DNA from: Armatimonadetes bacterium Uphvl-Ar2
Lineage (GTDB): Bacteria > Armatimonadota > Fimbriimonadia > Fimbriimonadales > Fimbriimonadaceae
NCBI GenBank assembly: GCA_002162095.1
Contig: CP021424.1
Location: 2,294,001 to 2,358,000 of the forward strand
Length of the DNA: 64,000 bases
Direction of reading: 5' to 3'
Shown: positions 1 through 64,000 of the stretch, piece by piece
How the letters are laid out: each line of letters begins with the position of its first letter
Position numbering within the stretch: position 1 is the stretch's first letter
Position numbers and translations under genes: made by a program
Notes under the pieces: generated by a model
What the model was told of the DNA's origin: nothing
The model's database searches: none
What the model saw: the letters and a program-made list of their open reading frames with translations, nothing else

Positions 1-1044
1 GATGGATTGCCGCTCGAATCACTCTTCAAAAAAGCCGGATTTTCATCTTCTGAATCCATGCCTCGACTTTTTGAGAGACTTAAGCAGGGCGAGGGTTCGG
101 TAAGTGTTCGTCAGAGTCGTAACGAAGCATCCTTAGATCGAGTTGTTTTTGTCTCCGTTTATGGACATCTGGGCTCGACCCAGCTCAACATGGCATTTGA
201 TTCGGAAACCGGATATCTGACCTCATGGGACTTTACTCCGCCAACCACTGACCCTTGGAAGCGTAATGGTTGGAACAGGAGCGAGGCGCAAGCCCGCGAC
301 ATCGCGAGTGCCTTTGCGAACTCGAATTTTCCCTTGAGCTCAACTTTGCGGATTCGATCCACGATTCCCAAGGTCCAGCCGATTGACGAGAGTGTGTCGA
401 GAAGCACATGGCTTTTTGCACTTGACTGGGAGCTTGATGGACGTCATGTGGGGGGCATGCAGACGGCATCGGCCGAGGTTGAAGAGTCGAGTGGCGCCCT
501 GTTGTCCTATCACGGGATCGTTGGAGAAATCCAACGTCGGCCCTTGCTTCCGAACGAACTTGAGGAAAGTCGGACGTACTTGGTTCAGAGACTTGTGGAC
601 CGATTTGGCAACGGGTCCTACACACTAGGTACGCGCAATCTGATCTATGCGCCTATGGGAGATAGGTGGATGTTTGTACCCAAGTGGGAGCTTCTGTGCA
701 CCGAGCTAAATCACCTTGGTCGACGAAGTGCGATAATTCAGATCGTCATGGACCCTGACACTAGGGAAGTGACCCATGAGGTCCGGGGCGACGCTGGCGG
801 ATTTGGTGAAGCCCGTGACCAGAATGTCGAAGCAATTCCCAAAGTCTGGAAGCATGGTGACGTCGAAGGCCAGGTCAGAACCACCGACCGCAAGGCCATC
901 GAAGGGGGCGTGCAACGCACCCTCACCAGCGGTAATCGGCTCCTCGTCGGCACGTTCTACGCCGCCGAACGGCTCCTGGAGGTCAAGGGAGTCTTCTTTG
1001 AAGTTGACCCCGCCCTCAGCGAAGCCTTGGCGAAAGCCCAGTAG
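1..1044 (+). CDS. Hypothetical protein, 5' end outside the window
   Basis: The frame is open to the first base, so the true start probably lies upstream; the TTG at 7 is only the first possible start inside the window. About 347 codons are visible. I do not recognise the family. Short segments with the pattern 'D..TG.(L/V)' (near residues 68, 160 and 252) resemble the repeats of PepSY/YcdB-type secreted proteins, but this is weak. Base composition changes inside the gene: hand-counted lines at 61-180 are about 47-52% GC, while lines from 841 onward are 58-65%, like the neighbouring housekeeping genes. The gene ends 39 bp before the VOC gene. Confidence 0.6.
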   Translation, partial: DGLPLESLFKKAGFSSSESMPRLFERLKQGEGSVSVRQSRNEASLDRVVFVSVYGHLGSTQLNMAFDSETGYLTSWDFTPPTTDPWKRNGWNRSEAQARDIASAFANSNFPLSSTLRIRSTIPKVQPIDESVSRSTWLFALDWELDGRHVGGMQTASAEVEESSGALLSYHGIVGEIQRRPLLPNELEESRTYLVQRLVDRFGNGSYTLGTRNLIYAPMGDRWMFVPKWELLCTELNHLGRRSAIIQIVMDPDTREVTHEVRGDAGGFGEARDQNVEAIPKVWKHGDVEGQVRTTDRKAIEGGVQRTLTSGNRLLVGTFYAAERLLEVKGVFFEVDPALSEALAKAQ

Positions 1045-1071
1045 CCAAGGACGAGAAGCCCCGATGCCCGG

Positions 1072-1077
1072 TATAGT
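1072..1077 (+). promoter_or_regulatory. -10 box of a leaderless VOC gene
   Basis: TATAGT lies exactly 6 nt before the ATG at 1084, leaving no room for a Shine-Dalgarno leader. No clear -35 box is seen. The same spacing recurs before about a dozen genes in this window. Confidence 0.5.
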
Positions 1078-1083
1078 GCCCGC

Positions 1084-1488
1084 ATGGAAATGATTCCGCC
1101 GGGCCGCCTGGGATGGCTCGACCTCACTGTCGATGCGGCCCCCGAAGTGCGTGATTTCTACTCGCGCGTCATTGGCTGGAAGCCCGAAGGCGTGGAGATG
1201 GACGGCTACGACGACTTCAACATGCTGGATGACACGGGCGAGCCCGCGGCGGGCATCTGCCACCGCAAGGGCATGAACGCGGGCATCCCGCCCGTCTGGA
1301 TCCCTTACTTCATCGTGGAAGACATCGAAACGGCCACCAAGCAAGCGGTGCGCAACGGCGGGGAAGAAGTCGAACTCCGCCGCGAAGAAGACGGCACGCT
1401 GGTGCTCTCGATCTTGAAGGACCCGGCGGGTGCCGTGTTCGCCCTCTTCCAAAGCGAAGAGATGGACGACGAAGAAGACGAAGACTAA
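1084..1488 (+). CDS. VOC (glyoxalase/dioxygenase fold) family protein
   Basis: This 134-aa protein has the compact single-module layout of vicinal-oxygen-chelate proteins: an N-terminal strand ending in WLDLTV, a 'V..FYS.V.GW' helix, a central strand segment, and a C-terminal 'L..L.DPAGAVFALFQ' motif typical of the family. The substrate cannot be predicted; members include glyoxalases, dioxygenases and binding proteins. The last residues are a run of Asp/Glu. The stop abuts that of lepB, which is convergent (1 bp apart), so the two transcripts must overlap. The ATG at 1084 was chosen because of the -10 box 6 nt upstream and the fit to family length. Confidence 0.8.
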   Translation: MEMIPPGRLGWLDLTVDAAPEVRDFYSRVIGWKPEGVEMDGYDDFNMLDDTGEPAAGICHRKGMNAGIPPVWIPYFIVEDIETATKQAVRNGGEEVELRREEDGTLVLSILKDPAGAVFALFQSEEMDDEEDED

Positions 1489-2382
1489 CTAGTCGTTCTT
1501 AGGTCGGCCGGCGCGGCTGAAGGGCAACCAGATGATCTCGCACCGGCCGACAATCTTTTCGCGGGGCACCAGACCCCAGGCGCGGCTGTCGTAGCTGCCG
1601 TTGCGGTTGTCACCCATCATCATGTAGTAGCCGGGCGGGATGGCCGCTGCGGGCAACGCCATCAGGCGCTTCATTTCGGCGGGGTCGCTAATCTGGTAGG
1701 TCGGCGCGGTGAGCGGGCTTGCATTGGCAAAGTCGCCCATGATGGTGAGCGGAATGTACTTGCCGTTGTCGTTCACCAACTTGTAATCCGGGAGCGGATA
1801 GTCGCCGTAGTTGGCCTTGGGCACGGGCTGCGTCGCCATTTGGGTGGTGCGCATTTCGTAAGGCTCGTCTACGGCCACGCCGTTGCGATAAAGCTTGGAG
1901 TCGCGGACTTCGATCACTTCGCCCGGCACACCCACGCACCGTTTGATGTAGTCCGCGTTGGGGGTGCGCTCATCCACGCCGGCGGCGGGCGGCGAAAACA
2001 CCACGATCTCGCCCACCTTGGGGTCGGCGGTTCGGTACACCCACTTGTTGGCCACGATGGCGTCGCCCACATTGAGCGTGTCCACCATAGAAGGGGTGGG
2101 GATGGTGAACGTCTGGATGGCAAACGGACGAACGAGCAGGAACACCAGGATGGCGGCGTAAACCAGCGCGTCGCCGGATTCGTTCAGGAACTTGAGAAAC
2201 TTGTAGGATCCACCCCGGCGGTGAGGGGGAGTCTTGGCAAGGGTCGGGCTTACGGCCAGGCGCACCAAGGTGCAAATCCCTGCGAAGATGAGAATCTGGC
2301 TCATGGGCGTCCTCGCCAAACGGTCGATGGTTTCGACCGTCGGCGAGACTTGAGCCAGATAAATGCCGGGGAGTCCGAACAC
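1489..2382 (-). CDS. lepB: Signal peptidase I
   Basis: Membrane-bound serine protease that removes Sec signal peptides on the outer face of the inner membrane. Two hydrophobic N-terminal segments (about residues 28-45 and 72-90) precede the catalytic region. The nucleophile Ser is in the TPSM motif (residue 98) and the general-base Lys in DYIKRCVG (residue 147); the late motif GDNRNGSYDSRAWG is diagnostic. At 297 aa it is of normal length, with a family-typical insert between the catalytic motifs. The start is a GTG 2 bp after the rplS stop, so the two are probably co-transcribed. It would serve the many secreted proteins in this window, including the tandem cassettes at 8.6-13.7 kb. Confidence 0.95.
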   Translation of the reverse strand: MFGLPGIYLAQVSPTVETIDRLARTPMSQILIFAGICTLVRLAVSPTLAKTPPHRRGGSYKFLKFLNESGDALVYAAILVFLLVRPFAIQTFTIPTPSMVDTLNVGDAIVANKWVYRTADPKVGEIVVFSPPAAGVDERTPNADYIKRCVGVPGEVIEVRDSKLYRNGVAVDEPYEMRTTQMATQPVPKANYGDYPLPDYKLVNDNGKYIPLTIMGDFANASPLTAPTYQISDPAEMKRLMALPAAAIPPGYYMMMGDNRNGSYDSRAWGLVPREKIVGRCEIIWLPFSRAGRPKND

Positions 2383-2384
2383 GT

Positions 2385-2735
2385 TTAGCGGCGTTCTCGG
2401 ATGCGCGCGGCCTTACCGACCTTATCGCGCAGGTAGTACAGCTTGGCGCGGCGCACGCGACCGTGGCGCAGCACTTCGAACTTGGCTACGTTGGGGCTGT
2501 GCAGGGGCAGGGTGCGTTCCACGCCCACACCGTTGCTCATCTTGCGCAGGGTCACGTTCTTGGCGATGCCACCGTTGCGGACGGCAATGGCCAGGCCTTC
2601 AAAAAGCTGAATGCGTTCTTTGCCGCCTTCGCGCACCTTTACGTGGGCACGCACGGTGTCACCCGGGCGGATTTCGGGCAGGTCGTCCTTCATATAGGCT
2701 TGGGCGACGCTGGTCAGGATAGCTTGCTTGTTCAT
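2385..2735 (-). CDS. rplS: 50S ribosomal protein L19
   Basis: Component of the large ribosomal subunit at the 30S-50S interface. The 116-aa product has the L19 core: [20 protein letters not shown], then 'FEG..IA.RNGG' and the basic C-terminus '[15 protein letters not shown]'. The ATG at 2735 (protein MNKQAIL...) fits family length and has a purine-rich GGGGAG upstream; an in-frame extension to 2771 is not conserved in the family. It is followed by lepB and preceded by trmD on the same strand. The trmD-rplS order is a classic pairing, though rimM and rpsP are absent here. Confidence 0.96.
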
Positions 2736-2798
2736 CGTGTTCGACTCCCCAGAGATCTTCCCGGAGAACATCCCGGATAATGATCGGTCAGTAACAGG

Positions 2799-3512
2799 CT
2801 AGGGTAGCAGATCGAGGTCGCTCTTCGTAAGGTCTGCGCGTGCAAATAGGTCCGGGCGTAGGTCGCGAGTCACCCTCAGCTGCTCTTGGCGGCGCCAGCG
2901 GGCCACTGCCGGGTGGTTGCCACTCCGCAGAACTTCGGGCACGGTTTCGCCCTCAAAGTCCAGCGGGCGGGTGTAAAGCGGGTGCCCCAACAGGCCGTCG
3001 TGGCTAAAGCTGTCGTCCTGGTGGCTCTCCGGGTCGCCCAGCACCCCGGGAAGGAGCCGCGTAATGGCGTCGGCCATCATCAGGGCGGGGAGTTCACCGC
3101 CCGTCAGCACAAAGTCGCCTATGCTGCGGGTGCAGGTGGCCAGGTGGGTGCTCACGCGCTCGTCCACACCTTCATAGTGCCCGCAGATAAAGATCGCGTG
3201 CCCGTGCTGGCTCCACGCTTCGGCGTCGGCCTGGGTGAATCGAGGTCCGCGCGGGTCGGTCAGCACCACCACGGCTTCTTGGTGGCCGGGCAGGCTGCGC
3301 AGGGCATCCGCCACGCGGTCCACCCGCAGCACCATGCCGGGGCCACCGCCGTAGGGCGAGTCATCCACGGTGCGGTGTGCATCGGTGGCGAAATCGCGAG
3401 GGTTAGCACACTGAAATTGAACCGCGCCCGAACCTGCCGCCCGCGCCATCATGCTATGCGAGAGCGCCTCTTGGATCATCTCCGGAAACAAGGTCACGAA
3501 ATCAATCCGCAC
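2799..3512 (-). CDS. trmD: tRNA (guanine-37-N1) methyltransferase
   Basis: SPOUT-class methyltransferase that makes m1G37 in tRNAs reading CNN codons, preventing +1 frameshifting. The sequence shows the N-terminal RIDFVTLFPEM, the cofactor-knot segments 'DDSPYGGGPGMVLRVD' and 'ICGHYEGVDERV', and 'GDFVLTGGELPALMM.DA..RLLPGVLG', all diagnostic. The GTG at 3512 gives the usual 'xRID..T.FPEM' N-terminus (237 aa); an ATG at 3530 would add six residues. It diverges from gcvH with only about 40 bp between starts, so the two promoters must share that space. Confidence 0.95.
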   Translation of the reverse strand: MRIDFVTLFPEMIQEALSHSMMARAAGSGAVQFQCANPRDFATDAHRTVDDSPYGGGPGMVLRVDRVADALRSLPGHQEAVVVLTDPRGPRFTQADAEAWSQHGHAIFICGHYEGVDERVSTHLATCTRSIGDFVLTGGELPALMMADAITRLLPGVLGDPESHQDDSFSHDGLLGHPLYTRPLDFEGETVPEVLRSGNHPAVARWRRQEQLRVTRDLRPDLFARADLTKSDLDLLP

Positions 3513-3552
3513 CCGTGAAGTGTGGCGCATAGGCAAAGGTATTCTCTGGTCC

Positions 3553-3921
3553 GTGAACGTCCCCGGCGATCTGAAGTACACGAAGTCTCACGAATGGGTC
3601 CGCATTGAAGGCGATACCGCCACCATCGGCATTACAGACCACGCGCAAAGCGAACTCGGCGACATCGTGTTTGTGGACTTGCCCAACGAAGGCCGCCAGC
3701 TAGGCGCCGAAGAAGTTTTTGGGTCGGTGGAGTCGGTCAAGGCCGTCAGCGACATTTACAGCCCGGTGAGCGGGGAAGTGGTGGAAGCCAACGGCACCCT
3801 CGGCGCGCAAAGTGAGCTTGTCAATAGCGACCCCTACGGCCAGGGCTGGCTCATCAAGGTGAAGCTGAACGGCGAATCTGAGGGCCTGCTTTCCGCCAGC
3901 GAATACGAAGCCACTCTCTAA
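3553..3921 (+). CDS. gcvH: Glycine cleavage system H protein
   Basis: Lipoyl carrier protein that shuttles the aminomethyl group between the P, T and L proteins of the glycine cleavage system. The 122-aa product starts at GTG 3553 (VNVPGDLKYTKSHEW). The lipoylation site is the Lys of ESVKAVSD (about residue 63), followed by the usual 'Y.PVSGEV.E.N'. TATTCT lies 7 nt before the GTG, consistent with a very short or absent leader. It heads the block gcvH-gcvPA-gcvPB-lipoate ligase; no gcvT or lpd is in the window. An 18-bp perfect palindrome separates it from gcvPA. Confidence 0.95.
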   Translation: MNVPGDLKYTKSHEWVRIEGDTATIGITDHAQSELGDIVFVDLPNEGRQLGAEEVFGSVESVKAVSDIYSPVSGEVVEANGTLGAQSELVNSDPYGQGWLIKVKLNGESEGLLSASEYEATL

Positions 3922-3930
3922 GGTTTTCGG

Positions 3931-3948
3931 GGCCTCCCCGGGGAGGCC
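3931..3948. repeat. Perfect 18-bp palindrome between gcvH and gcvPA
   Basis: GGCCTCCCC is directly followed by its reverse complement. As RNA it would fold into a very stable stem, but it lacks a T tract, so it is more likely an intercistronic stem, an RNA-processing site or a protein-binding site than an efficient terminator. Confidence 0.5.
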
Positions 3949-4032
3949 TAAATTGTCCGGGTGCGGCCAACGTCCGCCATGCAAAATCGTAGGGGAAGCA
4001 GGGTCGAGTTTCGGCCCTCACCGAGCGATTCA

Positions 4033-5364
4033 ATGACCTACGTACCGCATACCGATGCCGATGTGCGTGAGATGCTGGCGACCATTGGGGTCAACAGCAT
4101 TGATGAGCTCTTCGCGGATATCCCCGAAGATCTCCGCCTGAAGGGCGAACTCCGCATCCCCAGCCGACTCGACGAGCATCAATTGATGCGGCACATGGCG
4201 GGTCTCGCCGCCCAAAACCTTGACCTGAGCCAGGTCACTTGCTTCCTGGGCGCGGGCATCTACGATCGCTACATCCCGGCCAGCGTGGGTGCGGTGATCA
4301 GCCGGGGCGAGTTCCTCACGGCTTACACGCCGTACCAGCCCGAAGTCAGTCAGGGTTATCTGCAGACGATTTACGAGTTCCAAAGCATGATTGCGGAGCT
4401 CTACGGTTGCGACCTCGCGAATGCGAGCATGTACGACGGTCCGACCAGCCTGGCCGAAGCCGCCCTGATGGCCTGTTCGCTCAAGCGGAAGGACATCGTG
4501 GTGATGAGCGAAGGCATTCACCCGCACGCTCGGCAGGTGATGGAAACCTACGCGTGGTCCAACGAGGTGGAGGTGCGCACGCTCCCGCTCAAGGACGGCC
4601 AAACCGACCTGAGTCAGATGCCGGAAGGCGCGGTGCTGCTGATCCAGAATCCCAACTTTTACGGCGTGATTGAAGACCTCGCCGCTGCTCGCGCCGCCGC
4701 CGATAGCCAAGGCGCGATGCTGGTGGTGAGCGCCGACCCGACGGCCTGCGGCCTGCTGAAGGCCCCTGGCCACTGCGGCGCGGATGTGGTGGTGGGCGAA
4801 GGCCAGCCGCTCGGCATCCCGATGGGCCTCGGTGGACCGATGCTCGGCCTCTTTGCCTGCAAGCAGGAATATGTCCGCTCCATCCCCGGCCGCATCGTGG
4901 GTCGCACCCATGACGCTCAGGGTCGCCCCGGCTTCACGATGACGCTCCGCACCCGCGAGCAAGACATTCGCCGCGAAAAAGCCACCAGCAACATCTGCAC
5001 CAACGAAGCCCTGATGGCCCTGGCCAGCACGGTCTACATGAGTGCGGTGGGCAAGAACGGCATCCGCAGCGTGGCCACCAGCACGGTGCAAAACACTCAG
5101 TACGCCATTAAGGTGCTGACGGAAGCGGGCGGGAAGCTCAAGTTCCCGAATGCTCGGGTGTTCGGCGAGTTTGTTCTGACCCTGCCCAAGCCGGCGGCCG
5201 AAGTGCGCGACGCGCTGCTCTCGCACGGCATCCTGGCGGGCCTGCCGCTCGGCCCGTACCTGGCGGGAGGCGAAAACGACCTCCTTGTCGCCGTCACCGA
5301 GATTCGCACTCAAGAAGAAATTGACGACTTTGCCCGTGCCCTGCGCGAGGTGCTGAACGGATGA
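4033..5364 (+). CDS. gcvPA: Glycine dehydrogenase (decarboxylating) subunit 1
   Basis: N-terminal half of the split, PLP-dependent P protein that decarboxylates glycine and passes the aminomethyl group to GcvH. The 443-aa product begins MTYVPHTDADVREML, as in the two-subunit P-protein family. Visible family blocks are 'FLGAGIYDRYIPA', 'TAYTPYQPEVSQG.LQ..YEFQ', 'CDLANASMYDG' and 'RREKATSNICTNEALMA'. The ATG at 4033 was chosen over upstream in-frame starts because it matches the family N-terminus. It overlaps gcvPB by 4 bp (ATGA), implying translational coupling of the two subunits. Confidence 0.96.
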   Translation: MTYVPHTDADVREMLATIGVNSIDELFADIPEDLRLKGELRIPSRLDEHQLMRHMAGLAAQNLDLSQVTCFLGAGIYDRYIPASVGAVISRGEFLTAYTPYQPEVSQGYLQTIYEFQSMIAELYGCDLANASMYDGPTSLAEAALMACSLKRKDIVVMSEGIHPHARQVMETYAWSNEVEVRTLPLKDGQTDLSQMPEGAVLLIQNPNFYGVIEDLAAARAAADSQGAMLVVSADPTACGLLKAPGHCGADVVVGEGQPLGIPMGLGGPMLGLFACKQEYVRSIPGRIVGRTHDAQGRPGFTMTLRTREQDIRREKATSNICTNEALMALASTVYMSAVGKNGIRSVATSTVQNTQYAIKVLTEAGGKLKFPNARVFGEFVLTLPKPAAEVRDALLSHGILAGLPLGPYLAGGENDLLVAVTEIRTQEEIDDFARALREVLNG

Positions 5365-6812
5365 AACCAATTCCCCTGATCTTCGAAAAATCTCGTCCGG
5401 GCCGCATTGGCTGCAACCTGCCGAAGGCCGACACGCCCGAAGTGGACGTGCAGGCCATCCTGGGCGAAACCCGCGACGGCGTGGCGTGGCCCGAGATTGG
5501 CGAACTGGACATGCTTCGCCACTTCACCAACCTCAGCCACCGCAACTACGGGATCGAAATCGGCTTCTACCCCCTGGGTAGCTGCACGATGAAATACAAC
5601 CCGAAGATCAACGAGCGCACGGCCGGGCTGACGGGCTTCACCCACACCCACCCGATGCAACCGGAAGAGACCATCGGGGGCTTCCTAGAAGTCTACGCCT
5701 CGTGCATGGACATCCTTAAGGAGATCACCGGCTTCGATGACATCACCATGCAGCCGGTGGCCGGCGCCCACGGCGAACTGGCCTGCTTGATGCTTATTAA
5801 GGCGTATCACGAAAGCCGAGGCGAAGGTGCCCAGCGACGCGTGGTGCTGGTGCCGGACTCGGCCCACGGCACCAACCCGGCCAGTGCGGCCCGGTGCGGC
5901 TACGTGGTGAAGACGATTCCCACGGCCGAAGATGGCAACACCGACCTGGAGGCCCTGGCCAAGGAACTCGGACCGGATACGGCGGCCTTCATGGTCACCA
6001 ACCCCAGCACGCTGGCACTGTTCGAGACGAACATCACCAAGGTGTGCCAGATGGTGCACGAAGCGGGCGGGCAAGTCTTCTGCGACGGCGCGAACATGAA
6101 CGCGATGGTGGGCACCACTCGCCCGGGCGACCACGGCTTCGACTGCATGCACCTGAACCTGCACAAGACGTTCAGCACGCCCCACGGCGGCGGCGGCCCT
6201 GGCTGTGGTGCCATCGGTCTCAAGTCGCACCTCGCGCCCTACATGCCCGGCCCGGTCATCACCCGCAATGACGCCGGACAAGCCGTGCTGGACCACGACC
6301 GTCCGCACAGCATTGGCCGCGTGAGTGGCTTCTTTGGTCAATCGCTGATGGCCGTGCGCGCGCTTACCTACTTCCTGGCCTATGGCCGCGAAGGGATGAG
6401 CAGCATCAGCCGGTACTCGGTGCTGAACGCCAACTACGTCAAGGCGCGCCTCAAGGATGTGCTCCCGGCCGCTCACGACCGCCCCTGCATGCACGAGTGC
6501 GTGTTGACGGCGAAGCAGTACAAGGAGTACGGCGTGCGCGCCCTGGACCTGAGCAAGGCGCTGATTGACTACGGCTTCCACCCGCCGACGAATTACTTCC
6601 CGCTCATCGTGCCGGAAGCGTTCATGATCGAGCCGACGGAAACCGAAGCGAAGGAGACGCTGGACGCCTTCTGCGATGCCCTGATCGAGATCTGCGAAAA
6701 GGCCAAGACCGACCCGGATGCTCTGCACGCCGCGCCCACCAAGGCCATCGTCGGACGATTGGACGAAGCGGCGGCGGTGAAGAACCTTGACGTCCGCTAC
6801 CAACCGGCGTAA
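5361..6812 (+). CDS. gcvPB: Glycine dehydrogenase (decarboxylating) subunit 2
   Basis: C-terminal half of the split P protein and carrier of the PLP-binding lysine, in 'NLHKTFSTPHGGGGPG' (about residues 270-285). Other family signatures are 'GSCTMKYNPK', 'PVAGAHGELA', 'DSAHGTNPASAA' and 'CDGANMNA'. The 483-aa length is normal. It is translationally coupled to gcvPA by an ATGA overlap. A GC-rich hairpin with a T-rich tail follows directly after the stop. Confidence 0.96.
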   Translation: MKPIPLIFEKSRPGRIGCNLPKADTPEVDVQAILGETRDGVAWPEIGELDMLRHFTNLSHRNYGIEIGFYPLGSCTMKYNPKINERTAGLTGFTHTHPMQPEETIGGFLEVYASCMDILKEITGFDDITMQPVAGAHGELACLMLIKAYHESRGEGAQRRVVLVPDSAHGTNPASAARCGYVVKTIPTAEDGNTDLEALAKELGPDTAAFMVTNPSTLALFETNITKVCQMVHEAGGQVFCDGANMNAMVGTTRPGDHGFDCMHLNLHKTFSTPHGGGGPGCGAIGLKSHLAPYMPGPVITRNDAGQAVLDHDRPHSIGRVSGFFGQSLMAVRALTYFLAYGREGMSSISRYSVLNANYVKARLKDVLPAAHDRPCMHECVLTAKQYKEYGVRALDLSKALIDYGFHPPTNYFPLIVPEAFMIEPTETEAKETLDAFCDALIEICEKAKTDPDALHAAPTKAIVGRLDEAAAVKNLDVRYQPA

Positions 6813-6858
6813 GCCCCTGGCCCTCATCTCAGCTTATGAGGTGGGGGCATCTTGCTTT
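6813..6858 (+). terminator. Possible intrinsic terminator after gcvPB
   Basis: Nested stems GCCCC/GGGGC and CTCAT/ATGAG start right after the gcvPB stop and are followed by a T-rich stretch (TCTTGCTTT). It could separate or attenuate expression of the downstream lipoate ligase gene. Confidence 0.5.
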
Positions 6859-7497
6859 ATGGAACCTGTGATGCCCTGGCGAGTCGACGGCCCCCAAGGG
6901 CCGCGCGAGCACATGGCGGCGGATGAAGCTCTGGTTTATGGCGGGCGGGTTTACACCTGGGATGCCCCGGCGGTGACGCTCGGCCGGTTCCAAGACCCCG
7001 CCCGGGTGATGGCCGCCCACCCGCACCTGCCGCACGCGGTACGCCCTACCGGGGGCAAGGCCGTGCTGCACGGCCACGACCTTACGATTGGCCTAGCTGT
7101 GCCCTGGGAATGGGCGAACTGGACGGAAGCCGAGCGGCGGAGCGTGCGCTTGGTGTATCGGCGCTTGGCGGAGCCGTTGGTGAAGGCCCTGAATCAGGCG
7201 GGAGTGGCGGCGGCCCTCGCCGAGCAGACTCCCTTTGTGCGCAGCGCGGGCAAGGTGGCCGACTGCTTTGCCCACATTGCCCCCAACGACATCGTGGACC
7301 CCAAGACGGGCCGCAAGGTGTGCGGCTGCGCCCTCGCCCTGCGGGAAAGTGGCGTGCTGGTGCAGTGCAGTCTGCCCGTGCGGTTGCCGGACCCCGAGGT
7401 GGCGAACCTCTTTGGCGCCCAGGTGATTTACGGCCAATTTCCGCACCTGACCGCCGAAAGACTGGCCGAAGCCCTCGCCGACGCCTTTAGCCCTTAG
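6859..7497 (+). CDS. Lipoate-protein ligase/octanoyltransferase family protein
   Basis: BPL/LplA/LipB-fold protein of 212 aa (start ATG 6859; another ATG lies four codons later). Family features: an N-terminal 'EHMAADEAL', then 'TLGRFQDP', the substrate-pocket motif 'RPTGGKAVLHG.DLT', and the conserved Lys region 'DPKTGRKVCGCALA'. The family attaches lipoate or octanoate to lipoyl domains. Its position behind gcvH-gcvPA-gcvPB suggests it services GcvH. Whether it is an ATP-dependent ligase, an octanoyl transferase (LipM-like) or an amidotransferase (LipL-like) cannot be settled from sequence alone. The small Cys-rich 'KVCGCA' variant is unusual. Confidence 0.8.
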   Translation: MEPVMPWRVDGPQGPREHMAADEALVYGGRVYTWDAPAVTLGRFQDPARVMAAHPHLPHAVRPTGGKAVLHGHDLTIGLAVPWEWANWTEAERRSVRLVYRRLAEPLVKALNQAGVAAALAEQTPFVRSAGKVADCFAHIAPNDIVDPKTGRKVCGCALALRESGVLVQCSLPVRLPDPEVANLFGAQVIYGQFPHLTAERLAEALADAFSP

Positions 7498-7532
7498 GCC
7501 TTGGACACTGTTCAACCTTTCCCTGCGTCTGA

Positions 7533-7538
7533 TATCGT
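7533..7538 (+). promoter_or_regulatory. -10 box of a leaderless lipoprotein gene
   Basis: TATCGT lies exactly 6 nt before the ATG at 7545. Confidence 0.4.
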
Positions 7539-7544
7539 ATCGAT

Positions 7545-8615
7545 ATGACGCGATACGCTCCGGCCGCGCTGGCTTTGCTGGCAGGAACCCTTATCCTCTC
7601 TGGATGCCAGAACCAAAGTAGTAGCTCCGGCGCCACGGGCCTGAACAGCGAATACAAAGCCCTGAAGGAAGGCGAAACCTCGCCGACCGGCGAAGGCGGC
7701 ACTTCGGCGACCACTCCGGGTGGCACCACGTCGACCACGCCCGGAGCCGCTGCGGGTGGGGGCGTCGTCGCCAGTGGATCGCCGACCGGCACCGCCGTCG
7801 AAGCTCCGGCCGCCAAGGTCGAAGAAGGGGAGGTGGCCCTGCGCCTGGGCGTGAAGAAGGGTGAAACCTTCCGCTTCAAGCAGACCACCGATGCGACCTT
7901 GACCCTGCCCGCCATGGGCAGCGGCACCGCCAAGCCCGCCAACTACACGGTCGCCACGGGGCAAACCTACACCGTCTCGGACGTGAAGAACGACGTGTTT
8001 GACGTCGAAATCCGCACGGACAAGCCGGAAGTGGTGAAGGCCGATGAAGCCGCCCAACAGGTGGTGCAGATGCTGGGGGGTGACGCCCGCACGATGAACT
8101 TCACCTACGACGCGCTGGGCAAGCCGGGTGCGCAAACGGGCAGCGTCCTGCGCGGGGTGCCGGGCAGCAGCGATTCGATTCTGCAGAGCGGGTTCCTGGG
8201 CATCGTCTTCCCGAAGGATGGCGTGAAGGTGGGCGACAAGTGGACCAACAAGGTGGACATTGCCAAGCAGATGGGCCTGCCGCCGAACGTCGAGGTCAAG
8301 AACCCCGACATGACGGTGACCTACGTGCTCAAGAGCATTGACCGCAACGGCGACCGCGCGGTGATCAGCATCAACGCCACCGGCAACCCGAGCATCAGCA
8401 GCCAGATGATGGCGGGCGGGCGCGGTTCCGACGGCAACACGCAGACCCAAGCCCGCACGATGACGTTCAAGATGACGATGTCCATGACGGGGACGGCGAC
8501 GCTGGACCTGAGTTCCGGGGTGCTGCGCACGGCCGAGTACCGGCTGAAGATTGGCACCGACGGCGGCCCGGCCCTGGCCAACCAAGACATGACGGTCAAG
8601 ATCGAGCGGCAGTAA
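7545..8615 (+). CDS. Secreted lipoprotein (unrecognised; possibly DUF6263-like)
   Basis: The 356-aa product opens with a lipoprotein signal peptide (hydrophobic core, then the lipobox LSGC, Cys at about residue 21), so it should be acylated and membrane-anchored on the outer side of the inner membrane. A Ser/Thr/Gly/Pro-rich linker (about residues 22-85) leads to a beta-rich domain starting 'LRLGVKKGETFRFKQT', with 'GD.W' and repeated 'GTATLDLSSG' features that recall DUF6263-type domains; the function is unknown. The segment just after the lipobox, NSEYKALKEGETSP, is nearly repeated in the lipoprotein at 37800. Its last codon and stop (CAGTAA) reappear at the 5' boundary of tandem cassettes 2 and 3. 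Confidence 0.8.
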   Translation: MTRYAPAALALLAGTLILSGCQNQSSSSGATGLNSEYKALKEGETSPTGEGGTSATTPGGTTSTTPGAAAGGGVVASGSPTGTAVEAPAAKVEEGEVALRLGVKKGETFRFKQTTDATLTLPAMGSGTAKPANYTVATGQTYTVSDVKNDVFDVEIRTDKPEVVKADEAAQQVVQMLGGDARTMNFTYDALGKPGAQTGSVLRGVPGSSDSILQSGFLGIVFPKDGVKVGDKWTNKVDIAKQMGLPPNVEVKNPDMTVTYVLKSIDRNGDRAVISINATGNPSISSQMMAGGRGSDGNTQTQARTMTFKMTMSMTGTATLDLSSGVLRTAEYRLKIGTDGGPALANQDMTVKIERQ

Positions 8616-8636
8616 GCGCAGGCTTCTTAGGTTCAC

Positions 8637-8658
8637 TTATAGGTATTTAGGCCTATAA
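8637..8658. promoter_or_regulatory. Inverted repeat upstream of cassette 1
   Basis: Arms TTATAGG and CCTATAA, separated by 8 nt, sit about 37 bp upstream of the -10 box and are followed by nine G residues at 8664-8672. The element is kept in all three cassettes, which suggests an operator or activator site. Confidence 0.55.
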
Positions 8659-8694
8659 ATTGCGGGGGGGGGCGTGAGTTTGAGGATTTTGCCT

Positions 8695-8700
8695 TATATT
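8695..8700 (+). promoter_or_regulatory. -10 box of cassette 1 (leaderless)
   Basis: TATATT lies 6 nt before the ATG at 8707. It sits inside a block of about 30 bp that is identical in the three cassettes. The -35 position falls at the end of the G tract and has no consensus. Confidence 0.55.
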
Positions 8701-8706
8701 AAAGAC

Positions 8707-9228
8707 ATGCGAGTGAAATCTCTAGCATCCGCATTGGGGGCGAGTGCCCTCCTTCTTGTCCTCCCCATGTCTGCTTTTGGGCAGAATGCTTCGCCGGCGA
8801 TGACTGGCACGATCACCGGACCGAGTTCCGCTACGGTTAAGCAAACGGTCCTCTTCACCGTTACTGGAAGGGATCAAGATACCAATTTCGAAAAGGGCAT
8901 CACATGGACGGACCCGGAAACCGGAGAAGAGCATGTGCTTGTACCTCCCCGTTTTGTCGTGTTCAATAACTACGATCACAATCAGGCCACAATCACCCTT
9001 AACACCCAGGGTTTCGAACTAGGTGAGCTTGTGCTTTGGACTCACCAGCAAAACGAGGCGGACGGGCAAAAGCGGTACCAATTGTCGGTGAAAGTTGCGC
9101 CGACAGTACCTGCTCAAGGAATTGGCATCCTGGATATCACCTACCGGGACTACGTGCACGCACTGTCACCTTTCAAGGACTCGGACATCTACCTAACGTA
9201 CCAGGTGATCGTCAATCCAGAGCCATGA
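8707..9228 (+). CDS. Cassette gene A1: secreted beta-rich protein, unknown family
   Basis: I do not recognise this family. The 173-aa product starts MRVKSLASALGA and has a clear Sec signal peptide ending AFG-Q (about residue 26). The mature part of about 147 aa looks all-beta, possibly an Ig-like domain: 'TGTITGPSSATV', 'GRDQDTNFEKG', 'DPETGEE', 'FELGEL', 'HQQNEADGQKRYQLSVKV'. It has no cysteine and no catalytic motif. The ATG at 8707 was chosen over the upstream in-frame GTG because the intervening DNA contains the conserved -10 box and the signal peptide then has a normal n-region. Its TGA overlaps the ATG of gene B1 (ATGA). Confidence 0.75.
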   Translation: MRVKSLASALGASALLLVLPMSAFGQNASPAMTGTITGPSSATVKQTVLFTVTGRDQDTNFEKGITWTDPETGEEHVLVPPRFVVFNNYDHNQATITLNTQGFELGELVLWTHQQNEADGQKRYQLSVKVAPTVPAQGIGILDITYRDYVHALSPFKDSDIYLTYQVIVNPEP

Positions 9229-10235
9229 GCCTGCTGCTTGCCATTTCCTTACTTGGCTTGCAAGAAGTGAAATCCTTCCCGGGTGGCACCGGGAAGGAAG
9301 CCGCTGCATGGATGCATTCCTTGACCAATGAGCCAGTCATGGTCAACACTTACGGTGCCGTACCTCCGATTGATGTTGATCTCAGGAATGAGCGCAAGCC
9401 TGAGGAGTCAAAAAGTGCCTATATAGGCAGACTTATTGCAAAAAGTCTAGACAAAAGCAGTGTTTGCTTTGATTACTCGTACAAGCCAGATGAAGTTGGG
9501 CTAGGTATCCGAATACTACGTCCAAATCGGAAGTACCCAAGAATGACTCAAGATTTCCAGTTCTGGGAAAGTTTCGGAAGAGGGTTTCCGTCCGCTGATC
9601 GCGCACAGATTGAGATATCCGACGGACTGTTGAATCTCAAGGTTGGCAACTCTGGAAGTATCGTCGTTAACGAGGTTGGCTCATTCTTTACCAAGGAGGA
9701 TCATTGGATATTCAAGGACGGAACAGTAGCACTTGCAGGTGCTGGCATTACGAGAGAGCAGTTCCGAACGATGAGATTCATGTGCACTCCCGTCAAGTTC
9801 GATGAAGAGGGGAATGCGATGATCGACCGAAAGCGGGCAACGAAGTGGATGCTGGATGCGACCGTTTCAAGCCACGGTCAAGAGTTAGCCTCTTGGGCGA
9901 TCGAGGTCAAGCAGTCTGTATATGGGGAGTTACTGAAAAGCCTTTCAGATATAGAATTTGGCTCGATCTTCGCAGTGAGATCGATGGAGGGTCCACGGTT
10001 TCAAAGAGAGTTCGCGCCGCTCACTACTGCTCACCAAGCTGCGATTGGGTTTCACCAAAGAGCACGCTCCCAGGGTCCTTATGAAGGTGACAACACAAGA
10101 TACCTTCAGCTTGTACGTGAAGTAACGTTTTATGGGGATGCCGACTCTACGCATCCCGTGCTTGTAGTCCTTGCCGAAGATGGAAGGCTTGCGTTCGCTG
10201 TAATGACGAAAACTGGAAATCAACAAGTGTGGTAG
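9225..10235 (+). CDS. Cassette gene B1: secreted protein, unknown family
   Basis: I do not recognise this family. The 336-aa product has a short hydrophobic N-terminus (MSLLLAISLLGLQ) that probably directs export, followed directly by FPGGTGKEAAAW. Blocks shared with B2 and B3 include 'EPVMVNTYG..P', 'RKPEESKSAYIGRLI', 'DHW', 'RKRATKWMLDA', 'QGPYEGDNTRYL' and the C-terminal GNQQVW. It is translationally coupled to A1 by an ATGA overlap, which suggests fixed stoichiometry and a physical partnership between A and B (inference). No enzyme motif is evident. Confidence 0.75.
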   Translation: MSLLLAISLLGLQEVKSFPGGTGKEAAAWMHSLTNEPVMVNTYGAVPPIDVDLRNERKPEESKSAYIGRLIAKSLDKSSVCFDYSYKPDEVGLGIRILRPNRKYPRMTQDFQFWESFGRGFPSADRAQIEISDGLLNLKVGNSGSIVVNEVGSFFTKEDHWIFKDGTVALAGAGITREQFRTMRFMCTPVKFDEEGNAMIDRKRATKWMLDATVSSHGQELASWAIEVKQSVYGELLKSLSDIEFGSIFAVRSMEGPRFQREFAPLTTAHQAAIGFHQRARSQGPYEGDNTRYLQLVREVTFYGDADSTHPVLVVLAEDGRLAFAVMTKTGNQQVW

Positions 10236-10256
10236 TAACCACCAGAGAACTGGATG

Positions 10257-10291
10257 CCCCCTCACGCCACTCGGCGGAGGGGGATTTCTTT
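10257..10291 (+). terminator. Terminator of cassette 1
   Basis: CCCCCTC and GAGGGGG form a 7-bp GC stem, followed by ATTTCTTTG. The element is nearly identical in the three cassettes. Confidence 0.75.
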
Positions 10292-10340
10292 GTGAGAACC
10301 TGAGAGAACCAGGCAGTAAGCGCAGGCTTCTTAGGTTCAA

Positions 10341-10362
10341 TTATAGGTATTTAGACCTATAA
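10341..10362. promoter_or_regulatory. Inverted repeat upstream of cassette 2
   Basis: A perfect 8-bp inverted repeat (TTATAGGT and ACCTATAA, 6-nt loop) followed by ten G residues at 10368-10377. This is the best-preserved copy of the element. The compensated change in the right arm (A facing T, against G in copies 1 and 3) argues that the dyad itself is selected. Confidence 0.6.
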
Positions 10363-10397
10363 AGTGCGGGGGGGGGGCGAGTTTGAGGATTTTGCCT

Positions 10398-10403
10398 TAT
10401 ATT
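10398..10403 (+). promoter_or_regulatory. -10 box of cassette 2 (leaderless)
   Basis: TATATT lies 6 nt before the ATG at 10410. The distance from the G tract to the -10 box is 20 nt, against 22 in copies 1 and 3. Confidence 0.55.
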
Positions 10404-10409
10404 AAAGAC

Positions 10410-10958
10410 ATGCGAGTGAAATCTCTAGCATCCGCATTGGGGGCGATTGCCCTCCTCCTTGTCCTCCCCGTGTATGCTTTTGGGCAGACGCCCCCTCCTC
10501 CTCCTGCTGGCAACAATCAGCCGCCCCTTCACGGAACTATTTCTGGGCCAAGTTCCGCGAATCTTGGCACAAACATAGTCATCAACTTCATGGCCAAGGA
10601 TCAAGATACGGGCTATATTCCCGGCAGAGAAGTTTATAATCCTGCGACCGGAGAAGTGGAGACGTACCCGGAGGTGTGGTACACCATCGACAACTACGAA
10701 CATAACGCAGTTGAAATTCAGCTGGACATTGAAGGATTTGAGTTGGGTTCAACACCCAATGGTGGTTGGGAACTTCAACAAACGGAACCTGGTGGCGTTA
10801 AGCGCTATCAGTTGGCAGTCAATGTGGCCACATCGATGAGTTCAAGTGGCTTCGGGAAAGCGCGGATCATTTATCGGGACATGAAGGAGCTTCCGTTCGT
10901 GTGGTGGGATGCTTTCAGTTACACCGCGACTTTGACTATCGCGCTGAACCAACCATGA
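10410..10958 (+). CDS. Cassette gene A2: secreted beta-rich protein, unknown family
   Basis: A 182-aa paralogue of A1 and A3. The signal peptide is almost identical to that of A1 (MRVKSLASALGA, hydrophobic core, cleavage near AFG-Q), followed by a Pro-rich stretch. The mature domain keeps the family pattern 'HGTISGPSSANLGTN', 'KDQDTGYIPG', 'NPATGEVE', 'FELGS', 'LQQTEPGGVKRYQLAVNV', 'SGFGKA', but differs from A1 at most other positions. The C-terminal part is Trp-rich (VWWDAFSY), unlike the HALSP/HVLSP of A1 and A3. It overlaps B2 by ATGA. Confidence 0.75.
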   Translation: MRVKSLASALGAIALLLVLPVYAFGQTPPPPPAGNNQPPLHGTISGPSSANLGTNIVINFMAKDQDTGYIPGREVYNPATGEVETYPEVWYTIDNYEHNAVEIQLDIEGFELGSTPNGGWELQQTEPGGVKRYQLAVNVATSMSSSGFGKARIIYRDMKELPFVWWDAFSYTATLTIALNQP

Positions 10959-11974
10959 CAACAGCTGTTGCTTTGGTTTGCCTGCTCGTGCGTGAGCCAA
11001 AGATTGCCGTATTCCCGGGCGGTTCTGCCCGGGAGTTGGCGGTTTGGATTCGCTCGCATACAAACGAGCCGGCAATGGTAAACGCGTACTCTGGTGTGCC
11101 GAGAATTGAGGTCGATCTTAGCTCCGGACAGAAACCCGACGAGAGCAAAAGTGCGTTTCTTGGCCGATTGATATCAAAGTCGCTTGAGAAGCAGCGGTTC
11201 TCTTTTGAGGTCCTGTACGAAAAGGAAGCAAAGCACCTTGGTGTGCGCATCGGACGGCCCCAGAGAGGTTTTCCTCGCGATCATCAAGAACGCACGTTCT
11301 ACATGGACCTTGCGAGGGGCTACCCAAGTGCTGATCAGGCAGTCGTGTCAATTGATTCGGAGCAATTAACCTTCGCTCACGGAGATAGCGGGAGTTTTTC
11401 ACTATCGACTGTTCAAGGTTGGTTTGACAGGTCTGACCATTGGCTTGCCGGCAATGGCAACATCGCTATCTCGGGCGAACCGGTGGATAAGCAGACATTT
11501 CGCTTACTTCGGCAAATGACTGTCCCTCTGATGCTTAATGAAGAGGGGCTATTCGTCGTCAATAGAAAGCGAGCTACACAGTGGATGCTCGAAGGTGCAA
11601 ACCGCAAACAGGGGACGCAGCAGCTGGCGAGTTGGGCGGTCGAATCTAAACGTCAAATCTACGGGGCATTGCTTGATAGCCTAACGGATGATGAATTCAA
11701 GAAGATATTTGAGTCCAAGTCGCCTCAAGGGCCAACATTTGTAAAGGAGTTTGATCCTCAATCAACCGTCCATCAGGCGGCTGTTGAATACCACCGACGA
11801 GCACTCACCGAAGGTCCTTACGACGGGGATAACACTTGGTACCTAGAAATGGTTCGCGATACACCACAAATAGGTGAGGCTGACAGATCAAAGCCTGTCA
11901 AGGTCGGATTGGGCTCAGATGGTCGATTATCGTTTGTCATCAGAACGACGAACGGCAATGAGCAATCTTGGTAA
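10955..11974 (+). CDS. Cassette gene B2: secreted protein, unknown family
   Basis: A 339-aa paralogue of B1 and B3 with a short hydrophobic N-terminus (MTTAVALVCLLVREPK) before FPGGSARELAVW. Family blocks retained: 'EPAMVNAYSGVP', 'KPDESKSAFLGRLI', 'DHW', 'RKRATQWMLEG', 'EGPYDGDNTWYLEMVRDTP' and the C-terminal GNEQSW. B2 and B3 share the 'EMVRDTPQ(I/L)G.AD' block, which is altered in B1, so copies 2 and 3 may be closer to each other here. It is coupled to A2 by an ATGA overlap. Confidence 0.75.
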   Translation: MTTAVALVCLLVREPKIAVFPGGSARELAVWIRSHTNEPAMVNAYSGVPRIEVDLSSGQKPDESKSAFLGRLISKSLEKQRFSFEVLYEKEAKHLGVRIGRPQRGFPRDHQERTFYMDLARGYPSADQAVVSIDSEQLTFAHGDSGSFSLSTVQGWFDRSDHWLAGNGNIAISGEPVDKQTFRLLRQMTVPLMLNEEGLFVVNRKRATQWMLEGANRKQGTQQLASWAVESKRQIYGALLDSLTDDEFKKIFESKSPQGPTFVKEFDPQSTVHQAAVEYHRRALTEGPYDGDNTWYLEMVRDTPQIGEADRSKPVKVGLGSDGRLSFVIRTTNGNEQSW

Positions 11975-11999
11975 GTTAGGATTGGCAAAACCAAAAAAA

Positions 12000-12034
12000 C
12001 CCCCTCACGCCACTCGGCGGAGGGGGATTTCTTT
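12000..12034 (+). terminator. Terminator of cassette 2
   Basis: Same CCCCCTC/GAGGGGG stem and ATTTCTTTG tail as in cassette 1, including an identical loop. It is preceded by an A-rich run. Confidence 0.75.
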
Positions 12035-12083
12035 GTGAGAACCTGAGAGAACCAGGCAGTAAGCGCGGACTCTGTAGGTTCAC

Positions 12084-12105
12084 TTATAGGTATTTAGGCC
12101 TATAA
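12084..12105. promoter_or_regulatory. Inverted repeat upstream of cassette 3
   Basis: Arms TTATAGG and CCTATAA, separated by 8 nt, followed by eight G residues at 12111-12118. Confidence 0.55.
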
Positions 12106-12140
12106 ATGGCGGGGGGGGCGCGAGTTTGAGGATTTTGCCT

Positions 12141-12146
12141 TATATT
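12141..12146 (+). promoter_or_regulatory. -10 box of cassette 3 (leaderless)
   Basis: TATATT lies 6 nt before the ATG at 12153, in the same conserved block as in copies 1 and 2. Confidence 0.55.
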
Positions 12147-12152
12147 AAAGAC

Positions 12153-12686
12153 ATGCGAGTGAATTCCCTAAAAGCTGCATCAATCGTCTTCGCAGCAGTC
12201 GCTGTCGCGCCCTCCTTTGCGATTGCTCAAGGCGCACCGGCCCCGGGCAATCCAACCCCTGCAATGTATGGATCGATCTCAGGTCCCAGTTCGGTCACTC
12301 TTGGCGCAAACATCGTCATTGATGTTATGGGCAAGGATCAAGACCAAGCCTACATACCGGGGTATTCCTATATCGACCCAGAGACGGGGCAGCAGGTTAA
12401 CGTTCCAGAGCGATTCGAAACTTTTGACAGCCACCATCACGACGCTAGCCAAATCGTCCTGGACGAAGAGGGCTTTGGCCTTGGCACACTGGTATCTTGG
12501 TCGTTGCAGCAAAACGAACCTGGTGGGGTCCGGCGGTGGCAGGCAGCAGTGAAGGTTACGTCCGTAATGACGACTTCAGGTTTTGGAAAGATCATCGTCA
12601 CTTACGATGATACGGTACACGTATTATCGCCGTACCACGACGAGTCGATCATTCTTACCAAAACCATTGGATTGGTACAGCCGTGA
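12153..12686 (+). CDS. Cassette gene A3: secreted beta-rich protein, unknown family
   Basis: A 177-aa paralogue of A1 and A2. After the first codons the signal peptide differs (MRVNSLKAASIVFAAV, cleavage near AIA-Q), although the promoter DNA is identical. The mature domain keeps 'YGSISGPSSVTLGANIVI', 'GKDQDQAYIPG', 'DPETGQQ', 'FGLGTL', 'LQQNEPGGVRRWQAAVKV', 'SGFGKI' and 'HVLSPYHDES'. It has a His-rich patch (DSHHHD). No cysteine or enzyme motif is seen. It overlaps B3 by a GTGA junction. Confidence 0.75.
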   Translation: MRVNSLKAASIVFAAVAVAPSFAIAQGAPAPGNPTPAMYGSISGPSSVTLGANIVIDVMGKDQDQAYIPGYSYIDPETGQQVNVPERFETFDSHHHDASQIVLDEEGFGLGTLVSWSLQQNEPGGVRRWQAAVKVTSVMTTSGFGKIIVTYDDTVHVLSPYHDESIILTKTIGLVQP

Positions 12687-13705
12687 CGGTTTGCCTTGCC
12701 CTTGGACTGGCCTTTTGGCCTGTGTCTGACGGCAAGGCCTCTTTCCCTGGCGGTACGGGGAAGGAAGCCGCCGCTTGGATTTACGGGCTAACCAAAGAGC
12801 CAGTGATGGTGAATACGTTCGGCGCGGCACCTGCTTTTTCGATTGATCTTACGGAAGAACGCAAGCCAGACGAATCTCAAAGCGCGTTTGTTGGCCGACT
12901 CATCACCAGTCAATTGAAGCGCGAAGGTGTGGTGTTTGATACGGTCTACTCTCCGGAAATCTCGGCCTTTGGCATTCGGATTGGTCGTCCTCAATCACGC
13001 TATCCTCGGGTGACAAGAGACCTGAACTTTTGGCGAGATTTTGCGCTGGGTTATCCGGCAACGGACCAAAGTCAAGTGTTGATTGAGGACGGCCGTTTAC
13101 GGCTTGCATCTGGCAATTATGGAAGCGCTATTGTAGCAGGTGCTATGGGGTTCTTCTCCACCACCGATCACTGGGTGTCAAAGGACGGTACCGTGGCCAT
13201 TGCGGGTATCGACATTGCGAGGGCCGAGTTCCGTGAAATGAGGAAGATGTGCTCGCCTTTGGAATTTAATGAATCCGGTGATTTTGTGGTCAGCCGAAAG
13301 CGGGCAACTCGCTGGATGCTCGAAGGTGCCCTTCGAAAGACAAGAAGCCAGCGCCTGGCCATCTGGTTCATAGAGGGGAAGGAGGCAGTCTACAGCGAAC
13401 TTCTGAATTCACTTTCGGATCAGGAATTCAATGAGATCTTTCGTGCAAAGTCGGATTCAGGGCCAGTCATTGAAAAGGAGTTTGCTCCTCTTAGTGCGAC
13501 TCATCAAGTTGCAATGGCGACCCACAATCGAGCTCGTAAAGAGGGTCCCTACGAAGGCGACAACTCGTTCTACCTTGAGATGGTGCGCGATACACCTCAA
13601 CTCGGTGATGCTGATCCGACGAAGCCGGTAAAGGTTGTATTGGCAGTTGATGGCCAGCTCGCCTTTATCATCACCACAACGACCGGAAACCAGCAAGTTT
13701 GGTGA
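12683..13705 (+). CDS. Cassette gene B3: secreted protein, unknown family
   Basis: A 340-aa paralogue of B1 and B2. It starts at GTG 12683 within a GTGA overlap with A3. The N-terminus (MTVCLALGLAFWPVSDG) is a short, weak signal sequence before FPGGTGKEAAAW. Family blocks: 'EPVMVNTFGAAP', 'RKPDESQSAFVGRLI', 'DHW', 'RKRATRWMLEG', 'EFAPLSATHQVA', 'EGPYEGDNSFYLEMVRDTP' and the C-terminal GNQQVW. The strongest conservation is at the two ends and in the RKRAT.WML helix. No function is assigned. Confidence 0.75.
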   Translation: MTVCLALGLAFWPVSDGKASFPGGTGKEAAAWIYGLTKEPVMVNTFGAAPAFSIDLTEERKPDESQSAFVGRLITSQLKREGVVFDTVYSPEISAFGIRIGRPQSRYPRVTRDLNFWRDFALGYPATDQSQVLIEDGRLRLASGNYGSAIVAGAMGFFSTTDHWVSKDGTVAIAGIDIARAEFREMRKMCSPLEFNESGDFVVSRKRATRWMLEGALRKTRSQRLAIWFIEGKEAVYSELLNSLSDQEFNEIFRAKSDSGPVIEKEFAPLSATHQVAMATHNRARKEGPYEGDNSFYLEMVRDTPQLGDADPTKPVKVVLAVDGQLAFIITTTTGNQQVW

Positions 13706-13716
13706 GTAAAGAAAAT

Positions 13717-13751
13717 CCCCCTCACGCTACACGGCGGAGGGGGATTTCTTT
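13717..13751 (+). terminator. Terminator of cassette 3
   Basis: Same CCCCCTC/GAGGGGG stem and ATTTCTTTG tail as copies 1 and 2; only the loop differs. It lies 12 bp after the B3 stop and near the 3' end of the convergent sigma factor gene. Confidence 0.75.
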
Positions 13752-13776
13752 GTGAGAAATTAAGCGAGCGAACCGC

Positions 13777-14900
13777 TTAGTTCGGGCTGGGGGTGATGGT
13801 GAAGCCGCTGGCGCTAAGCTCTTGCCCGATGTGGCGCAGCTTCTTCATCGCGCGCAGTTCGATCTGGCGCACTCTTTCCCGCGTGACGTTGAGCGCGGCG
13901 CCCACCTCTTCCAAGGTGCGGCTGCGGCCATCGTCCATCCCAAACCGGAGGCGAACCACGTCGCGCTCTCGGCTCGTCAGGCGGCCCAGAATGCTGTCAA
14001 TCTCTTCGCGGCGGATCAGCGACCAGGTCACATCGCTCGGGGTCGGCATGTTCGTGCTCGGCACAAAGTCACCAATCGAGGAGTTGTCCTTTTCGCCCAC
14101 CGGGGTTTCCAGCGAGAGCGGTTCCACGGCCACGCGCATCATTTCTTGCACGCGGTCGGGGCTCATGCCCACGCGCTCGGCCACTTCTTCCGGCGTCGGT
14201 TCGCGGTGCAGTTCTTGCTGCAGCTGGTTGGCCGTCTTCATCACCTTGTTGATGAGTTCGGCCACGTAAACCGGGATGCGGATGGTGCGGCCCTGGTTGA
14301 TGATCGCACGGGCAATGGCACGGCGGATCCACCACGTCGCGTAGGTGGAGAAGCGGAAGCCCTTGCGCCAGTCAAACTTCTCAACCGCGCGGATCAGACC
14401 GAGGTTGCCCTCTTGGATCAGGTCGGCAAGGGGATGCCCCGGGCGTTGTACTTCTTGGCGATGGAGACAACCAGGCGGAGGTTGCTCTCTATCAGGTGCT
14501 GCTTGGCGGCGCGACCCGACTTGATGATCTCCTTGATCTCCCACTGGTCGAATTCGTAGTCCTTGGGCTTGTTCACCAGTTCGGCGACCTTAGACCACTT
14601 GCCGTTCTCGGCGAGGTCCATGGCTTGCACACGCTTGGCCAGATGCTCTTCTTGGGCGGGGGTGAGCAGGTGGGCGCGGCGGGTCTGCCGCATCCACATC
14701 TCGAGTTCTTCGGATTCGTCGTTAGTACGAGTCTCCTCCTCCTCTTCCTCATCCTCCATTTCCAGCAGGTCTTCGGCATTCGGTTCATCGTCCATCAGCA
14801 TGTGCTTGGCCGCGTCCATGTAGACGTGCCGAGCGTGCGTTCGAACGGTGATCGCCTTGCCGCGCTTCACCTGGGTGGGCATCTGATTTTCGCCAGCCAT
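13777..14900 (-). CDS. rpoD: Principal-type sigma-70 factor, frameshifted as sequenced
   Basis: RNA polymerase sigma factor. The N-terminal 160 codons (from ATG 14900) hold an acidic stretch, a region 1.2-like '[14 protein letters not shown]' and the start of region 2 ([17 protein letters not shown]). The rest is in another frame: [20 protein letters not shown], '[12 protein letters not shown]', region 3, and region 4.2 '[17 protein letters not shown]'. The frames join if one base is added at about 14427 (C after GGC on the + strand), restoring [14 protein letters not shown]. About 374 aa would result, with no large region 1.1. An intact gene is expected for a principal sigma factor, so an assembly error is more likely than a true mutation. 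Confidence 0.85.
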
Positions 14901-15203
14901 TCTCTTCTTAACTTCTCACTGTGGATGCTACGAGAGCATCCGGGTTCATAGGTTCGGACGGATCAAAGTTGATCCTTGTCGCCCGAATAGGTACGGGCCT
15001 CCGTCTTCCTACTGATTTATAACTCAAGAATCCGCCCGAGGGCGAAAAATTCAGTTACAAAAGAGCATTGCAAGGGCCGTGCCAACGAGTGTAGACGGAA
15101 TGAACGGCCTAGAGGTTGCCTTGGGGTCACCTGGACTAGGGCCGGCTGGGTTTTCGGCCTGGGTCCAACAATCCCGCCCGAGACTTGCCAAAAGGGCCGG
15201 AAA
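14901..15203. other. 303-bp intergenic region upstream of the sigma factor gene
   Basis: No convincing coding sequence was seen. It should hold the sigma factor promoter and 5' leader (minus strand) and the 3' end of the cysteine desulfurase transcript. Two perfect short hairpins are visible: GATGCT/AGCATC near 14924-14940 and GGATCA/TGATCC near 14960-14975. They could structure the leader mRNA. An AT-rich stretch with TTTATAAC near 15015 is the best candidate promoter region. No tRNA-like fold was found. Confidence 0.5.
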
Positions 15204-16265
15204 TCAGCCGCGCAGGCGATTTACGGCTTCTTTCAGCACTGCGGCCAGGGTGCGCACGCTCTCCACGGTGTTCTGCGGGCCAAAGCTAATGCGCACGGCG
15301 CTGCGGAGGTGCTCCGGCGGCCAACCCAGGGCCACCAGGGTGCGGCTGGGCTCATTGGAGTGCGCACTACATGCGGCTCCAGCCCCAATGGCAAACCCGC
15401 GCGCGTCGGCTTCCAGCACCAGGGTTTCGCCCTCAATGCCCGCCGCCACCCAGGTGAGAATCCACGGGCTCTGGCGGTCATGTTCGTGGATGAAGGAGTC
15501 CGGCAACCCGGCTACGGCCTCGGCAAAGGCCGCGCGAAGGCCTCGCACATGGGCGGTGCGCGCTTCGTAATCCTGCTTGGCGAGGCGCAGGGCCGTGGCA
15601 AAGCCGACGATCCCCGGCACGTTCAGTGTTCCGGCGCGCATACCCATCTCTTGGCCGCCGCCCACCATCCAAGGGGATAAGGCCACGTTGCCGGTCACCA
15701 CCAGGGCTCCCACGCCCTTGGGGCCGCCGAGCTTGTGCGCGGAGCAACTCCACGAGTCGCCCGAAATCAAATCAATCGGCACCTTGCCCAGGGCTTGGGT
15801 GGCGTCGCGGTGCGTCCAGCCCCGCAGGCTGGGGGCGCCCAGCACAGCGCCGGTTTCGTTGCCCACCACCATCACGGCCTGCATTTCGGTACCGGCCGGG
15901 GCGGGCATGCACTTGTAGCCTTCATTGGCCAGCACGGTCGCGCCCATGGCCTCGGCGGGCGCCCACACACTGCTGTGTTCAAAGGGGCTCACCGCCAGGT
16001 TGGTGGCGTGCTGTAGCGCCCAGTTGTTGGCCTCGGTGGCCCCACTGGTGAAGAAGACTTGCTCCGGCGGCGTGGCGAACTGGTCGGCGATGTACTGCCG
16101 GGCGCGATCCACGGCCTCACGGGCTTGCATCCCCCACGCGTGCAGGCTGTGGGGGTTGCCGCATTGCTCCCCGAACCAGGGAAGCATGGCCTCCCGGACT
16201 CGCGGATCGAGAGGCGTCGTGGCCGCGTTGTCGAAGTAGTTTTCGAGTCGGCTTGGTCCGCTCAT
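15204..16265 (-). CDS. Cysteine desulfurase (NifS/IscS family)
   Basis: PLP-dependent enzyme that takes sulfur from cysteine for Fe-S clusters and thio-modifications. The 353-aa product shows '[14 protein letters not shown]', the cofactor-binding '[13 protein letters not shown]', the PLP lysine in '[15 protein letters not shown]', and the catalytic cysteine loop '[19 protein letters not shown]' near the C-terminus. '[14 protein letters not shown]' is also typical. It overlaps sucD by 4 bp and follows it on the same strand, so the two are probably co-translated. No iscU/sufU neighbour is present, so its acceptor is unknown. Confidence 0.93.
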
Positions 16266-17143
16266 CGGGTCGCCGTAGCGAGTGATTCCATGATCAAGCG
16301 CGGAACATCGCTCGTGCGGTCGGCCACCTTGGCTCCGGCGGCCAGCAGGGCATCCACCTTGCTTTGCGCCGTGCCCAGCCCGCCGCTGACGATGGCGCCC
16401 GCGTGGCCCATGCGCTTGCCCGGAGGGGCGGTGCGACCGCTGATGAACGCGACGACCGGCTTGCTCATGGTCTTGATGTATTCGGCAGCGGCTTCTTCGT
16501 CCGTGCCCCCGATTTCACCAACCATCACCACGGCGGTGGTGGCGGGGTCCTTTTCAAACACTTCCATGACCTCGATGAAGCGGGTGCCCGGGATCGGGTC
16601 GCCGCCAATGCCGACGCAGGTGGTCTGGCCGAGGTCGGCGCGGGTGAGTTCCCACGCAATTTCGTAAGTCAAGGTGCCACTGCGGCTAACCATGCCGATC
16701 GGACCCGGCTTAAAGATGTGACCGGGCATGATGCCCATCTTGCATTCGCCCGGCGTGATGATGCCGGCGCAGTTGCCACCCAGCAGGCGGCTGGTGCCGC
16801 GCGCCTTCATCTTGGTGGCGACCTTCAGCATGTCCTGCACGGGCACGCCTTCGGTGATCAGGGTGATGAACGGGATGCCAGCGGCTTCGGCTTCCAGCAC
16901 CGAGTCAGCAGCGAACGGCGCCGGCACAAACACCAGCACGGCATCGGCCTGCGTGGCGTCCACGGCCTCTTGCATGGTGTTGAACACCGGCAGACCGAGG
17001 TGCTCGGTGCCGCCCTTGCCCGGCGTCACGCCGCCCACAACCTTCGTGCCGTACTCCAGCATCTGCTGGGCGTGGAACGTGCCTTCTTTCCCCGTCATCC
17101 CGGCCACGAGAACCCGGGTGTCCTTATTCACCAAGACTGCCAA
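16262..17143 (-). CDS. sucD: Succinyl-CoA synthetase, alpha subunit
   Basis: Forms the succinyl-CoA ligase of the TCA cycle with SucC, which is not in this window. The 293-aa product shows the CoA-binding N-terminus '[18 protein letters not shown]', 'GGVTPGKGG', '[19 protein letters not shown]', '[10 protein letters not shown]' and the phosphohistidine region '[12 protein letters not shown]'. The start is TTG 17143, with GGAG 8 nt upstream on the minus strand; the family N-terminus (VNKDT.VLV.G.TG) supports a start here or a few codons later (GTG 17131). It is divergent from hisB with a 69-bp spacer. Confidence 0.94.
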
Positions 17144-17200
17144 TTAGAATACTCCTGCCCGCCAGAATACCGAAGCCCACCGGAAGTTGGGGCCGTTCGT

Positions 17201-17206
17201 TACAAT
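17201..17206 (+). promoter_or_regulatory. -10 box of leaderless hisB-hisA
   Basis: TACAAT lies exactly 6 nt before the hisB ATG at 17213. Confidence 0.5.
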
Positions 17207-17212
17207 AAGACC

Positions 17213-17824
17213 ATGAGCAAAGGTAGCCCGCACGTCCGCTACGCGGAGATTGAGCGCGAAACGACGGAGACCAAGGTCTCGGTGGTGCTGGACCTGGACG
17301 GCGGACAACGCCGCGATGTCCACACGGGGATCGGGTTCCTGGACCACATGCTCCAGCTCATGGCGTTCCACGGGCAGTTCAACCTGGGTGTGACGGCCGA
17401 TGGCGACCTGGAAGTGGACGACCACCACACGGTGGAAGACGTGGGGATTACGCTGGGGCAGGCGTTCCGCACGGCGCTGCTCGAGGTCACTTCAATTCAG
17501 CGCTACGGGGATTTGCTCTCCCCGATGGATGACGCGTTGGTGGCCGTGGCGGTGGACATCTCCGGGCGGGGAATGGCGTTTGTGGACTTGCCGTTCCGCC
17601 GGGAGAACTTGGGCGGCCTGGCCACCGAGAACATCGCGGAATTCATGCGGGCCTTTGCCATGCACTCCGGCATGACCATCCATGTGCGCCGCCTGGCGGG
17701 GGACAATAACCACCACCTGTGCGAAGCCGCCTTCAAGGGGCTGGGTCGGGCTCTGCATGCCGCCACCCGCACCAGTGATCGGCAGGGTGTGGCCAGCACT
17801 AAGGGCAAGCTGCTTCAATCGTGA
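17213..17824 (+). CDS. hisB: Imidazoleglycerol-phosphate dehydratase
   Basis: Catalyses the Mn-dependent dehydration of imidazole glycerol phosphate in histidine synthesis. The 203-aa monofunctional form (no phosphatase domain) shows both family metal-binding repeats: 'GIGFLDHML', 'DDHHTVEDVGI', 'MHSGMTIH' and 'DNNHHLCEAAFKGL'. Start ATG 17213 has a -10 box 6 nt upstream; the open frame extends far upstream, antisense to sucD, but that part is not HisB. It overlaps hisA by 4 bp (GTGA). Other his genes are not nearby. Confidence 0.95.
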   Translation: MSKGSPHVRYAEIERETTETKVSVVLDLDGGQRRDVHTGIGFLDHMLQLMAFHGQFNLGVTADGDLEVDDHHTVEDVGITLGQAFRTALLEVTSIQRYGDLLSPMDDALVAVAVDISGRGMAFVDLPFRRENLGGLATENIAEFMRAFAMHSGMTIHVRRLAGDNNHHLCEAAFKGLGRALHAATRTSDRQGVASTKGKLLQS

Positions 17825-18552
17825 TTGTCTTTCCCGCGATTGACCTGATGGGAGGGCAGGCCGTGCGCCTGACCCAGGGGGCCTTTGATGCCGCCAAGGT
17901 GTACAACGCGGACCCCGTGGCACAGGCCGTGGCCTTTGCGGAGGCGGGGGCCGAGTGGATCCACCTTGTGGACCTGGACGGGGCCAAGGCGGGCCATCCA
18001 GTGCACCTGGAGGTGCTACGCGGCATTGCGGAAGCCACGGGGTTGCCCGTGCAATTCGGCGGGGGCTTGCGCACCAGCGCGGACATGGAAGCGGCCTTGG
18101 CGGCCGGAGCCAACCGCGTCATCGTGGGCACCCGGTTGACGCAAGATCTTGATTTCGCCGCTTCGCTGTTTGCCCAGTTCGGCGAGCGACTGGTGGCCGG
18201 GCTTGACGCCCGCAACGGGGAAGTCGCGACCCACGGCTGGCAGGAGGGAAGCGGGCAGAGCATTCTGGACTTGGCCAGGTCGCTGGTGGAGCGGGGCGCG
18301 ACCCGTTTCATCTACACCGACATCGCCCGGGATGGCGTGCTCGGCGGTCCGGACCTGAGCGGAACGGTGGCCTTACATGACGCCACTGGCGTGCCCGTAA
18401 TTGCCAGCGGCGGCGTGGCCGAGCTGAGTGACCTCGAGCACATTGCCGCCACTCAACTTGAGGGTGTCATTGTGGGGAAGGCGCTGTATGAAAGGCGTTT
18501 TCGCCTGGAAGAAGCCCTGGCAGTTGCAACGGCCTCCGCGAAGGCAACGTAG
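17821..18552 (+). CDS. hisA: Phosphoribosyl-formimino-AICAR-phosphate isomerase
   Basis: The (beta/alpha)8 isomerase ProFAR to PRFAR of histidine synthesis. The 243-aa product shows the N-terminal catalytic Asp in 'FPAIDLMGGQAVRL', 'IHLVDLDGAKAG', 'QFGGGLRT' and the second catalytic Asp in 'YTDIARDGVLGG', ending with the phosphate-binding 'ASGGVA' and 'GVIVGKALYE'. It starts at GTG 17821, coupled to hisB. The last ~50 bp of the gene are duplicated at 18986-19039, downstream of the first small membrane protein gene. Confidence 0.95.
   Translation: MIVFPAIDLMGGQAVRLTQGAFDAAKVYNADPVAQAVAFAEAGAEWIHLVDLDGAKAGHPVHLEVLRGIAEATGLPVQFGGGLRTSADMEAALAAGANRVIVGTRLTQDLDFAASLFAQFGERLVAGLDARNGEVATHGWQEGSGQSILDLARSLVERGATRFIYTDIARDGVLGGPDLSGTVALHDATGVPVIASGGVAELSDLEHIAATQLEGVIVGKALYERRFRLEEALAVATASAKAT
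18499..18535 (+). repeat. hisA 3' end, source copy of a duplicated segment
   Basis: This 37-bp stretch recurs without mismatch at 18986-19022. It marks the left edge of a tandem duplication of about 0.48 kb that also carries the small membrane protein gene. Confidence 0.8.
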
Positions 18553-18621
18553 TGGGCCTGATTGCGTGCGATAAGTCCACAATTGGCGATCGACACGGCG
18601 TAAACCCACGAGATTCTTCAG

Positions 18622-18921
18622 ATGTTTGAACCCGAATTTATCATTCCCGTCGTTGCTTTTCTCATCACTCTCCTCATTGTTTTGACGCGTCACCAGCGCG
18701 CCATGGCGGAACTCATCCACAGCACCCACAATGCGCAGCAGAATGTGGCCACAGCCACGGAAATGCAGGCCCTTCGGGCGGAAGTGGCATCGCTACGCGA
18801 GTCAATGAACGCAACGCTTATTCATCGTGATGACGATCGGCACAGTGGCCTTCATCCGCAACTAGGTGTCAACTCTGCTGCTCAGACTACGGAAGACGTC
18901 CGCGTTCAAGGAAAAGCCTAA
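18622..18921 (+). CDS. Small single-pass membrane protein, copy 1
   Basis: A 99-aa protein of unknown function. It starts MFEPEF, has one transmembrane segment (about residues 7-22), then 'LTRHQRAMAELIH', a Gln/Ala-rich helical segment with coiled-coil character ('ATEMQALRAEVASLRESM'), and a polar tail. The layout recalls small PspB-like envelope proteins, but there is no clear family match. It is paralogous to the gene at 19090; conservation is highest in MFEP, RHQR.MAELIH and LRAE.ASLRES. It follows hisA by 69 bp. Confidence 0.7.
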   Translation: MFEPEFIIPVVAFLITLLIVLTRHQRAMAELIHSTHNAQQNVATATEMQALRAEVASLRESMNATLIHRDDDRHSGLHPQLGVNSAAQTTEDVRVQGKA

Positions 18922-18985
18922 CTCGACTCGCCACCACTTGGTCAGGGTGAGCGAGTTGAAGTCGTTTTCAGTTGTCAGTTCAGTC

Positions 18986-19039
18986 TTTCGCCTGGAAGAA
19001 GCCCTGGCAGTTGCAACGGCCTTATCGAAGGCAGTGTAA
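18986..19039 (+). pseudogene. Remnant of the hisA 3' end (duplication scar)
   Basis: Translates as FRLEEALAVATALSKAV followed by a stop, matching the HisA C-terminus FRLEEALAVATASAKAT. No other part of hisA is present. It shows that the downstream small membrane protein gene arose by tandem duplication of the segment from the hisA tail to copy 1. Confidence 0.8.
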
Positions 19040-19089
19040 TAGCGACATAGAGGTGGCTTCACCTCAAAACGAATCGCGAGATCGAACCC

Positions 19090-19398
19090 ATGTTTGAACC
19101 AGAAACCCTATTCATCTTGATTCCCATCGTGGCTCTGTTGATCCCGATCGTGTCCATTCTTACCCGTCACCAGCGTTCCATGGCCGAACTGATCCATGGA
19201 AGCCATCACGCCCAGCAAAGTCAAGCCGCCGCCGCCGAAATCCAAGAATTGCGCGCCGAGATGGCGTCTCTTCGCGAATCGGTTAACACGATGATCGTGC
19301 AGCGCGATGGTTTGCCCTCGAATGGCCTCAATCCGCAGCTCGGGAACACGCCGCCGGCCTTCCCGGCCGAAGCCGCCACGAACCAAGATCGCATCTGA
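19090..19398 (+). CDS. Small single-pass membrane protein, copy 2
   Basis: A 102-aa paralogue of the protein at 18622. One transmembrane segment (about residues 7-24, Ile/Leu-rich), then 'LTRHQRSMAELIHGSHHAQQ', a helical 'EIQELRAEMASLRES', and a Pro/Ala-rich tail. It is preceded by the hisA scar, so the duplication is visible in DNA. Both copies keep open frames and conserved helices despite many substitutions, which suggests both are functional. The role is unknown. It is 140 bp upstream of rpoB on the same strand. Confidence 0.7.
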   Translation: MFEPETLFILIPIVALLIPIVSILTRHQRSMAELIHGSHHAQQSQAAAAEIQELRAEMASLRESVNTMIVQRDGLPSNGLNPQLGNTPPAFPAEAATNQDRI

Positions 19399-19538
19399 TC
19401 CAACCAAGTTAAGCGAGCGTGAAAATGTTCGCGGTTGGGACTTAAGGCCCTTACTTGTGCAGAGATACGCCAATGAGCGGCCTTTTGCCGTGAGCCGAGG
19501 CCGCTTGAGTGTATGATCACAGGTTCCCGGAGTCCTGA

Positions 19539-22500
19539 ATGCGCGTTGTTATGCCTGCCTCGAAGCGAATTGGACGTTCGCTAGAGTTGCCCAACCTCAT
19601 TGATCTCCAACTGAACAGTTACCGATGGTTCCTCGAAGAGGGCTTGCCGGAATTATTCAAGACTTTTACCCCAATCTGGGACTTTACGCAAACAAATTAT
19701 CTGGAGTTCGTCAGCTTTACGCTCGGCGAGCCGAAGTACTCGATCAGCGAATGCCGCGATCGGGATATGACGTTTGAAGCTCCGATTAAGGCAATTGTTC
19801 GATTTGGAGGGAAAGATCGTCCCGTCATCGAGTCCGAGGTCTATTTGGGCGACCTCCCCCTGATGACCGACAACGGAACGTTCATCATCAACGGCCGCGA
19901 GCGCGTCATCGTGAGCCAGCTCAGCCGCTCGCCGGGTCTGTACTTCGAGGAAGACGTAGACACCTCGATGCAGATGATCGTTCGTGCCCGTTTGATCCCG
20001 ATGGAGGGAGCGTGGCTGGAGGTCGAAAACGACCCGAACGGCGTGGTGCACACGCAGGTTTCGCAGAGCAAGAAGCTTCCCATCACCCAGGTGATGAAGG
20101 CGCTGCACGGCTTTAAGCAGGGCCGCGATATGCAGGTGATGCCGGTGGGGCAAGCCCAGCAGAAGAAGCTGAGCGAGCCGCTGGTGGACCCCGACACCGG
20201 GGAAGTGGTGCTGGACAAGGGCGTCATCCTCCGCAAGGTGGTGCTGGACGGCCTGACCGACGAGCAGAAGCAGTGGGAAGCCACCGTGGAAAGCCCGCTG
20301 AGCAGCAACACGGAGATGATCTGGCACTTCGGCGAAGAAAAGACGCTGACGAAGCCGGAAGCCCACGAACTGGTGGGCGTGCGCCCGATCGAAGAGATCC
20401 GCGATGGCAAGAAGATCATCGTGGCCGCTTTGGCGCGCATCGACGAGGATTCGGCGAAGAAGATCGCCGCGCTCGGCTTGGAAACCATCGAGGTTCTGGA
20501 ACTGCCGGAACTGCTGGAAGCCACCCTGCATGCCGACCGCACCAGCACGACGCGCGAAGCGATCCTGGACATTTACAAGCGCATGCGACCGGGCGAAGCG
20601 GCTAATGAAGACGCCGCCGGCCAACTGGTTTACAGCCTGTTCTTTGACCAGCGCCGCTACGACCTGGCCAAGGTCGGCCGCCGCCACCTTAACCAGCGCC
20701 TGGGCATCAATGTCCCGCTCACCATCCGCAACCTGACGTCCGACGACCTCGCCGGCACGCTGAAGGCGATGGGCCCCTACCTGACCAAGGACGTGGAGCA
20801 CGACGACATTGACGACCTGCGCAACAAGCGCGTGCGAAGCGTCGGCGAACTGCTGCAGAGCCATCTCCGCCTCGGCTTTGTCCGCATGGAGAAGGTCGCC
20901 CGCGAACGCATGACCAGCGCCGACCAGGACAACCTGCTTCCCAGCATCATCCTGTCGGTCAAGCCGGTGAGCGCCAGCATCAAGTCGTTCTTCAGCAGCA
21001 ACCAGCTGAGCACGTTCATGGACCAAACGAACCCGTTGAGCGAGTTGACGAACAAGCGTCGTCTCTCGAGCCTCGGCCCCGGCGGTCTGCAGCGCACCAG
21101 CGCCAAGCTGGAAGTGCGCGACGTGCACCGTTCGCACTACGGACGCATCTGCCCGATTGAAACGCCGGAAGGTCCGAACATCGGTCTCATCAGCCAGCTG
21201 ACGACCCACGGTCGCGTGGACGAATTCGGCTTTATCCGCACCCCCTACCGCCGCGTGGTGGATGGCGTGGTGACGGACGAAGTGGTGCACCTGACGGCCG
21301 GTGAAGACTTCACCGCTCGTATCGCCCCGGCGGACACCCCGCTGGATAGCGATGGCCGCATCGTGGCCGACCTCGTGACGGTGCGATGCCCGGGCGGCGA
21401 CAAGCAGTTTGCCGGTGCGCAGTACCCGACGGTGCCGCGAGCCCGCGTGGACTACATGGACGTTTCGCCGGTGCAAATCATCAGCGTTGCGACCTCGCTC
21501 ATCCCGTTCCTTGAGAACGACGACGCGAACCGTGCCCTCATGGGCGCGAACATGCAGCGCCAAGCGGTGCCGTGTCTGCGCGGCGACGCCCCGGTGGTGG
21601 GTACGGGTCACGAAGCCCGCGCCGCCATTGACTCGGGTGCTTCGGTTCGGGCTCGACGCGACGGCGTGGTGAGCTACGTCACCTCCAAGTCGATCCGCGT
21701 GACCAGCGACGATGGCACGGTCGAATCGTACAGCCTGTTGCACCTGTTCCAGTCGAACAAGAGCACCTGTTTCACGCACCGCCCGGTGGTGGACCTCGGT
21801 CAGCGCGTGCTGGCCGGTGACCCGCTGGCCGATGGTGCCTGCACCGACGATGGTCGGCTGGCCCTTGGTCAAAACGTCACGGTCTGCTTTATGCCGTGGC
21901 AGGGCTACAACTACGAAGACGCCATTCTGCTTTCCGAGCGCCTGGTGAAGGACGACATCTACACGTCGATCCACATTGAGCGTCACGAAACGGAAGCCGT
22001 GGACACGAAGCTCGGTCCGGAAGAAATCACGCGCGACATCCCGAACGTGGGTGAAGACGCGCTACGTGACCTCGACGAGAACGGCATCATCCGCATCGGC
22101 GCCGAAGTTCGACCGGAAGACATCCTGGTCGGTAAGGTTGCGCCGAAGGGGCAAACCGAAATGACGGCCGAAGAGCGGCTGATCATCGCGATCTTTGGTA
22201 AGAAGGCCGAAGAAACCCGCGACGTCTCGCTCCGCCTGCCGCACGGTGAAAAGGGAACGGTGGTGGACGTCAAGGTCTTCAGCCGCTTCAAGTACCTCAG
22301 CCCGAGCATCAACTACATCTATAAGGAATCCAAGAAGCGCGATCGCCTCATCTGTGACCGCACGGAAGAGCCGCTGCTCCAGATTCCGGGTGATGAACTG
22401 CCCGCCGGCGTGAACATGAGCGTGCAAGTGCACGTGGCGCAAAAGCGCAAGATCATGGTCGGGGACAAGATGGCCGGTCGCCACGGGAACAAGGGGGTTA

Positions 22501-23555
22501 TCTCCCGCATCCTGCCGGTGGAGGACATGCCGGTTCTGCAAGACGGAACGCCGGTTGACATCATTCTCAACCCGCTCGGGGTGCCGAGCCGTATGAACAT
22601 CGGGCAGATCCTGGAAACCCACCTGGGTTACGTCGGGAAGCACCTGAATGCACGCTACGAGTGCCCGGCCTTTGAAGGGATGACCGCTGAGGAAATCCTG
22701 AGCGAAGCCGAGCGACTGGCCGTGCACATGCGAAGCAAGGCCCTGCGAACGTACTGCCACGCCGACCTCGGCTTGGACGTGCACTTCGCGCCGGGCGCCA
22801 GCTTCGACGAGCTGATGGCCTCCGTGGATGCTCGCCTCCGCGAACTGGACCAGCCGAACCTCGAGCGCATCTCGCGCATCGTGGCGGCTCCGTCCACCCG
22901 CACCATGCAGGAACTGCTGGACGAGGATGCCGACTTCTGGCAGCCGGAAGACGTGCAGCCGAGCGGCGCGCCCTACAAGGCCGCCACAGAAGTCTACGAA
23001 GGCATCAAGGAGCGCATCCTGGCCAACGTGTTCGACCGCGCGGGCTTCAACCCGGTGTCGTGTAAGAGCATCGTGCGCGACGGCTTGACGGGCGATCGCC
23101 TGCCGAACGAAATGACGGTCGGTACGATCTACATGCTCAAGCTGGAGCACTTGGCGGACGAAAAGATCCACGCGCGTTCCATTGGCCCCTACTCCCTCGT
23201 CACGCAGCAGCCGCTGGGTGGTAAGGCGCAGTTCGGTGGTCAGCGGTTCGGGGAAATGGAAGTCTGGGCCCTCGAAGCCTACGGCGCCGCCTACACCCTG
23301 CAGGAGCTGCTGACGATCAAGTCGGACGACGTGACCGGTCGCGTGAAGGCTTACGAAAGCATCGTGCGCGGCGAATCGATCACCGAGCCCGGCGTGCCCG
23401 AGTCGTTCAAGATTCTCGTCAACGAGTTGCGCTCGCTCTGCTTGCGCGTCACGGTCGAGGACAAGAACAACAAGGAACTCTCGCTCAAGGATCTGGACCA
23501 ACTGGCGGGTGGCGACGAAATGCGCCTCGCTCGGTCGGTCGGCTTCTTCAACTAA
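19539..23555 (+). CDS. rpoB: RNA polymerase beta subunit
   Basis: Catalytic-core subunit of RNA polymerase. The 1338-aa product is complete: N-terminal '[19 protein letters not shown]', '[19 protein letters not shown]', the rifampicin-pocket region with [11 protein letters not shown] and '[18 protein letters not shown]' (near residue 535), '[17 protein letters not shown]' and the C-terminal '[18 protein letters not shown]'. No inteins are seen. Start ATG 19539 ('[20 protein letters not shown]'). A TATGAT at 19514-19519 is a possible -10. rplJ/rplL do not precede it as in most bacteria; they lie about 25 kb away. rpoC follows after 95 bp. Confidence 0.98.
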
Positions 23556-23650
23556 TTCGGCGTCCCTAGTCGTGAACTTCGCAGTGTGCCGGCGAAGTTC
23601 ACGCTCTTACCTCCGCAAGGGGGCGGCACAAAACAAACGAGTCACAAAAC

Positions 23651-26600
23651 ATGGCGGATTCAAATCTGTTCGAAAAGATCCGGATCGGGATTGCGAGCCC
23701 GGACGACATTCGAAGCTGGTCGCACGGCGAAGTTAAGAAGCCCGAAACGATCAACTACCGCACATTTAAGCCCGAGCGGGACGGCCTCTTCTGTCAGCGC
23801 ATCTTCGGTCCGGTGAAGGACTGGGAATGCGACTGCGGACGCTATAAGAAGGTCAAGTACGCGGGCATCGTGTGCGAACGCTGCGGTGTGGAAGTCACGC
23901 GCAGCAAGGTGCGACGCGAGCGCATGGCCCACATCGAGTTGGCCGCGCCGGTCTGCCACATTTGGTACCTCAAGGGCATCCCCTCGCCCCTGAGCTTGAT
24001 CCTCGATATCTCGCCGAAGCAACTCGAAAAGGTTGTCTACTTCGGTTCCTTCATCATCATTGACGTTGACCTGGACAAGATCGCCGACCTGATGCCCAGC
24101 CTGCTGCAGGCCGTGGAAGACGAGAAGCTGATGATCCAGGAGGAGATGCGCAAGCTCGAGACTGACTCCCTCGATCACCTCTCCTCGGAAATGATCAACA
24201 ACCCGGACGAGTACTTCGATGAGAGCTACGTTCGGGAACGCATGAAGGCGAATTTCGACCGCATCCGCGCGGAATTCCGCGATGCGGACGAGCGTCTGCG
24301 CGACCTCGATGTGGCCGCTGAGTTCCTCGGCATGCTCGAACAGAACATGCTGATTGACGAGGACAAGTGGCGCGCCATCAGCAAGCTGCTGGATGCCGTC
24401 GGTCGCCGCCTGAAGCGCGACTTCGACGACCTGGTGCACGCCAACGTGGGCGCCGAAGCTGTCAAGGAACTGCTGCGCCGCGTGGACCTGGAGCAAACCG
24501 CCCGCGAACTGCGCCGCGAAATCCGCGTGACGACCAGCACCCGCCGGGCCCGCGCCATCAAGCGTCTGGACCTGGTGGAATCGCTGCTCATCAGCAAGTG
24601 CCGCCCGGAATGGATGATTCTGGACGTACTGCCGGTCATTCCGCCCGAACTGCGCCCGATGGTGCAGCTGGACGGGGGCCGCTTTGCGACTTCTGACCTC
24701 AACGACCTGTATCGCCGCATCATCAACCGCAACAACCGTCTGCGCAAGATCATCGAGATCCAGGCTCCCGAGAGCATCATCAACCACGAAAAGCGACTCC
24801 TCCAAGAGTCGGTGGACGCCCTGATTGACAACGGCCGCCGCAGCCGCCCGGTGGTGGGCAGCAACCAGCGCCCGCTCAAATCCCTCAGCGACATGCTGAA
24901 GGGTAAGGAAGGTCGGTTCCGAAAGAACCTGCTTGGTAAGCGCGTGGACTACTCTGGCCGTTCGGTCATCGTGGTCGGCCCGAACCTGAAGCTGCACCAA
25001 TGTGGTCTGCCGAAGGAAATGGCGCTTGAGCTCTTCAAGCCGTTCGTCATGAAGACCTTGGTGGAGCGCAAGATTACGCAGAACATCAAGACGGCGAAGC
25101 GACTCATCGAGCGCATGCACCCCGCCGTGTGGGATGGCCTGGAAGAAGTGATTAAGGAGCACCCCGTGCTTCTCAACCGCGCTCCCACGCTGCACCGCCT
25201 CGGGATTCTGGCCTTCGAACCGATCCTGGTGGAAGGGAAGGCGATTCAGCTTCACCCGCTCGTCTGTCACGCGTACAACGCGGACTTTGACGGGGACCAG
25301 ATGGCCGTGCACGTGCCGCTCTCGCTGCAAGCGCAGTCCGAAGCCCGCGTGCTGATGCTCAGTACGCAGAACATGTTCTCGCCGGCCGACGGTCGTCCGG
25401 TGGTGGCACCGATCCAAGACATCGTGCTTGGTTCGTACGCCCTCACCTACACGAACGCCGCCGCCAAGGAGCGGCTGATGGAGGCCATCGAAGCGCACAA
25501 GGGCAAACCGGAAAAGAACCCGGCCCCGCCGGTGTACGCCAACCCGGATGAAGTCCTGCGCCTGCTGGAATCGTTCGGCGATGCCAAGATTCGCCTCAAC
25601 GACCCGGTGCAAGTGCGCATCCGTCGCCCGATCTTCCGCAATGCGTCCGAAGTGGACCACCGCGACTGGGAAACGGGCATCGAATACGTCAAGGTCACCG
25701 AAGAGAACGAGTTTGGCGACGAAGTGACGCGCCTGGAACCGCTAGAGCAGAGCTTCGAAACGGTCATCGCGATCACGACGCCGGGCCGCCTGATTCTCAA
25801 CGAAGTGCTGCCGTTCCCGCTGCGCTACAGCGATGAATGGCTGAACACTGAACTGACCAAGAAGAACCTGGCGCACCTGGTGCTCTCGTGCCACAAGAGC
25901 GTGGGCGACGGTGGCACCATTGAGTTGCTGGACAACGTGAAGGCGCTCGGTTTCCGCTGGGCCAGCCGCTACGGCATCTCGATTGCCATGACGGACATGA
26001 CGCCGCCGACCACGCGCGACGTCATCCTGAACGAATCGGATACCCAAGCCAACCGCGTTCTGGAGCAGTACCGCCGAGGTCTGACTTCGTTCCGCGAAAT
26101 GCAGGAGAAGCTGGTACGCCTATGGACGGATACGTACGACCAGATCGGTAGCGCCATCGTGAGCTCGATGCAGCAGGAAAACCCGCTCAGCATCATCACG
26201 GTCTCCGGGGCACGTGGTTCGGTCAAGCAGCTGGCGCAGCTCTCCGGGATGCGCGGCCTGATGTTCAACCAGTTCAACGAAGTTATCTATGAACTGCCCG
26301 TGAAGAACTCGTTCCAGAAGGGTCTGTCCATGCTGGAGTTCTTCGTAACGACCCACGGGGCCCGTAAGGGTCTGGCCGACACGGCTCTCCGTACGGCCGA
26401 CGCGGGTTACCTCACGCGGCGTCTCGTGGACGTGGCCCAGGATGTCATCATCCGCGCCCACGACTGCGGCACCACCGAGGGCCTGAACATCACGCGCCTC
26501 TTCTTTGAAGGCAAGACCATCGAGACGATTGGGGACCGCGCCTACAGCCGCGTCAGCCTCAGCAACATCACCGACCCGGCCACCGGCGAAGTGATTGTTG

Positions 26601-28423
26601 AAGCGGACCAAATGATTGACGACCCCGTGAGCGCCCACCTTTCCAAGGTGGACGATGCGTTCATGGCCGAAATCGAAGGCGCCGCCGACGATGCTGCCAA
26701 GGACGTGATCTTCGAGAAGTATCTCGCCGCTGGTTTCACCCGCGACGAGCACGGACGACTGGGCATGAAGGTGCGCAGCACCATCACGTGCGAACTGGAG
26801 CAGGGCGTGTGCGCCAAGTGCTACGGCCGCGACTTGGCCAGCCACAAGCTGGTCGAAGACGGCGTGGCCGTCGGGATCATCGCCGCGCAGTCCATTGGTG
26901 AACCGGGAACGCAGCTTACGATGCGTACGTTCCACACCGGTGGGGTGGCCGGTTCCAAGACCATCGCCCGCACCAACCAGTACAAGACCGGTAAGTTCAT
27001 CCGCCTCTTCCAAGAGGACTTTGAAGCCGCCACCCAGACGGACATCAGCACGTTCGACCCGAGCAAGCTGCTGGAATCGCAAGAAACCGCCGTCAAGCAG
27101 TTCTTCTCTCGCGGCATCATGGTGATGTCCGACGACGAGAAGGCCGCCAAGCGCACCACCAAAGCGAGCGAACGCGCGCTGGAGCGCATGGACAGCGAAA
27201 GCCGCAAGCTGTGGGAACGAAGCCGCAAGACGTTCTTCTACTCATGGACGGGTGAATCGAGCGGGATCGTCCGCGTCGAAGAAATCTTCGAAGCGCGAAA
27301 GCAGCCGCGTGGTAAGGCCATCATCTGCCCGGTCACGGGTTCGATTGTGGACATCATCCGGTCGAGCTACGGTCGCTGGATTGTGGTGGAAGCCACCGTC
27401 GGCACCGACATGCCGCTCAAGCAGGCGTACATCGCTGAAGAGCAAGAGTGGGAGATGAAGAAGGGCAAGAAGAAGGACGATGACCCGACCTTCGGCACCA
27501 GCCTGGAACGCCTCATCGGTCAGAAGCTCAGCACGCAGGCCCTCCAGGTTCTGCGCAAGAACGAGATCGACAAGGTGAAGATCTACCTCACCGTGCTCGT
27601 GCCGCCCCTGGGCAACCTGCCGGTGGCGAAGGGCCAACGCGTGATCAAGGGTGACCCGCTCACCGAAGGTCCGCTGGACCCGCACGAGGTGCTCGAGCTC
27701 GCCGGACCGGCTGCCGTTTACGAATACTTCATCCAGAACCTGCAAAGCGTTTATAAGGACCAGGGCGTTGACATCAACGACAAGCACCTTGAGGTGATCA
27801 TCCGCCAAATGCTGCGCAAGCGAACGGTGAAGGAACCGGGCGACACCCCGTTCCTGCCAGGCCAGATCGTGGACCGCTTCACCTTCAGCCGTGAAAACGA
27901 GCGGGTGAGCAAGCTCATCGGTTCGGGCCAGAAGAAGCGATTCGTGGACCCGGTGACGGGCGAAGAAGGGGAGCGCGACCTGCTTTTGGCCCGCGCGAAC
28001 TGGATTCTGCTCGGGATTACGGAAGCCTCCTTGGCTACGGACTCCTACCTGTCGGCCGCTTCGTTCCAAAAGACGACGCGCGTCCTTACGGAAGCCGCCG
28101 TGCGAGGGAAGTCGGACACGCTGCTGGGCCTCAAGGAGAACGTCATCATCGGGCGCCTCATCCCGGCCGGTACCGGTACCAAGCCGTACCGTGACCTGGC
28201 CATCGATGTGGACCGCAGCCAACCGAGCTGGGCGCAGCAATCGCTCACCAGCCTGGTGGAAAGCGACGACGAGCACCAATCCGGCGAACTGGGCGGCCTG
28301 AGCATGACCGACCTGGCGGCGGAGGAAGAGCGCGAAATGAATCGCCTCATCCCGGGTGGCAACATCGACCTCGACCGACCGCTGCTGGAACAAGCTGCGG
28401 ACGACGACGACTCGGAAGCCTAA
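23651..28423 (+). CDS. rpoC: RNA polymerase beta' subunit
   Basis: Largest RNA polymerase subunit, with the active-site Mg aspartates in '[16 protein letters not shown]' (about residues 543-558). The N-terminal zinc ribbon Cys are in '[20 protein letters not shown]' (about residues 59-78). The second zinc site includes '[17 protein letters not shown]'. The trigger-loop region follows '[13 protein letters not shown]', and '[21 protein letters not shown]' is intact apart from ordinary variation. At 1590 aa it is longer than the E. coli protein because of insertions, including a Lys-rich one ('[10 protein letters not shown]', about residues 1271-1280). The C-terminal tail is acidic. A strong terminator follows. 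Confidence 0.98.
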
Positions 28424-28444
28424 GCCGCTCCCGAGTCACCAAAA

Positions 28445-28485
28445 AACCCGCTGGATTCCGAAAGGAACCCGGCGGGTTTTGCTTT
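28445..28485 (+). terminator. Terminator after rpoBC
   Basis: A long stem (CCCGCTGG with CCGGCGGG, plus an inner TTCC/GGAA with a GAAA tetraloop) flanked by an A run and followed by TTTTGCTTTCT. Confidence 0.9.
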
Positions 28486-28500
28486 CTCTGCGCCTGGCAG

Positions 28501-29322
28501 TTACTTGAGCTTCTCGATGATCCAAGCGGTGGCGTCTTTGAGGGCCACTTCGCCTTCCGGGCGTGTCGCCGGGTTGTTGTGGCCCAGGCCGGGCACCATC
28601 ACCAGCTTGTGCTCCAGCCCGATGGCCTGCATGGCGCGGTCTAGGCGGCGAGCCTGCTCGGGCGGCACCGTGGTGTCCTTGTCACCCTGAATGGTGAACA
28701 CCGGGGCGTCGTCCTTGGTGATGAAGTTGATCGGGCTGAAATCCTTGATCGTGTCCTTGGCGTCTTCGTAGCGCTTGCCCAGCACTTGCGGGGCAAACAG
28801 CTGGCCGAGGGCCGGCGGATAGTCCACCGAGAGGTCGGTGGGACCGAAAAGGTTGACGACCGCCTTCACCCGACTGTCGGGCCCGTCCGTCATTGGGGCG
28901 ATGTCGTCGCGGAACCCAAGGAACATGGCCAAGTGCCCGCCCGCACTGGCACCTGCGGCACCCACGCGCTCGGGGTCCAGGCCGTACTTGCCGGCGTTCT
29001 GCTTAAAGTAGCGCACCGCACCCTGGCTGTCTTCTAGCATCGCGGGCCACTTGTTGGCCGGGGCCAGGCGGTAGCTGATCGTAATGCCCACCACACCTTG
29101 CAGCGCCAGCGCCTCGGCAAACTGCGCCATATCTTGGCGCTGGCCCATCATCCAGCTTCCCCCGTGGATCACGACGACCCAAGGTTGCTTGGTCGAAGTC
29201 GGGTTGGCCGGGGCGTAAACATCGGCCTTCAGTTCCACCGTGCCCGCCTTGGCGTAAACCACGTCGCGCGTCACGTCCACGTTGGCACTGATATAGGCCC
29301 AAACCATGAATCCCGTCATCAC
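28501..29322 (-). CDS. Alpha/beta hydrolase (esterase/lipase-like), secreted or anchored
   Basis: Serine hydrolase of about 273 aa in the BD-FAE/carboxylesterase group. The oxyanion-hole motif 'VIHGGSWMMG' and nucleophile elbow 'GASAGGHLA' are clear, with a late acid region 'QGDKDTTVPP' and the catalytic His in 'VPGLGHNN'. A short hydrophobic N-terminus (MTGFMVWAYISA) may be a signal or anchor. The start is uncertain: GTG 29322, ATG 29319 or ATG 29307; a TACAAT box lies 5 nt before the GTG. The substrate is unknown, and a short-chain or carbohydrate-linked ester is likely from family behaviour. Divergent from the DUF418 gene. Confidence 0.85.
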   Translation of the reverse strand: MMTGFMVWAYISANVDVTRDVVYAKAGTVELKADVYAPANPTSTKQPWVVVIHGGSWMMGQRQDMAQFAEALALQGVVGITISYRLAPANKWPAMLEDSQGAVRYFKQNAGKYGLDPERVGAAGASAGGHLAMFLGFRDDIAPMTDGPDSRVKAVVNLFGPTDLSVDYPPALGQLFAPQVLGKRYEDAKDTIKDFSPINFITKDDAPVFTIQGDKDTTVPPEQARRLDRAMQAIGLEHKLVMVPGLGHNNPATRPEGEVALKDATAWIIEKLK

Positions 29323-29406
29323 TATCTATTGTAAACGTATAGACTGCCGCGAAGTACGCCGCCGCGTGGAAATCGTGGCGTCTAAGCCGGGAACTGAGCA
29401 CGAGCC

Positions 29407-30581
29407 ATGAGCCAAACCGCATCGAACCGCCTTCCGACTCTCGACGTCGCCCGGGGATTGCCATCTTCGGGATTCTCTTTGCCAATATCGCCGCGTTTTC
29501 CGGTCCAGCCTTCTACGAGATGTTCATGGTGGCCCGTCCGGATGAATTCGGCTGGAACATGGCGCTGCTCACCTTGGTCAGCGGCAAGTTCCGGGGGATG
29601 CTGGCCATCCTGTTCGGCATCGGCCTCGCGATGCAATTTGGCAAGCGCCGATTTTGGGGTGAAGCCTGGCCCGGCAGCTACATGCGGCGCACCGCCCTCT
29701 TGGCGGGGTTAGGCCTCATCCACGGCGTGTTTCTGTGGAGCGGCGACATTCTCCTGACCTATGCCATCACGGCCTTCATCGTGGCGATCTTGGTGGGCCA
29801 GCCCAACATGCCAGTGCTGAAGGTGGCCTACGCCCTGGCGGGACTCTCCATGCTCATGGGATTGGGATTGGCCGCGGCGGGGCCCTTCATGGGCGACTTG
29901 ATGGGCGCAGATAGCCTCAAGCGTGAGCAAGCCGCGATGATGGGCGACTGGCTATCTCGGCTTGAGTTCCGGGCCATCTTCCAAGCCAAGGCCGTGACCT
30001 CGCTGATCTTCTTCTTGCCGCAGGCGATCGGGTTCTTCCTCTACGGATTTTGGTTGTCGCAGCAGGGCGTGATTGCCGACCCCCTCGGCAAGTGGCACCT
30101 CGTCCGCCGTCACGTGGCTATCGGCCTGGGCGTGGGGGTGCCCCTCAATATCCTGATGGCGTGGGCGGTCGCCAGTGGCCGGGCGGTAGGCGGCGAAATG
30201 TTCATCGAGCTCGGCCTGAACATGCTGGTCGCACCGGCGTACCTGCTGCTGGTGTTGCGCTGGGTAGCCAGCCAACGCGCGAAGGCCCTGACGGAGCCAT
30301 TCCGCCGCATGGGCCGCATTGCCCTCACTTGCTACCTGCTGCAAACGGTGCTGTGCACGGCTTACTTCTACGAGTGGGGGCTGGGTTTCTACAACCGCAC
30401 GGGCTGGCAGCAAGATCTCATGGTCGTTCTGGGCGTCAATGCTCTGCTAATGGTCTTGGCTTGGTTCTATAGTGGCACGGGCCGCCAAGGGCCGGTGGAA
30501 GCGCTGTGGCGGCGCTTCGCTGAACCTACTCGTCCAGCGGAGAGCGGCGGGGCAGGCGCGGGACCGGGTACGCCGCGTTAA
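29407..30581 (+). CDS. DUF418-family membrane protein, frameshifted as sequenced
   Basis: The N-terminus MSQTASNRLPTLDVARG is typical of DUF418 multi-pass membrane proteins, but the frame breaks there. After one added G in the GGGG run at 29453-29456, the reading continues 'IAIFGILFANIAAFSGPAFYE' into the long open frame to 30581. That frame has about seven hydrophobic segments and the family C-terminal 'RMGRIALTCYLLQTVL', 'WGLGFYNRTG', 'GP.E.LWR'. About 391 aa would result. Function is unproven; DUF418 proteins are proposed transporters or acyltransferase-like. The tail overlaps the convergent hspR by 56 bp. Confidence 0.8.
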
Positions 30582-30927
30582 AGGGAATCGGCGCATTGGG
30601 ATTGGCCTGGATGGCGCGCATCCGCTCCTCCATCTCCACCACCATGCGCCTGAACTCCTCTTCAAACTCGCGTTCCAGATCTTCCATCGCCTCTTGTAGT
30701 TTCAGGATGATCTCCACACCCGCCAGGTTCACGCCCATGTCTTGCGTCAGCCGCTGAATGCGGCGCACGCGCATGATGTCTTCCTCGCTGTACAGGCGAT
30801 TTTTGGCCCCCACTCGGGCGGGGATGAGCAGGCCGAGGCGCTCGTATTGGCGCAAGGTCTGCGGGTGCACGCCGCATAGCTCGGCCGCGACGCCAATCAT
30901 GTAAACCGGAGTCTTGTTGAGTTTCAT
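30526..30927 (-). CDS. hspR: MerR-family heat-shock repressor HspR
   Basis: A 133-aa MerR-type regulator. The N-terminal helix-turn-helix and wing are '[30 protein letters not shown]', with '[28 protein letters not shown]', matching HspR. A Glu-rich coiled coil (about residues 75-110) and a Pro-rich tail follow. HspR binds HAIR inverted repeats and represses chaperone operons together with DnaK. Here it overlaps dnaJ by 4 bp, and a HAIR-like site lies upstream of dnaJ, which indicates autoregulation. dnaK and grpE are not in the window. Confidence 0.9.
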
Positions 30928-31895
30928 GCCTTCTTCTCGGAGGTCGTGAGTTCGATGGATTTGAATTCGTTGAGGAGTTCGCGCTGGCGCTCAGACAAGG
31001 AGCGCGGCACCGTGATGCGCACGCGCGCCATCAGGTCGCCCTTGCCGCCTTTGAGCTTGGTCAGGCCCTGTCCCTTCAGCCGGAAGAGCTGCCCACTTTG
31101 GGTGCCCGCCGGCACCGTGACGGTGACCGATGACCCGAGGCCTTCGACTTTCACCTCGCCGCCGAGAGCGGCCGTCGTGAAGGGAACCTCGAAGTTCACT
31201 TCCAGGTTGTCGCCTTGCCGGGTTAGCCTCGAATCGGGTTGATCTTGAATCAAGAGAAAAAGGTCGCCGCCCCGGCCATTCATGCCTCGGTGGCCACCTC
31301 CGGGCACGCGGAGCTTTTTGCCCGCTTGGATACCGGCGGGAATGCGCACATCCACCTTGCGGGGGCCAGAAATCGTGCCGCTCCCGTGGCATGTGGGGCA
31401 CGCCATGTGGCCTTCGCGGGTGCGCACGGTGCCCGAGGCGCGACAGGCAGTGCAGGCGTCGCTCGTCTGATAGGTCAGGGTGCGGCGGGCGCCGTCGTTC
31501 ACTTCGGTAAGCGTGACGGGAAGATTCATTTCGAGGTCGCGCGGCTGGGCGTACGGGGTTTGTCGCTGAAAGATGCTGCCCCCGATGCCCCCGCCCATCC
31601 CGCCAAACATCTGGCTGAAGATGTCCTCGAAGTCCACATCTTGGAATCCCGCGCCGCCCGGCCCGGCCATATCTTGGTCCAGGCGCTTGCCAAATCGGTC
31701 GTAGTCGCGCTTGCGATCGGGGTCGCTCAGCACTGCATAGGCTTCACTGACTTCCTTGAAGTTCTCGGTCGCCTTAGGGTCGTTCGGGTTTACGTCCGGG
31801 TGGTACTTGCGGGCCAGCCGACGGTAGGCGGCCTTGATCTCCTTTTCGTCGGCCCCCTTCTTCAGGCCCAAAACCTCGTAGTAGTCGCGAGACAT
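30924..31895 (-). CDS. dnaJ: DnaJ co-chaperone with a reduced zinc-finger region
   Basis: Hsp40 partner of DnaK. The J domain (residues 1-70) has the HPD motif in 'RKYHPDVNP'. A Gly/Phe-rich linker (about 75-115) follows, then the C-terminal substrate-binding beta domains ('[11 protein letters not shown]...GA', 'GGDLFLLIQ', '[10 protein letters not shown]'). The central Cys region has only two CxxC repeats (CTACRASG and CPTCHGSG) instead of the four of classical DnaJ, enough for one zinc site. Start ATG 31895 ([10 protein letters not shown]), 323 aa. First gene of the dnaJ-hspR operon. Confidence 0.94.
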
Positions 31896-31916
31896 GATCC
31901 CTCTGTGCTCATTGAT

Positions 31917-31935
31917 TTGAGCGCAATACACTCAA
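31917..31935. promoter_or_regulatory. HAIR-like operator upstream of dnaJ-hspR
   Basis: TTGAGC, 7 nt, then ACTCAA. The known HAIR consensus is CTTGAGT-N7-ACTCAAG; this site matches the central half-sites and the N7 spacing with one mismatch. It lies 22-40 bp upstream of the dnaJ start, where it could block transcription of the operon encoding HspR itself. Confidence 0.75.
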
Positions 31936-32036
31936 TATAACGCACAAAATGGACCGGAGGATTCCGGATTGGGAAATTCGTATAAAAACTCCCGAAACTA
32001 GGGCTGGGACATCTGGAGACTCAGGCTCAGGCAGCC

Positions 32037-32042
32037 GATACT
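32037..32042 (+). promoter_or_regulatory. Possible -10 box of a leaderless HDOD gene
   Basis: GATACT lies exactly 6 nt before the GTG at 32049. The first base departs from TANNNT, so this is a weaker case. Confidence 0.35.
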
Positions 32043-32048
32043 TCTAGC

Positions 32049-32900
32049 GTGGACCTCAATCGCCTGGCTGTGCGCTTATCCCGGAGCGAGAATTTACCGG
32101 TATTGCCGCAAGCCGTCAGCTCCGTGCTCAAGTTGGCGGATGACCCCAACGCGGGTCCCCGTGACTTGGAGCGGGTGATTGAACGCGACCCGGCCATTAC
32201 GGCCAAGATTCTTCGCGCCGCCAACAGTGCCTATTATGGTTCTCCGAATGTGCCGAACATCGGCCGGGCCATCGCCTTCCTCGGAATGAACGCGGTACGC
32301 AGTCTGGTGGTCAGCGTGGCCTTCCAGGGCATGACCGCCAATCGCGGCACCTCCCAACGCTTTGATAATCTTGAATACTGGCGGCACTCGCTGGCCGTGG
32401 CCACCGGGGCGCGCATTCTTGGTCGCCTTCGCATGCCGATGCGTGCTGAAGAGCTCTATTGCGCCGGCATGATGCACGACATCGGCTATCTCATTCTGGA
32501 CCGCTTTATGGGCACCGAACTGGATACGGCCCTGGAGCAGGCGCTGAACGACAAGACGCCGATCCACGAACAAGAAGAGTTTCTCTACAGTTTCACACAT
32601 GCCGATGTGGGCGGCCTGCTGGCCGAAAAGTGGGGCATGACCCCGATGATCCAGGCGGCAGTGAAGTATCACCACAATCCGCAGGAAGACGGCAACTACT
32701 TCGAGACCACCTGTTTCATCTCTGCGGCCAACGTGCTGGCGCACCAAGCGGGCTTCACCAACAACACGGTGGGCATCACTTGGGAACTGGAACCGCACGT
32801 AGTGAAGGCCGTGGGCATCCCGCTGGAGCAGTTCGACGCCATCCGCGATGTGATGGTGCAAGAAGTGCTGAAGGCGCAAGAAAGCTTCAAGATTCAGTAA
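32049..32900 (+). CDS. HDOD-domain signalling protein
   Basis: A 283-aa cytoplasmic protein with an HDOD (HD-related output) domain: 'LPVLPQAVSSVLKLADDPNAG', 'VIERDPAITAKILRAANSAYYG', 'IGRAIAFLGMNAVRSLVV', and the HD-like 'AGMMHDIGYLILDR' and 'THADVGGLLAEKWGM', 'VKYHHNPQE'. HDOD proteins act in signalling linked to cyclic dinucleotides or motility, mostly without proven enzyme activity. The start is GTG 32049. It stands alone between the dnaJ-hspR promoter and a bidirectional terminator. Confidence 0.88.
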   Translation: MDLNRLAVRLSRSENLPVLPQAVSSVLKLADDPNAGPRDLERVIERDPAITAKILRAANSAYYGSPNVPNIGRAIAFLGMNAVRSLVVSVAFQGMTANRGTSQRFDNLEYWRHSLAVATGARILGRLRMPMRAEELYCAGMMHDIGYLILDRFMGTELDTALEQALNDKTPIHEQEEFLYSFTHADVGGLLAEKWGMTPMIQAAVKYHHNPQEDGNYFETTCFISAANVLAHQAGFTNNTVGITWELEPHVVKAVGIPLEQFDAIRDVMVQEVLKAQESFKIQ

Positions 32901-32920
32901 CCGCAAACTGGAGACCAATA

Positions 32921-32965
32921 AAAAATGGCGACCTTGAGAGATCATGGCCGCCATTTGTGTTTTTG
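32921..32965. terminator. Bidirectional terminator between the HDOD gene and fusA-like gene
   Basis: Arms AAATGGCG and CGCCATTT. A T-rich tail (GTGTTTTTG) serves the + transcript, and an A run on the left gives a T tract for the minus transcript. Confidence 0.8.
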
Positions 32966-32968
32966 CGT

Positions 32969-35035
32969 TTAGTCTTCTTCGGACTTGCGCCGGGCTTGGT
33001 GCGCGGCAATCAGAGGCTGGGCCTCGTGCGCCGGCACTTCTGCGTAGTGGCTGAAGTCGGTGGCAAACCGTCCTCGCCCCTTCGTCATGCTCCGCAAGTC
33101 AATCGCGTACCGCGCGACGTGCGCCATCGGCACCTGCGCTTGGATGCGCGTGATGCCGGCCGTCACGGGTTCCATGCCCTGGGTTTGAGCACGCCGAGTG
33201 TTCAGGTCGCCCATCACATCGCCCACAGCATCATCCGGCACGTCGATCGTGATGTTCACCACCGGCTCCAGGAGCACCGGGTTCGCCTTCTCCGCCGCGT
33301 TGTGAAAGGCGAGCTTGGCCGCCGTCTTGAAGGCTTGCTCGCTGCTGTCCACGTCGTGATAACTACCGTCGTAGACAATGGCCCGCACGTCGACCACCGG
33401 ATAGCCCGCAACGTAGCCCTCAATGAGGGTTTCGCGGACGCCCTTTTCAATTGCGGGGATGAAGTTCTTGGGGATCGAGCCTCCTACCACCTTGTTCTCA
33501 AACGTGAAGCCCTCACCGCGCTGCAGGGGTTGAAGCTCCAGCCAGCAGTCGCCGAATTGGCCCTTGCCCCCGGTTTGCCGCTTCAGGCGGCCTTGCGCCT
33601 TGGCGGTGCCGGAGATGGTTTCGCGGTAGGGGATCTTGGCTTCCACCACCTTCACGTTCACGCCGTACTTGGTTTTCAGCTTGCTCACCACGCTCTCAAT
33701 GTGGATGTCCCCCATGCCCTCCAGGATGTCCTGGTGAATTTCCGCTTCGCGGCGGGCACGGAGGGTCGGTTCTTCTTCCAGCACTTTCTGAATGGCCGTC
33801 CCGAGCTTGTCTTCGTCGGATTGCGCGACGGCCTCGATGGCCACGCGATAGACCGGACCGGGGAAGGCGGTCGGCTCAAGTTCGACCTTCTGATCCACCG
33901 TGCTCAACGTATCATTGGTGTGGGTGTCGTTCAGCTTGGCCACCATGGCAAAGTCACCCGCTGGCACTTCCTGCGTTTCTTCTTGCCCCTTCCCGTGCGG
34001 GATGTAGAGGTGGTGGATGCGCTCTTTGGTCTCTCGGTTGGTGTTCCACGCCTCCATGTCCCGCTTCAGAGTGCCGCTGAAGACCCGCACATAGTTGATC
34101 TTGCCTACGTAGGGGTCGCTGGTGGTCTTAAAGACGAATGCGGCCAGCGGACCCTTGGGGTCTTCCGGAATCTTCTTGTCGTTCCAGGTCACCGGGTGGT
34201 AGACGGGTGAGGGAAGTTCGCCCACGATGCGGTCGAGCAACAGGGCAATGCCCAGCCCGGAGGCCGCGCTACCCAGCAGCACCGGCACCACGCGGCCTTC
34301 CTTGATGCCCAGCATCAGGCCGTGCTCGATCTCCTCGTCGGTCAAGGGTTCGCCGCCCAGATACTTCTCCATCAGGGCATCGTCGCCCTCGGCGGCCGCA
34401 TCCATCATTTTCTCGCGGCGGTAGGCGGCCTCGTCGGCAAACTCGGCGGGGATTTCTTCGATCTCTTCGCCCCGGTCTTTGCCCTTGTAAACCTTCATCT
34501 TCAGGAGGTCAATCGTGCCTTTGAAGTTGGCTTGGGTGCCCATCGGCAGTTCGCAGAGCACGACCCGCGCCCCGTAGCGCCGGTCCAGGGTCTCGATGAG
34601 GCCTTCGTAGTCGGCGTTGTCGCGCTCCAGTTTGTTGATGAAAATGCACTTGGCCAGGTTGTTGCGCTCGGCGGCTTCCCAGGCCAGGTCGAACCCCACG
34701 TCGAGGTCGGCTTTGGCTTCGCACACGATGATGACACTGTCCACTACCCGGCAGGCCGCTTCCAATTCACCCACAAAGTCCGGGAATCCGGGCACATCAA
34801 TCAAGTTGACTTTGTGGTTGTGCCACTCCAGGGGCAGAATGGACAGGTTGACGCTGTGATGGCGGTTGACCTCTTGGCTATCGAAATCACTCTGTGAGGT
34901 ACCGGCGTCAACGCTGCCCAGCCGGTCGGTTGCCCCGGCCGTGTAGAGCATGTGCTCCACCAGCATCGTCTTGCCGGACCCTCCATGACCCACGATGGCC
35001 ACGTTTCGGATTTGTTCGGTCGTGTACTGTTTCAT
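32969..35035 (-). CDS. Elongation factor G-like GTPase (EF-G-2 subtype)
   Basis: A 688-aa translational GTPase with the five-domain EF-G layout (later blocks 'GDIHIESVVSKLKTKYGV', 'ETISG.AKAQGRLKRQTGGKGQFGDC', 'MGDLNTRRAQTQGMEP'). The P-loop is GHGGSGKT (residues 16-23) instead of GHIDAGKT, and the switch-II motif is DVPGFPDF, so the catalytic His of DTPGH is replaced by Phe. NKxD is NKLERD. These changes match the EF-G-2/FusA2 group, whose role is unclear, so the canonical fusA should be elsewhere. A good Shine-Dalgarno (GGAGG) precedes ATG 35035. Confidence 0.9.
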   Translation of the reverse strand: MKQYTTEQIRNVAIVGHGGSGKTMLVEHMLYTAGATDRLGSVDAGTSQSDFDSQEVNRHHSVNLSILPLEWHNHKVNLIDVPGFPDFVGELEAACRVVDSVIIVCEAKADLDVGFDLAWEAAERNNLAKCIFINKLERDNADYEGLIETLDRRYGARVVLCELPMGTQANFKGTIDLLKMKVYKGKDRGEEIEEIPAEFADEAAYRREKMMDAAAEGDDALMEKYLGGEPLTDEEIEHGLMLGIKEGRVVPVLLGSAASGLGIALLLDRIVGELPSPVYHPVTWNDKKIPEDPKGPLAAFVFKTTSDPYVGKINYVRVFSGTLKRDMEAWNTNRETKERIHHLYIPHGKGQEETQEVPAGDFAMVAKLNDTHTNDTLSTVDQKVELEPTAFPGPVYRVAIEAVAQSDEDKLGTAIQKVLEEEPTLRARREAEIHQDILEGMGDIHIESVVSKLKTKYGVNVKVVEAKIPYRETISGTAKAQGRLKRQTGGKGQFGDCWLELQPLQRGEGFTFENKVVGGSIPKNFIPAIEKGVRETLIEGYVAGYPVVDVRAIVYDGSYHDVDSSEQAFKTAAKLAFHNAAEKANPVLLEPVVNITIDVPDDAVGDVMGDLNTRRAQTQGMEPVTAGITRIQAQVPMAHVARYAIDLRSMTKGRGRFATDFSHYAEVPAHEAQPLIAAHQARRKSEED

Positions 35036-35156
35036 GTCGCTTCCTCCGGGAAAATCCCTTCAGATCGGCAACGTCGCTGTTGCCTTATCCTTACCATAAC
35101 ACGCGAAGTCCAAAGTCACAACCTTTTCCGTCATGGAGGGCGAAGAATTTTTGACC

Positions 35157-35162
35157 CATAAT
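35157..35162 (+). promoter_or_regulatory. -10 box of a leaderless lipoprotein gene
   Basis: CATAAT (one mismatch to TATAAT) lies exactly 6 nt before the GTG at 35169. The AGGAGG between them abuts the GTG and is too close to act as a normal Shine-Dalgarno, so the box decides this start. Confidence 0.45.
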
Positions 35163-35168
35163 AGGAGG

Positions 35169-35678
35169 GTGAGTCGGCGATGGCTGATCCTTTTCCTGCC
35201 CCTGGCGGTGGCCGGGGCCGGGTGTGACCCTAAGCCCGAGGGCAATCTTTTGGTGCCCCCCACGGTGGAAGAGGCTGCCCGCCAAGAGGCCGAAGAGCGC
35301 GAAAAGATGGCCTTCAAGCCCGGCGCCTATTTTGCCAAAGACAATCTCTTGATGGGGCCGATTACGCTTCGGGCTGAGTTCAAGGCGAACCAGGAAGCGG
35401 AGTTCGTCAAGGTCATTGAAGGCAGCAAGCCCCTGACCGAGCGCATGCGCGGAACCTGGAAGGAAGAGGGCCTCCTGATTTCGGTCACAGTGACGGAAGT
35501 GAATGGCCAGGCCAACAAGCGCACCGAAACGTTCTTGATCGACCCCAAGGGATTGATCTACAACGAGCTGGACGGGACGGGCATCAAGGGCGTCATCATG
35601 GCGCGTTCGGAAGCCACCGAACCGAAGAGCGACGTGGCCACGCCCGCGAAGTCGGCCAGCGGTCCCTCGGGCGCGTAA
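35169..35678 (+). CDS. Predicted lipoprotein of unknown function
   Basis: From GTG 35169 the product (169 aa) starts VSRRWLILFLPLAVAGAGC, a compact lipoprotein signal with the Cys at position 19. In-frame starts at 35133 (ATG) or 35151 (TTG) would add an odd polar extension. The mature part begins with a Glu-rich helix ('VEEAARQEAEEREKMAFKPG'), then a small beta-rich domain ('GTWKEEGLLISVTVTEVNGQ', 'FLIDPKGLIYNELDG') and a Ser/Ala/Pro tail. I do not recognise the domain. It sits 41 bp before ispG. Confidence 0.65.
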   Translation: MSRRWLILFLPLAVAGAGCDPKPEGNLLVPPTVEEAARQEAEEREKMAFKPGAYFAKDNLLMGPITLRAEFKANQEAEFVKVIEGSKPLTERMRGTWKEEGLLISVTVTEVNGQANKRTETFLIDPKGLIYNELDGTGIKGVIMARSEATEPKSDVATPAKSASGPSGA

Positions 35679-35718
35679 GCCGTCCGAGCGAATCCGTGCG
35701 CGTTCCTCGTAGAATGAA

Positions 35719-36948
35719 ATGCGCATGAACCTGGACATCACTTACGCCCGCCGCCAAACCTTGCCGTGTCGGGTTGGCCCGGTGACCATGGGGGGCAACC
35801 ACCCCGTTGTGGTCCAGTCCATGATTACCGAAGAGACCCGGAACGTGGACGCGTGTGTGGAGCAGATCATTGCTCTCGCGAAGGCTGGCAGTGAAATTGT
35901 CCGGGTGACTACGCCCACGCTCCAAGAAGCCGAGTGCCTTGCCGAAATCCGCGCCAAAGTGATTGAGCAGTACCGCCCGGTCGCCCTCACCGCCGACGTC
36001 CACCACCAGGGCACCAAGATCGCGGTGGAAGCCGCCAAACACGTGGACGAAATCCGCATCAACCCGGGGCTGTTTGTGTTCCGGAAGCCCACCAACAAGG
36101 TGGAGTACACCGAGGAGGAGCACGCCGCCGAACGCGCCGCCATTGAAGAAGAGATGCGCCCCGTCATTGAAGCGTGCCTCAAGCACGACCGGGCCATGCG
36201 CATTGGCGTGAACCACGGCAGCCTGGCTGAGCGCATGCTGGTGACCTACGGTGACACACCCGACGGCATGGTGGAAAGCGCCCTGGAATACGTCAAGATT
36301 TGTGAGAAGTACGGCTACCGCAACCTCAACATCAGCGCCAAGGCCAGCCGAGTGCCGATTATGGTGGCGGCCAACCGTCTGATGGCCCGCCGCCTGGATG
36401 AGGTGAGCTCGCCCTACCCGCTGCACCTGGGGGTGACGGAAGCCGGCGACGGCCAGTACGCCCGCGTGAAATCCACGGCTGGGATTGCCACCCTGTTGAG
36501 CGAAGGCATTGGCGACACCATTCGCGTGAGCCTGAGCGAGGATCCGGTGAACGAGATTCCGGTGTGCTACGAGATTTTGCAGGCTCTGGGTTTGCGGAAG
36601 ACGCAAGTGGAATACATCGCCTGCCCCAGCTGCGGACGCACCAAGTTTGACCTGCCGACGGTACTGCGGGAAGTGCGCAACGCCACGCGCCACCTGGTGG
36701 GTATGGACATCGCCGTGATGGGATGTATTGTCAACGGGCCGGGCGAGATGGCCGATGCCGATTACGGCTACGTGGGTGCGGCGGGCGGCAAGATCACTCT
36801 TTATCGCAAACGCGAGCCGGTGAAACATGGCATTCCTCAGGAAAACGGCGTGGCGGAATTGGTGAATCTGCTGAAAGAAGACGGCGTTTGGCGCGAACCT
36901 GAGCAGGCTGAACCGAAGGCCGAACTCACGCCTTTGCGTACGCTATAA
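35719..36948 (+). CDS. ispG: 4-hydroxy-3-methylbut-2-enyl diphosphate synthase
   Basis: The [4Fe-4S] enzyme that converts MEcPP to HMBPP, the penultimate step of the MEP isoprenoid pathway. Features: '[19 protein letters not shown]', '[10 protein letters not shown]', 'RINPGLF', '[14 protein letters not shown]', and the cluster-ligand region '[12 protein letters not shown]' with '[12 protein letters not shown]'. The 409-aa length fits the bacterial form without the plant insert. ATG 35719 or ATG 35725 ([10 protein letters not shown]) may be the start; a TAGAAT box is just upstream. ispH, the next enzyme in the pathway, lies about 3 kb downstream on the other strand. Confidence 0.96.
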
Positions 36949-37013
36949 CGCTCGTGCGGGCTTTGCGCGTGCATTCAAGTGCCCACGCTTGCGAAGTAAC
37001 GTGCCTCAAGCGT

Positions 37014-37019
37014 TAAAAT
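37014..37019 (+). promoter_or_regulatory. -10 box of a leaderless L,D-transpeptidase gene
   Basis: TAAAAT lies exactly 6 nt before the ATG at 37026. Confidence 0.5.
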
Positions 37020-37025
37020 AGGCGC

Positions 37026-37790
37026 ATGTATTTTGCGCTTTTGGCCGCAACTGTCAGTTTTGTGCCGGGGCAGACCATGGGGGCCGAGTTGAACCAGGGC
37101 GCCGTGGTGGAGGCCCTTTCCTGGAGAGTTCGTCCGGGGGTGGTTTTGGTGCCATTGCGCGAAGTCATGGCCCCGCTGGAAGTGGTAGTTGAATACGACG
37201 CCGCCACGGCCAACATTTTGGTGGACCAGCTCCCCTTGCCGAAGGAGTGGATTGAGGTCCGCGACAAGACCACCTGGATTGACCTGGTGCACTTGCAAAA
37301 GTGGAACCAGGAGTTGGGCACCGAGTGGCGCCAGATCGATGACCGCACGGTGGAAATCACGCGCGGAATTAGCACTGTGACCGTTTTCCGACCACCGCAC
37401 CGGGTTGAAGTCAGCTTGAAAGAGCAAAAGCTAAGAGGGTGGCAGGGGAGCCGCCTGTACATGGAAACGAACTGCAGCACGGGCAAAGGCGGATATCGCA
37501 CCCCGGCCGGTGTGTTTGATGCAGGCCCGGAGTACGCCCGTCACCGAGTCTCCCGCAAGTACGACAACGCCCCGATGCCCTACGCGGTGCAGGTGGAAGG
37601 CGGGGTGTTCATCCACGGTTCCAGCAGCGTGCCGCGCTATCCGGCCAGCCACGGGTGTGTGCGCATGCCCATGTGGGGCCCCAACGCGGCGCGCATGTTC
37701 TTTGAATGGGTGGAGCCGGGGTCGGAGATTCGCATCGAGCAAGATTTTCTCACTCCGTCACCGGCACCTTTATCACCCCCTAACGCGTAA
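37026..37790 (+). CDS. L,D-transpeptidase (YkuD domain), exported
   Basis: Periplasmic or cell-wall enzyme predicted to cross-link peptidoglycan or attach proteins to it. A short signal sequence (MYFALLAATVSFVPGQ) is followed by a copper-amine-oxidase-N-like module ('VVLVPLREVMAPLEVVVEYDAA', about residues 38-60), then the YkuD domain. The catalytic motif HGSSSVPRYPASHGCVRMP contains the nucleophile Cys (about residue 215). 'TGKGGYRTPAGVF' is also family-typical. The tail is Pro-rich. The gene ends 9 bp before the next lipoprotein gene. Confidence 0.9.
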   Translation: MYFALLAATVSFVPGQTMGAELNQGAVVEALSWRVRPGVVLVPLREVMAPLEVVVEYDAATANILVDQLPLPKEWIEVRDKTTWIDLVHLQKWNQELGTEWRQIDDRTVEITRGISTVTVFRPPHRVEVSLKEQKLRGWQGSRLYMETNCSTGKGGYRTPAGVFDAGPEYARHRVSRKYDNAPMPYAVQVEGGVFIHGSSSVPRYPASHGCVRMPMWGPNAARMFFEWVEPGSEIRIEQDFLTPSPAPLSPPNA

Positions 37791-37793
37791 TAT
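37788..37793 (+). promoter_or_regulatory. -10 box of a leaderless lipoprotein gene
   Basis: TAATAT lies exactly 6 nt before the GTG at 37800, overlapping the stop region of the L,D-transpeptidase gene. Confidence 0.45.
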
Positions 37794-37799
37794 AGGGTT

Positions 37800-38641
37800 G
37801 TGAAACCTTTCGTTTGGTCGGTGGTCGCGGCAGCGGTCATCCTGTCTGGTTGTGCGAGCGACTCGGGCGTGATCACGCAGGCTCCGGTCAACAATGACGG
37901 CCCGAATTCGGAATACAAAGCGCTGAAGGACGGCGACACCGCCCCGGCGACTGAGGGTGGCAGTGCCACGAGTCCGAACCCCGGTGGAGGCACGACCCAA
38001 AACCCTGGTGGCAATAACCGCCCCGGGATGGGTGCCCCCACCAACCCGCAAGGGGGCGGGAATCGCGGTGGTCAGACCGGTCAGCCGGGTCAACCCGGCC
38101 AACCGGGACCGAACGGGGAAGGTACCAATGCCGAACAACCCAATGGTGGTGGCGAAGGCCGACGCCCCGGCCCCGGTGGCCCCGGAGGGCAAGGCGGACC
38201 GGGCGGTGGCCCGGGTGGTCAGCGCGGACAGATTCCGCCCGAGTGGGCGGATGTCGAACGCGACACCAACATTTCCCTCAAGGACATTCCGGCCCCGATC
38301 TATCCCGGCGCGACCCTGAGCGAAGAAGAAGGTGCCATTTGGAAGATGACCTTCCCGCAAGGCGGTGTGCGCTATCGCGCGGTGCTGCTGACAAGCGATG
38401 CCCGCGACAAGGTGATGGAGTTCTACAACTCCAAGCTGGTTGACGTGCGCGCCAACGATCGCGGCCTCAACGGCATGGCCCCCAACGATTTCCGCGTGAT
38501 GCTGAACGTGATGGACGGCCCCGGCGGCAAGCAGCGCATCAATCTGATGGTGATGAAGGGGAAGGACCTCCCAGACGAGGGGGTGACGGTCAGCCCAATT
38601 CCGGACGTCGTCCCCCTGGCGGGCCTGGAGGAGGCGCGTAA
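37800..38641 (+). CDS. Gly/Pro-rich lipoprotein, frameshifted near its end as sequenced
   Basis: Starts at GTG 37800 with a lipoprotein signal (lipobox LSGC). The next segment, NSEYKALKDGDTAP, nearly repeats that of the lipoprotein at 7545. A long Gly/Pro/Gln/Asn-rich linker (about residues 45-145) leads to a small folded domain ('IPAPIYPGATLSEEEGAIWK', 'VLLTSDARDKVMEFYNSKL'). As written, the frame runs antisense through the nitrilase gene. One added C in the CCCCC run at 38612-38616 instead gives the ending PPGGPGGGA and a stop at 38639-38641, about 280 aa. Function unknown. Confidence 0.75.
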
Positions 38642-39389
38642 GGTCAAGATCTGCCCTGGCATAGCTCATGCCGGGGCCGCTTTCGTTGAGGATGGGCTCG
38701 ACGAACAGATCCACTGGCGGCGCGATGATCGCCGATGTTCCGTGAGTGAAGGGAAGCGGTTCGCGCCCCAACTGACCGCGCAGGGTGCTGTGGATGACGA
38801 ACTGCTGGTTCTCCACCGCGCGGCCCTGGGCCGACCACCGCACCCTCAGTGCACTCTGCGAGGTTTCCGTCCACGAGGGCACACAGAGGATGAGCGTGCC
38901 ATGCTCCGCCAGCAACCGGGTGGCCTCGGGGAACTCCACGTCGTAGCAGATGGTCACGCCGATGGGGTTCAGGCGGGTTTCCAGCCCCGTGCCGGGGGCC
39001 AGGTGCCACATGTCCTTTTCGTATTGGGTTAGCCGTACTTTGGGCTGCCAATACACCTTGCCGTCCGGCGTCACGATGGGTGTGGCATTGGTGATGCCCT
39101 CGGGACGAGGCAAGAAAATCGAACCGGCCACCACCATGCACCCCGAAGTTTGCGCCGCGCGGTGCGCCATGGCCAAATAGTCGTCCGCCAGGGGGAGTAA
39201 CTCGTTAAGGACCTGATCTTCTGGGATGTCGGCGCGGGTCAGCAGCTCAAAGTAGGTGTACTCCGGCAGCACCACCAGGTCGGCCTCGGCGCGCGCCACC
39301 ACGTCCAAAAATCTCTTCTCGAAATCGCCCCATCCAGAGACAGGCGCAATCTCCCAATTGACCGCCGCGGCGCGTATCACTTGGTTCAT
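38590..39389 (-). CDS. Carbon-nitrogen hydrolase (nitrilase superfamily), frameshifted near its end
   Basis: Amidase/nitrilase fold with the Glu-Lys-Cys triad: Glu in 'VVLPEYTYFE', Lys in 'QPKVRLTQYEKD', Cys in 'GVTICYDVEFPE'. The substrate is unknown. As written, the frame runs on for about 270 codons antisense to the lipoprotein gene. The same added base at 38612-38616 that repairs the lipoprotein ends this protein with 'QARQGGRRPELG' and a stop at 38590-38592, giving 266 aa, normal for the family. Start ATG 39389 (MNQVIRAAAVNWEIAP), 2 bp after the GNAT stop. Related proteins often carry GNAT and nitrilase domains fused. Confidence 0.85.
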
Positions 39390-39391
39390 GG

Positions 39392-40015
39392 TTACCACTC
39401 CAAAATCGCGGCGGCATGGCCGCTTTCCTCGTCGTCCATGTGGTTCTCAATCACGCCCTTCCATTGTGTGCCCATCCGGAGCAGCGGGGTGAGGGTGCGG
39501 TCGGTCAGGCTGCCTTCCGCGACGGCGTGGGCGTAGTCGTGCGGGGTTCTGCCCGCAGCTTTCGCCAAGTAATCCGGCATGCGTACGGCCGTGCCGTATC
39601 GCGCCAAGCCCATAGTCCGCACGAGATCAAATCGAACCTTATAGAGTCGCCTCCCGATGCCTTGCCCGCGGCTGGCCGGGGCCACGGAGAGGTCCACCCC
39701 GTAGAGCGTGGTGCCGCCCGGCGCATGCGCCCGCAAAAAGTGGCCACCCACAGTGTTCTCCCAGTCGAGATGGGCCTGCCAGTTCGCCTCGTCGAGGATG
39801 AGATTGGTGCAACTCGCGACGATGCGACCGTCCTGTTGGGCCACCCATTGCCCGTCGGGGAAGATCTCGAGGTGGTGCGCGATGTGCTCCGCCTGCCACA
39901 GGAGATCCTCCGGGAAGGGAGGCGGGAAGCAGTCGCGCTGCAACTCCACCACGCCCGCAATATCGGCGCGGGTGGTCGTTCGGATGATTACGCTTGGGCC
40001 TGACACCGAGGTCAA
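39392..40015 (-). CDS. GNAT-family N-acetyltransferase
   Basis: A 207-aa protein with the acetyl-CoA-binding motif A 'VAPASRGQGIGRRLY' (about residues 111-125) and the usual N-terminal 'IRTTTRADIAGVVELQRDCFP'. A TTG at 40015 overlaps the ispH stop (TTGA); GTG 40006 is an alternative start. Its immediate downstream neighbour is the nitrilase, spaced by 2 bp. The same two domains are fused in many bacteria, so they may act together on one amide or amine metabolite (inference). The acceptor is unknown. Confidence 0.85.
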   Translation of the reverse strand: MTSVSGPSVIIRTTTRADIAGVVELQRDCFPPPFPEDLLWQAEHIAHHLEIFPDGQWVAQQDGRIVASCTNLILDEANWQAHLDWENTVGGHFLRAHAPGGTTLYGVDLSVAPASRGQGIGRRLYKVRFDLVRTMGLARYGTAVRMPDYLAKAAGRTPHDYAHAVAEGSLTDRTLTPLLRMGTQWKGVIENHMDDEESGHAAAILEW

Positions 40016-40959
40016 GACTTGGACATCGCCAACTGAATCAGGTCGCGCGGCGGCCGGAACTCCATGGTTTCCCGCACGGTTTCCAAAGTCTCCACCTGGG
40101 CGTTGGGCGCGCGTCGAAGGAGCTCGCCCAGCAGCTCTTCCACCAATTCATCGGGCGTGCTGGCCCCGCTGGATACGCCCACCGTACGGGCTCCTTCCAG
40201 CCACTCATCTTGCAACTCACTCACGTTCAACAAAAGGTAAGAGCGGGGCCCTAGCGCCTCCGCTACTTCACGAAGTCGGTTGCTGTTGCTACTGAGCGTG
40301 CTGCCGACCACCAGCACGACATCGCACTCGGTGGCCATGGCCTTCATCGCGCCTTGGCGGTTGGTGGTGGCGTAGCAGATGTCTTCCTTCTTGGCCGTCT
40401 CCATGTAAGGGAAGCGCCGGCGGAGCACCGACATAATCGCGTCCACTTCGTCAACCGAAAGCGTGGTTTGCGTCACCACCGCCAGCTTCTCGTGCGGCGG
40501 GAGTTCCAGGTGCTCGGCTTCTTCCGGAGTCTCCACCAAAATCATGCGATCGGGGGCCTCGCCCATCGTGCCCTCGGCTTCCACGTGGCCCCGGTGGCCG
40601 ATGTAAATCATCAAGAATCCCTTTTCGGCGAAGCGCCGCGCCTCGTTGTGGACCTTGGTCACCAGGGGGCACGTGGCGTCAATAATGCTGAGATTGCGGG
40701 CCTTGGCAGCGTTGCGCACCGCCGGGGAAACGCCGTGGGCAGAAAATACGACGGCCGAGTTCTCTGGGATCTCGTTGACGTCTTCCACAAAGATCACGCC
40801 TTGCGATTCAAAGCGCTTGACTACGTGTTCGTTGTGGACGATGGCATGGCGGACATAGAGGGGCGCGCCGTGCACCTTCAGCGCCAGTTCCACCACCTCG
40901 ATGGCGAACGCAACGCCGGCACAAAAGCCTCGCGGGGCGGCCAACAGGATTCGTTCCAC
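40012..40959 (-). CDS. ispH: 4-hydroxy-3-methylbut-2-enyl diphosphate reductase
   Basis: The [4Fe-4S] enzyme that converts HMBPP to IPP and DMAPP, the last step of the MEP pathway. The three conserved cysteines are in 'APRGFCAGV' (residue 13), 'IDATCPLVTKVH' and 'DICYATTNRQ'. Other family motifs are 'YVRHAIVHNEHVV', 'FSAHGV', 'IGHRGHVEAEGTMG', 'VGSTLSSNSNRL' and 'GVSSGASTPDELV'. At 315 aa it is complete. It lies in a minus-strand run folB-ispH-GNAT-nitrilase with gaps of only a few bases. Confidence 0.96.
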   Translation of the reverse strand: MERILLAAPRGFCAGVAFAIEVVELALKVHGAPLYVRHAIVHNEHVVKRFESQGVIFVEDVNEIPENSAVVFSAHGVSPAVRNAAKARNLSIIDATCPLVTKVHNEARRFAEKGFLMIYIGHRGHVEAEGTMGEAPDRMILVETPEEAEHLELPPHEKLAVVTQTTLSVDEVDAIMSVLRRRFPYMETAKKEDICYATTNRQGAMKAMATECDVVLVVGSTLSSNSNRLREVAEALGPRSYLLLNVSELQDEWLEGARTVGVSSGASTPDELVEELLGELLRRAPNAQVETLETVRETMEFRPPRDLIQLAMSKS

Positions 40960-40963
40960 GGCT

Positions 40964-41335
40964 CTATTCTACGGCCCTCGCCAGCCGAAGGCGCACACCG
41001 GTGCGCGGAACGGGCACACTGACGGGGGGCGCGAGCTTATCCAGCTCGATTTCCACCGCTTGCACCCGGGCAAACTCGGCCAAAATGGCCTCGCCGATAT
41101 GCTGGGCCAACCGCTCCACCAGCTTGTAAGAAGTGCTGGTGCCGACTTGGTGGGCCAAGTGGGCGACGGCCCCGTAGTCCACCGTGTCTTCCAGGGCGTC
41201 GGTGAGGGGGGCATCTCCCACCACTTCCAGGGCTAAATCGAGGCCGAACCAATGGCCGATTTCACGTTCGGCGGGGGTCACCCCATGGTGGCCATAGAAC
41301 TCTAGTCCCGAAACGGTCACGGTGAAGGTCGGCAT
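40964..41335 (-). CDS. folB: Dihydroneopterin aldolase
   Basis: Folate-pathway enzyme that converts dihydroneopterin to hydroxymethyl-dihydropterin. The 123-aa product shows 'VSGLEFYGHHGVTPAEREIG' at the N-terminus, 'TVDYGAVAHL', 'SYKLVERLAQHIGEAIL' with the catalytic-region Glu/Lys, and the C-terminal 'ELDKLAPPVSVPV'. First gene of the minus-strand run with ispH; divergent from nusA. No other folate genes are nearby. Confidence 0.93.
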   Translation of the reverse strand: MPTFTVTVSGLEFYGHHGVTPAEREIGHWFGLDLALEVVGDAPLTDALEDTVDYGAVAHLAHQVGTSTSYKLVERLAQHIGEAILAEFARVQAVEIELDKLAPPVSVPVPRTGVRLRLARAVE

Positions 41336-41362
41336 CAGAACGCTCGTCGTTCTCCCGGCGTG

Positions 41363-41368
41363 TATAAT
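41363..41368 (+). promoter_or_regulatory. -10 box of the nusA leader
   Basis: A perfect TATAAT about 100 bp upstream of the nusA start. No good -35 box is seen. The short leader it would start contains a complete terminator. Confidence 0.55.
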
Positions 41369-41396
41369 GAGAGGAAATCGGACGTCTCGCTACGCT

Positions 41397-41427
41397 GGAG
41401 GCAGCCCGTGGGCTGGCCTCTTTTTTG
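41397..41427 (+). terminator. Leader terminator (possible attenuator) upstream of nusA
   Basis: The stem CAGCC/GGCTG is extended by GAGG/CCTC with one bulged G, then six T residues. It lies between the TATAAT at 41363 and the nusA start, in the sense direction, so it would stop most nusA transcripts unless bypassed. Since NusA promotes termination at hairpins, autoregulation is an attractive reading. Confidence 0.7.
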
Positions 41428-41467
41428 TTCGTAACTGGACATGCGGATCGAGGACCGGGAGTGCTCA

Positions 41468-42544
41468 GTGGATATTGTACAAGAACTAAAACAAGTCGCC
41501 CAGGAACGCGAAATCCCCGTTGAGGAGCTGAAGCAAGAACTCGAACTTGCCTTGGCCGTTGCGTACCAAAAGTTCAAGGGTGTCCAGAGCGAAGTCACCG
41601 TCCGATTGGATCCCACCAAGAAGAGCGGGGCCGTGGTGGACAAAGAAGTGGTGGGTGAAGTGCTGGAACCGGCCACGCAAGTGAGCCTGGATGTGGCCCG
41701 CAAGTATCGCGAAGATGCCGAGATCGGCGACTTTATGTCGTTCGAGATTGATACAAGCACCTTCGGGCGCATTGCCGCGCAAACCTTCAAGCAAGTGTTG
41801 TCGCAAAAGATCCGCGAAGTGGAGCAGCGCAAGGTGCTGGAGCAGTTCCACGATCTGGTGGGCGAAGTGGTGACTGGAACGGTGACGCGCCGGGATGAAT
41901 CTTCGGTGCTGATCCAAGTGAACCGCACGGAAGTGGAGTTGCCCAAGCGCGAGCAGGTGAACGGCGATGACTACCGCGCCAACGAGCGCCTGCGCGTGTT
42001 TGTGCTGAAGCTGGACGAAGGGTATCGCGGGTTCCGCGTGATCGTCAGCCGCAGCCACCCCAACTTGCTCCGCAAGCTGGTGGAACTGGAAGTGCCGGAA
42101 GTGGCCGAAGGCGTGGTGGAGATCATGTCCGTTAGCCGCGAACCGGGGCAGCGCAGCAAGATCGCCGTGCTGAGCCACGACGAGCGCATTGACGCGGTGG
42201 GGGCCTGTGTCGGCCCGCGCGGCGCGCGAGTCCAAGCGATCATGGAGGAACTGCGACCCGAGAAGATCGACGTGGTGCCCTACAGCGAGGATCCCAAGAC
42301 CTTCATCATCAACGCTCTCAGCCCGGCCAAGGTGAACACGATCACCCTGAACGAGGAAGAGCGAAGCGCCTACGTCATCGTGCCGGAAACCCAGCTGAGC
42401 CTGGCTATCGGTCGCGGCGGACAAAACGTGCGCCTGGCCGCCCGCCTGACGGATTGGAAGATTGACATCCGCAGCGATGCGCAGGCCGCGGAAGAGCGCG
42501 AAGCGAAAGCCGGAGCTCCGGCGGAGAAGGCTGCCGAAGAATGA
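41468..42544 (+). CDS. nusA: Transcription termination/antitermination factor NusA
   Basis: RNA polymerase-binding factor that controls pausing and termination. The N-terminal polymerase-binding domain ('EVEQRKVLEQFHDLVGEVVTG' at its end), the S1 domain (about residues 125-195) and two KH domains ('GACVGPRGARVQAIMEEL..EKIDVV' and 'AIGRGGQNVRLAARLT.WKIDI') are present, with no C-terminal acidic repeats; this is usual outside Proteobacteria. GTG 41468 gives VDIVQELKQVA; ATG 41441 is an upstream alternative. It overlaps ylxR by 4 bp. rimP, the usual upstream partner, is missing here. Confidence 0.95.
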   Translation: MDIVQELKQVAQEREIPVEELKQELELALAVAYQKFKGVQSEVTVRLDPTKKSGAVVDKEVVGEVLEPATQVSLDVARKYREDAEIGDFMSFEIDTSTFGRIAAQTFKQVLSQKIREVEQRKVLEQFHDLVGEVVTGTVTRRDESSVLIQVNRTEVELPKREQVNGDDYRANERLRVFVLKLDEGYRGFRVIVSRSHPNLLRKLVELEVPEVAEGVVEIMSVSREPGQRSKIAVLSHDERIDAVGACVGPRGARVQAIMEELRPEKIDVVPYSEDPKTFIINALSPAKVNTITLNEEERSAYVIVPETQLSLAIGRGGQNVRLAARLTDWKIDIRSDAQAAEEREAKAGAPAEKAAEE

Positions 42545-42774
42545 GTGAACCCGTGCGGCGCTGCGTGGTCTGCAAGACCCGCCGACCGCAACGGGAACTC
42601 CTCCGGTTGCGGTCTCACCCTCAAGGTAAAACCCTCGTATGGGGACACCGGGGTGTGGGCCGCTCTGCGTATGCCTGCCCGGAGACCTGCCAGGCGGCCA
42701 TGATGGAGCCGGCGCGGCTGGCGAGGGCTCTCAAACGACCAATCAGCCCCGATGAGATACCGCTAACGATCTAA
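42541..42774 (+). CDS. ylxR: YlxR family RNA-binding protein (DUF448)
   Basis: A 77-aa basic protein typical of the nusA-infB operon. Family motifs 'RRCVVCKTRRPQRELLRL' and 'GRSAYACPETC' are present. In B. subtilis the homologue (RnpM) binds RNase P RNA and modulates it; the same role here is an inference. It overlaps nusA by ATGA and is followed by infB after 25 bp. A ribosomal L7Ae-like gene, often adjacent, is absent. Confidence 0.9.
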   Translation: MSEPVRRCVVCKTRRPQRELLRLRSHPQGKTLVWGHRGVGRSAYACPETCQAAMMEPARLARALKRPISPDEIPLTI

Positions 42775-42799
42775 CATCAATTTGAAACAAACAACCAAT

Positions 42800-44704
42800 A
42801 TGAGCGAACACATTTCGATTTCCGACCTTGCCAAACGGCTGAGCAGCAATGCGGCGGCCGTGCAAGCGGCACTGACCGAGCTTGGAGTCGAGGTGGCGGG
42901 CGGCAAGGTGAGCGTGGATGACGATGTCATCGAACTGCTCCGAGAAACCTTGTCCTCCCAAGATGGCAGCACCCTGATGCTGGAGCGGGGGCGCACCCCC
43001 CACGAGATTGGCCAAGCCATGGGGGTGGCCGACAACGACGTCTTGAAGCACTTGATGCTGAAGATGAAGCTGCGGACGACCCTAACCAACAAGCTGCCCG
43101 ACGACCAAGCCGAGGCCCTGGCCGATGGTTTTGGTTTCCAGATTCAATGGGTAGAAGCCAAGGTGGAGAAAGTGGTGGCGCCCACCGAGAAGGGAGCCCC
43201 GAAGCGTCCGCCCGTCGTGACGATTCTGGGTCACGTTGACCACGGCAAAACAAGCCTGCTTGACTACATCCGCCGCGCCAATGTGGCGGCCAAGGAAGCC
43301 GGGGGCATCACCCAGCACATCGGCGCCTACCAAGTCGAGTTGCCCGAGGGCGTCATCACGTTCCTCGATACTCCGGGCCACGCGGCCTTCACCGCCATGC
43401 GAGCCCGCGGGGCGCAGGTCACCGACATCGCCATCCTGGTGGTCGCGGCCGATGACGGCATCATGCCGCAAACGATTGAAGCCATTAGCCACGTGAAGAA
43501 CGCGGGCGTGCCGATTATCGTTGCCGTCAACAAGATTGACAAGCCTGAAGCCAATCCAGACCGCGTGCTGCAGCAACTGATGCAGTACGAGCTGATTGCG
43601 GAAGCCTACGGTGGGGAAGTCATCACCTGCAACGTCTCGGCGATGACGGGCGAGGGCGTGCCGCACTTGCTGGAAATGATCCTGCTGCAAGCCGACGTGA
43701 TGGAGCTGAGCGCCGACCCGAAGGGCGACGTGAAGGGCGTGGTCATTGAAGCCAAGATGGAGCGCGGGCGCGGCCCGGTGGCCACCATCCTGGTGGAAGA
43801 AGGCACGCTCCGCGTGGGCGACATCGTGGCCGTGGGCAACACCATGGGCAAGATCAAGGCGATGACCGACTACCGGGGCGAGCGGATGAAGGAAGCGGGC
43901 CCCTCGATGCCGGTCGAGATTCTGGGCCTGGACGACGTACCGGGCGCCGGGGACAAGGTCGAGCAGATGGGCGACGAGCGCGAAGCCCGCGAACTGGTGG
44001 ATCAGCGCGTACAGGCTCAGCGAGTCAAGGACTTCACCAAGCCAAAGAAGAAGTTCTCGCTGCAAGATCTCCGTTCACTTTCGGCGCAAGAGGACGTAAA
44101 GGACCTCAACATCATCGTGAAGGCCGACGTGCAGGGCAGCGTGGAAGCCGTGCGCGGACTGCTGGACAAGCTGGAGCACCCGGAGGTGCGCGTGCGCGTG
44201 CTGCACGCCGGCGTGGGCAGCATTACCGAAAGCGACATCCTGCTGGCCAGCGCCAGCGACGGCTTGGTGGTGGGATTCAATGCGAAGCCCGAAACCAAGG
44301 CCAAGAGCGAAGCTGAGCGGCAGAAGGTCGAAATCCGAACCTATTCCATCATCTATGAACTGATCGAGGATATCGAAAAGGCACTGAAGGGGATGCTGGA
44401 GCCGAAGTTCGAAGAGGACTACCACGGCACCGTCGAGATCCGCGCGGTCTTCAAGCTCACCAAGGCGGGCAAGGTGGCCGGTTCGCACGTCACGGATGGG
44501 CGTATCTTCCGCAACGACAAGGTGCGCGTGAAGCGTGGCGAGGAGATCGTCTTCGAGGGCGAACTGCACTCGCTCCGGAACGTGAAGCAAGACGTGCGCG
44601 AGATGTTCGCGGGCCAGGACTGCGGCATCAAGTTCCAGGGCTGGGAAGACTTCGCCGAAGGGGACGTGGTGGAAGCCTACGACCTCGTCAAGGTCAACGA
44701 CTAA
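42800..44704 (+). CDS. infB: Translation initiation factor IF-2
   Basis: GTPase that delivers initiator tRNA to the 30S subunit. Start ATG 42800 ([14 protein letters not shown], 634 aa); a TTG at 42782 would add six residues. The N-terminal region is short, consisting of an IF2N-like helix bundle and a second N-domain ('[15 protein letters not shown]') with no long linker. The GTPase motifs are G1 GHVDHGKT (about residue 144), G3 'DTPGHAAF', and G4 NKID. The C-terminal C1/C2 domains ('[19 protein letters not shown]', '[14 protein letters not shown]') are complete. rbfA does not follow; a hairpin terminator does. Confidence 0.96.
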
Positions 44705-44728
44705 ATCGCGGTACTACCGACAACTCTG

Positions 44729-44769
44729 CGCCCGGGGAAAATGAACTTTTCTCCGGGCGATCCTCGTAT
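44729..44769 (+). terminator. Hairpin after infB
   Basis: CGCCCGG pairs with CCGGGCG, with an inner GAAAA/TTTTC extension. The tail is only moderately T-rich (ATCCTCGTATTCTT). Confidence 0.65.
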
Positions 44770-44882
44770 TCTTACCGGAATTTTTAACAGCCTTGAACCT
44801 GGCGGGTAACGGCTTTGGATTTAGGGCGAAAGACACCTGGTAAGATGGGCTGAATCTGGGGTCTCCCCAGAGGGATCATTAC

Positions 44883-45530
44883 ATGAACAAATTCATGCTT
44901 GTTGCGTTGGCAACCGTTGGTTGCGGGCTGGCCTTTGCTCAGCCGGCAAACTACATCGACCTGGGCAATATCGGGGATATTGACCCGAACTACCAAACCG
45001 AAGACGCGTTTTCGGATATGGACGCCTTTGGCGCGGGCCAAATCAAGTGGTTCAAGTTCACCTTCGGTGGCACGAACGGCACCGTGAATTACCTCGATAT
45101 TGACACGATCAACGTAGCTGGCTTTACCGGTGGCACCACGCCCGTCGACACGGAAATCGGCCTCTACGATAACCTTGGAAATCGAATTGCGGATGACGAT
45201 GATGATGGCTATGGTCTCTTCTCGTCTCTAAGCTTTGGGGCACCGGGTAGCCGCAACTTTACTCAGTCGGGAACGATGTCGGCTCGAGGCCCACTTGGCA
45301 ATGGCCGCGATGGTGTGCTCGCTTCGGGCACCTACTGGTTAGCAGTTGGGCAGTTCAACGCTGCGTTCGGCAACACGAACTGGACGGTGACCAGCACGGG
45401 TACGGGTGATGTTGATCGATCGCGCCTCGCCTTCCGCACCGACGTGGCCGCCGTGCCGGAACCGTTCTCCGTGGTCGCCATGGGTGCCGGTCTGCTGGCG
45501 CTGGCTCGCCGCCGCCGCAACGCCAAGTAA
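44883..45530 (+). CDS. PEP-CTERM sorting-signal protein, secreted
   Basis: A 215-aa exported protein. The N-terminal signal peptide ends near 'AFAQ' (residue 20). The mature part is Asn/Asp/Gly-rich with beta-type repeats ('GLYDNLGNRIADDDDDGYG', 'LASGTYWLAVGQFN'), resembling pre-peptidase C-terminal (PPC-like) domains. The C-terminus is a PEP-CTERM signal: VPEP, a hydrophobic helix, then RRRR. PEP-CTERM proteins are processed by exosortase, which is not in this window, and are usually surface or matrix proteins. An independent terminator at 45569 follows. Confidence 0.85.
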   Translation: MNKFMLVALATVGCGLAFAQPANYIDLGNIGDIDPNYQTEDAFSDMDAFGAGQIKWFKFTFGGTNGTVNYLDIDTINVAGFTGGTTPVDTEIGLYDNLGNRIADDDDDGYGLFSSLSFGAPGSRNFTQSGTMSARGPLGNGRDGVLASGTYWLAVGQFNAAFGNTNWTVTSTGTGDVDRSRLAFRTDVAAVPEPFSVVAMGAGLLALARRRRNAK

Positions 45531-45568
45531 CCTCGCGGTTAACTTAGCCTTAGAGACGCAAAGCAAGT

Positions 45569-45602
45569 CCCCGAGTGAGAAATCACTCGGGGTTTCTTGT
45601 TG
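45569..45602 (+). terminator. Terminator after the PEP-CTERM gene
   Basis: A perfect 10-bp stem CCCCGAGTGA/TCACTCGGGG with loop GAAA, then TTTCTTGTTG. Confidence 0.9.
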
Positions 45603-45608
45603 CCAGGC

Positions 45609-47845
45609 TCAAGGAATCGGTGCGGCTTGCGCTCGCCCCTCTGCATCCACCACCACGGGGAAGCCCGGGAAGGGCTTCTCACTCAGGTAGCGCGGCCACG
45701 ATTCCAAACTCCGCGTCCCCGAAGCCGAGTCGAATCGGACGATGCTGTATCCGGTCACCCGGTCGTGCATGCGCGCATCCGGCCGCCCCGATTGGTAGGG
45801 ATTGGCCACGGCCCACACCGTCACGGGGTGGCCAAAGGCATCGCGGAAGCGGCCCGTATAGGGCGGCATCCCTGGCATCGTCTCGCCGGAACCCGCGCGG
45901 GGCATCCAGCGGCGGGGCCACACATTACTCACGCTCGGCGAGCAGATTGCAAAGGGGCCATCATCGTGCCGGTCGATCCCATATCGAATCACGCTGGAAA
46001 GGTGCTGGTCGCCGGTGACATGCAGCACCTTCGCCGCCGCGAGCACCCGCATGATTCGGTTGCGCGGAGTTTGAGGCCAACCATTCGTGTCCAGGTCAAT
46101 GGCGGGGACGTCATTGGGTGCGTACTCTCCACGAGCATTAATGGGCAAGCTTGGCACGACGTCGTCGGACATCGCATCTTCGGGAAGTGTGTGGAGCCCG
46201 GTCCAGAGGGTTTGGCTAAGCACCACGGGGAAGGTCGCTTGGGTGTTCTTCGCCCACCCAGCCAGCCAATCTTCTTGTTCCTTGCCCAGCAGTTCGGCCC
46301 CTTGGACATCCGCGCGCGTCGAGCTCCAATCGAAGGCCCGATTCTGCGGAAACCCGTTGAAGATCTGTGCCTCAGGAAGAAGGGATTTGGGAGCTGATTT
46401 GAACTTACGATCTTCCACCACCGCGAGGTCCAGATCACGGAATCGGAAAGACGTGAAGTACGCACCGATGCCGTCGGGGCTCGTCCAAGCCCGGGCGGGG
46501 CGAGGGAAGTGGCTGGTCTGGGTGCGCTCCACCATGTTTACAAACCGGGCGGGCATGGTGTAGCCACCGCTGTCTTGGCGCTCATTCTTGGTGCCGCCGA
46601 GCGGGGCGACCCGGCCTCCTGCTCCCCACAGATTGCTGTTAAAGACGTCATGGTCATCCGGAATCGTGATCGTCGGACGGTCTTGAGTCAGCTCCCCGAA
46701 GGTCCAGCCCCACAGGTACCACTTGCGCAGGTAGTCGAGCATGGCGGGCTCGACGGGGCTGGTTTGGTTGCCTAGCCCGCCATTGCCTTCGTAAAGCTGG
46801 TCGCCGGCGAAAAAGAGAATGTCCGGGTCTTGCTTCTTTAACCCCGCCACCAGCTCTTGAGCGGGAAAGCCGTAGTCAAGGAAGCAGGAAAGAGCGGCAA
46901 GCGTGGTCGGGCGATCCTGAACTTCGGTTGATCGCAGGATGCCGGGAGAAATGGCCTCGGCCCATTGGCCTTGCGAATCAAGATAGCGGACGCGCACCTT
47001 ATAGCCGCCATTTCCGCTCGCATCTACTGAGGGGACTCGGAAGCGAAGCGTCCGGGCATCAGCATCCATTTTCGCGCGGGCCCGGGTTCGCCACTCACCT
47101 CGCTCAAAGAGTTGCAACGTACCTTCGGCCTGGGCCAAGGGAGGCAGTTGAGTAGTCAGATTTAGTTCGCCTTCGGAGATGGTGTACTGATTGAAAAGGA
47201 TTGGCCCCCAAGCTTGATTCGGCCGCATTTCGCCGCCCCCCACGGCCCAGTTTCGAAATCGCGCGGCCGGCCCCCCATTGGCCGTGTGGCCGGGCATGTG
47301 GGTCGTCAGCTTCAGCATTCCCCGGGGTTGCGGGTGACCTCATTGGAGAGGGACCATTGTTGCCCTTCATAGACCGCCCGAACCGTGGCCTGGCTGCCAA
47401 CGAGTTGCAGCCCCAACTTGACTCCGTTCCGCATGGCCAAGCGCCCCGGGCCAGGGGCGATTTTGCCACCGATCACGAGGTCGCCCACTCCATTCAGTCC
47501 GGCAAACGTGCCCGTGCCAAACACGGCGGAATCGCGATAGTCGTTGAACTGGCCCTTGGCATCAAATTGCCAACCCACTCTCGCTTCGGCTCGCGCGCGG
47601 GTCTGGTTTAGCCACTCGACATCCATGGCGGTGGCAAAGTCACCCGTCGTGTCAAACGTCAGCAAGGCGAGGGAGCGATTCGGCAAAGGAGCCAAGCTCT
47701 CCAGGCCCTCAGCAGTCACTCGCCAGTCGTGGTTGCGGTTGCCCCAAAACTCGGGCCCAACCCAATGTTGAGCCACCGGGGCCGTGAGCGGAAAGAACTG
47801 AACCGCTTGCGTTGTGGTCGTTAGGGCCAGCGCCAGGCAGAGCAT
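45609..47845 (-). CDS. PhoD-like alkaline phosphatase with N-terminal LamG-like domain, frameshifted as sequenced
   Basis: Exported metallophosphoesterase. The first frame (from ATG 47845) gives a signal peptide and a concanavalin/LamG-like domain ('WVGPEFWGNRNHDWRVTAEGLES'). The second frame starts 'MLKLTTHMPGHTANG' and continues through the PhoD-like catalytic domain with metal-site motifs 'FFAGDQLYEGNG', 'TIPDDHDVFNSN' and 'VTGDQHLSSVIRYG'. One added C in the CCCC run at 47320-47323 joins them (NPGGMLKL), about 745 aa in all. Separate genes are unlikely, since the second frame would lack both a signal peptide and a promoter. TAACAT lies 6 nt before the ATG. Confidence 0.8.
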
Positions 47846-47851
47846 GGCGTC

Positions 47852-47857
47852 ATGTTA
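47852..47857 (-). promoter_or_regulatory. -10 box of a leaderless PhoD-like gene
   Basis: On the minus strand TAACAT lies exactly 6 nt before the ATG at 47845. Confidence 0.45.
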
Positions 47858-47861
47858 GCCG

Positions 47862-47899
47862 AAAAGAAAAAGGCTTGCCCCCGTAAAGAGACAAGCCTT
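47862..47899 (-). terminator. Terminator of the rplJ-rplL operon
   Basis: Arms AAGGCTTG and CAAGCCTT; on the minus strand the stem is followed by a T tract (TTTTTC). It separates rplL from the PhoD-like gene. Confidence 0.85.
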
Positions 47900-47921
47900 G
47901 TTTGGTCTACGAAGACCGACG

Positions 47922-48311
47922 TTACTTGATGTCGACCTTGGCGCCGGCTTCTTCCAGCTTGGCCTTCAGATCGTCGGCTTCAGCCTTGCCCACGCCTTCC
48001 TTGACCGGCTTGGGAGCGCCATCCACCAGGTCCTTGGCTTCCTTCAGGCCCAGACCGGTGGCTTCCTTCACGACCTTGATGACCTGCAGCTTGTTGCCGC
48101 CGGCATCGGCCAGGACGACGTCGAACGACGTCTTTTCTTCGACGGGAGCCGCTTCAGCGCCGCCCATCATGCCCGGCATCATCATCGGCATGCCCATGGG
48201 AGCAGCCGCGGTCACGCCGAACTTGTCTTCCAGGCCCGTCTTCAGTTCGCTCAGTTCGAGCGCGGTCAGGCCACTGATCTTCTCAATGATTTCTTCAACA
48301 ACGTTTGCCAT
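47922..48311 (-). CDS. rplL: 50S ribosomal protein L7/L12
   Basis: Stalk protein of the large subunit that recruits translational GTPases. The 129-aa product has the N-terminal dimerisation helices ('[25 protein letters not shown]'), a Met/Gly/Pro-rich hinge ([14 protein letters not shown], richer in Met than usual), and the C-terminal factor-binding domain '[35 protein letters not shown]'-type. A Shine-Dalgarno-like AAAGGACC precedes ATG 48311. It follows rplJ by 12 bp. The unit stands apart from rpoBC. Confidence 0.96.
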
Positions 48312-48323
48312 TGCTTTGGTCCT

Positions 48324-48929
48324 TTATTCGGTTTCCGAGGTCTCCTCGGGGGTCGGGGCTTCTTCCGAAGCGGGGGCAGAGGGAGCGCTTTCGGCCGCGA
48401 CGGGTCCACCGCCTTCAGCCACCTTGTCGGCCACAGCACCAATGACCCGAATGGGTTGGGCGTAAATCGCTTCGACCGTACCGACCAGCGTGCTGAGCGG
48501 AGCGGCCACGGCGCCAATGACCATAGCAATGAGTTGATCGCGCGGGGGAAGCTTGGAGAAGTTCTCGACCGCTTGCGCGTCCATGATCTTCCCGTTGAGC
48601 ATTCCGCCCTTGACGACGAACGCTTTGTTCGTCTTCGTGTAATCCACCAGGATCTTGGCGCAGTCCGTTTCGTTTTCGTAGACGAAAGCGAAAGCGGTTG
48701 GGCCGCTACCCAGTTCCTCGGTCAGCGCATCGGCGGTTTCGCCGAGGGCTTTGCGGAACAAGGTGTTCTTGATGACTTTCAACTCACCACCCTTTTCTCG
48801 CAGGCTGGCGCGCAGGTTTTGCATATCCTGCACGGTCAGGCCGCGATACTCGGTGAGGAAAACGCCCGTCGCCTGCTCAAACTTCTCCTTGGTTTGATCA
48901 ATAACCTGAGCTTTTGCAGCGGTGGGCAT
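48324..48929 (-). CDS. rplJ: 50S ribosomal protein L10
   Basis: Base of the L7/L12 stalk. The 201-aa product starts MPTAAKAQVIDQTKEKF and shows 'FLTEYRGLTVQDMQNLRASLRE', 'LKVIKNTLFRKAL' and 'GPTAFAFV', followed by the helices that bind L12 dimers. The last ~35 residues are an Ala/Pro/Glu-rich tail that is long for the family. The mRNA leader upstream carries a strong stem and probably mediates L10 autoregulation. rplK and rplA are not adjacent. Confidence 0.95.
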   Translation of the reverse strand: MPTAAKAQVIDQTKEKFEQATGVFLTEYRGLTVQDMQNLRASLREKGGELKVIKNTLFRKALGETADALTEELGSGPTAFAFVYENETDCAKILVDYTKTNKAFVVKGGMLNGKIMDAQAVENFSKLPPRDQLIAMVIGAVAAPLSTLVGTVEAIYAQPIRVIGAVADKVAEGGGPVAAESAPSAPASEEAPTPEETSETE

Positions 48930-49110
48930 AGTTTTGTTTGCCTCTTAAGCAAGTGACCCTGGCCATCCGACACGGAAGAGCCAGGGTCAACGCACGGCCG
49001 GGTGGCCGCAAAATCGTTTTTTCCTTTCCTCGTCCTGCGTTGGTCACCCGGAGGTGCTTAGTCTTCTCTAGGAGAAGAGCCAACGGTCTGTGGCAGAGCA
49101 AGTGAATTAT
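48930..49110 (-). promoter_or_regulatory. rplJ leader with a strong stem (possible L10 leader)
   Basis: A 5' region of about 180 nt on the minus strand, with a CATAAT at 49107-49112 as candidate -10. It contains a perfect 9-bp stem (GACCCTGGC at 48955-48963, GCCAGGGTC at 48980-48988) close to the start codon, preceded by a second GC-rich stem (GGCC..GGCC near 48995-49010). L10 leaders that bind L10/L12 are known in many phyla; equivalence here is an inference. The rest of the gap to 49205 shows nothing else. Confidence 0.5.
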
Positions 49111-49205
49111 GCCCGATTCAGCCCGGGAAAGGCAGAGAAATGAGCCCAACGGGCCCGAACGTCCCTGAGCCCGCGCCGCCCCCCTCCCGATAATTTTACG
49201 AGGAT

Positions 49206-49529
49206 ATGGCGCAGGAACCGCTGATTTACGAGCCGCAAACCATAAGCGTGGGAAGTCGGCTGGGGCGAGAATTGATCGCCAGCTACCAGCAGGCCAACCT
49301 GGCGGTTTGGGAGGATCCGAAGTCTTGGCGAGGGAAGTGGTACTTCGGGCGCGGCGACCAGCGGTTGTGGGTGCCCCGACGCATGCTGGGCGGACGCCGC
49401 CACCCGGAAGAGCGGGTCATCAACTTTTGCCACCCCATGGGCCGACGAGCCTTCCGCCTCTTGGTCGGGGCGTATGCCATCAGCTTCCTGGCGGTGGGCG
49501 TCATCGTTACCGAAATCCTCCGCCGGTAA
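49206..49529 (+). CDS. Small membrane protein, DUF5808-like
   Basis: A 107-aa protein. The central segment 'WEDPKSWRGKWYFGRGDQRLWVPRR' with 'RVINFCHPMGRRAFRLL' resembles DUF5808 modules, in which a short W/F-rich motif precedes membrane helices; this match is from memory and moderate. One transmembrane helix lies at the C-terminus (about residues 85-103). A GAGGAT Shine-Dalgarno-like stretch and a GATAAT box at 49190 precede ATG 49206. It lies 50 bp upstream of the acyltransferase gene. Function unknown. Confidence 0.65.
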   Translation: MAQEPLIYEPQTISVGSRLGRELIASYQQANLAVWEDPKSWRGKWYFGRGDQRLWVPRRMLGGRRHPEERVINFCHPMGRRAFRLLVGAYAISFLAVGVIVTEILRR

Positions 49530-49579
49530 CGTAGTGCACCCATGATGGGCATAATGATTGCGCAAGGAAAGCAAGACGC

Positions 49580-50167
49580 ATGGAGCCCCGCACCCCGCAA
49601 GAAGGCGAATATCAAGGCGTAAGGAACGATCTGTTTACGCCCGGTGACTTTGATCGAGGGGCCTCGTTCCTCAAGGAGGTGGCATGGCAGTTCATCAAGA
49701 TCTGGTTTTTCCTTTCCCCATGGCCGTGGCCCAGCCGCATCAAAGCCTCGCTTTTGCGGATGTTCGGGGCCAAGGTCGGCAAGGGGCTTGTGATGCGCAA
49801 CCGGGTGAACATCCACATGCCCTGGAAGCTCACCATTGGCGACCACTGCTGGATCGGCGAGCGGTGCGAAATCCTCAACCTAGAACCCGTGACCTTCGAG
49901 GACCATGTTTCACTCGGTCACGACGTGTACATCGCGGCTGCCAGCCACAGCATCCGCAGCCGCACGATGGCGTATGCCAATAAGCCGATCTTGATCAAGC
50001 GCGGCACCTGGGTCGCCACCCGTACGATGATTGGGGCGGGCGTGACCGTGGGCGAAAACTGCGTGATTGGCGCCGGTTCGACCGTGCTTCGCGATGTGCC
50101 CGACAACAGCCTGGTGGCGCCATCGCGCTCCACTGTGATCGCGCAGCGCGTCCTCACCGAAGACTAA
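49580..50167 (+). CDS. WcaF-like hexapeptide-repeat acetyltransferase
   Basis: A 195-aa left-handed beta-helix acyltransferase. An amphipathic N-terminal region ('FLKEVAWQFIKIWFFLSPWPWP') may bind the membrane. The hexapeptide repeats are imperfect ('KLTIGDHCWIGERCEILN', 'VSLGHDVYIAAASHSI', 'TMIGAGVTVGENCVIGAGSTVLRDV'), with the catalytic-type His in AASHSI. This pattern matches the putative colanic-acid acetyltransferase WcaF group, which modifies exopolysaccharide precursors. No other polysaccharide genes are nearby, so the substrate is open. AAGGAAAG provides a Shine-Dalgarno. Confidence 0.85.
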   Translation: MEPRTPQEGEYQGVRNDLFTPGDFDRGASFLKEVAWQFIKIWFFLSPWPWPSRIKASLLRMFGAKVGKGLVMRNRVNIHMPWKLTIGDHCWIGERCEILNLEPVTFEDHVSLGHDVYIAAASHSIRSRTMAYANKPILIKRGTWVATRTMIGAGVTVGENCVIGAGSTVLRDVPDNSLVAPSRSTVIAQRVLTED

Positions 50168-50173
50168 AACAGT

Positions 50174-50215
50174 TCACCCCCGGGCTCTTTCGAGTCCGAG
50201 GGTGATCTTCTCTAA
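50174..50215. terminator. Terminator between the acyltransferase gene and groL
   Basis: TCACCC/GGGTGA with inner CGG/CCG and CTC/GAG pairs around a TTTC loop, followed by TCTTCTCT. It lies between two convergent genes and may serve both. Confidence 0.6.
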
Positions 50216-50227
50216 GCCGAAGAAGGC

Positions 50228-52151
<1,924 letters not shown>

Positions 52152-52181
52152 TTTTTGTCCTTCGGGGAAGTCCCCGATTGA

Positions 52182-52208
52182 TTAGCAGTATAGCGGCGAG
52201 AGTGCTAA
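52182..52208. promoter_or_regulatory. CIRCE-like operator upstream of groS-groL
   Basis: TTAGCAGTA, 9 nt, GAGTGCTAA. The right half-site matches the CIRCE consensus (TTAGCACTC-N9-GAGTGCTAA) perfectly; the left matches 6 of 9, and the spacer has the exact length. It is the known target of HrcA. It covers the likely -10 box on the minus strand, so a bound repressor would block transcription. Confidence 0.85.
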
Positions 52209-52275
52209 TTTGAGGGGCGAGAGTCCCGCCCGCTGGGACCGTAAGATTCAGGGCCCAATCCGCGACTTTTCGTCG

Positions 52276-52281
52276 TACAAT
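52276..52281 (+). promoter_or_regulatory. -10 box of a leaderless DUF1800 gene
   Basis: TACAAT lies exactly 6 nt before the ATG at 52288. Confidence 0.5.
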
Positions 52282-52287
52282 GCAAGC

Positions 52288-53768
52288 ATGCAGGCGCGAG
52301 ATCGGGTCGGCGTTTTGGTGCGACGTTTTGGGCTAGGCGGCGGTGCCCGCGAGGTGGACCGCTACGCCTCGATGGGCTACGAGAAGGCGCTGGACGCGCT
52401 TCTTGGGTTTGGCCCGGTGCCCAGCCAAGACTTCCCGATGATCCGCTGCGCCTACAAGATGGAGCCGGAAGAAGACGCCGAGCCGGGCTTCTACCGTTTC
52501 ATTGGCCACCACATCCACCACCTGCTCACCTCGCCCGACCCCGTGCGCGAAAAGCTGGCGCTGTTCTATCTCGACCACTTTGCGGTGACGGCCAACGACG
52601 TGGAGCACGGGCTGGCCTGGTACCACCACCTCGAAATGCTCCGCATGGTGGCCGGGATGAAGTTCCCGCAGGTGCTGGAGCTCATGATCTTGAGTCCGGC
52701 ACTGGTGCTTCAACTGAACGCCGAGCAGAACCGACGCGGCAACCCCAACGAGAACTTGGGGCGCGAACTACTGGAGCTTTATTCGGTCGGCATCGGCACC
52801 TATTCGGAAGAGGAAGTGCGAGACGCGGCGCGTGCCCTGACCGGTCTCATCATCACCGATGACACCTGGGGCAGCGGCACCACCTACAAGGAGCGCCTGG
52901 GCCGGATGATTAAGGAGCAACGCCCGCTCATTGGAGTGGGGTTTGTGCCCGTGTTCCACGACGACGGTGAGAAAAATGTGGTCGGCCTGAAAGGGAAGTT
53001 TGGCTGGCAAGAGCTAGCCCGTCACCTGGCCAATCACCCGCTCACCGCGAAGCACATGTGCGGCAAGCTGTGGGACTTCTTTGTGGGCGGCACCCCGCCC
53101 AGCCGAGACCTTGACCACCTGGTGTCCACCTACACCAAGACCGGCGGGGACGTGCGGGCGGTGTTGCGGGCCATGACCACCCTCGATTCGTTCTGGGCGC
53201 CGGGGCGGGCGCGCGTGCTTTCGCCCATCGAGTGGACAATCTCCATTGGCCGTGCCTTTGGACAAGACGAAGACGCCCGACAAACCCTCAACCCGGGCGG
53301 GCCGACGGATGGTATCCAGGAACCCTGGTGGCAAGTGGTGGGGGCCATCCATTATCACTGCGTGCAGCAGGGGATGGAGCTCTACCGTCCGCCCAGTGTG
53401 GCGGGCTGGGATTGGGGCCGGGCTGGGTGAGCACCAGCAGCATGGTCCACCGCTCGCGCTATGGGCTCGCATTCTCGTTCAATGAGGAACCGAAGGGGAG
53501 CGGCCAGTGGCACCCCGGCGGCACCATGCGGCGCTTTGTGCAGTTTGTGGCGGGGCGACCCCGCGCCACCGATGACGACATTGTGCGGAGCGTGGAAGCC
53601 TACTTTGACCTCGAATTGCCCGACGAAACGCTGTTGGCGCTGGGTGGCTTGAGCAAAGAGATCAACGCGGTGGCGGCGTTTGGCACCACTAACGTGCAGT
53701 GGCAGGCGGGGTGTTTGAACCGATTGTTTGAGGCCCTGCGGTCGGCACCGGCCTTCCACGTGGTTTAG
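52288..53768 (+). CDS. DUF1800 family protein, frameshifted as sequenced
   Basis: From ATG 52288 the first frame runs to a stop at 53430 and shows the DUF1800 pattern: 'FGLGGGAREVDRYASMGYEKALDALL', 'REKLALFYLDHFAVT', 'NENLGRELLELYSVGIG.YSEEEVRDAARALTG', 'HPLTAKHMCGKLWDFFVG', 'RPPSVAGWDWG'. The rest (53430-53768) continues in another frame ('WVSTSSMVHRSRYG'). One added base in the short C/G runs at 53418-53423 joins them, giving WDWGPGWVSTSS or WDWGRGW, about 493 aa. No signal peptide is obvious. Function unknown; DUF1800 genes often pair with DUF1501 genes, which are absent here. It overlaps the convergent ABC-F gene by 4 bp. Confidence 0.85.
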
Positions 53769-55662
53769 GCGCGCATCGCTTCGAGTTCGGCCAATCGCAC
53801 GGCCGACTCCGCCCAGTCGTCCATGGCGCGGGCAAGGGCGTTTTGGGCCGCTTCGTGGCGCTCGCAGAGCGCCGCCACTTCGTCCGGGTTGGGGTTCTCG
53901 AGGTCGCGGTTGATCTGGGCGACCACGCCTTCCCAGTGCTCCACGGCGCGTTCCGCCTCTTGCACCGCTTTCTCCTGCCGGCCGATCTCCTTGCTGAGTT
54001 CGCGGGGGCTAAGCGTGGGAGCCGGGGCTTCGGTGGGGGCGGCTTTGGAGTTCTTGGGGCCGGGGTCGGGAGGTCATCCCGGCGGCTCATGTAATCGGCG
54101 AAACTGCCCGAGAACTGCCGGGTGCCGCTCCGGCGCACATCCAGCACCGAGTCCGCAAGCTGCCCCAGCAGCCACCGGTCGTGGCTCACCAAAAGCAAGG
54201 TGCCCGGGAACTGCTTCAGCACGTTGGCCAAGGCCTCGCGGCTGTCCATGTCGAGGTGGTTGGTGGGTTCGTCCAGGGCCAAGCAGTTCGGTTGTGCGAT
54301 GGTTAGGGCGGCTAACTGTAGCTTGTTCCGCTCACCGCCGCTCAAGGCCGAAATCGGCTTGAACACGTCATCTCCCGTGAACAAGAACTTGGCCAGCACA
54401 TCTCGCGCCGGTCCCACGTCCAGGCCGCATTCCCACACCATGTAGTCCAGTGGCGTGTCCTCACCATCGAACTGCACGGCATCCTGGGTGAAGTAGCCCA
54501 GGCTCACGCCACTGCCGGTGCGCACGGCTCCGGTCACCGGGTCCAGCGCGCCCACCATTGTCTTAAGTAGGGTGGATTTGCCCGCCCCGTTCTCCCCGAT
54601 GATGCCCCAGCGTTCGCCGTACCGCACCGTCCAATCCAGGGCGGGGGCCAGGGGCTGGCCGTCGTAGCCCACCTGCAGCTTCTCGCAGACGTAAACCTGG
54701 TCGCCGCTGCGGGCGACCTTGCTGAAGTCGAAATGCAGGCCCGCCTCTTGGGTGGGGGCTTGCACCTGCTCGGCCATCAGCCGCTCCATCTTTTTGCGCC
54801 GGCCGCGGGCTTCGGCGGTGCGCTGGCTGTTGATGAACCGCCGAACAAACTCGTCCAACTGGGCAATCTCGGCGGCTTGCCGGGCGGCAGTTTGGGCTTG
54901 CCGGTCGAGATCTTCCTGCCGCAAGCGTCGGTACTGCGCGTAGGGGCCGTCGTAGGCAAAGACTCGTCGATCCCGAATCTCGAGATAACGCTCGGCGGTG
55001 CGCTCCAAGAACGTGCGGTCGTGGCTGACCAGCAGCACCGCCCCGGGGTAACGGGCGACCCAGGCTTCCAGCCACTCCGTAGCACTGAGGTCCAGGTGGT
55101 TGGTGGGCTCGTCCAGGATGAGCAGATCAGGCTCTTCCAACAACATTCGGGCCAGGGCCAAGCGCGTGCGCTGGCCGCCGCTGAGGGTGTCGGTACTCTT
55201 GTCGTCGTCTTCGGGCGTGAAACCCAGCCGGTCTAGCACCGAGCGCAAGTCGTTTTCGGTGCCGAAGGCTTCGAGGTCGGCTAGGCGCTCACCGAGTTCG
55301 TGGAACTCTTCCAGCGCCCCCTCCTCAGCCGTGCCGCGTTCCAATGAAGCCGCAATTTCTTCGTAGCGGTCGCGCAGGTGCAGGCGCTCTCCCAGACCGC
55401 GCTCGGCCTCGGCCCGCACGGTAGAGCCGGGGGTCACGGCCTCGTTCTGCCGTAAGTAGGCGATGCGCATGCCAGGGCTAGCGGTGATGGTGCCTTGGTC
55501 GGCCGTCTCCTGGCCGGTCAGGATTTTGAGCAGGGTGGTCTTGCCGGTGCCGTTGCGGCCCACCAGGGCCACCTTCTCGCGGGGACCCAAAAAGAACGAG
55601 GCGTCGTCCAAAATGACGTCCGCCCCGTAGGATTTGGCAACCCCGGAGACCCGCAAAAGCAT
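53765..55662 (-). CDS. ABC-F family ATPase (Uup/EttA-like), frameshifted as sequenced
   Basis: Soluble tandem-ATPase ABC protein that acts on ribosomes. Two nucleotide-binding domains are complete: Walker A 'VGRNGTGKTTLLK' and 'IGENGAGKSTLLK', signatures LSGGQRTRLALARMLL and LSGGERNKLQLAALTI, and Walker B followed by DEPTNHLDL/DEPTNHLDM. The interdomain linker is long, basic and helical. After 'MSRRDDLP' the frame turns to low-complexity Pro/Arg sequence. One added G in the GGG run at 54068-54070 restores a Uup-like C-terminal coiled coil ('LSPRELSKEIGRQEKAVQEA' onward) ending at 53765; 632 aa in all. No transmembrane part. Confidence 0.88.
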
Positions 55663-55680
55663 GTCCCCGGAGTTTATCGG

Positions 55681-56610
55681 TTACGGCTTGATCTCGACGA
55701 TTTGGCCCCAGGCATCGCCCAGTGCAGCCCGGAACAAACGGCCCTGGTAGTCCCCGATGAAGGCGTGCTTCTGGTCCCGCGAGATCAACACGGTATCGAG
55801 GCCGTCGGTGCCCGGGATGGTGAGGCGAGAATCGATCGTGTATTCCTCCCGCTCGATCAGGATGAGTTGGCGGTCGTAGGTCACGACGGCCAGGTGGGTG
55901 TTACCCACAAAGTCGGCGTCCTGCCCGCGCCCCGGCACGCTGACGTTAAAGGTCTTTCCATCCAGCAGGTTCCAGCCCAAGACCTGTTCGCCCATCGTCG
56001 AAGCCACCACCCAGTGTCCGCCGCGCTGGAACTTGACCCGCGTGGCTTGGCCTTCAAAATCGTTGGCCGGCACGGCGTTGCGCGAGCGCGTGGCGGCCCC
56101 GCGAATGCCCGCATCCGGCCCCACCGCCGCCACGTAGAGGCCATCGCTGCTCAGCGCCATATCGTAGGCGTCGCTCGGCATCTGGATGTGCACCACCGGG
56201 CTGCCCGGGCTCGGCCAGCGCCAGCTCTTCACGCGGTTGTCATAGCCCGAGGCATAAATCGTCCGGCCATCGGGGGAGATGCCGACGCCACTCAAGAAGC
56301 TCGTGCCACCCCGGATGCTGCCCAGCGCCCGGTTGCTCTCGCCATCCCATACACGGATGGTGCCGTCACCACTGCTGCTCACCAGGATCTTGCCGTCGCC
56401 GCTGTAGGCTAGGCCGGTGATGTGGTCCGTGTGCCCCCGGTGCGTGCGCAACAGGGTGCCCTCGGGCATCTTCCACACGCGGATGGCGTTGTCCCAGCCC
56501 GCGGAGGCAATCACCCGGCTGTCCGGGCGCTCGGCCAGGGAGGTAAGTCCGCCGGGGTGCGCCGCCGCACCTTGGAGCGCAAGAGCAAGAAGAGTGGTCG
56601 TCAAAGCCAT
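55681..56610 (-). CDS. Exported WD40-repeat beta-propeller protein
   Basis: A 309-aa protein with a signal peptide (MALTTTLLALALQGAAA) and WD40 repeats: 'SAGWDNAIRVWKM', 'HTDHITGLAYSGDGKILVSSSGDGTIRVWD', 'FLSGVGISPDGRTIYASGYDNRVKSW', and weaker later blades ('GLYVAAVGPDAG', 'QHAFIGDYQGRLFRA'-type). About six to seven blades are likely. It is probably a periplasmic or surface binding protein; partners are unknown. It lies 18 bp upstream of the ABC-F start on the same strand, which may be incidental. Confidence 0.8.
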   Translation of the reverse strand: MALTTTLLALALQGAAAHPGGLTSLAERPDSRVIASAGWDNAIRVWKMPEGTLLRTHRGHTDHITGLAYSGDGKILVSSSGDGTIRVWDGESNRALGSIRGGTSFLSGVGISPDGRTIYASGYDNRVKSWRWPSPGSPVVHIQMPSDAYDMALSSDGLYVAAVGPDAGIRGAATRSRNAVPANDFEGQATRVKFQRGGHWVVASTMGEQVLGWNLLDGKTFNVSVPGRGQDADFVGNTHLAVVTYDRQLILIEREEYTIDSRLTIPGTDGLDTVLISRDQKHAFIGDYQGRLFRAALGDAWGQIVEIKP

Positions 56611-56719
56611 ACGAGTTCAATGACGCGCCACCTTTCCCCGGGGTTTCCCCGAAAATCTAGAAGTCCTTGCCCTACGGAGCGCCGAGGCGAGCCGAGATTT
56701 GGGGCATAGTGAAATCCCC

Positions 56720-58174
56720 ATGGCGGATTTGCAAGATCGCGTGCCTCCTCATAACGAAGAAGCCGAGATGGCCGTCTTGGGCGCGATGATGCTGAGCGCC
56801 ACGGCGGTGCAAGAAGTCTCACAGGTGCTGGAGCCGCACCACTTCTATTTGCCGGTCCACCAAGAAATCTATGCGACGATGGTGGAACTGGTGCGCCGCC
56901 GCATGACGGTGGACCTGGTGACGATGCGCGACACTCTGATGTCCAATGGTCGGCTGGAGGACATCGGCGGGGTGTCGTATCTGGTGCGCCTAGTGGACGA
57001 CGTGCCGAGCGCGGCCAGCGCGGTGGACTACGCCCGCATCGTCCGCGACCGCTCGAAGCTGCGGCGCTTGCTGGAGGCCAGTGCCGAGATCCATAAGGTG
57101 GTTTTCGACCCCAATTCCAGCATCGACAAGAAGGTGGAGACGGCGGAGAAGCTGGTCTACGACCTCAAGGCCGGCGACCGGGCGGACTACTTCCAGCCGC
57201 TCAGCATGTTTGCCAACCGGTTCTTTGATGGCATCGAAGCTCTGATGTCCAACACCGGGGGCGTGGCGGGCCTGACGACGGGCTACCCGGACCTGGACCG
57301 TCTCACCACCGGTTTTAGTCCCGGCGACTTGGTGATTTTGGCCGCCCGACCGGCGATGGGGAAGACCTCTCTGGTGATGAACTTTGCCATGAACGTGGCC
57401 CGATCGGGCAACGGGGCGGTAGCGTGTTTTAACCTCGAAATGCCCGGGGAGCAACTGGTGCAGCGCCTCATCTCGATGCTTTCCACGGTGCCGATTGAAA
57501 GCATGCGTCGCACGGGCCTCTCCACCGAAAGCTACGACAAGATCATCGTGGCCGCCGAGCAACTGGTGAGCCTGCCGATCTTCATTGATGACACGTCTCA
57601 GCTGAGCGCACTGGACATGATCGCGCGGTGCCGCCGCCTGCAGATGGACCTGGATGACCGCGTGCGCCGCGACGAACTGGACCCCCAAGGCGGACGGCTG
57701 GCGCTGGTGATCGTGGACTATCTCCAGCTGATGCGTGCGCAGCGGGGCAGCGATAACCGGGTGCAGGAAGTTTCGGAGATTGCACGGGGCCTGAAGCTGA
57801 TGGCCCGTGAACTCCGCGTCCCCGTCATCGCCCTTTCTCAGCTCAGCCGCGAAGTAGAAAAGCGGCCCAACAAGCGCCCGCAACTCAGCGACTTGCGCGA
57901 ATCGGGCTCGATCGAAGCCGACGCCGACCTGGTGGCCTTCATTTACCGCGACGAGTACTATCGGCAGAAGGAGGAAGGGGGCGGCGACGACTTCCACGAA
58001 AACCCCGAGCACACCGAAGCCTCGGAAGTCATCATTGCCAAGCACCGTAATGGGGCGACCGGCACCGTGCTGCTGGGCTTCCAGCCCTCGCTGACGCGCT
58101 TCTGGAGCTTGGCGAACGAAGACAAGGAAGACTACTGGCGCAGCAAGCGACGTCAGAACTTCGCGGATGACTAG
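56720..58174 (+). CDS. dnaB: Replicative DNA helicase DnaB
   Basis: Hexameric 5'-3' helicase of the replisome. The 484-aa product starts MADLQDRVPPHNEEAEMAVL. N-terminal domain: 'EAEMAVLGAMMLS' and 'FYLPVHQEIYATMVEL'. The RecA-like domain has Walker A 'AARPAMGKTSLVMNFA' (about residues 209-218), 'FNLEMPGEQLVQRL', Walker B 'LVIVDYLQLMRA', 'IALSQLSREVEKRPNKRPQLSDLRESGSIEADAD'-type motif H4, and a C-terminal 'IIAKHRNGATGTVLLGF'. No intein. An upstream in-frame ATG at 56699 lacks family support. rplI, often adjacent, is absent. Confidence 0.96.
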   Translation: MADLQDRVPPHNEEAEMAVLGAMMLSATAVQEVSQVLEPHHFYLPVHQEIYATMVELVRRRMTVDLVTMRDTLMSNGRLEDIGGVSYLVRLVDDVPSAASAVDYARIVRDRSKLRRLLEASAEIHKVVFDPNSSIDKKVETAEKLVYDLKAGDRADYFQPLSMFANRFFDGIEALMSNTGGVAGLTTGYPDLDRLTTGFSPGDLVILAARPAMGKTSLVMNFAMNVARSGNGAVACFNLEMPGEQLVQRLISMLSTVPIESMRRTGLSTESYDKIIVAAEQLVSLPIFIDDTSQLSALDMIARCRRLQMDLDDRVRRDELDPQGGRLALVIVDYLQLMRAQRGSDNRVQEVSEIARGLKLMARELRVPVIALSQLSREVEKRPNKRPQLSDLRESGSIEADADLVAFIYRDEYYRQKEEGGGDDFHENPEHTEASEVIIAKHRNGATGTVLLGFQPSLTRFWSLANEDKEDYWRSKRRQNFADD

Positions 58175-58227
58175 GCATAGCCCGGGGCTTGCAACCCTAG
58201 AGGCATGCCGCCACGTCTTAACTAAAC

Positions 58228-59094
58228 GTGAAGGCCCTCAAGCAACTGGGGATGTTTATCATCGCGGCCGCCGTTGGGGCTGGCGCGTACTACTTGATTA
58301 GCCAACCGGGGGGAATCAACTCGGTTTCGCAACAGCTGAAGCCCAAGAAGACGGTGGAGGTGCCCGCCGGCACCGACGTCAAGCTCGTGCTGGCGACGCC
58401 TCTGGAATCGGGTGGCAGCAAGCCGGGCGACGAAGTGAAGTTCCTGCTGATTGAGGACCTCAAGACGGCCGCTGGCGACGTGGTGGCCAAGCAGGGCACG
58501 CTGGTGGAGGGCACGGTGAAGGAAAGCCGCGCGGGAAGCGTGATGGGCACGCTAACGAACCGCCCGGCGCGCCTGGTGGTGAGCCTGGAGCCGCTCCCCG
58601 CCCTCGATGGCACCCTCATCAACCTGGAGGGTCTGAAGCCGCAGGAGTTTGAGTTCACGCTTTCCAACACCGACATCAAGAACGCGGCCGCGAACCTGGA
58701 AGCCCTGTGGCGCGACCCGGAAAAGCAAGAGGCGTTGAAGAAGCTGAGCGAGACCCTGAAGGCTGGGAAACTGCCCGAAGGCAAGGAACTTGACCAATTG
58801 GCCGACCTGCTGGGCCTGGAAGACACCAAGGCCGCCATCAATGGCGCGCAACAAGGCCAAGCGGGCCTGGAAGAGACTTTCCGCGCCATTCAGCAAGGCA
58901 ACGTGGCGGCGCTGGGCAATGTAGATCTGGCCCTGGCGCTGGGCGCGATTGGCGAGCTCGAAGGCCTTGCTAATGGGGTTGATCGCACCATTCGCGGCAT
59001 GGTGAAGGGGCGCAATATTGAGGCACTCCCCGGCACGACTTTGGAACTCAAAACGGAAACGGACGCAAAGGTCACAATTCGTCCGGCCAACTGA
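58228..59094 (+). CDS. Membrane-anchored protein of unknown function
   Basis: The 288-aa product starts at GTG 58228 with one N-terminal transmembrane helix or uncleaved signal (about residues 8-25). The next region (about 40-130) is a beta-rich domain: 'VEVPAGTDVKLVLATPLESGGSKPGDEVKFLL' and 'VVAKQGTLVEGTVKESRAG', which resembles exported proteins with a PEGA/'GT.V' barrel-like pattern; the call is weak. A long helical part with Leu/Glu/Lys repeats follows ('EALKKLSETLKAGKLPEGKEL'). Function not recognised. It lies between dnaB and carA, 53 and 41 bp away. Confidence 0.65.
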   Translation: MKALKQLGMFIIAAAVGAGAYYLISQPGGINSVSQQLKPKKTVEVPAGTDVKLVLATPLESGGSKPGDEVKFLLIEDLKTAAGDVVAKQGTLVEGTVKESRAGSVMGTLTNRPARLVVSLEPLPALDGTLINLEGLKPQEFEFTLSNTDIKNAAANLEALWRDPEKQEALKKLSETLKAGKLPEGKELDQLADLLGLEDTKAAINGAQQGQAGLEETFRAIQQGNVAALGNVDLALALGAIGELEGLANGVDRTIRGMVKGRNIEALPGTTLELKTETDAKVTIRPAN

Positions 59095-59135
59095 CCACAC
59101 CTGGCCCCGGCGAAGGGGTATGGTCCGGTTCTGAA

Positions 59136-60236
59136 GTGGAAGCGTGGCTCGTTCTTCAGGATGGTTCCCGGTGGCCGGGGCAGGCGCTCGGCGCCCCCGG
59201 AATGGCCTTTGGTGAGCTGGTTTTCAACACCGGCATGACCGGTTACCAAGAAGTTCTGAGCGACCCCTCTTACGCCGGGCAGATTGTCCTCTTCACCTAT
59301 CCGCTGATCGGCAACTACGGCATCAACGACGACGATTTTGAGTCGGATCGCGTGCAACCGAGTGCCGTCGTGGTGCGCCAGGCGTGCGAACACCCTAGCA
59401 ATTGGCGATCGCGCAAGAGCCTGGATCAGTTCCTAAAGGATCGAGGCGTTACCAGCATCCAGGGCGTGGACACCCGGGCCGTGACTCAGCGCATTCGAGG
59501 TGAGGGCGTGACCAACGCGGTGATTACCCACGGCGACCCGGACGAAGCCTTTGCTGCCCTGCAGGCCCGCCCCAGCTACGACGAAACGGATTTTGTGCCG
59601 CTGGTCAGCACCAAGGCGCCCTACGCGTGGGGCTACTCGGGCAAGGAGCACCTCTTCAACCCCGAGGGCGATTACCGTGCCACCGTGGCCGTGCTGGACT
59701 GCGGCGTAAAGTGGAACATCCTTCGTCGCTTTGCGGCGGTGGGGGTGCGCACCGTGGTGCTCCCGCACAGTGCCACCGCAGCGGAGGTCTTGGCGTGGAA
59801 CCCCGACGGGGTGCTGCTAAGCCCTGGCCCGGGTGACCCGGCGCGTTTGCCCGGCCCGGTGGCGTGTGTTCGTGATCTGCTGGGGAACATCCCGATCCTC
59901 GGCATCTGCCTGGGCAACCAGTTGCTGTGCCAGGCGGTGGGCGGCACCACGTACAAGATGCCGTTTGGGCACCGAGGCGCTAACCACCCCGTGAAGGACC
60001 TTGACCTGGGCACCGTCACCATCACCAGCCAGAACCACGGCTACGCGATTGACCCGGCGACCCTGGAAGGCACTGGGGCCCGCGTGACGCAACTGAACCT
60101 GAACGACGGTACCGTGGAAGGGATTGAGGTGAAGGAAGCCCGCGCCTTCAGCATCCAGTACCACCCGGAAGCCGCGCCCGGCCCGTGGGATGCCCGGCCC
60201 TACTTCGCCAAGTTCGTCCAGTCTTTGCGCTCGTAA
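59136..60236 (+). CDS. carA: Carbamoyl-phosphate synthase, small (glutaminase) subunit
   Basis: Hydrolyses glutamine and passes ammonia to CarB for pyrimidine and arginine synthesis. The 366-aa product (GTG 59136) has the N-terminal 'LVLQDGSRWPGQALGAPG.A.GELVFNTGMTGYQEVLSDPSYAGQIV'-type domain and the class-I glutaminase domain: 'LLSPGPGDP', the catalytic Cys in 'ILGICLGNQLL' (about residue 257), and His-Glu in 'SIQYHPEAAPGP' (about 341-343). It is convergent with the next gene (3 bp between stops). The partner carB half lies just beyond on the opposite strand, so the two are not one operon. Confidence 0.96.
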   Translation: MEAWLVLQDGSRWPGQALGAPGMAFGELVFNTGMTGYQEVLSDPSYAGQIVLFTYPLIGNYGINDDDFESDRVQPSAVVVRQACEHPSNWRSRKSLDQFLKDRGVTSIQGVDTRAVTQRIRGEGVTNAVITHGDPDEAFAALQARPSYDETDFVPLVSTKAPYAWGYSGKEHLFNPEGDYRATVAVLDCGVKWNILRRFAAVGVRTVVLPHSATAAEVLAWNPDGVLLSPGPGDPARLPGPVACVRDLLGNIPILGICLGNQLLCQAVGGTTYKMPFGHRGANHPVKDLDLGTVTITSQNHGYAIDPATLEGTGARVTQLNLNDGTVEGIEVKEARAFSIQYHPEAAPGPWDARPYFAKFVQSLRS

Positions 60237-60239
60237 GCG

Positions 60240-61172
60240 CTAGCCCGCGCGACCGACGTAGCTCACGTTGCCATTCGCAACGCGGAACCGCAGGTTGGGG
60301 CCGAAGTTGAGCACGACCTCGCCTTGGTTTCGTTGCACCGACCGCAGGGTTTCGCCCACCGGAACATCCGCCAAGAATCGGGCTTGCTCCAGCGTAGGAG
60401 TTGCGGCCGAAAACGCCTGCTGGCACCACTGGTCGATCTGCCGGAGATCGAGGTCACCGCGAGTTTCCGAGCGTTCGGTGGGCGTGCCGTTGCGAACGCG
60501 CCAGCGAATCTGCAGACTCGGGGCGCCCAGTTGCGGGGAGGTCCGGAAGGAGCGGAGTGGCTCCATCGTGTTGGCCACCATCACTTCATCCTCCACTTGC
60601 ACAAAGTTGCGCACGTGGCCCCGCACCCACACGCCCTCGTAGCGAGCCGTCACCGCATAGGTTTCGCCTTGCGGGCGAACCCAAATGAGGCGATAGGGCA
60701 TCCGCATGGTGTCCCGCGAGGTCAGCGGAGCGGCAATGAGCCAGGCATTGTCCGGGAGGGCATAGCCGAGGGGCTCGGCCTGGAAAATCCAGTTAAATTC
60801 GCTCGGCAAATTGCCTCGCCGGCCATCGGCTTGGATGAGGGCGAGGCGGGAGGCCGCCCCCATTTGAATGGCCACCAGTCGCTCGCTTCCCCGGGTGCGC
60901 ACCGTGGCGGAGATGTTCTGGTAGTAGTCCGCCGGAATCTGCCCGCCGCCCAGCGCTTGCCGGAAGGGCATGAGAACCTGATTGGCTTGCTCGCTCGTCG
61001 TGGCTTGACTGTTCTCAATGCTGCGGATGGCGATTTCCATCGCCCGGGCAATGGCCGGGTCCGGGCTTTCCACCGGAGCATCCGCGCGGCGTTGCTCGAA
61101 CGCCTGCACAAAATCCTCGACCGGAGTTCCGGGAACGAGGGCAGCACTAAAGAGAAGGAGCGAGTTGATCAT
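60240..61172 (-). CDS. Exported protein of unknown function
   Basis: A 310-aa protein with a short signal peptide (MINSLLLFSAALVPG). Helical N-terminal half ('MEIAIRSIENSQATTSEQANQVLMPFRQALGGG') and a beta-rich C-terminal half ('YRLIWVRPQGETYAVTARYEG', 'EVVLNFGPNLRFRVANGNVSYVGRAG'). I do not recognise it. The gene starts 6 bp after the carB stop on the same strand, a tight spacing that suggests co-transcription but no obvious functional link. Confidence 0.65.
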   Translation of the reverse strand: MINSLLLFSAALVPGTPVEDFVQAFEQRRADAPVESPDPAIARAMEIAIRSIENSQATTSEQANQVLMPFRQALGGGQIPADYYQNISATVRTRGSERLVAIQMGAASRLALIQADGRRGNLPSEFNWIFQAEPLGYALPDNAWLIAAPLTSRDTMRMPYRLIWVRPQGETYAVTARYEGVWVRGHVRNFVQVEDEVMVANTMEPLRSFRTSPQLGAPSLQIRWRVRNGTPTERSETRGDLDLRQIDQWCQQAFSAATPTLEQARFLADVPVGETLRSVQRNQGEVVLNFGPNLRFRVANGNVSYVGRAG

Positions 61173-61178
61173 GCGGGG

Positions 61179-62828
61179 TTAGTTCGCGGGGGTTTTGGGC
61201 TGCACGAAGTCGCTCGACCCCGCCACCGTCGCGTAAAAGTAGGGCGTGGCGGATTCAAACTCGGCCGCGCACGTATCCACCATCTTGTAGGCAAACATAC
61301 CCTCAAAAGTGGCCAATTTCCCGGAGACAGCCTCTCCGCCTTGGGTCAAGTCAAGAATCGCGGTGGGGCTGTATCCCATGCGCAAAGCCTCCTCTAAGAG
61401 ATTCTCGGTGGCTCCGGCCCCCGCTTGCACCAGGGCCTGCTCCATGCGGACCATCGCTTCGATCTTCTCCAGGAACCACAGGTCTACGCGGCTCAGGCGG
61501 CGCACTTCGGCCACCGTCCAGCTTCGGCGCAGGGCTTCGGCCAGTGCCCATAGGCGCTCGTCCGTCGGTTGGCGCACCGCGGTCTTGAGATCATCATCCG
61601 CCAACGTGCTCATGCCGTCATGCCGGAGATCGCGTTGCTTCACTTCCAACCCGCGAATGGCCTTGAGCAATGCCGCTTCAAAAGTGCGGTCAATGGCCAT
61701 CACTTCGCCGGTGGCCTTCATCTGGGTGCTTAGTCCACGGTCGCCGGAGGCGAACTTGTCAAACGGCCAGCGCGGAATCTTGACCACGCAGTAGTCCAGC
61801 GCGGGTTCAAAACACGCCTTGGTGGTCTTGGTGACGCTGTTCTCAATCTCGTCTAGCGTGTGCCCGATGGCAATCTTCGCCGAGACCCGCGCAATGGGGT
61901 AGCCGGTGGCCTTGCTGGCCAGCGCCGACGAGCGCGACACGCGCGGGTTGACTTCGATGACGTAGTAGTCGAAGGAATCCGGGTTCACTGCGAGTTGCAC
62001 GTTGCACCCCCCTTGGATGCCCAGGGCATCAATGATGCGAAGGGAAGCCGTGCGCAGCAGGTGGTATTCCACGTCGCTCAGGGTCTGGCTCGGGGCCACC
62101 ACGATGCTGTCGCCGGTATGGACACCCATCGGGTCCAGGTTCTCCATGTTGCAGATGGTGATGACGTTGCCCAGGCGGTCGCGCATGACCTCATACTCGA
62201 CCTCCTTCCAACCCAGCAGACTGCGTTCGATCATCAATTGGCTGCGCATGGAGAGCTTGAGGCCCTTGCGGCCAATCTCCCAGAGTTCGTCACGGGTCGT
62301 GGCCACACCACCGCCGGTGCCGCCCAGGGTGTAAGCGGGCCGCACAATGCAGGGATAGGGCACGACATCGAGGATGGCCTGCAGGTCGGCTTCGCTCTCC
62401 ACAATCCAGCTCTCGGGTACGGGCTCGCGGAGTTCGCGCATCAGAGAGCGGAAGAGTTCGCGGTCTTCCGCCTTCTGGATGGCCTCCAGCGGCGTGCCGA
62501 GGAGCTTGACGTTGTACTTTTCTAGGATGCCCAACTGCGCAAGCTGGCTGGCGAGGTTGAGGCCGGTTTGGCCGCCCAAAGTGGGGAGGAGGCCGTCGGG
62601 GCGCTCCCGGGCAATCACGCGCTCGCAGAATTCGGGGGTCAGCGGCTCGATGTAAACGCGGTCCGCCGTTTCCAGGTCCGTCATGATCGTGGCGGGGTTG
62701 GAATTGATGAGAACGACTTCGTAGCCCTCTTCGCGGAGGCTTTTGCAGGCTTGCGTGCCCGCGTAGTCGAACTCGGCGGCCTGTCCGATGATGATAGGTC
62801 CGCTCCCGATCACGAGGATTTTACGCAT
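61179..62828 (-). CDS. carB: Carbamoyl-phosphate synthase large subunit, N-terminal half only
   Basis: The 549-aa product covers only the first half of CarB. It starts [20 protein letters not shown] (ATG 62828), with 'GGQTGLNLA', the ATP-grasp core '[19 protein letters not shown]', '[24 protein letters not shown]' and the oligomerisation domain ending '[10 protein letters not shown]'. It then stops cleanly after a short tail. The second ATP-grasp half and the allosteric domain are absent, and the next gene is unrelated. Split CarB is known in Aquifex and Methanocaldococcus. The C-terminal half must be elsewhere for function. No homopolymer repair extends it. Confidence 0.92.
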
Positions 62829-62938
62829 GGGGTTCGGACCTTGTTTTACCGCCCCGGGGGCAAGCGTTCGGGTTTGACCTAGAACCGCGGAACTGGCATT
62901 TTTCAAACTCGTATTGAAGTCTTCACCAGAGAGGGGGG

Positions 62939-62944
62939 TAACGT
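62939..62944 (+). promoter_or_regulatory. -10 box of a leaderless TolB-like gene
   Basis: TAACGT lies exactly 6 nt before the GTG at 62951. Confidence 0.4.
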
Positions 62945-62950
62945 TTTGGT

Positions 62951-63799
62951 GTGAAGAACCTACTCTTACCCATCGCCATACTCAGCGGAACCGTGGTCAT
63001 GTTTGGTTGTGGGGGTAGCGGCGCATCCGGGCCCGTCGGGACGGAACTGCTATTCACGCGGGGAACCCAAGAGTTGGTGGCCCGGAATGACCTTAGCGGA
63101 GCGATCCGGCAGGTGTATCAAGTCACCGTTGGCACTTTACGCTATCCGCGTCGAAGCCCCGATGGAACCGAGATTCTCTTGGGCACCGGCACGAGTTTGA
63201 TCGTCATCAACAGCGACGGATTGGGGGCCATTACCATCCCCAATCACAAAGCCGGTGACTGGAATGCGGATGGCACCAAGATCTTTGCGATTAGCAGCAC
63301 CAACCAGCTCGTCAGCATGAACCCTGACGGCACGGGCATTTCTGCAAGCCTGTTCGACGGGTCCGGCGGAGGCGGCATGGTGGACCTCGATGTGAACGGG
63401 GCGGGCACGAAGATCGCCTTCACGTCCATTCCCAATGGGTGGATCCAAATCAAGACGATTGATCCCGATGGCTCCAATGTGAGCGCGGCGCTGACGGCGC
63501 TTTCGGGTGAAGCGAACCTTGAACCCCGCTGGAATGCCGATGGCACCAAATTGGTCTACACCCGGCAAGTGGGCGGTTTGCGCGATCTGTGGTCGATGAA
63601 CGCCGACGGCACGGGCAAAGTCCAGCTCACCAACACTACGGAAGATGAGTTCGCACCATTGTTCCGCAGTGATAACTCGATTGCTTATACGCGCATCTCA
63701 GGCAATCGCCAGGTGTGGACGATGAACGAAGACGGCACGGGACAAGCGGTGCTGGAAGCCTCGCCGGGCGAAGACTTGGCGTTCCCAGACGGACCGTAA
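62951..63799 (+). CDS. TolB-like beta-propeller lipoprotein
   Basis: A 282-aa protein from GTG 62951. The signal peptide has a lipobox (MFGC, Cys near residue 20). The mature part is a series of PD40/TolB-type blades: '[13 protein letters not shown]', '[15 protein letters not shown]', '[17 protein letters not shown]', with paired strands '[10 protein letters not shown]' and '[10 protein letters not shown]'. About six blades are visible. Such proteins are usually periplasmic interaction modules; tol/pal genes are not adjacent. A strong bidirectional terminator follows. Confidence 0.82.
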
Positions 63800-63810
63800 T
63801 TCCAGACACA

Positions 63811-63855
63811 AAGGAAGCCCCCTCATCCCGATCGGGAAAAGGGGGCTTCTCCTTG
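63811..63855. terminator. Bidirectional terminator
   Basis: AAGCCCCC and GGGGGCTT enclose a short inner stem, with TCTCCTT downstream and an A-rich flank on the left. It lies between two convergent genes. Confidence 0.8.
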
Positions 63856-63867
63856 CCTAAATCCAGA

Positions 63868-64000
63868 TCAGGCGAAAGGGAAGGTCGGCAGGGTGCGCGC
63901 GATCGGCTTGTCTTCGCGGTAGCCCAGCGCGTATTCGGCCTGCATGATCGTGTGAATCTCGTGCGTGCCTTCGTAGATCATTGCCCCGCGTGAGTTGCGG
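63868..64000 (-). CDS. Acyl-CoA dehydrogenase family protein, C-terminal end (partial)
   Basis: The visible 44 codons read back from the stop TGA at 63868-63870. They give 'RNSRGAMIYEGTHEIHTIMQ' followed by 'AEYALGYREDKPIA' and a short tail ending TFPFA. The 'YEGTHEIHT' motif is the flavin/substrate-pocket signature near the C-terminus of acyl-CoA dehydrogenases; its spacing and 'GYREDKPIARTLP' resemble glutaryl-CoA dehydrogenases. The rest of the gene, including the catalytic Glu, lies beyond the window. Confidence 0.85.
   Translation of the reverse strand, partial: RNSRGAMIYEGTHEIHTIMQAEYALGYREDKPIARTLPTFPFA

Follow-up and report, generated by a model that had tools for sequence, protein, structure and literature searches.

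Candidate phase-variable two-gene units for putatively exported proteins in an Armatimonadota genome

Gene arrangement of the locus

The host genome is a single contig of 2.63 Mb, and the window (the whole 64-kb stretch of DNA that was analysed) covers its positions 2294001-2358000. Its sister, the Armatimonadota MAG UBA2785, was the sole relative returned by a search of genome contigs. An array of three head-to-tail units, each consisting of gene A followed by gene B, was located at 8707-13705 of the window, between a DUF6263 lipoprotein gene (7545-8615; Pfam E-value, 1e-11) on one side and a primary-type sigma factor gene, encoded on the opposite strand, on the other. The start-to-start distances were 1703 nt and 1743 nt, in line with the original prediction of a triplicated head-to-tail cassette with units of about 1.7 kb. 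The 4-bp start/stop overlap, which was said always to join A and B, was present in all three units, the TGA stop codon of A being overlapped by the start codon of B (ATG, ATG and GTG, respectively). The features are listed below by window position.

8636-8672, + strand: unit 1 putative promoter/leader; palindrome TATAGGTATTTAGGCCTATAA, then G9 run (8664-8672)
8707-9228, + strand: A1; predicted exported protein of 173 aa with signal peptide, beta-rich
9225-10235, + strand: B1; 336 aa, short hydrophobic N-terminus, ATG overlapping the A1 stop by 4 bp
10256-10289, + strand: unit 1 terminator hairpin with T-rich tail (fold z, -4.1)
10341-10377, + strand: unit 2 putative promoter/leader; palindrome, then G10 run (10368-10377)
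10410-10958, + strand: A2; predicted exported protein of 182 aa
10955-11974, + strand: B2; 339 aa, with an orthologue in the sister species (G001)
12000-12032, + strand: unit 2 terminator hairpin (fold z, -4.7)
12083-12118, + strand: unit 3 putative promoter/leader; palindrome, then G8 run (12111-12118)
12153-12686, + strand: A3; predicted exported protein of 177 aa, predicted Ig-like beta sandwich (pLDDT 67)
12683-13705, + strand: B3; 340 aa, GTG start overlapping the A3 stop by 4 bp, residues ~15-103 modelled as N0/STN-like
13716-13748, + strand: unit 3 terminator hairpin (fold z, -6.2)

The GC3 of the A-B units was 50-59%, against 70-85% in the three adjacent genes that were measured. At the end of each unit, TTTCTTT follows a strong GC hairpin, and an upstream block is conserved across the units. 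Of the promoter and terminator originally assigned to every unit, the terminator was borne out (z from -4.1 to -6.2), but no sigma-70 consensus promoter was detected in the upstream block with a simple scan; the assignment of a promoter to each unit is based on the conservation of this block, a TATAAA-like element and the palindrome. No Rfam match to a structured RNA was obtained in the unit.

The A and B proteins

All A proteins (173-182 aa) carry a Sec-type signal peptide, followed by no membrane segment, and contain neither cysteine nor obvious catalytic residues; the B proteins (336-340 aa) begin with a short, hydrophobic and uncharged N-terminus, which is not a classical signal peptide. 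These properties, together with the beta-rich composition of A, agree with the earlier description of both genes. Pairwise protein identity among the copies in the window was 42-48% for A and 46-53% for B. Both products look exported, as had been proposed; that they form a ligand/receptor or surface-display pair is a guess. The original prediction had recognised neither family, and no meaningful match to A or B was found in Pfam, NCBIfam, PADLOC and PHROGs or among the PDB sequences. An anti-phage defence role was considered and set aside, PADLOC giving no match. The same applies to an origin from a mobile element, phage or plasmid: A and B have no relatives in IMG/VR, and B has none in phage or plasmid records.

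Among 291 Armatimonadota genomes, only two had B, this one with three copies and its sister with one, and A was followed by B in all four cases, across both genomes having A. No orphan B of this family was found in the genomes searched, and A and B never occurred apart; strict pairing thus holds for the AB family but not for the analogous families described below, in which stand-alone downstream genes exist. Weak matches to A and B in other genera (E-value, 0.003 or worse) are probably noise. The unit of the sister genome lies at the equivalent site with the same neighbours and shows ~96% DNA identity to unit 2.

The structural model of A3 is an all-beta sandwich (mean pLDDT 67, pTM 0.60), on the basis of which A looks Ig-like. 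Its closest structures were arrestin, Ig-like and pilin domains (Z of 7-8.6); many unrelated sandwich folds match at this level, and these matches may reflect only a common arrangement. The whole-protein model of B3 was poor (pLDDT 42; unmodelled beyond residue 103), and a Foldseek search with it gave nothing usable. Residues ~15-103 (local pLDDT ~50-80) were modelled in the beta-alpha-beta-beta-alpha-beta order of the N0/STN domain, and 7 of the 15 best structure matches of this N-terminal part were of N0/STN type (FpvA twice, InvG, DotD, LspD, FecA and XcpQ; Z of 2.8-4.0). The N-terminus of B, in this weak model, thus looks like the secretin/TonB N0 (STN) fold (PF07660-type; as in FpvA, FecA, InvG, XcpQ and DotD) in its order of helices and strands. 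Unlike such proteins, B is followed by no TonB receptor or secretin barrel, and the three B N-terminal pieces matched no STN/N0 sequence profile in Pfam. Because Pfam does not detect the domain, N0/STN is regarded as a likeness of B and not as a membership.

Homopolymer runs, palindromes and analogous gene pairs

The palindrome TATAGGT-N6-RCCTATA is present in the putative promoter of every unit, as part of TATAGGTATTTAG(A/G)CCTATAA upstream of every A gene, and a G-run (9, 10 and 8 nt in units 1, 2 and 3) starts 6 nt past CCTATA. These three A leaders hold the only G/C runs of at least 7 in the 64-kb window, for which ~16 were expected under a first-order model. The pattern CCTATA-N4..9-G8 occurred four times in this genome, once in the sister genome and once in 59 other relatives, and in this genome and its sister it was confined to the loci described here; with the reversed pattern as a control, the counts were zero in this genome and its sister and two elsewhere. 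The AB loci therefore carry, beyond chance, a simple-sequence tract at the promoter or 5' end that is long enough to slip. Run lengths of 8, 9 and 10 were observed among units of the window with near-identical flanks, and a run of 10 in the sister genome, all in single assemblies with probable indel errors. Compared with the sister genome, the reading frame of the adjacent sigma factor gene appears disrupted by one base near 14428, and that of a PBP-like gene is interrupted at a G8 run; the assembly thus seems to contain indel errors, and any run length given here could be one base off. The presence and positions of the runs are independent of their exact length.

Genome-wide, 11 distinct G/C runs of at least 8 were found, of which 7 precede two-gene units for putatively exported proteins of three families (AB, A'B' and A''B''):

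Three runs: AB units of the window, with the palindrome
Two runs: before A'B' pairs at 1731218-1733407 and 1738839-1741003, both with the palindrome
Two runs: before A''B'' pairs near 751 and 758 kb, without the palindrome
One C-run with the palindrome: before a gene for a small secreted protein, then pseudopilin-like genes
Three runs: inside housekeeping reading frames

In favour of reading the units as contingency loci, the C-run too precedes an exported-gene cluster; against it, the AB run lies outside a clear -35/-10 spacer with no consensus promoter detected, and B lacks a classical signal peptide.

Relatives of A' were present in 12 of the 61 genomes searched, including this one, and extend to other genera. 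The gene downstream of A' was B'-like wherever it could be read, the two often overlapping by the same 4 bp or standing a few nt apart; extra B' and B'' genes also stand alone. G/C runs of 8-13 were found at the start of 7 of the 12 A' loci, in six genomes, against a rough expectation of ~0.006 at the run rate of this genome. In the A' genes of two genomes (G011 and G054) the run lies inside the coding region, and the frame of the signal peptide is offset from that of the mature protein exactly across the run. C-runs occur in the A' members of G002, G004 and G054. In A''1, A''2 and the A' of G028, a G8 run occupies the 17-18-nt spacer that separates a perfect TTGACA from a TAG-type hexamer, so that a changed run length would alter the promoter spacing. 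The AB G-run, as noted, is not inside a clear spacer of this kind.

The Cu_amine_oxidN1 domain (PF07833) was matched by 11 of 14 B' proteins, weakly to moderately (best E-value, 4.7e-7), the score of the B' of this genome being under the gathering cut-off; the likeness concerns B' only, and the domain was not found in the B proteins of the window. The A' proteins have invariant Cys/Asp/His/Asp residues. A transglutaminase identity suggested by these four residues was rejected, Pfam and PDB giving no support. In hhalign comparisons of A-A', B-B', B-B'' and B'-B'', no homology among the three pair families was detected, although the profiles are shallow and distant homology may exist. The original prediction did not include the poly-G tracts, the palindrome, the low GC3 or the mosaic structure described below, in which the ends are conserved and the bodies divergent; the poly-G/palindrome promoter common to unrelated pairs is the more informative feature.

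Mosaic history and possible phase variation

Between the units of the window, the promoter, the leader and (in units 1 and 2) the signal peptide were ~83-100% identical and the terminators 82-91% identical, whereas the coding bodies were mostly 40-60% identical, with dS at or beyond saturation. Sequence from the end of the lipoprotein gene (GGCAGTAAGCGC...) is present in the unit junctions, and both junctions are near-identical; local tandem duplication is thus the probable origin of the array. Young ends around old bodies would fit the replacement of bodies by divergent alleles via recombination in the ends, gene conversion of the ends being an alternative for their likeness. A'B' is likewise mosaic: it is divergent from the C-terminal half of A' into the N-terminal part of B', and the GC3 of this part is 43-52%, whereas the conserved C-terminus of B' has 83-85%. 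Fast adaptive evolution alone is unlikely to lie behind the divergent bodies, since synonymous sites are also at or near saturation. Between unit 2 and its orthologue in the sister genome, dS was 0.12-0.14, like that of several neighbouring genes; this allele was therefore probably inherited vertically, and the idea that unit 2 passed recently from one species to the other was rejected. In the third congener (G002), a different gene follows the lipoprotein gene, which makes the site uninformative as an empty site.

As the same runs stand at unrelated exported pairs elsewhere in the genome, the units look like surface genes that can be switched on and off and that diversify fast. From sequence evidence, we consider it somewhat probable that the AB units are contingency loci, that is, phase-variable (slipped-strand) two-gene operons for exported proteins, with swapping of bodies. 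Slippage of the poly-G tract in the promoter or leader would switch a unit on or off, and the palindrome would be bound by a regulator common to the units. A would be exported via Sec; B would be made by coupled translation at the overlapping start and exported or anchored by its short hydrophobic N-terminus, and both would have an extracytoplasmic role, most likely on the cell surface, since phage, predators or neighbours may favour variety there. Recombination in the conserved ends would swap coding bodies between divergent alleles, giving each cell several unlike versions behind near-identical switches.

Contingency loci with poly-G/C or other homopolymers are described, for example, for Helicobacter pylori sabA (PMC2715451) and Bordetella pertussis (PMC1891110), and a poly-A contingency tract for nspA of Neisseria meningitidis (PMC6389960); Mycoplasma vlhA is a further known comparator (PMC6258824). 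The units resemble such loci in that genes for putatively exported proteins have a long homopolymer, apparently unequal in length between copies, in the promoter or at the 5' end and, in some A' and A'' members, in the placement of the tract in the -35/-10 spacer or the start of the coding region. They differ in the Armatimonadota host, the two-gene modules, the unnamed families and the palindrome beside the run, and switching is here inferred. Phase variation by homopolymers is known mainly from host-adapted pathogens. A text search of the open-access literature yielded no paper that links Armatimonadetes or Fimbriimonadales to phase variation, and the words 'phase' and 'homopolymer' are absent from the Fimbriimonas ginsengisoli genome paper (PMC4072686).

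Polymorphic toxin-immunity loci resemble the pairs described here in their conserved ends, a variable region over two adjacent genes (as in A'B') and orphan downstream genes (as B' and B''); the pairs differ in having no large carrier protein and in that both A and B seem exported. It is unlikely, though it deserves weighing, that the pairs are of this kind. A would then be a small exported toxin aimed at kin or neighbours, and B, likewise exported, would confer immunity; cognates would stay together when bodies are swapped, and surplus B genes would serve as orphan immunity genes. The tight pairing of A and B, the joint divergence of both partners, the variable region spanning the A'/B' junction, the stand-alone B' and B'' and the invariant A' residues, which could be catalytic, all speak for it. 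Yet toxin, immunity and delivery domains were all unrecognised in Pfam, NCBIfam, PADLOC and PHROGs (unseen domains being possible), the AB family itself has no orphan B, and A lacks cysteine or obvious catalytic residues. Very improbable, in our estimation, is an extracellular fibre or a pilus-like or secretin-associated assembly, with A as an Ig-like subunit, B as an N0-bearing partner and amplification giving antigenic variety. The likeness of the A model to pilin-like and other Ig-like folds (Z of 7-8.6), that of the B N-terminus to secretin N0, and similar palindromes upstream of pilin-like genes of congeners are consistent with such an assembly, but the Z values are within the range of common arrangements, B is unmodelled past residue 103, and secretin, usher and sortase genes are absent from the unit.

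The G-runs could also be invariable elements of a promoter or ribosome-binding site, or artefacts of assembly; the units would then be ordinary paralogues for secreted proteins whose bodies drifted apart once duplicated, while gene conversion kept the ends similar. A possible TTG start (TTGAGGATT) follows a few nt after the AB G-run, which could act as a Shine-Dalgarno sequence; the between-species rate of unit 2 is ordinary, and assembly indels occur nearby. This explanation appears quite improbable: in G011 and G054 the run is in the coding region and the frame is broken there, other members have C-runs, and both the host and sister genomes are otherwise nearly without such runs.

Beyond the interpretation of the AB units as contingency loci, it is conceivable, and proposed only tentatively, that a general and as yet unreported kind of contingency module exists in Armatimonadota, in which a homopolymer switch, often with the palindrome, is reused before unrelated exported A-B pairs. 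The variable region would extend over the boundary between the two genes, so that an exchange carries A along with its cognate B; the outcome would be a repertoire of two-component systems, either surface or effector-partner, that can be switched. In this little-studied phylum, runs of at least 8 mostly mark exported gene clusters, largely paired genes of unnamed families. These orphan proteins become candidates for a surface arms race with phage, predators or rivals in Armatimonadota, and a G/C run beside a paired exported gene offers a simple genomic marker for finding more of them.

Second and third exported-pair families

Two further exported-pair families, A'B' and A''B'', lie elsewhere in the Uphvl-Ar2 genome (contig G000:C1; L-numbers denote the DNA stretches read).

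L051 9219-11405 and L052 3340-5501 (G000:C1:1731218-1741003): A'B' pairs, with G11 and G8 runs
L078 560-2352 (approximately G000:C1:1748403-1750195): two stand-alone B' paralogues without A'
L102 (G000:C1:744000-762000): A''B'', with two A'' and four B''

The A' protein is about 440 aa long and contains a set of Cys, Asp, His and Asp positions that are invariant and recall a transglutaminase-like triad; relatives of A' were found in 12 of the 61 genomes searched. Both stand-alone B' paralogues retain the conserved C-terminal domain common to B'. As for the third family, the four B'' proteins are 390-406 aa in length, G8 is present in the spacer after TTGACA of both A'' genes (2/2), and the locus adjoins another sigma factor gene.

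Palindromes near pilin-like genes

In two congeners, G001 (the sister species) and G002, palindrome-like sequences were also observed 5' of genes for type IV pilin-like proteins bearing the N-methylation motif, and the G-run was absent from these sites in both.

L042 (G001:C31:120486) and L046 (G002:C148:7701): palindrome-like sites upstream of type IV pilin-like genes
L080/L053 (G000:C1:248069): gene for a 119-aa secreted protein, preceded by the palindrome and C8

At the latter, Uphvl-Ar2 locus, the gene for the secreted protein is followed by pseudopilin-like genes.

Frame breaks and a simple-sequence repeat

Beside the A-B units, a primary-type sigma factor gene (window 13777-14900, minus strand) was read as two frames, split near 14428 by a one-base difference from the intact 374-aa gene of G001; the break is probably an assembly error in what is an essential gene. 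A penicillin-binding-protein-like gene (L095 around 1501; G000:C1:2079590) consists of two overlapping frames, broken at a G8 run, and this may be either a real switch or an assembly error. In the relative G015, an (AGT)n repeat stands immediately 5' of an A' homologue (L068 around 1100), possibly a different kind of simple-sequence switch.
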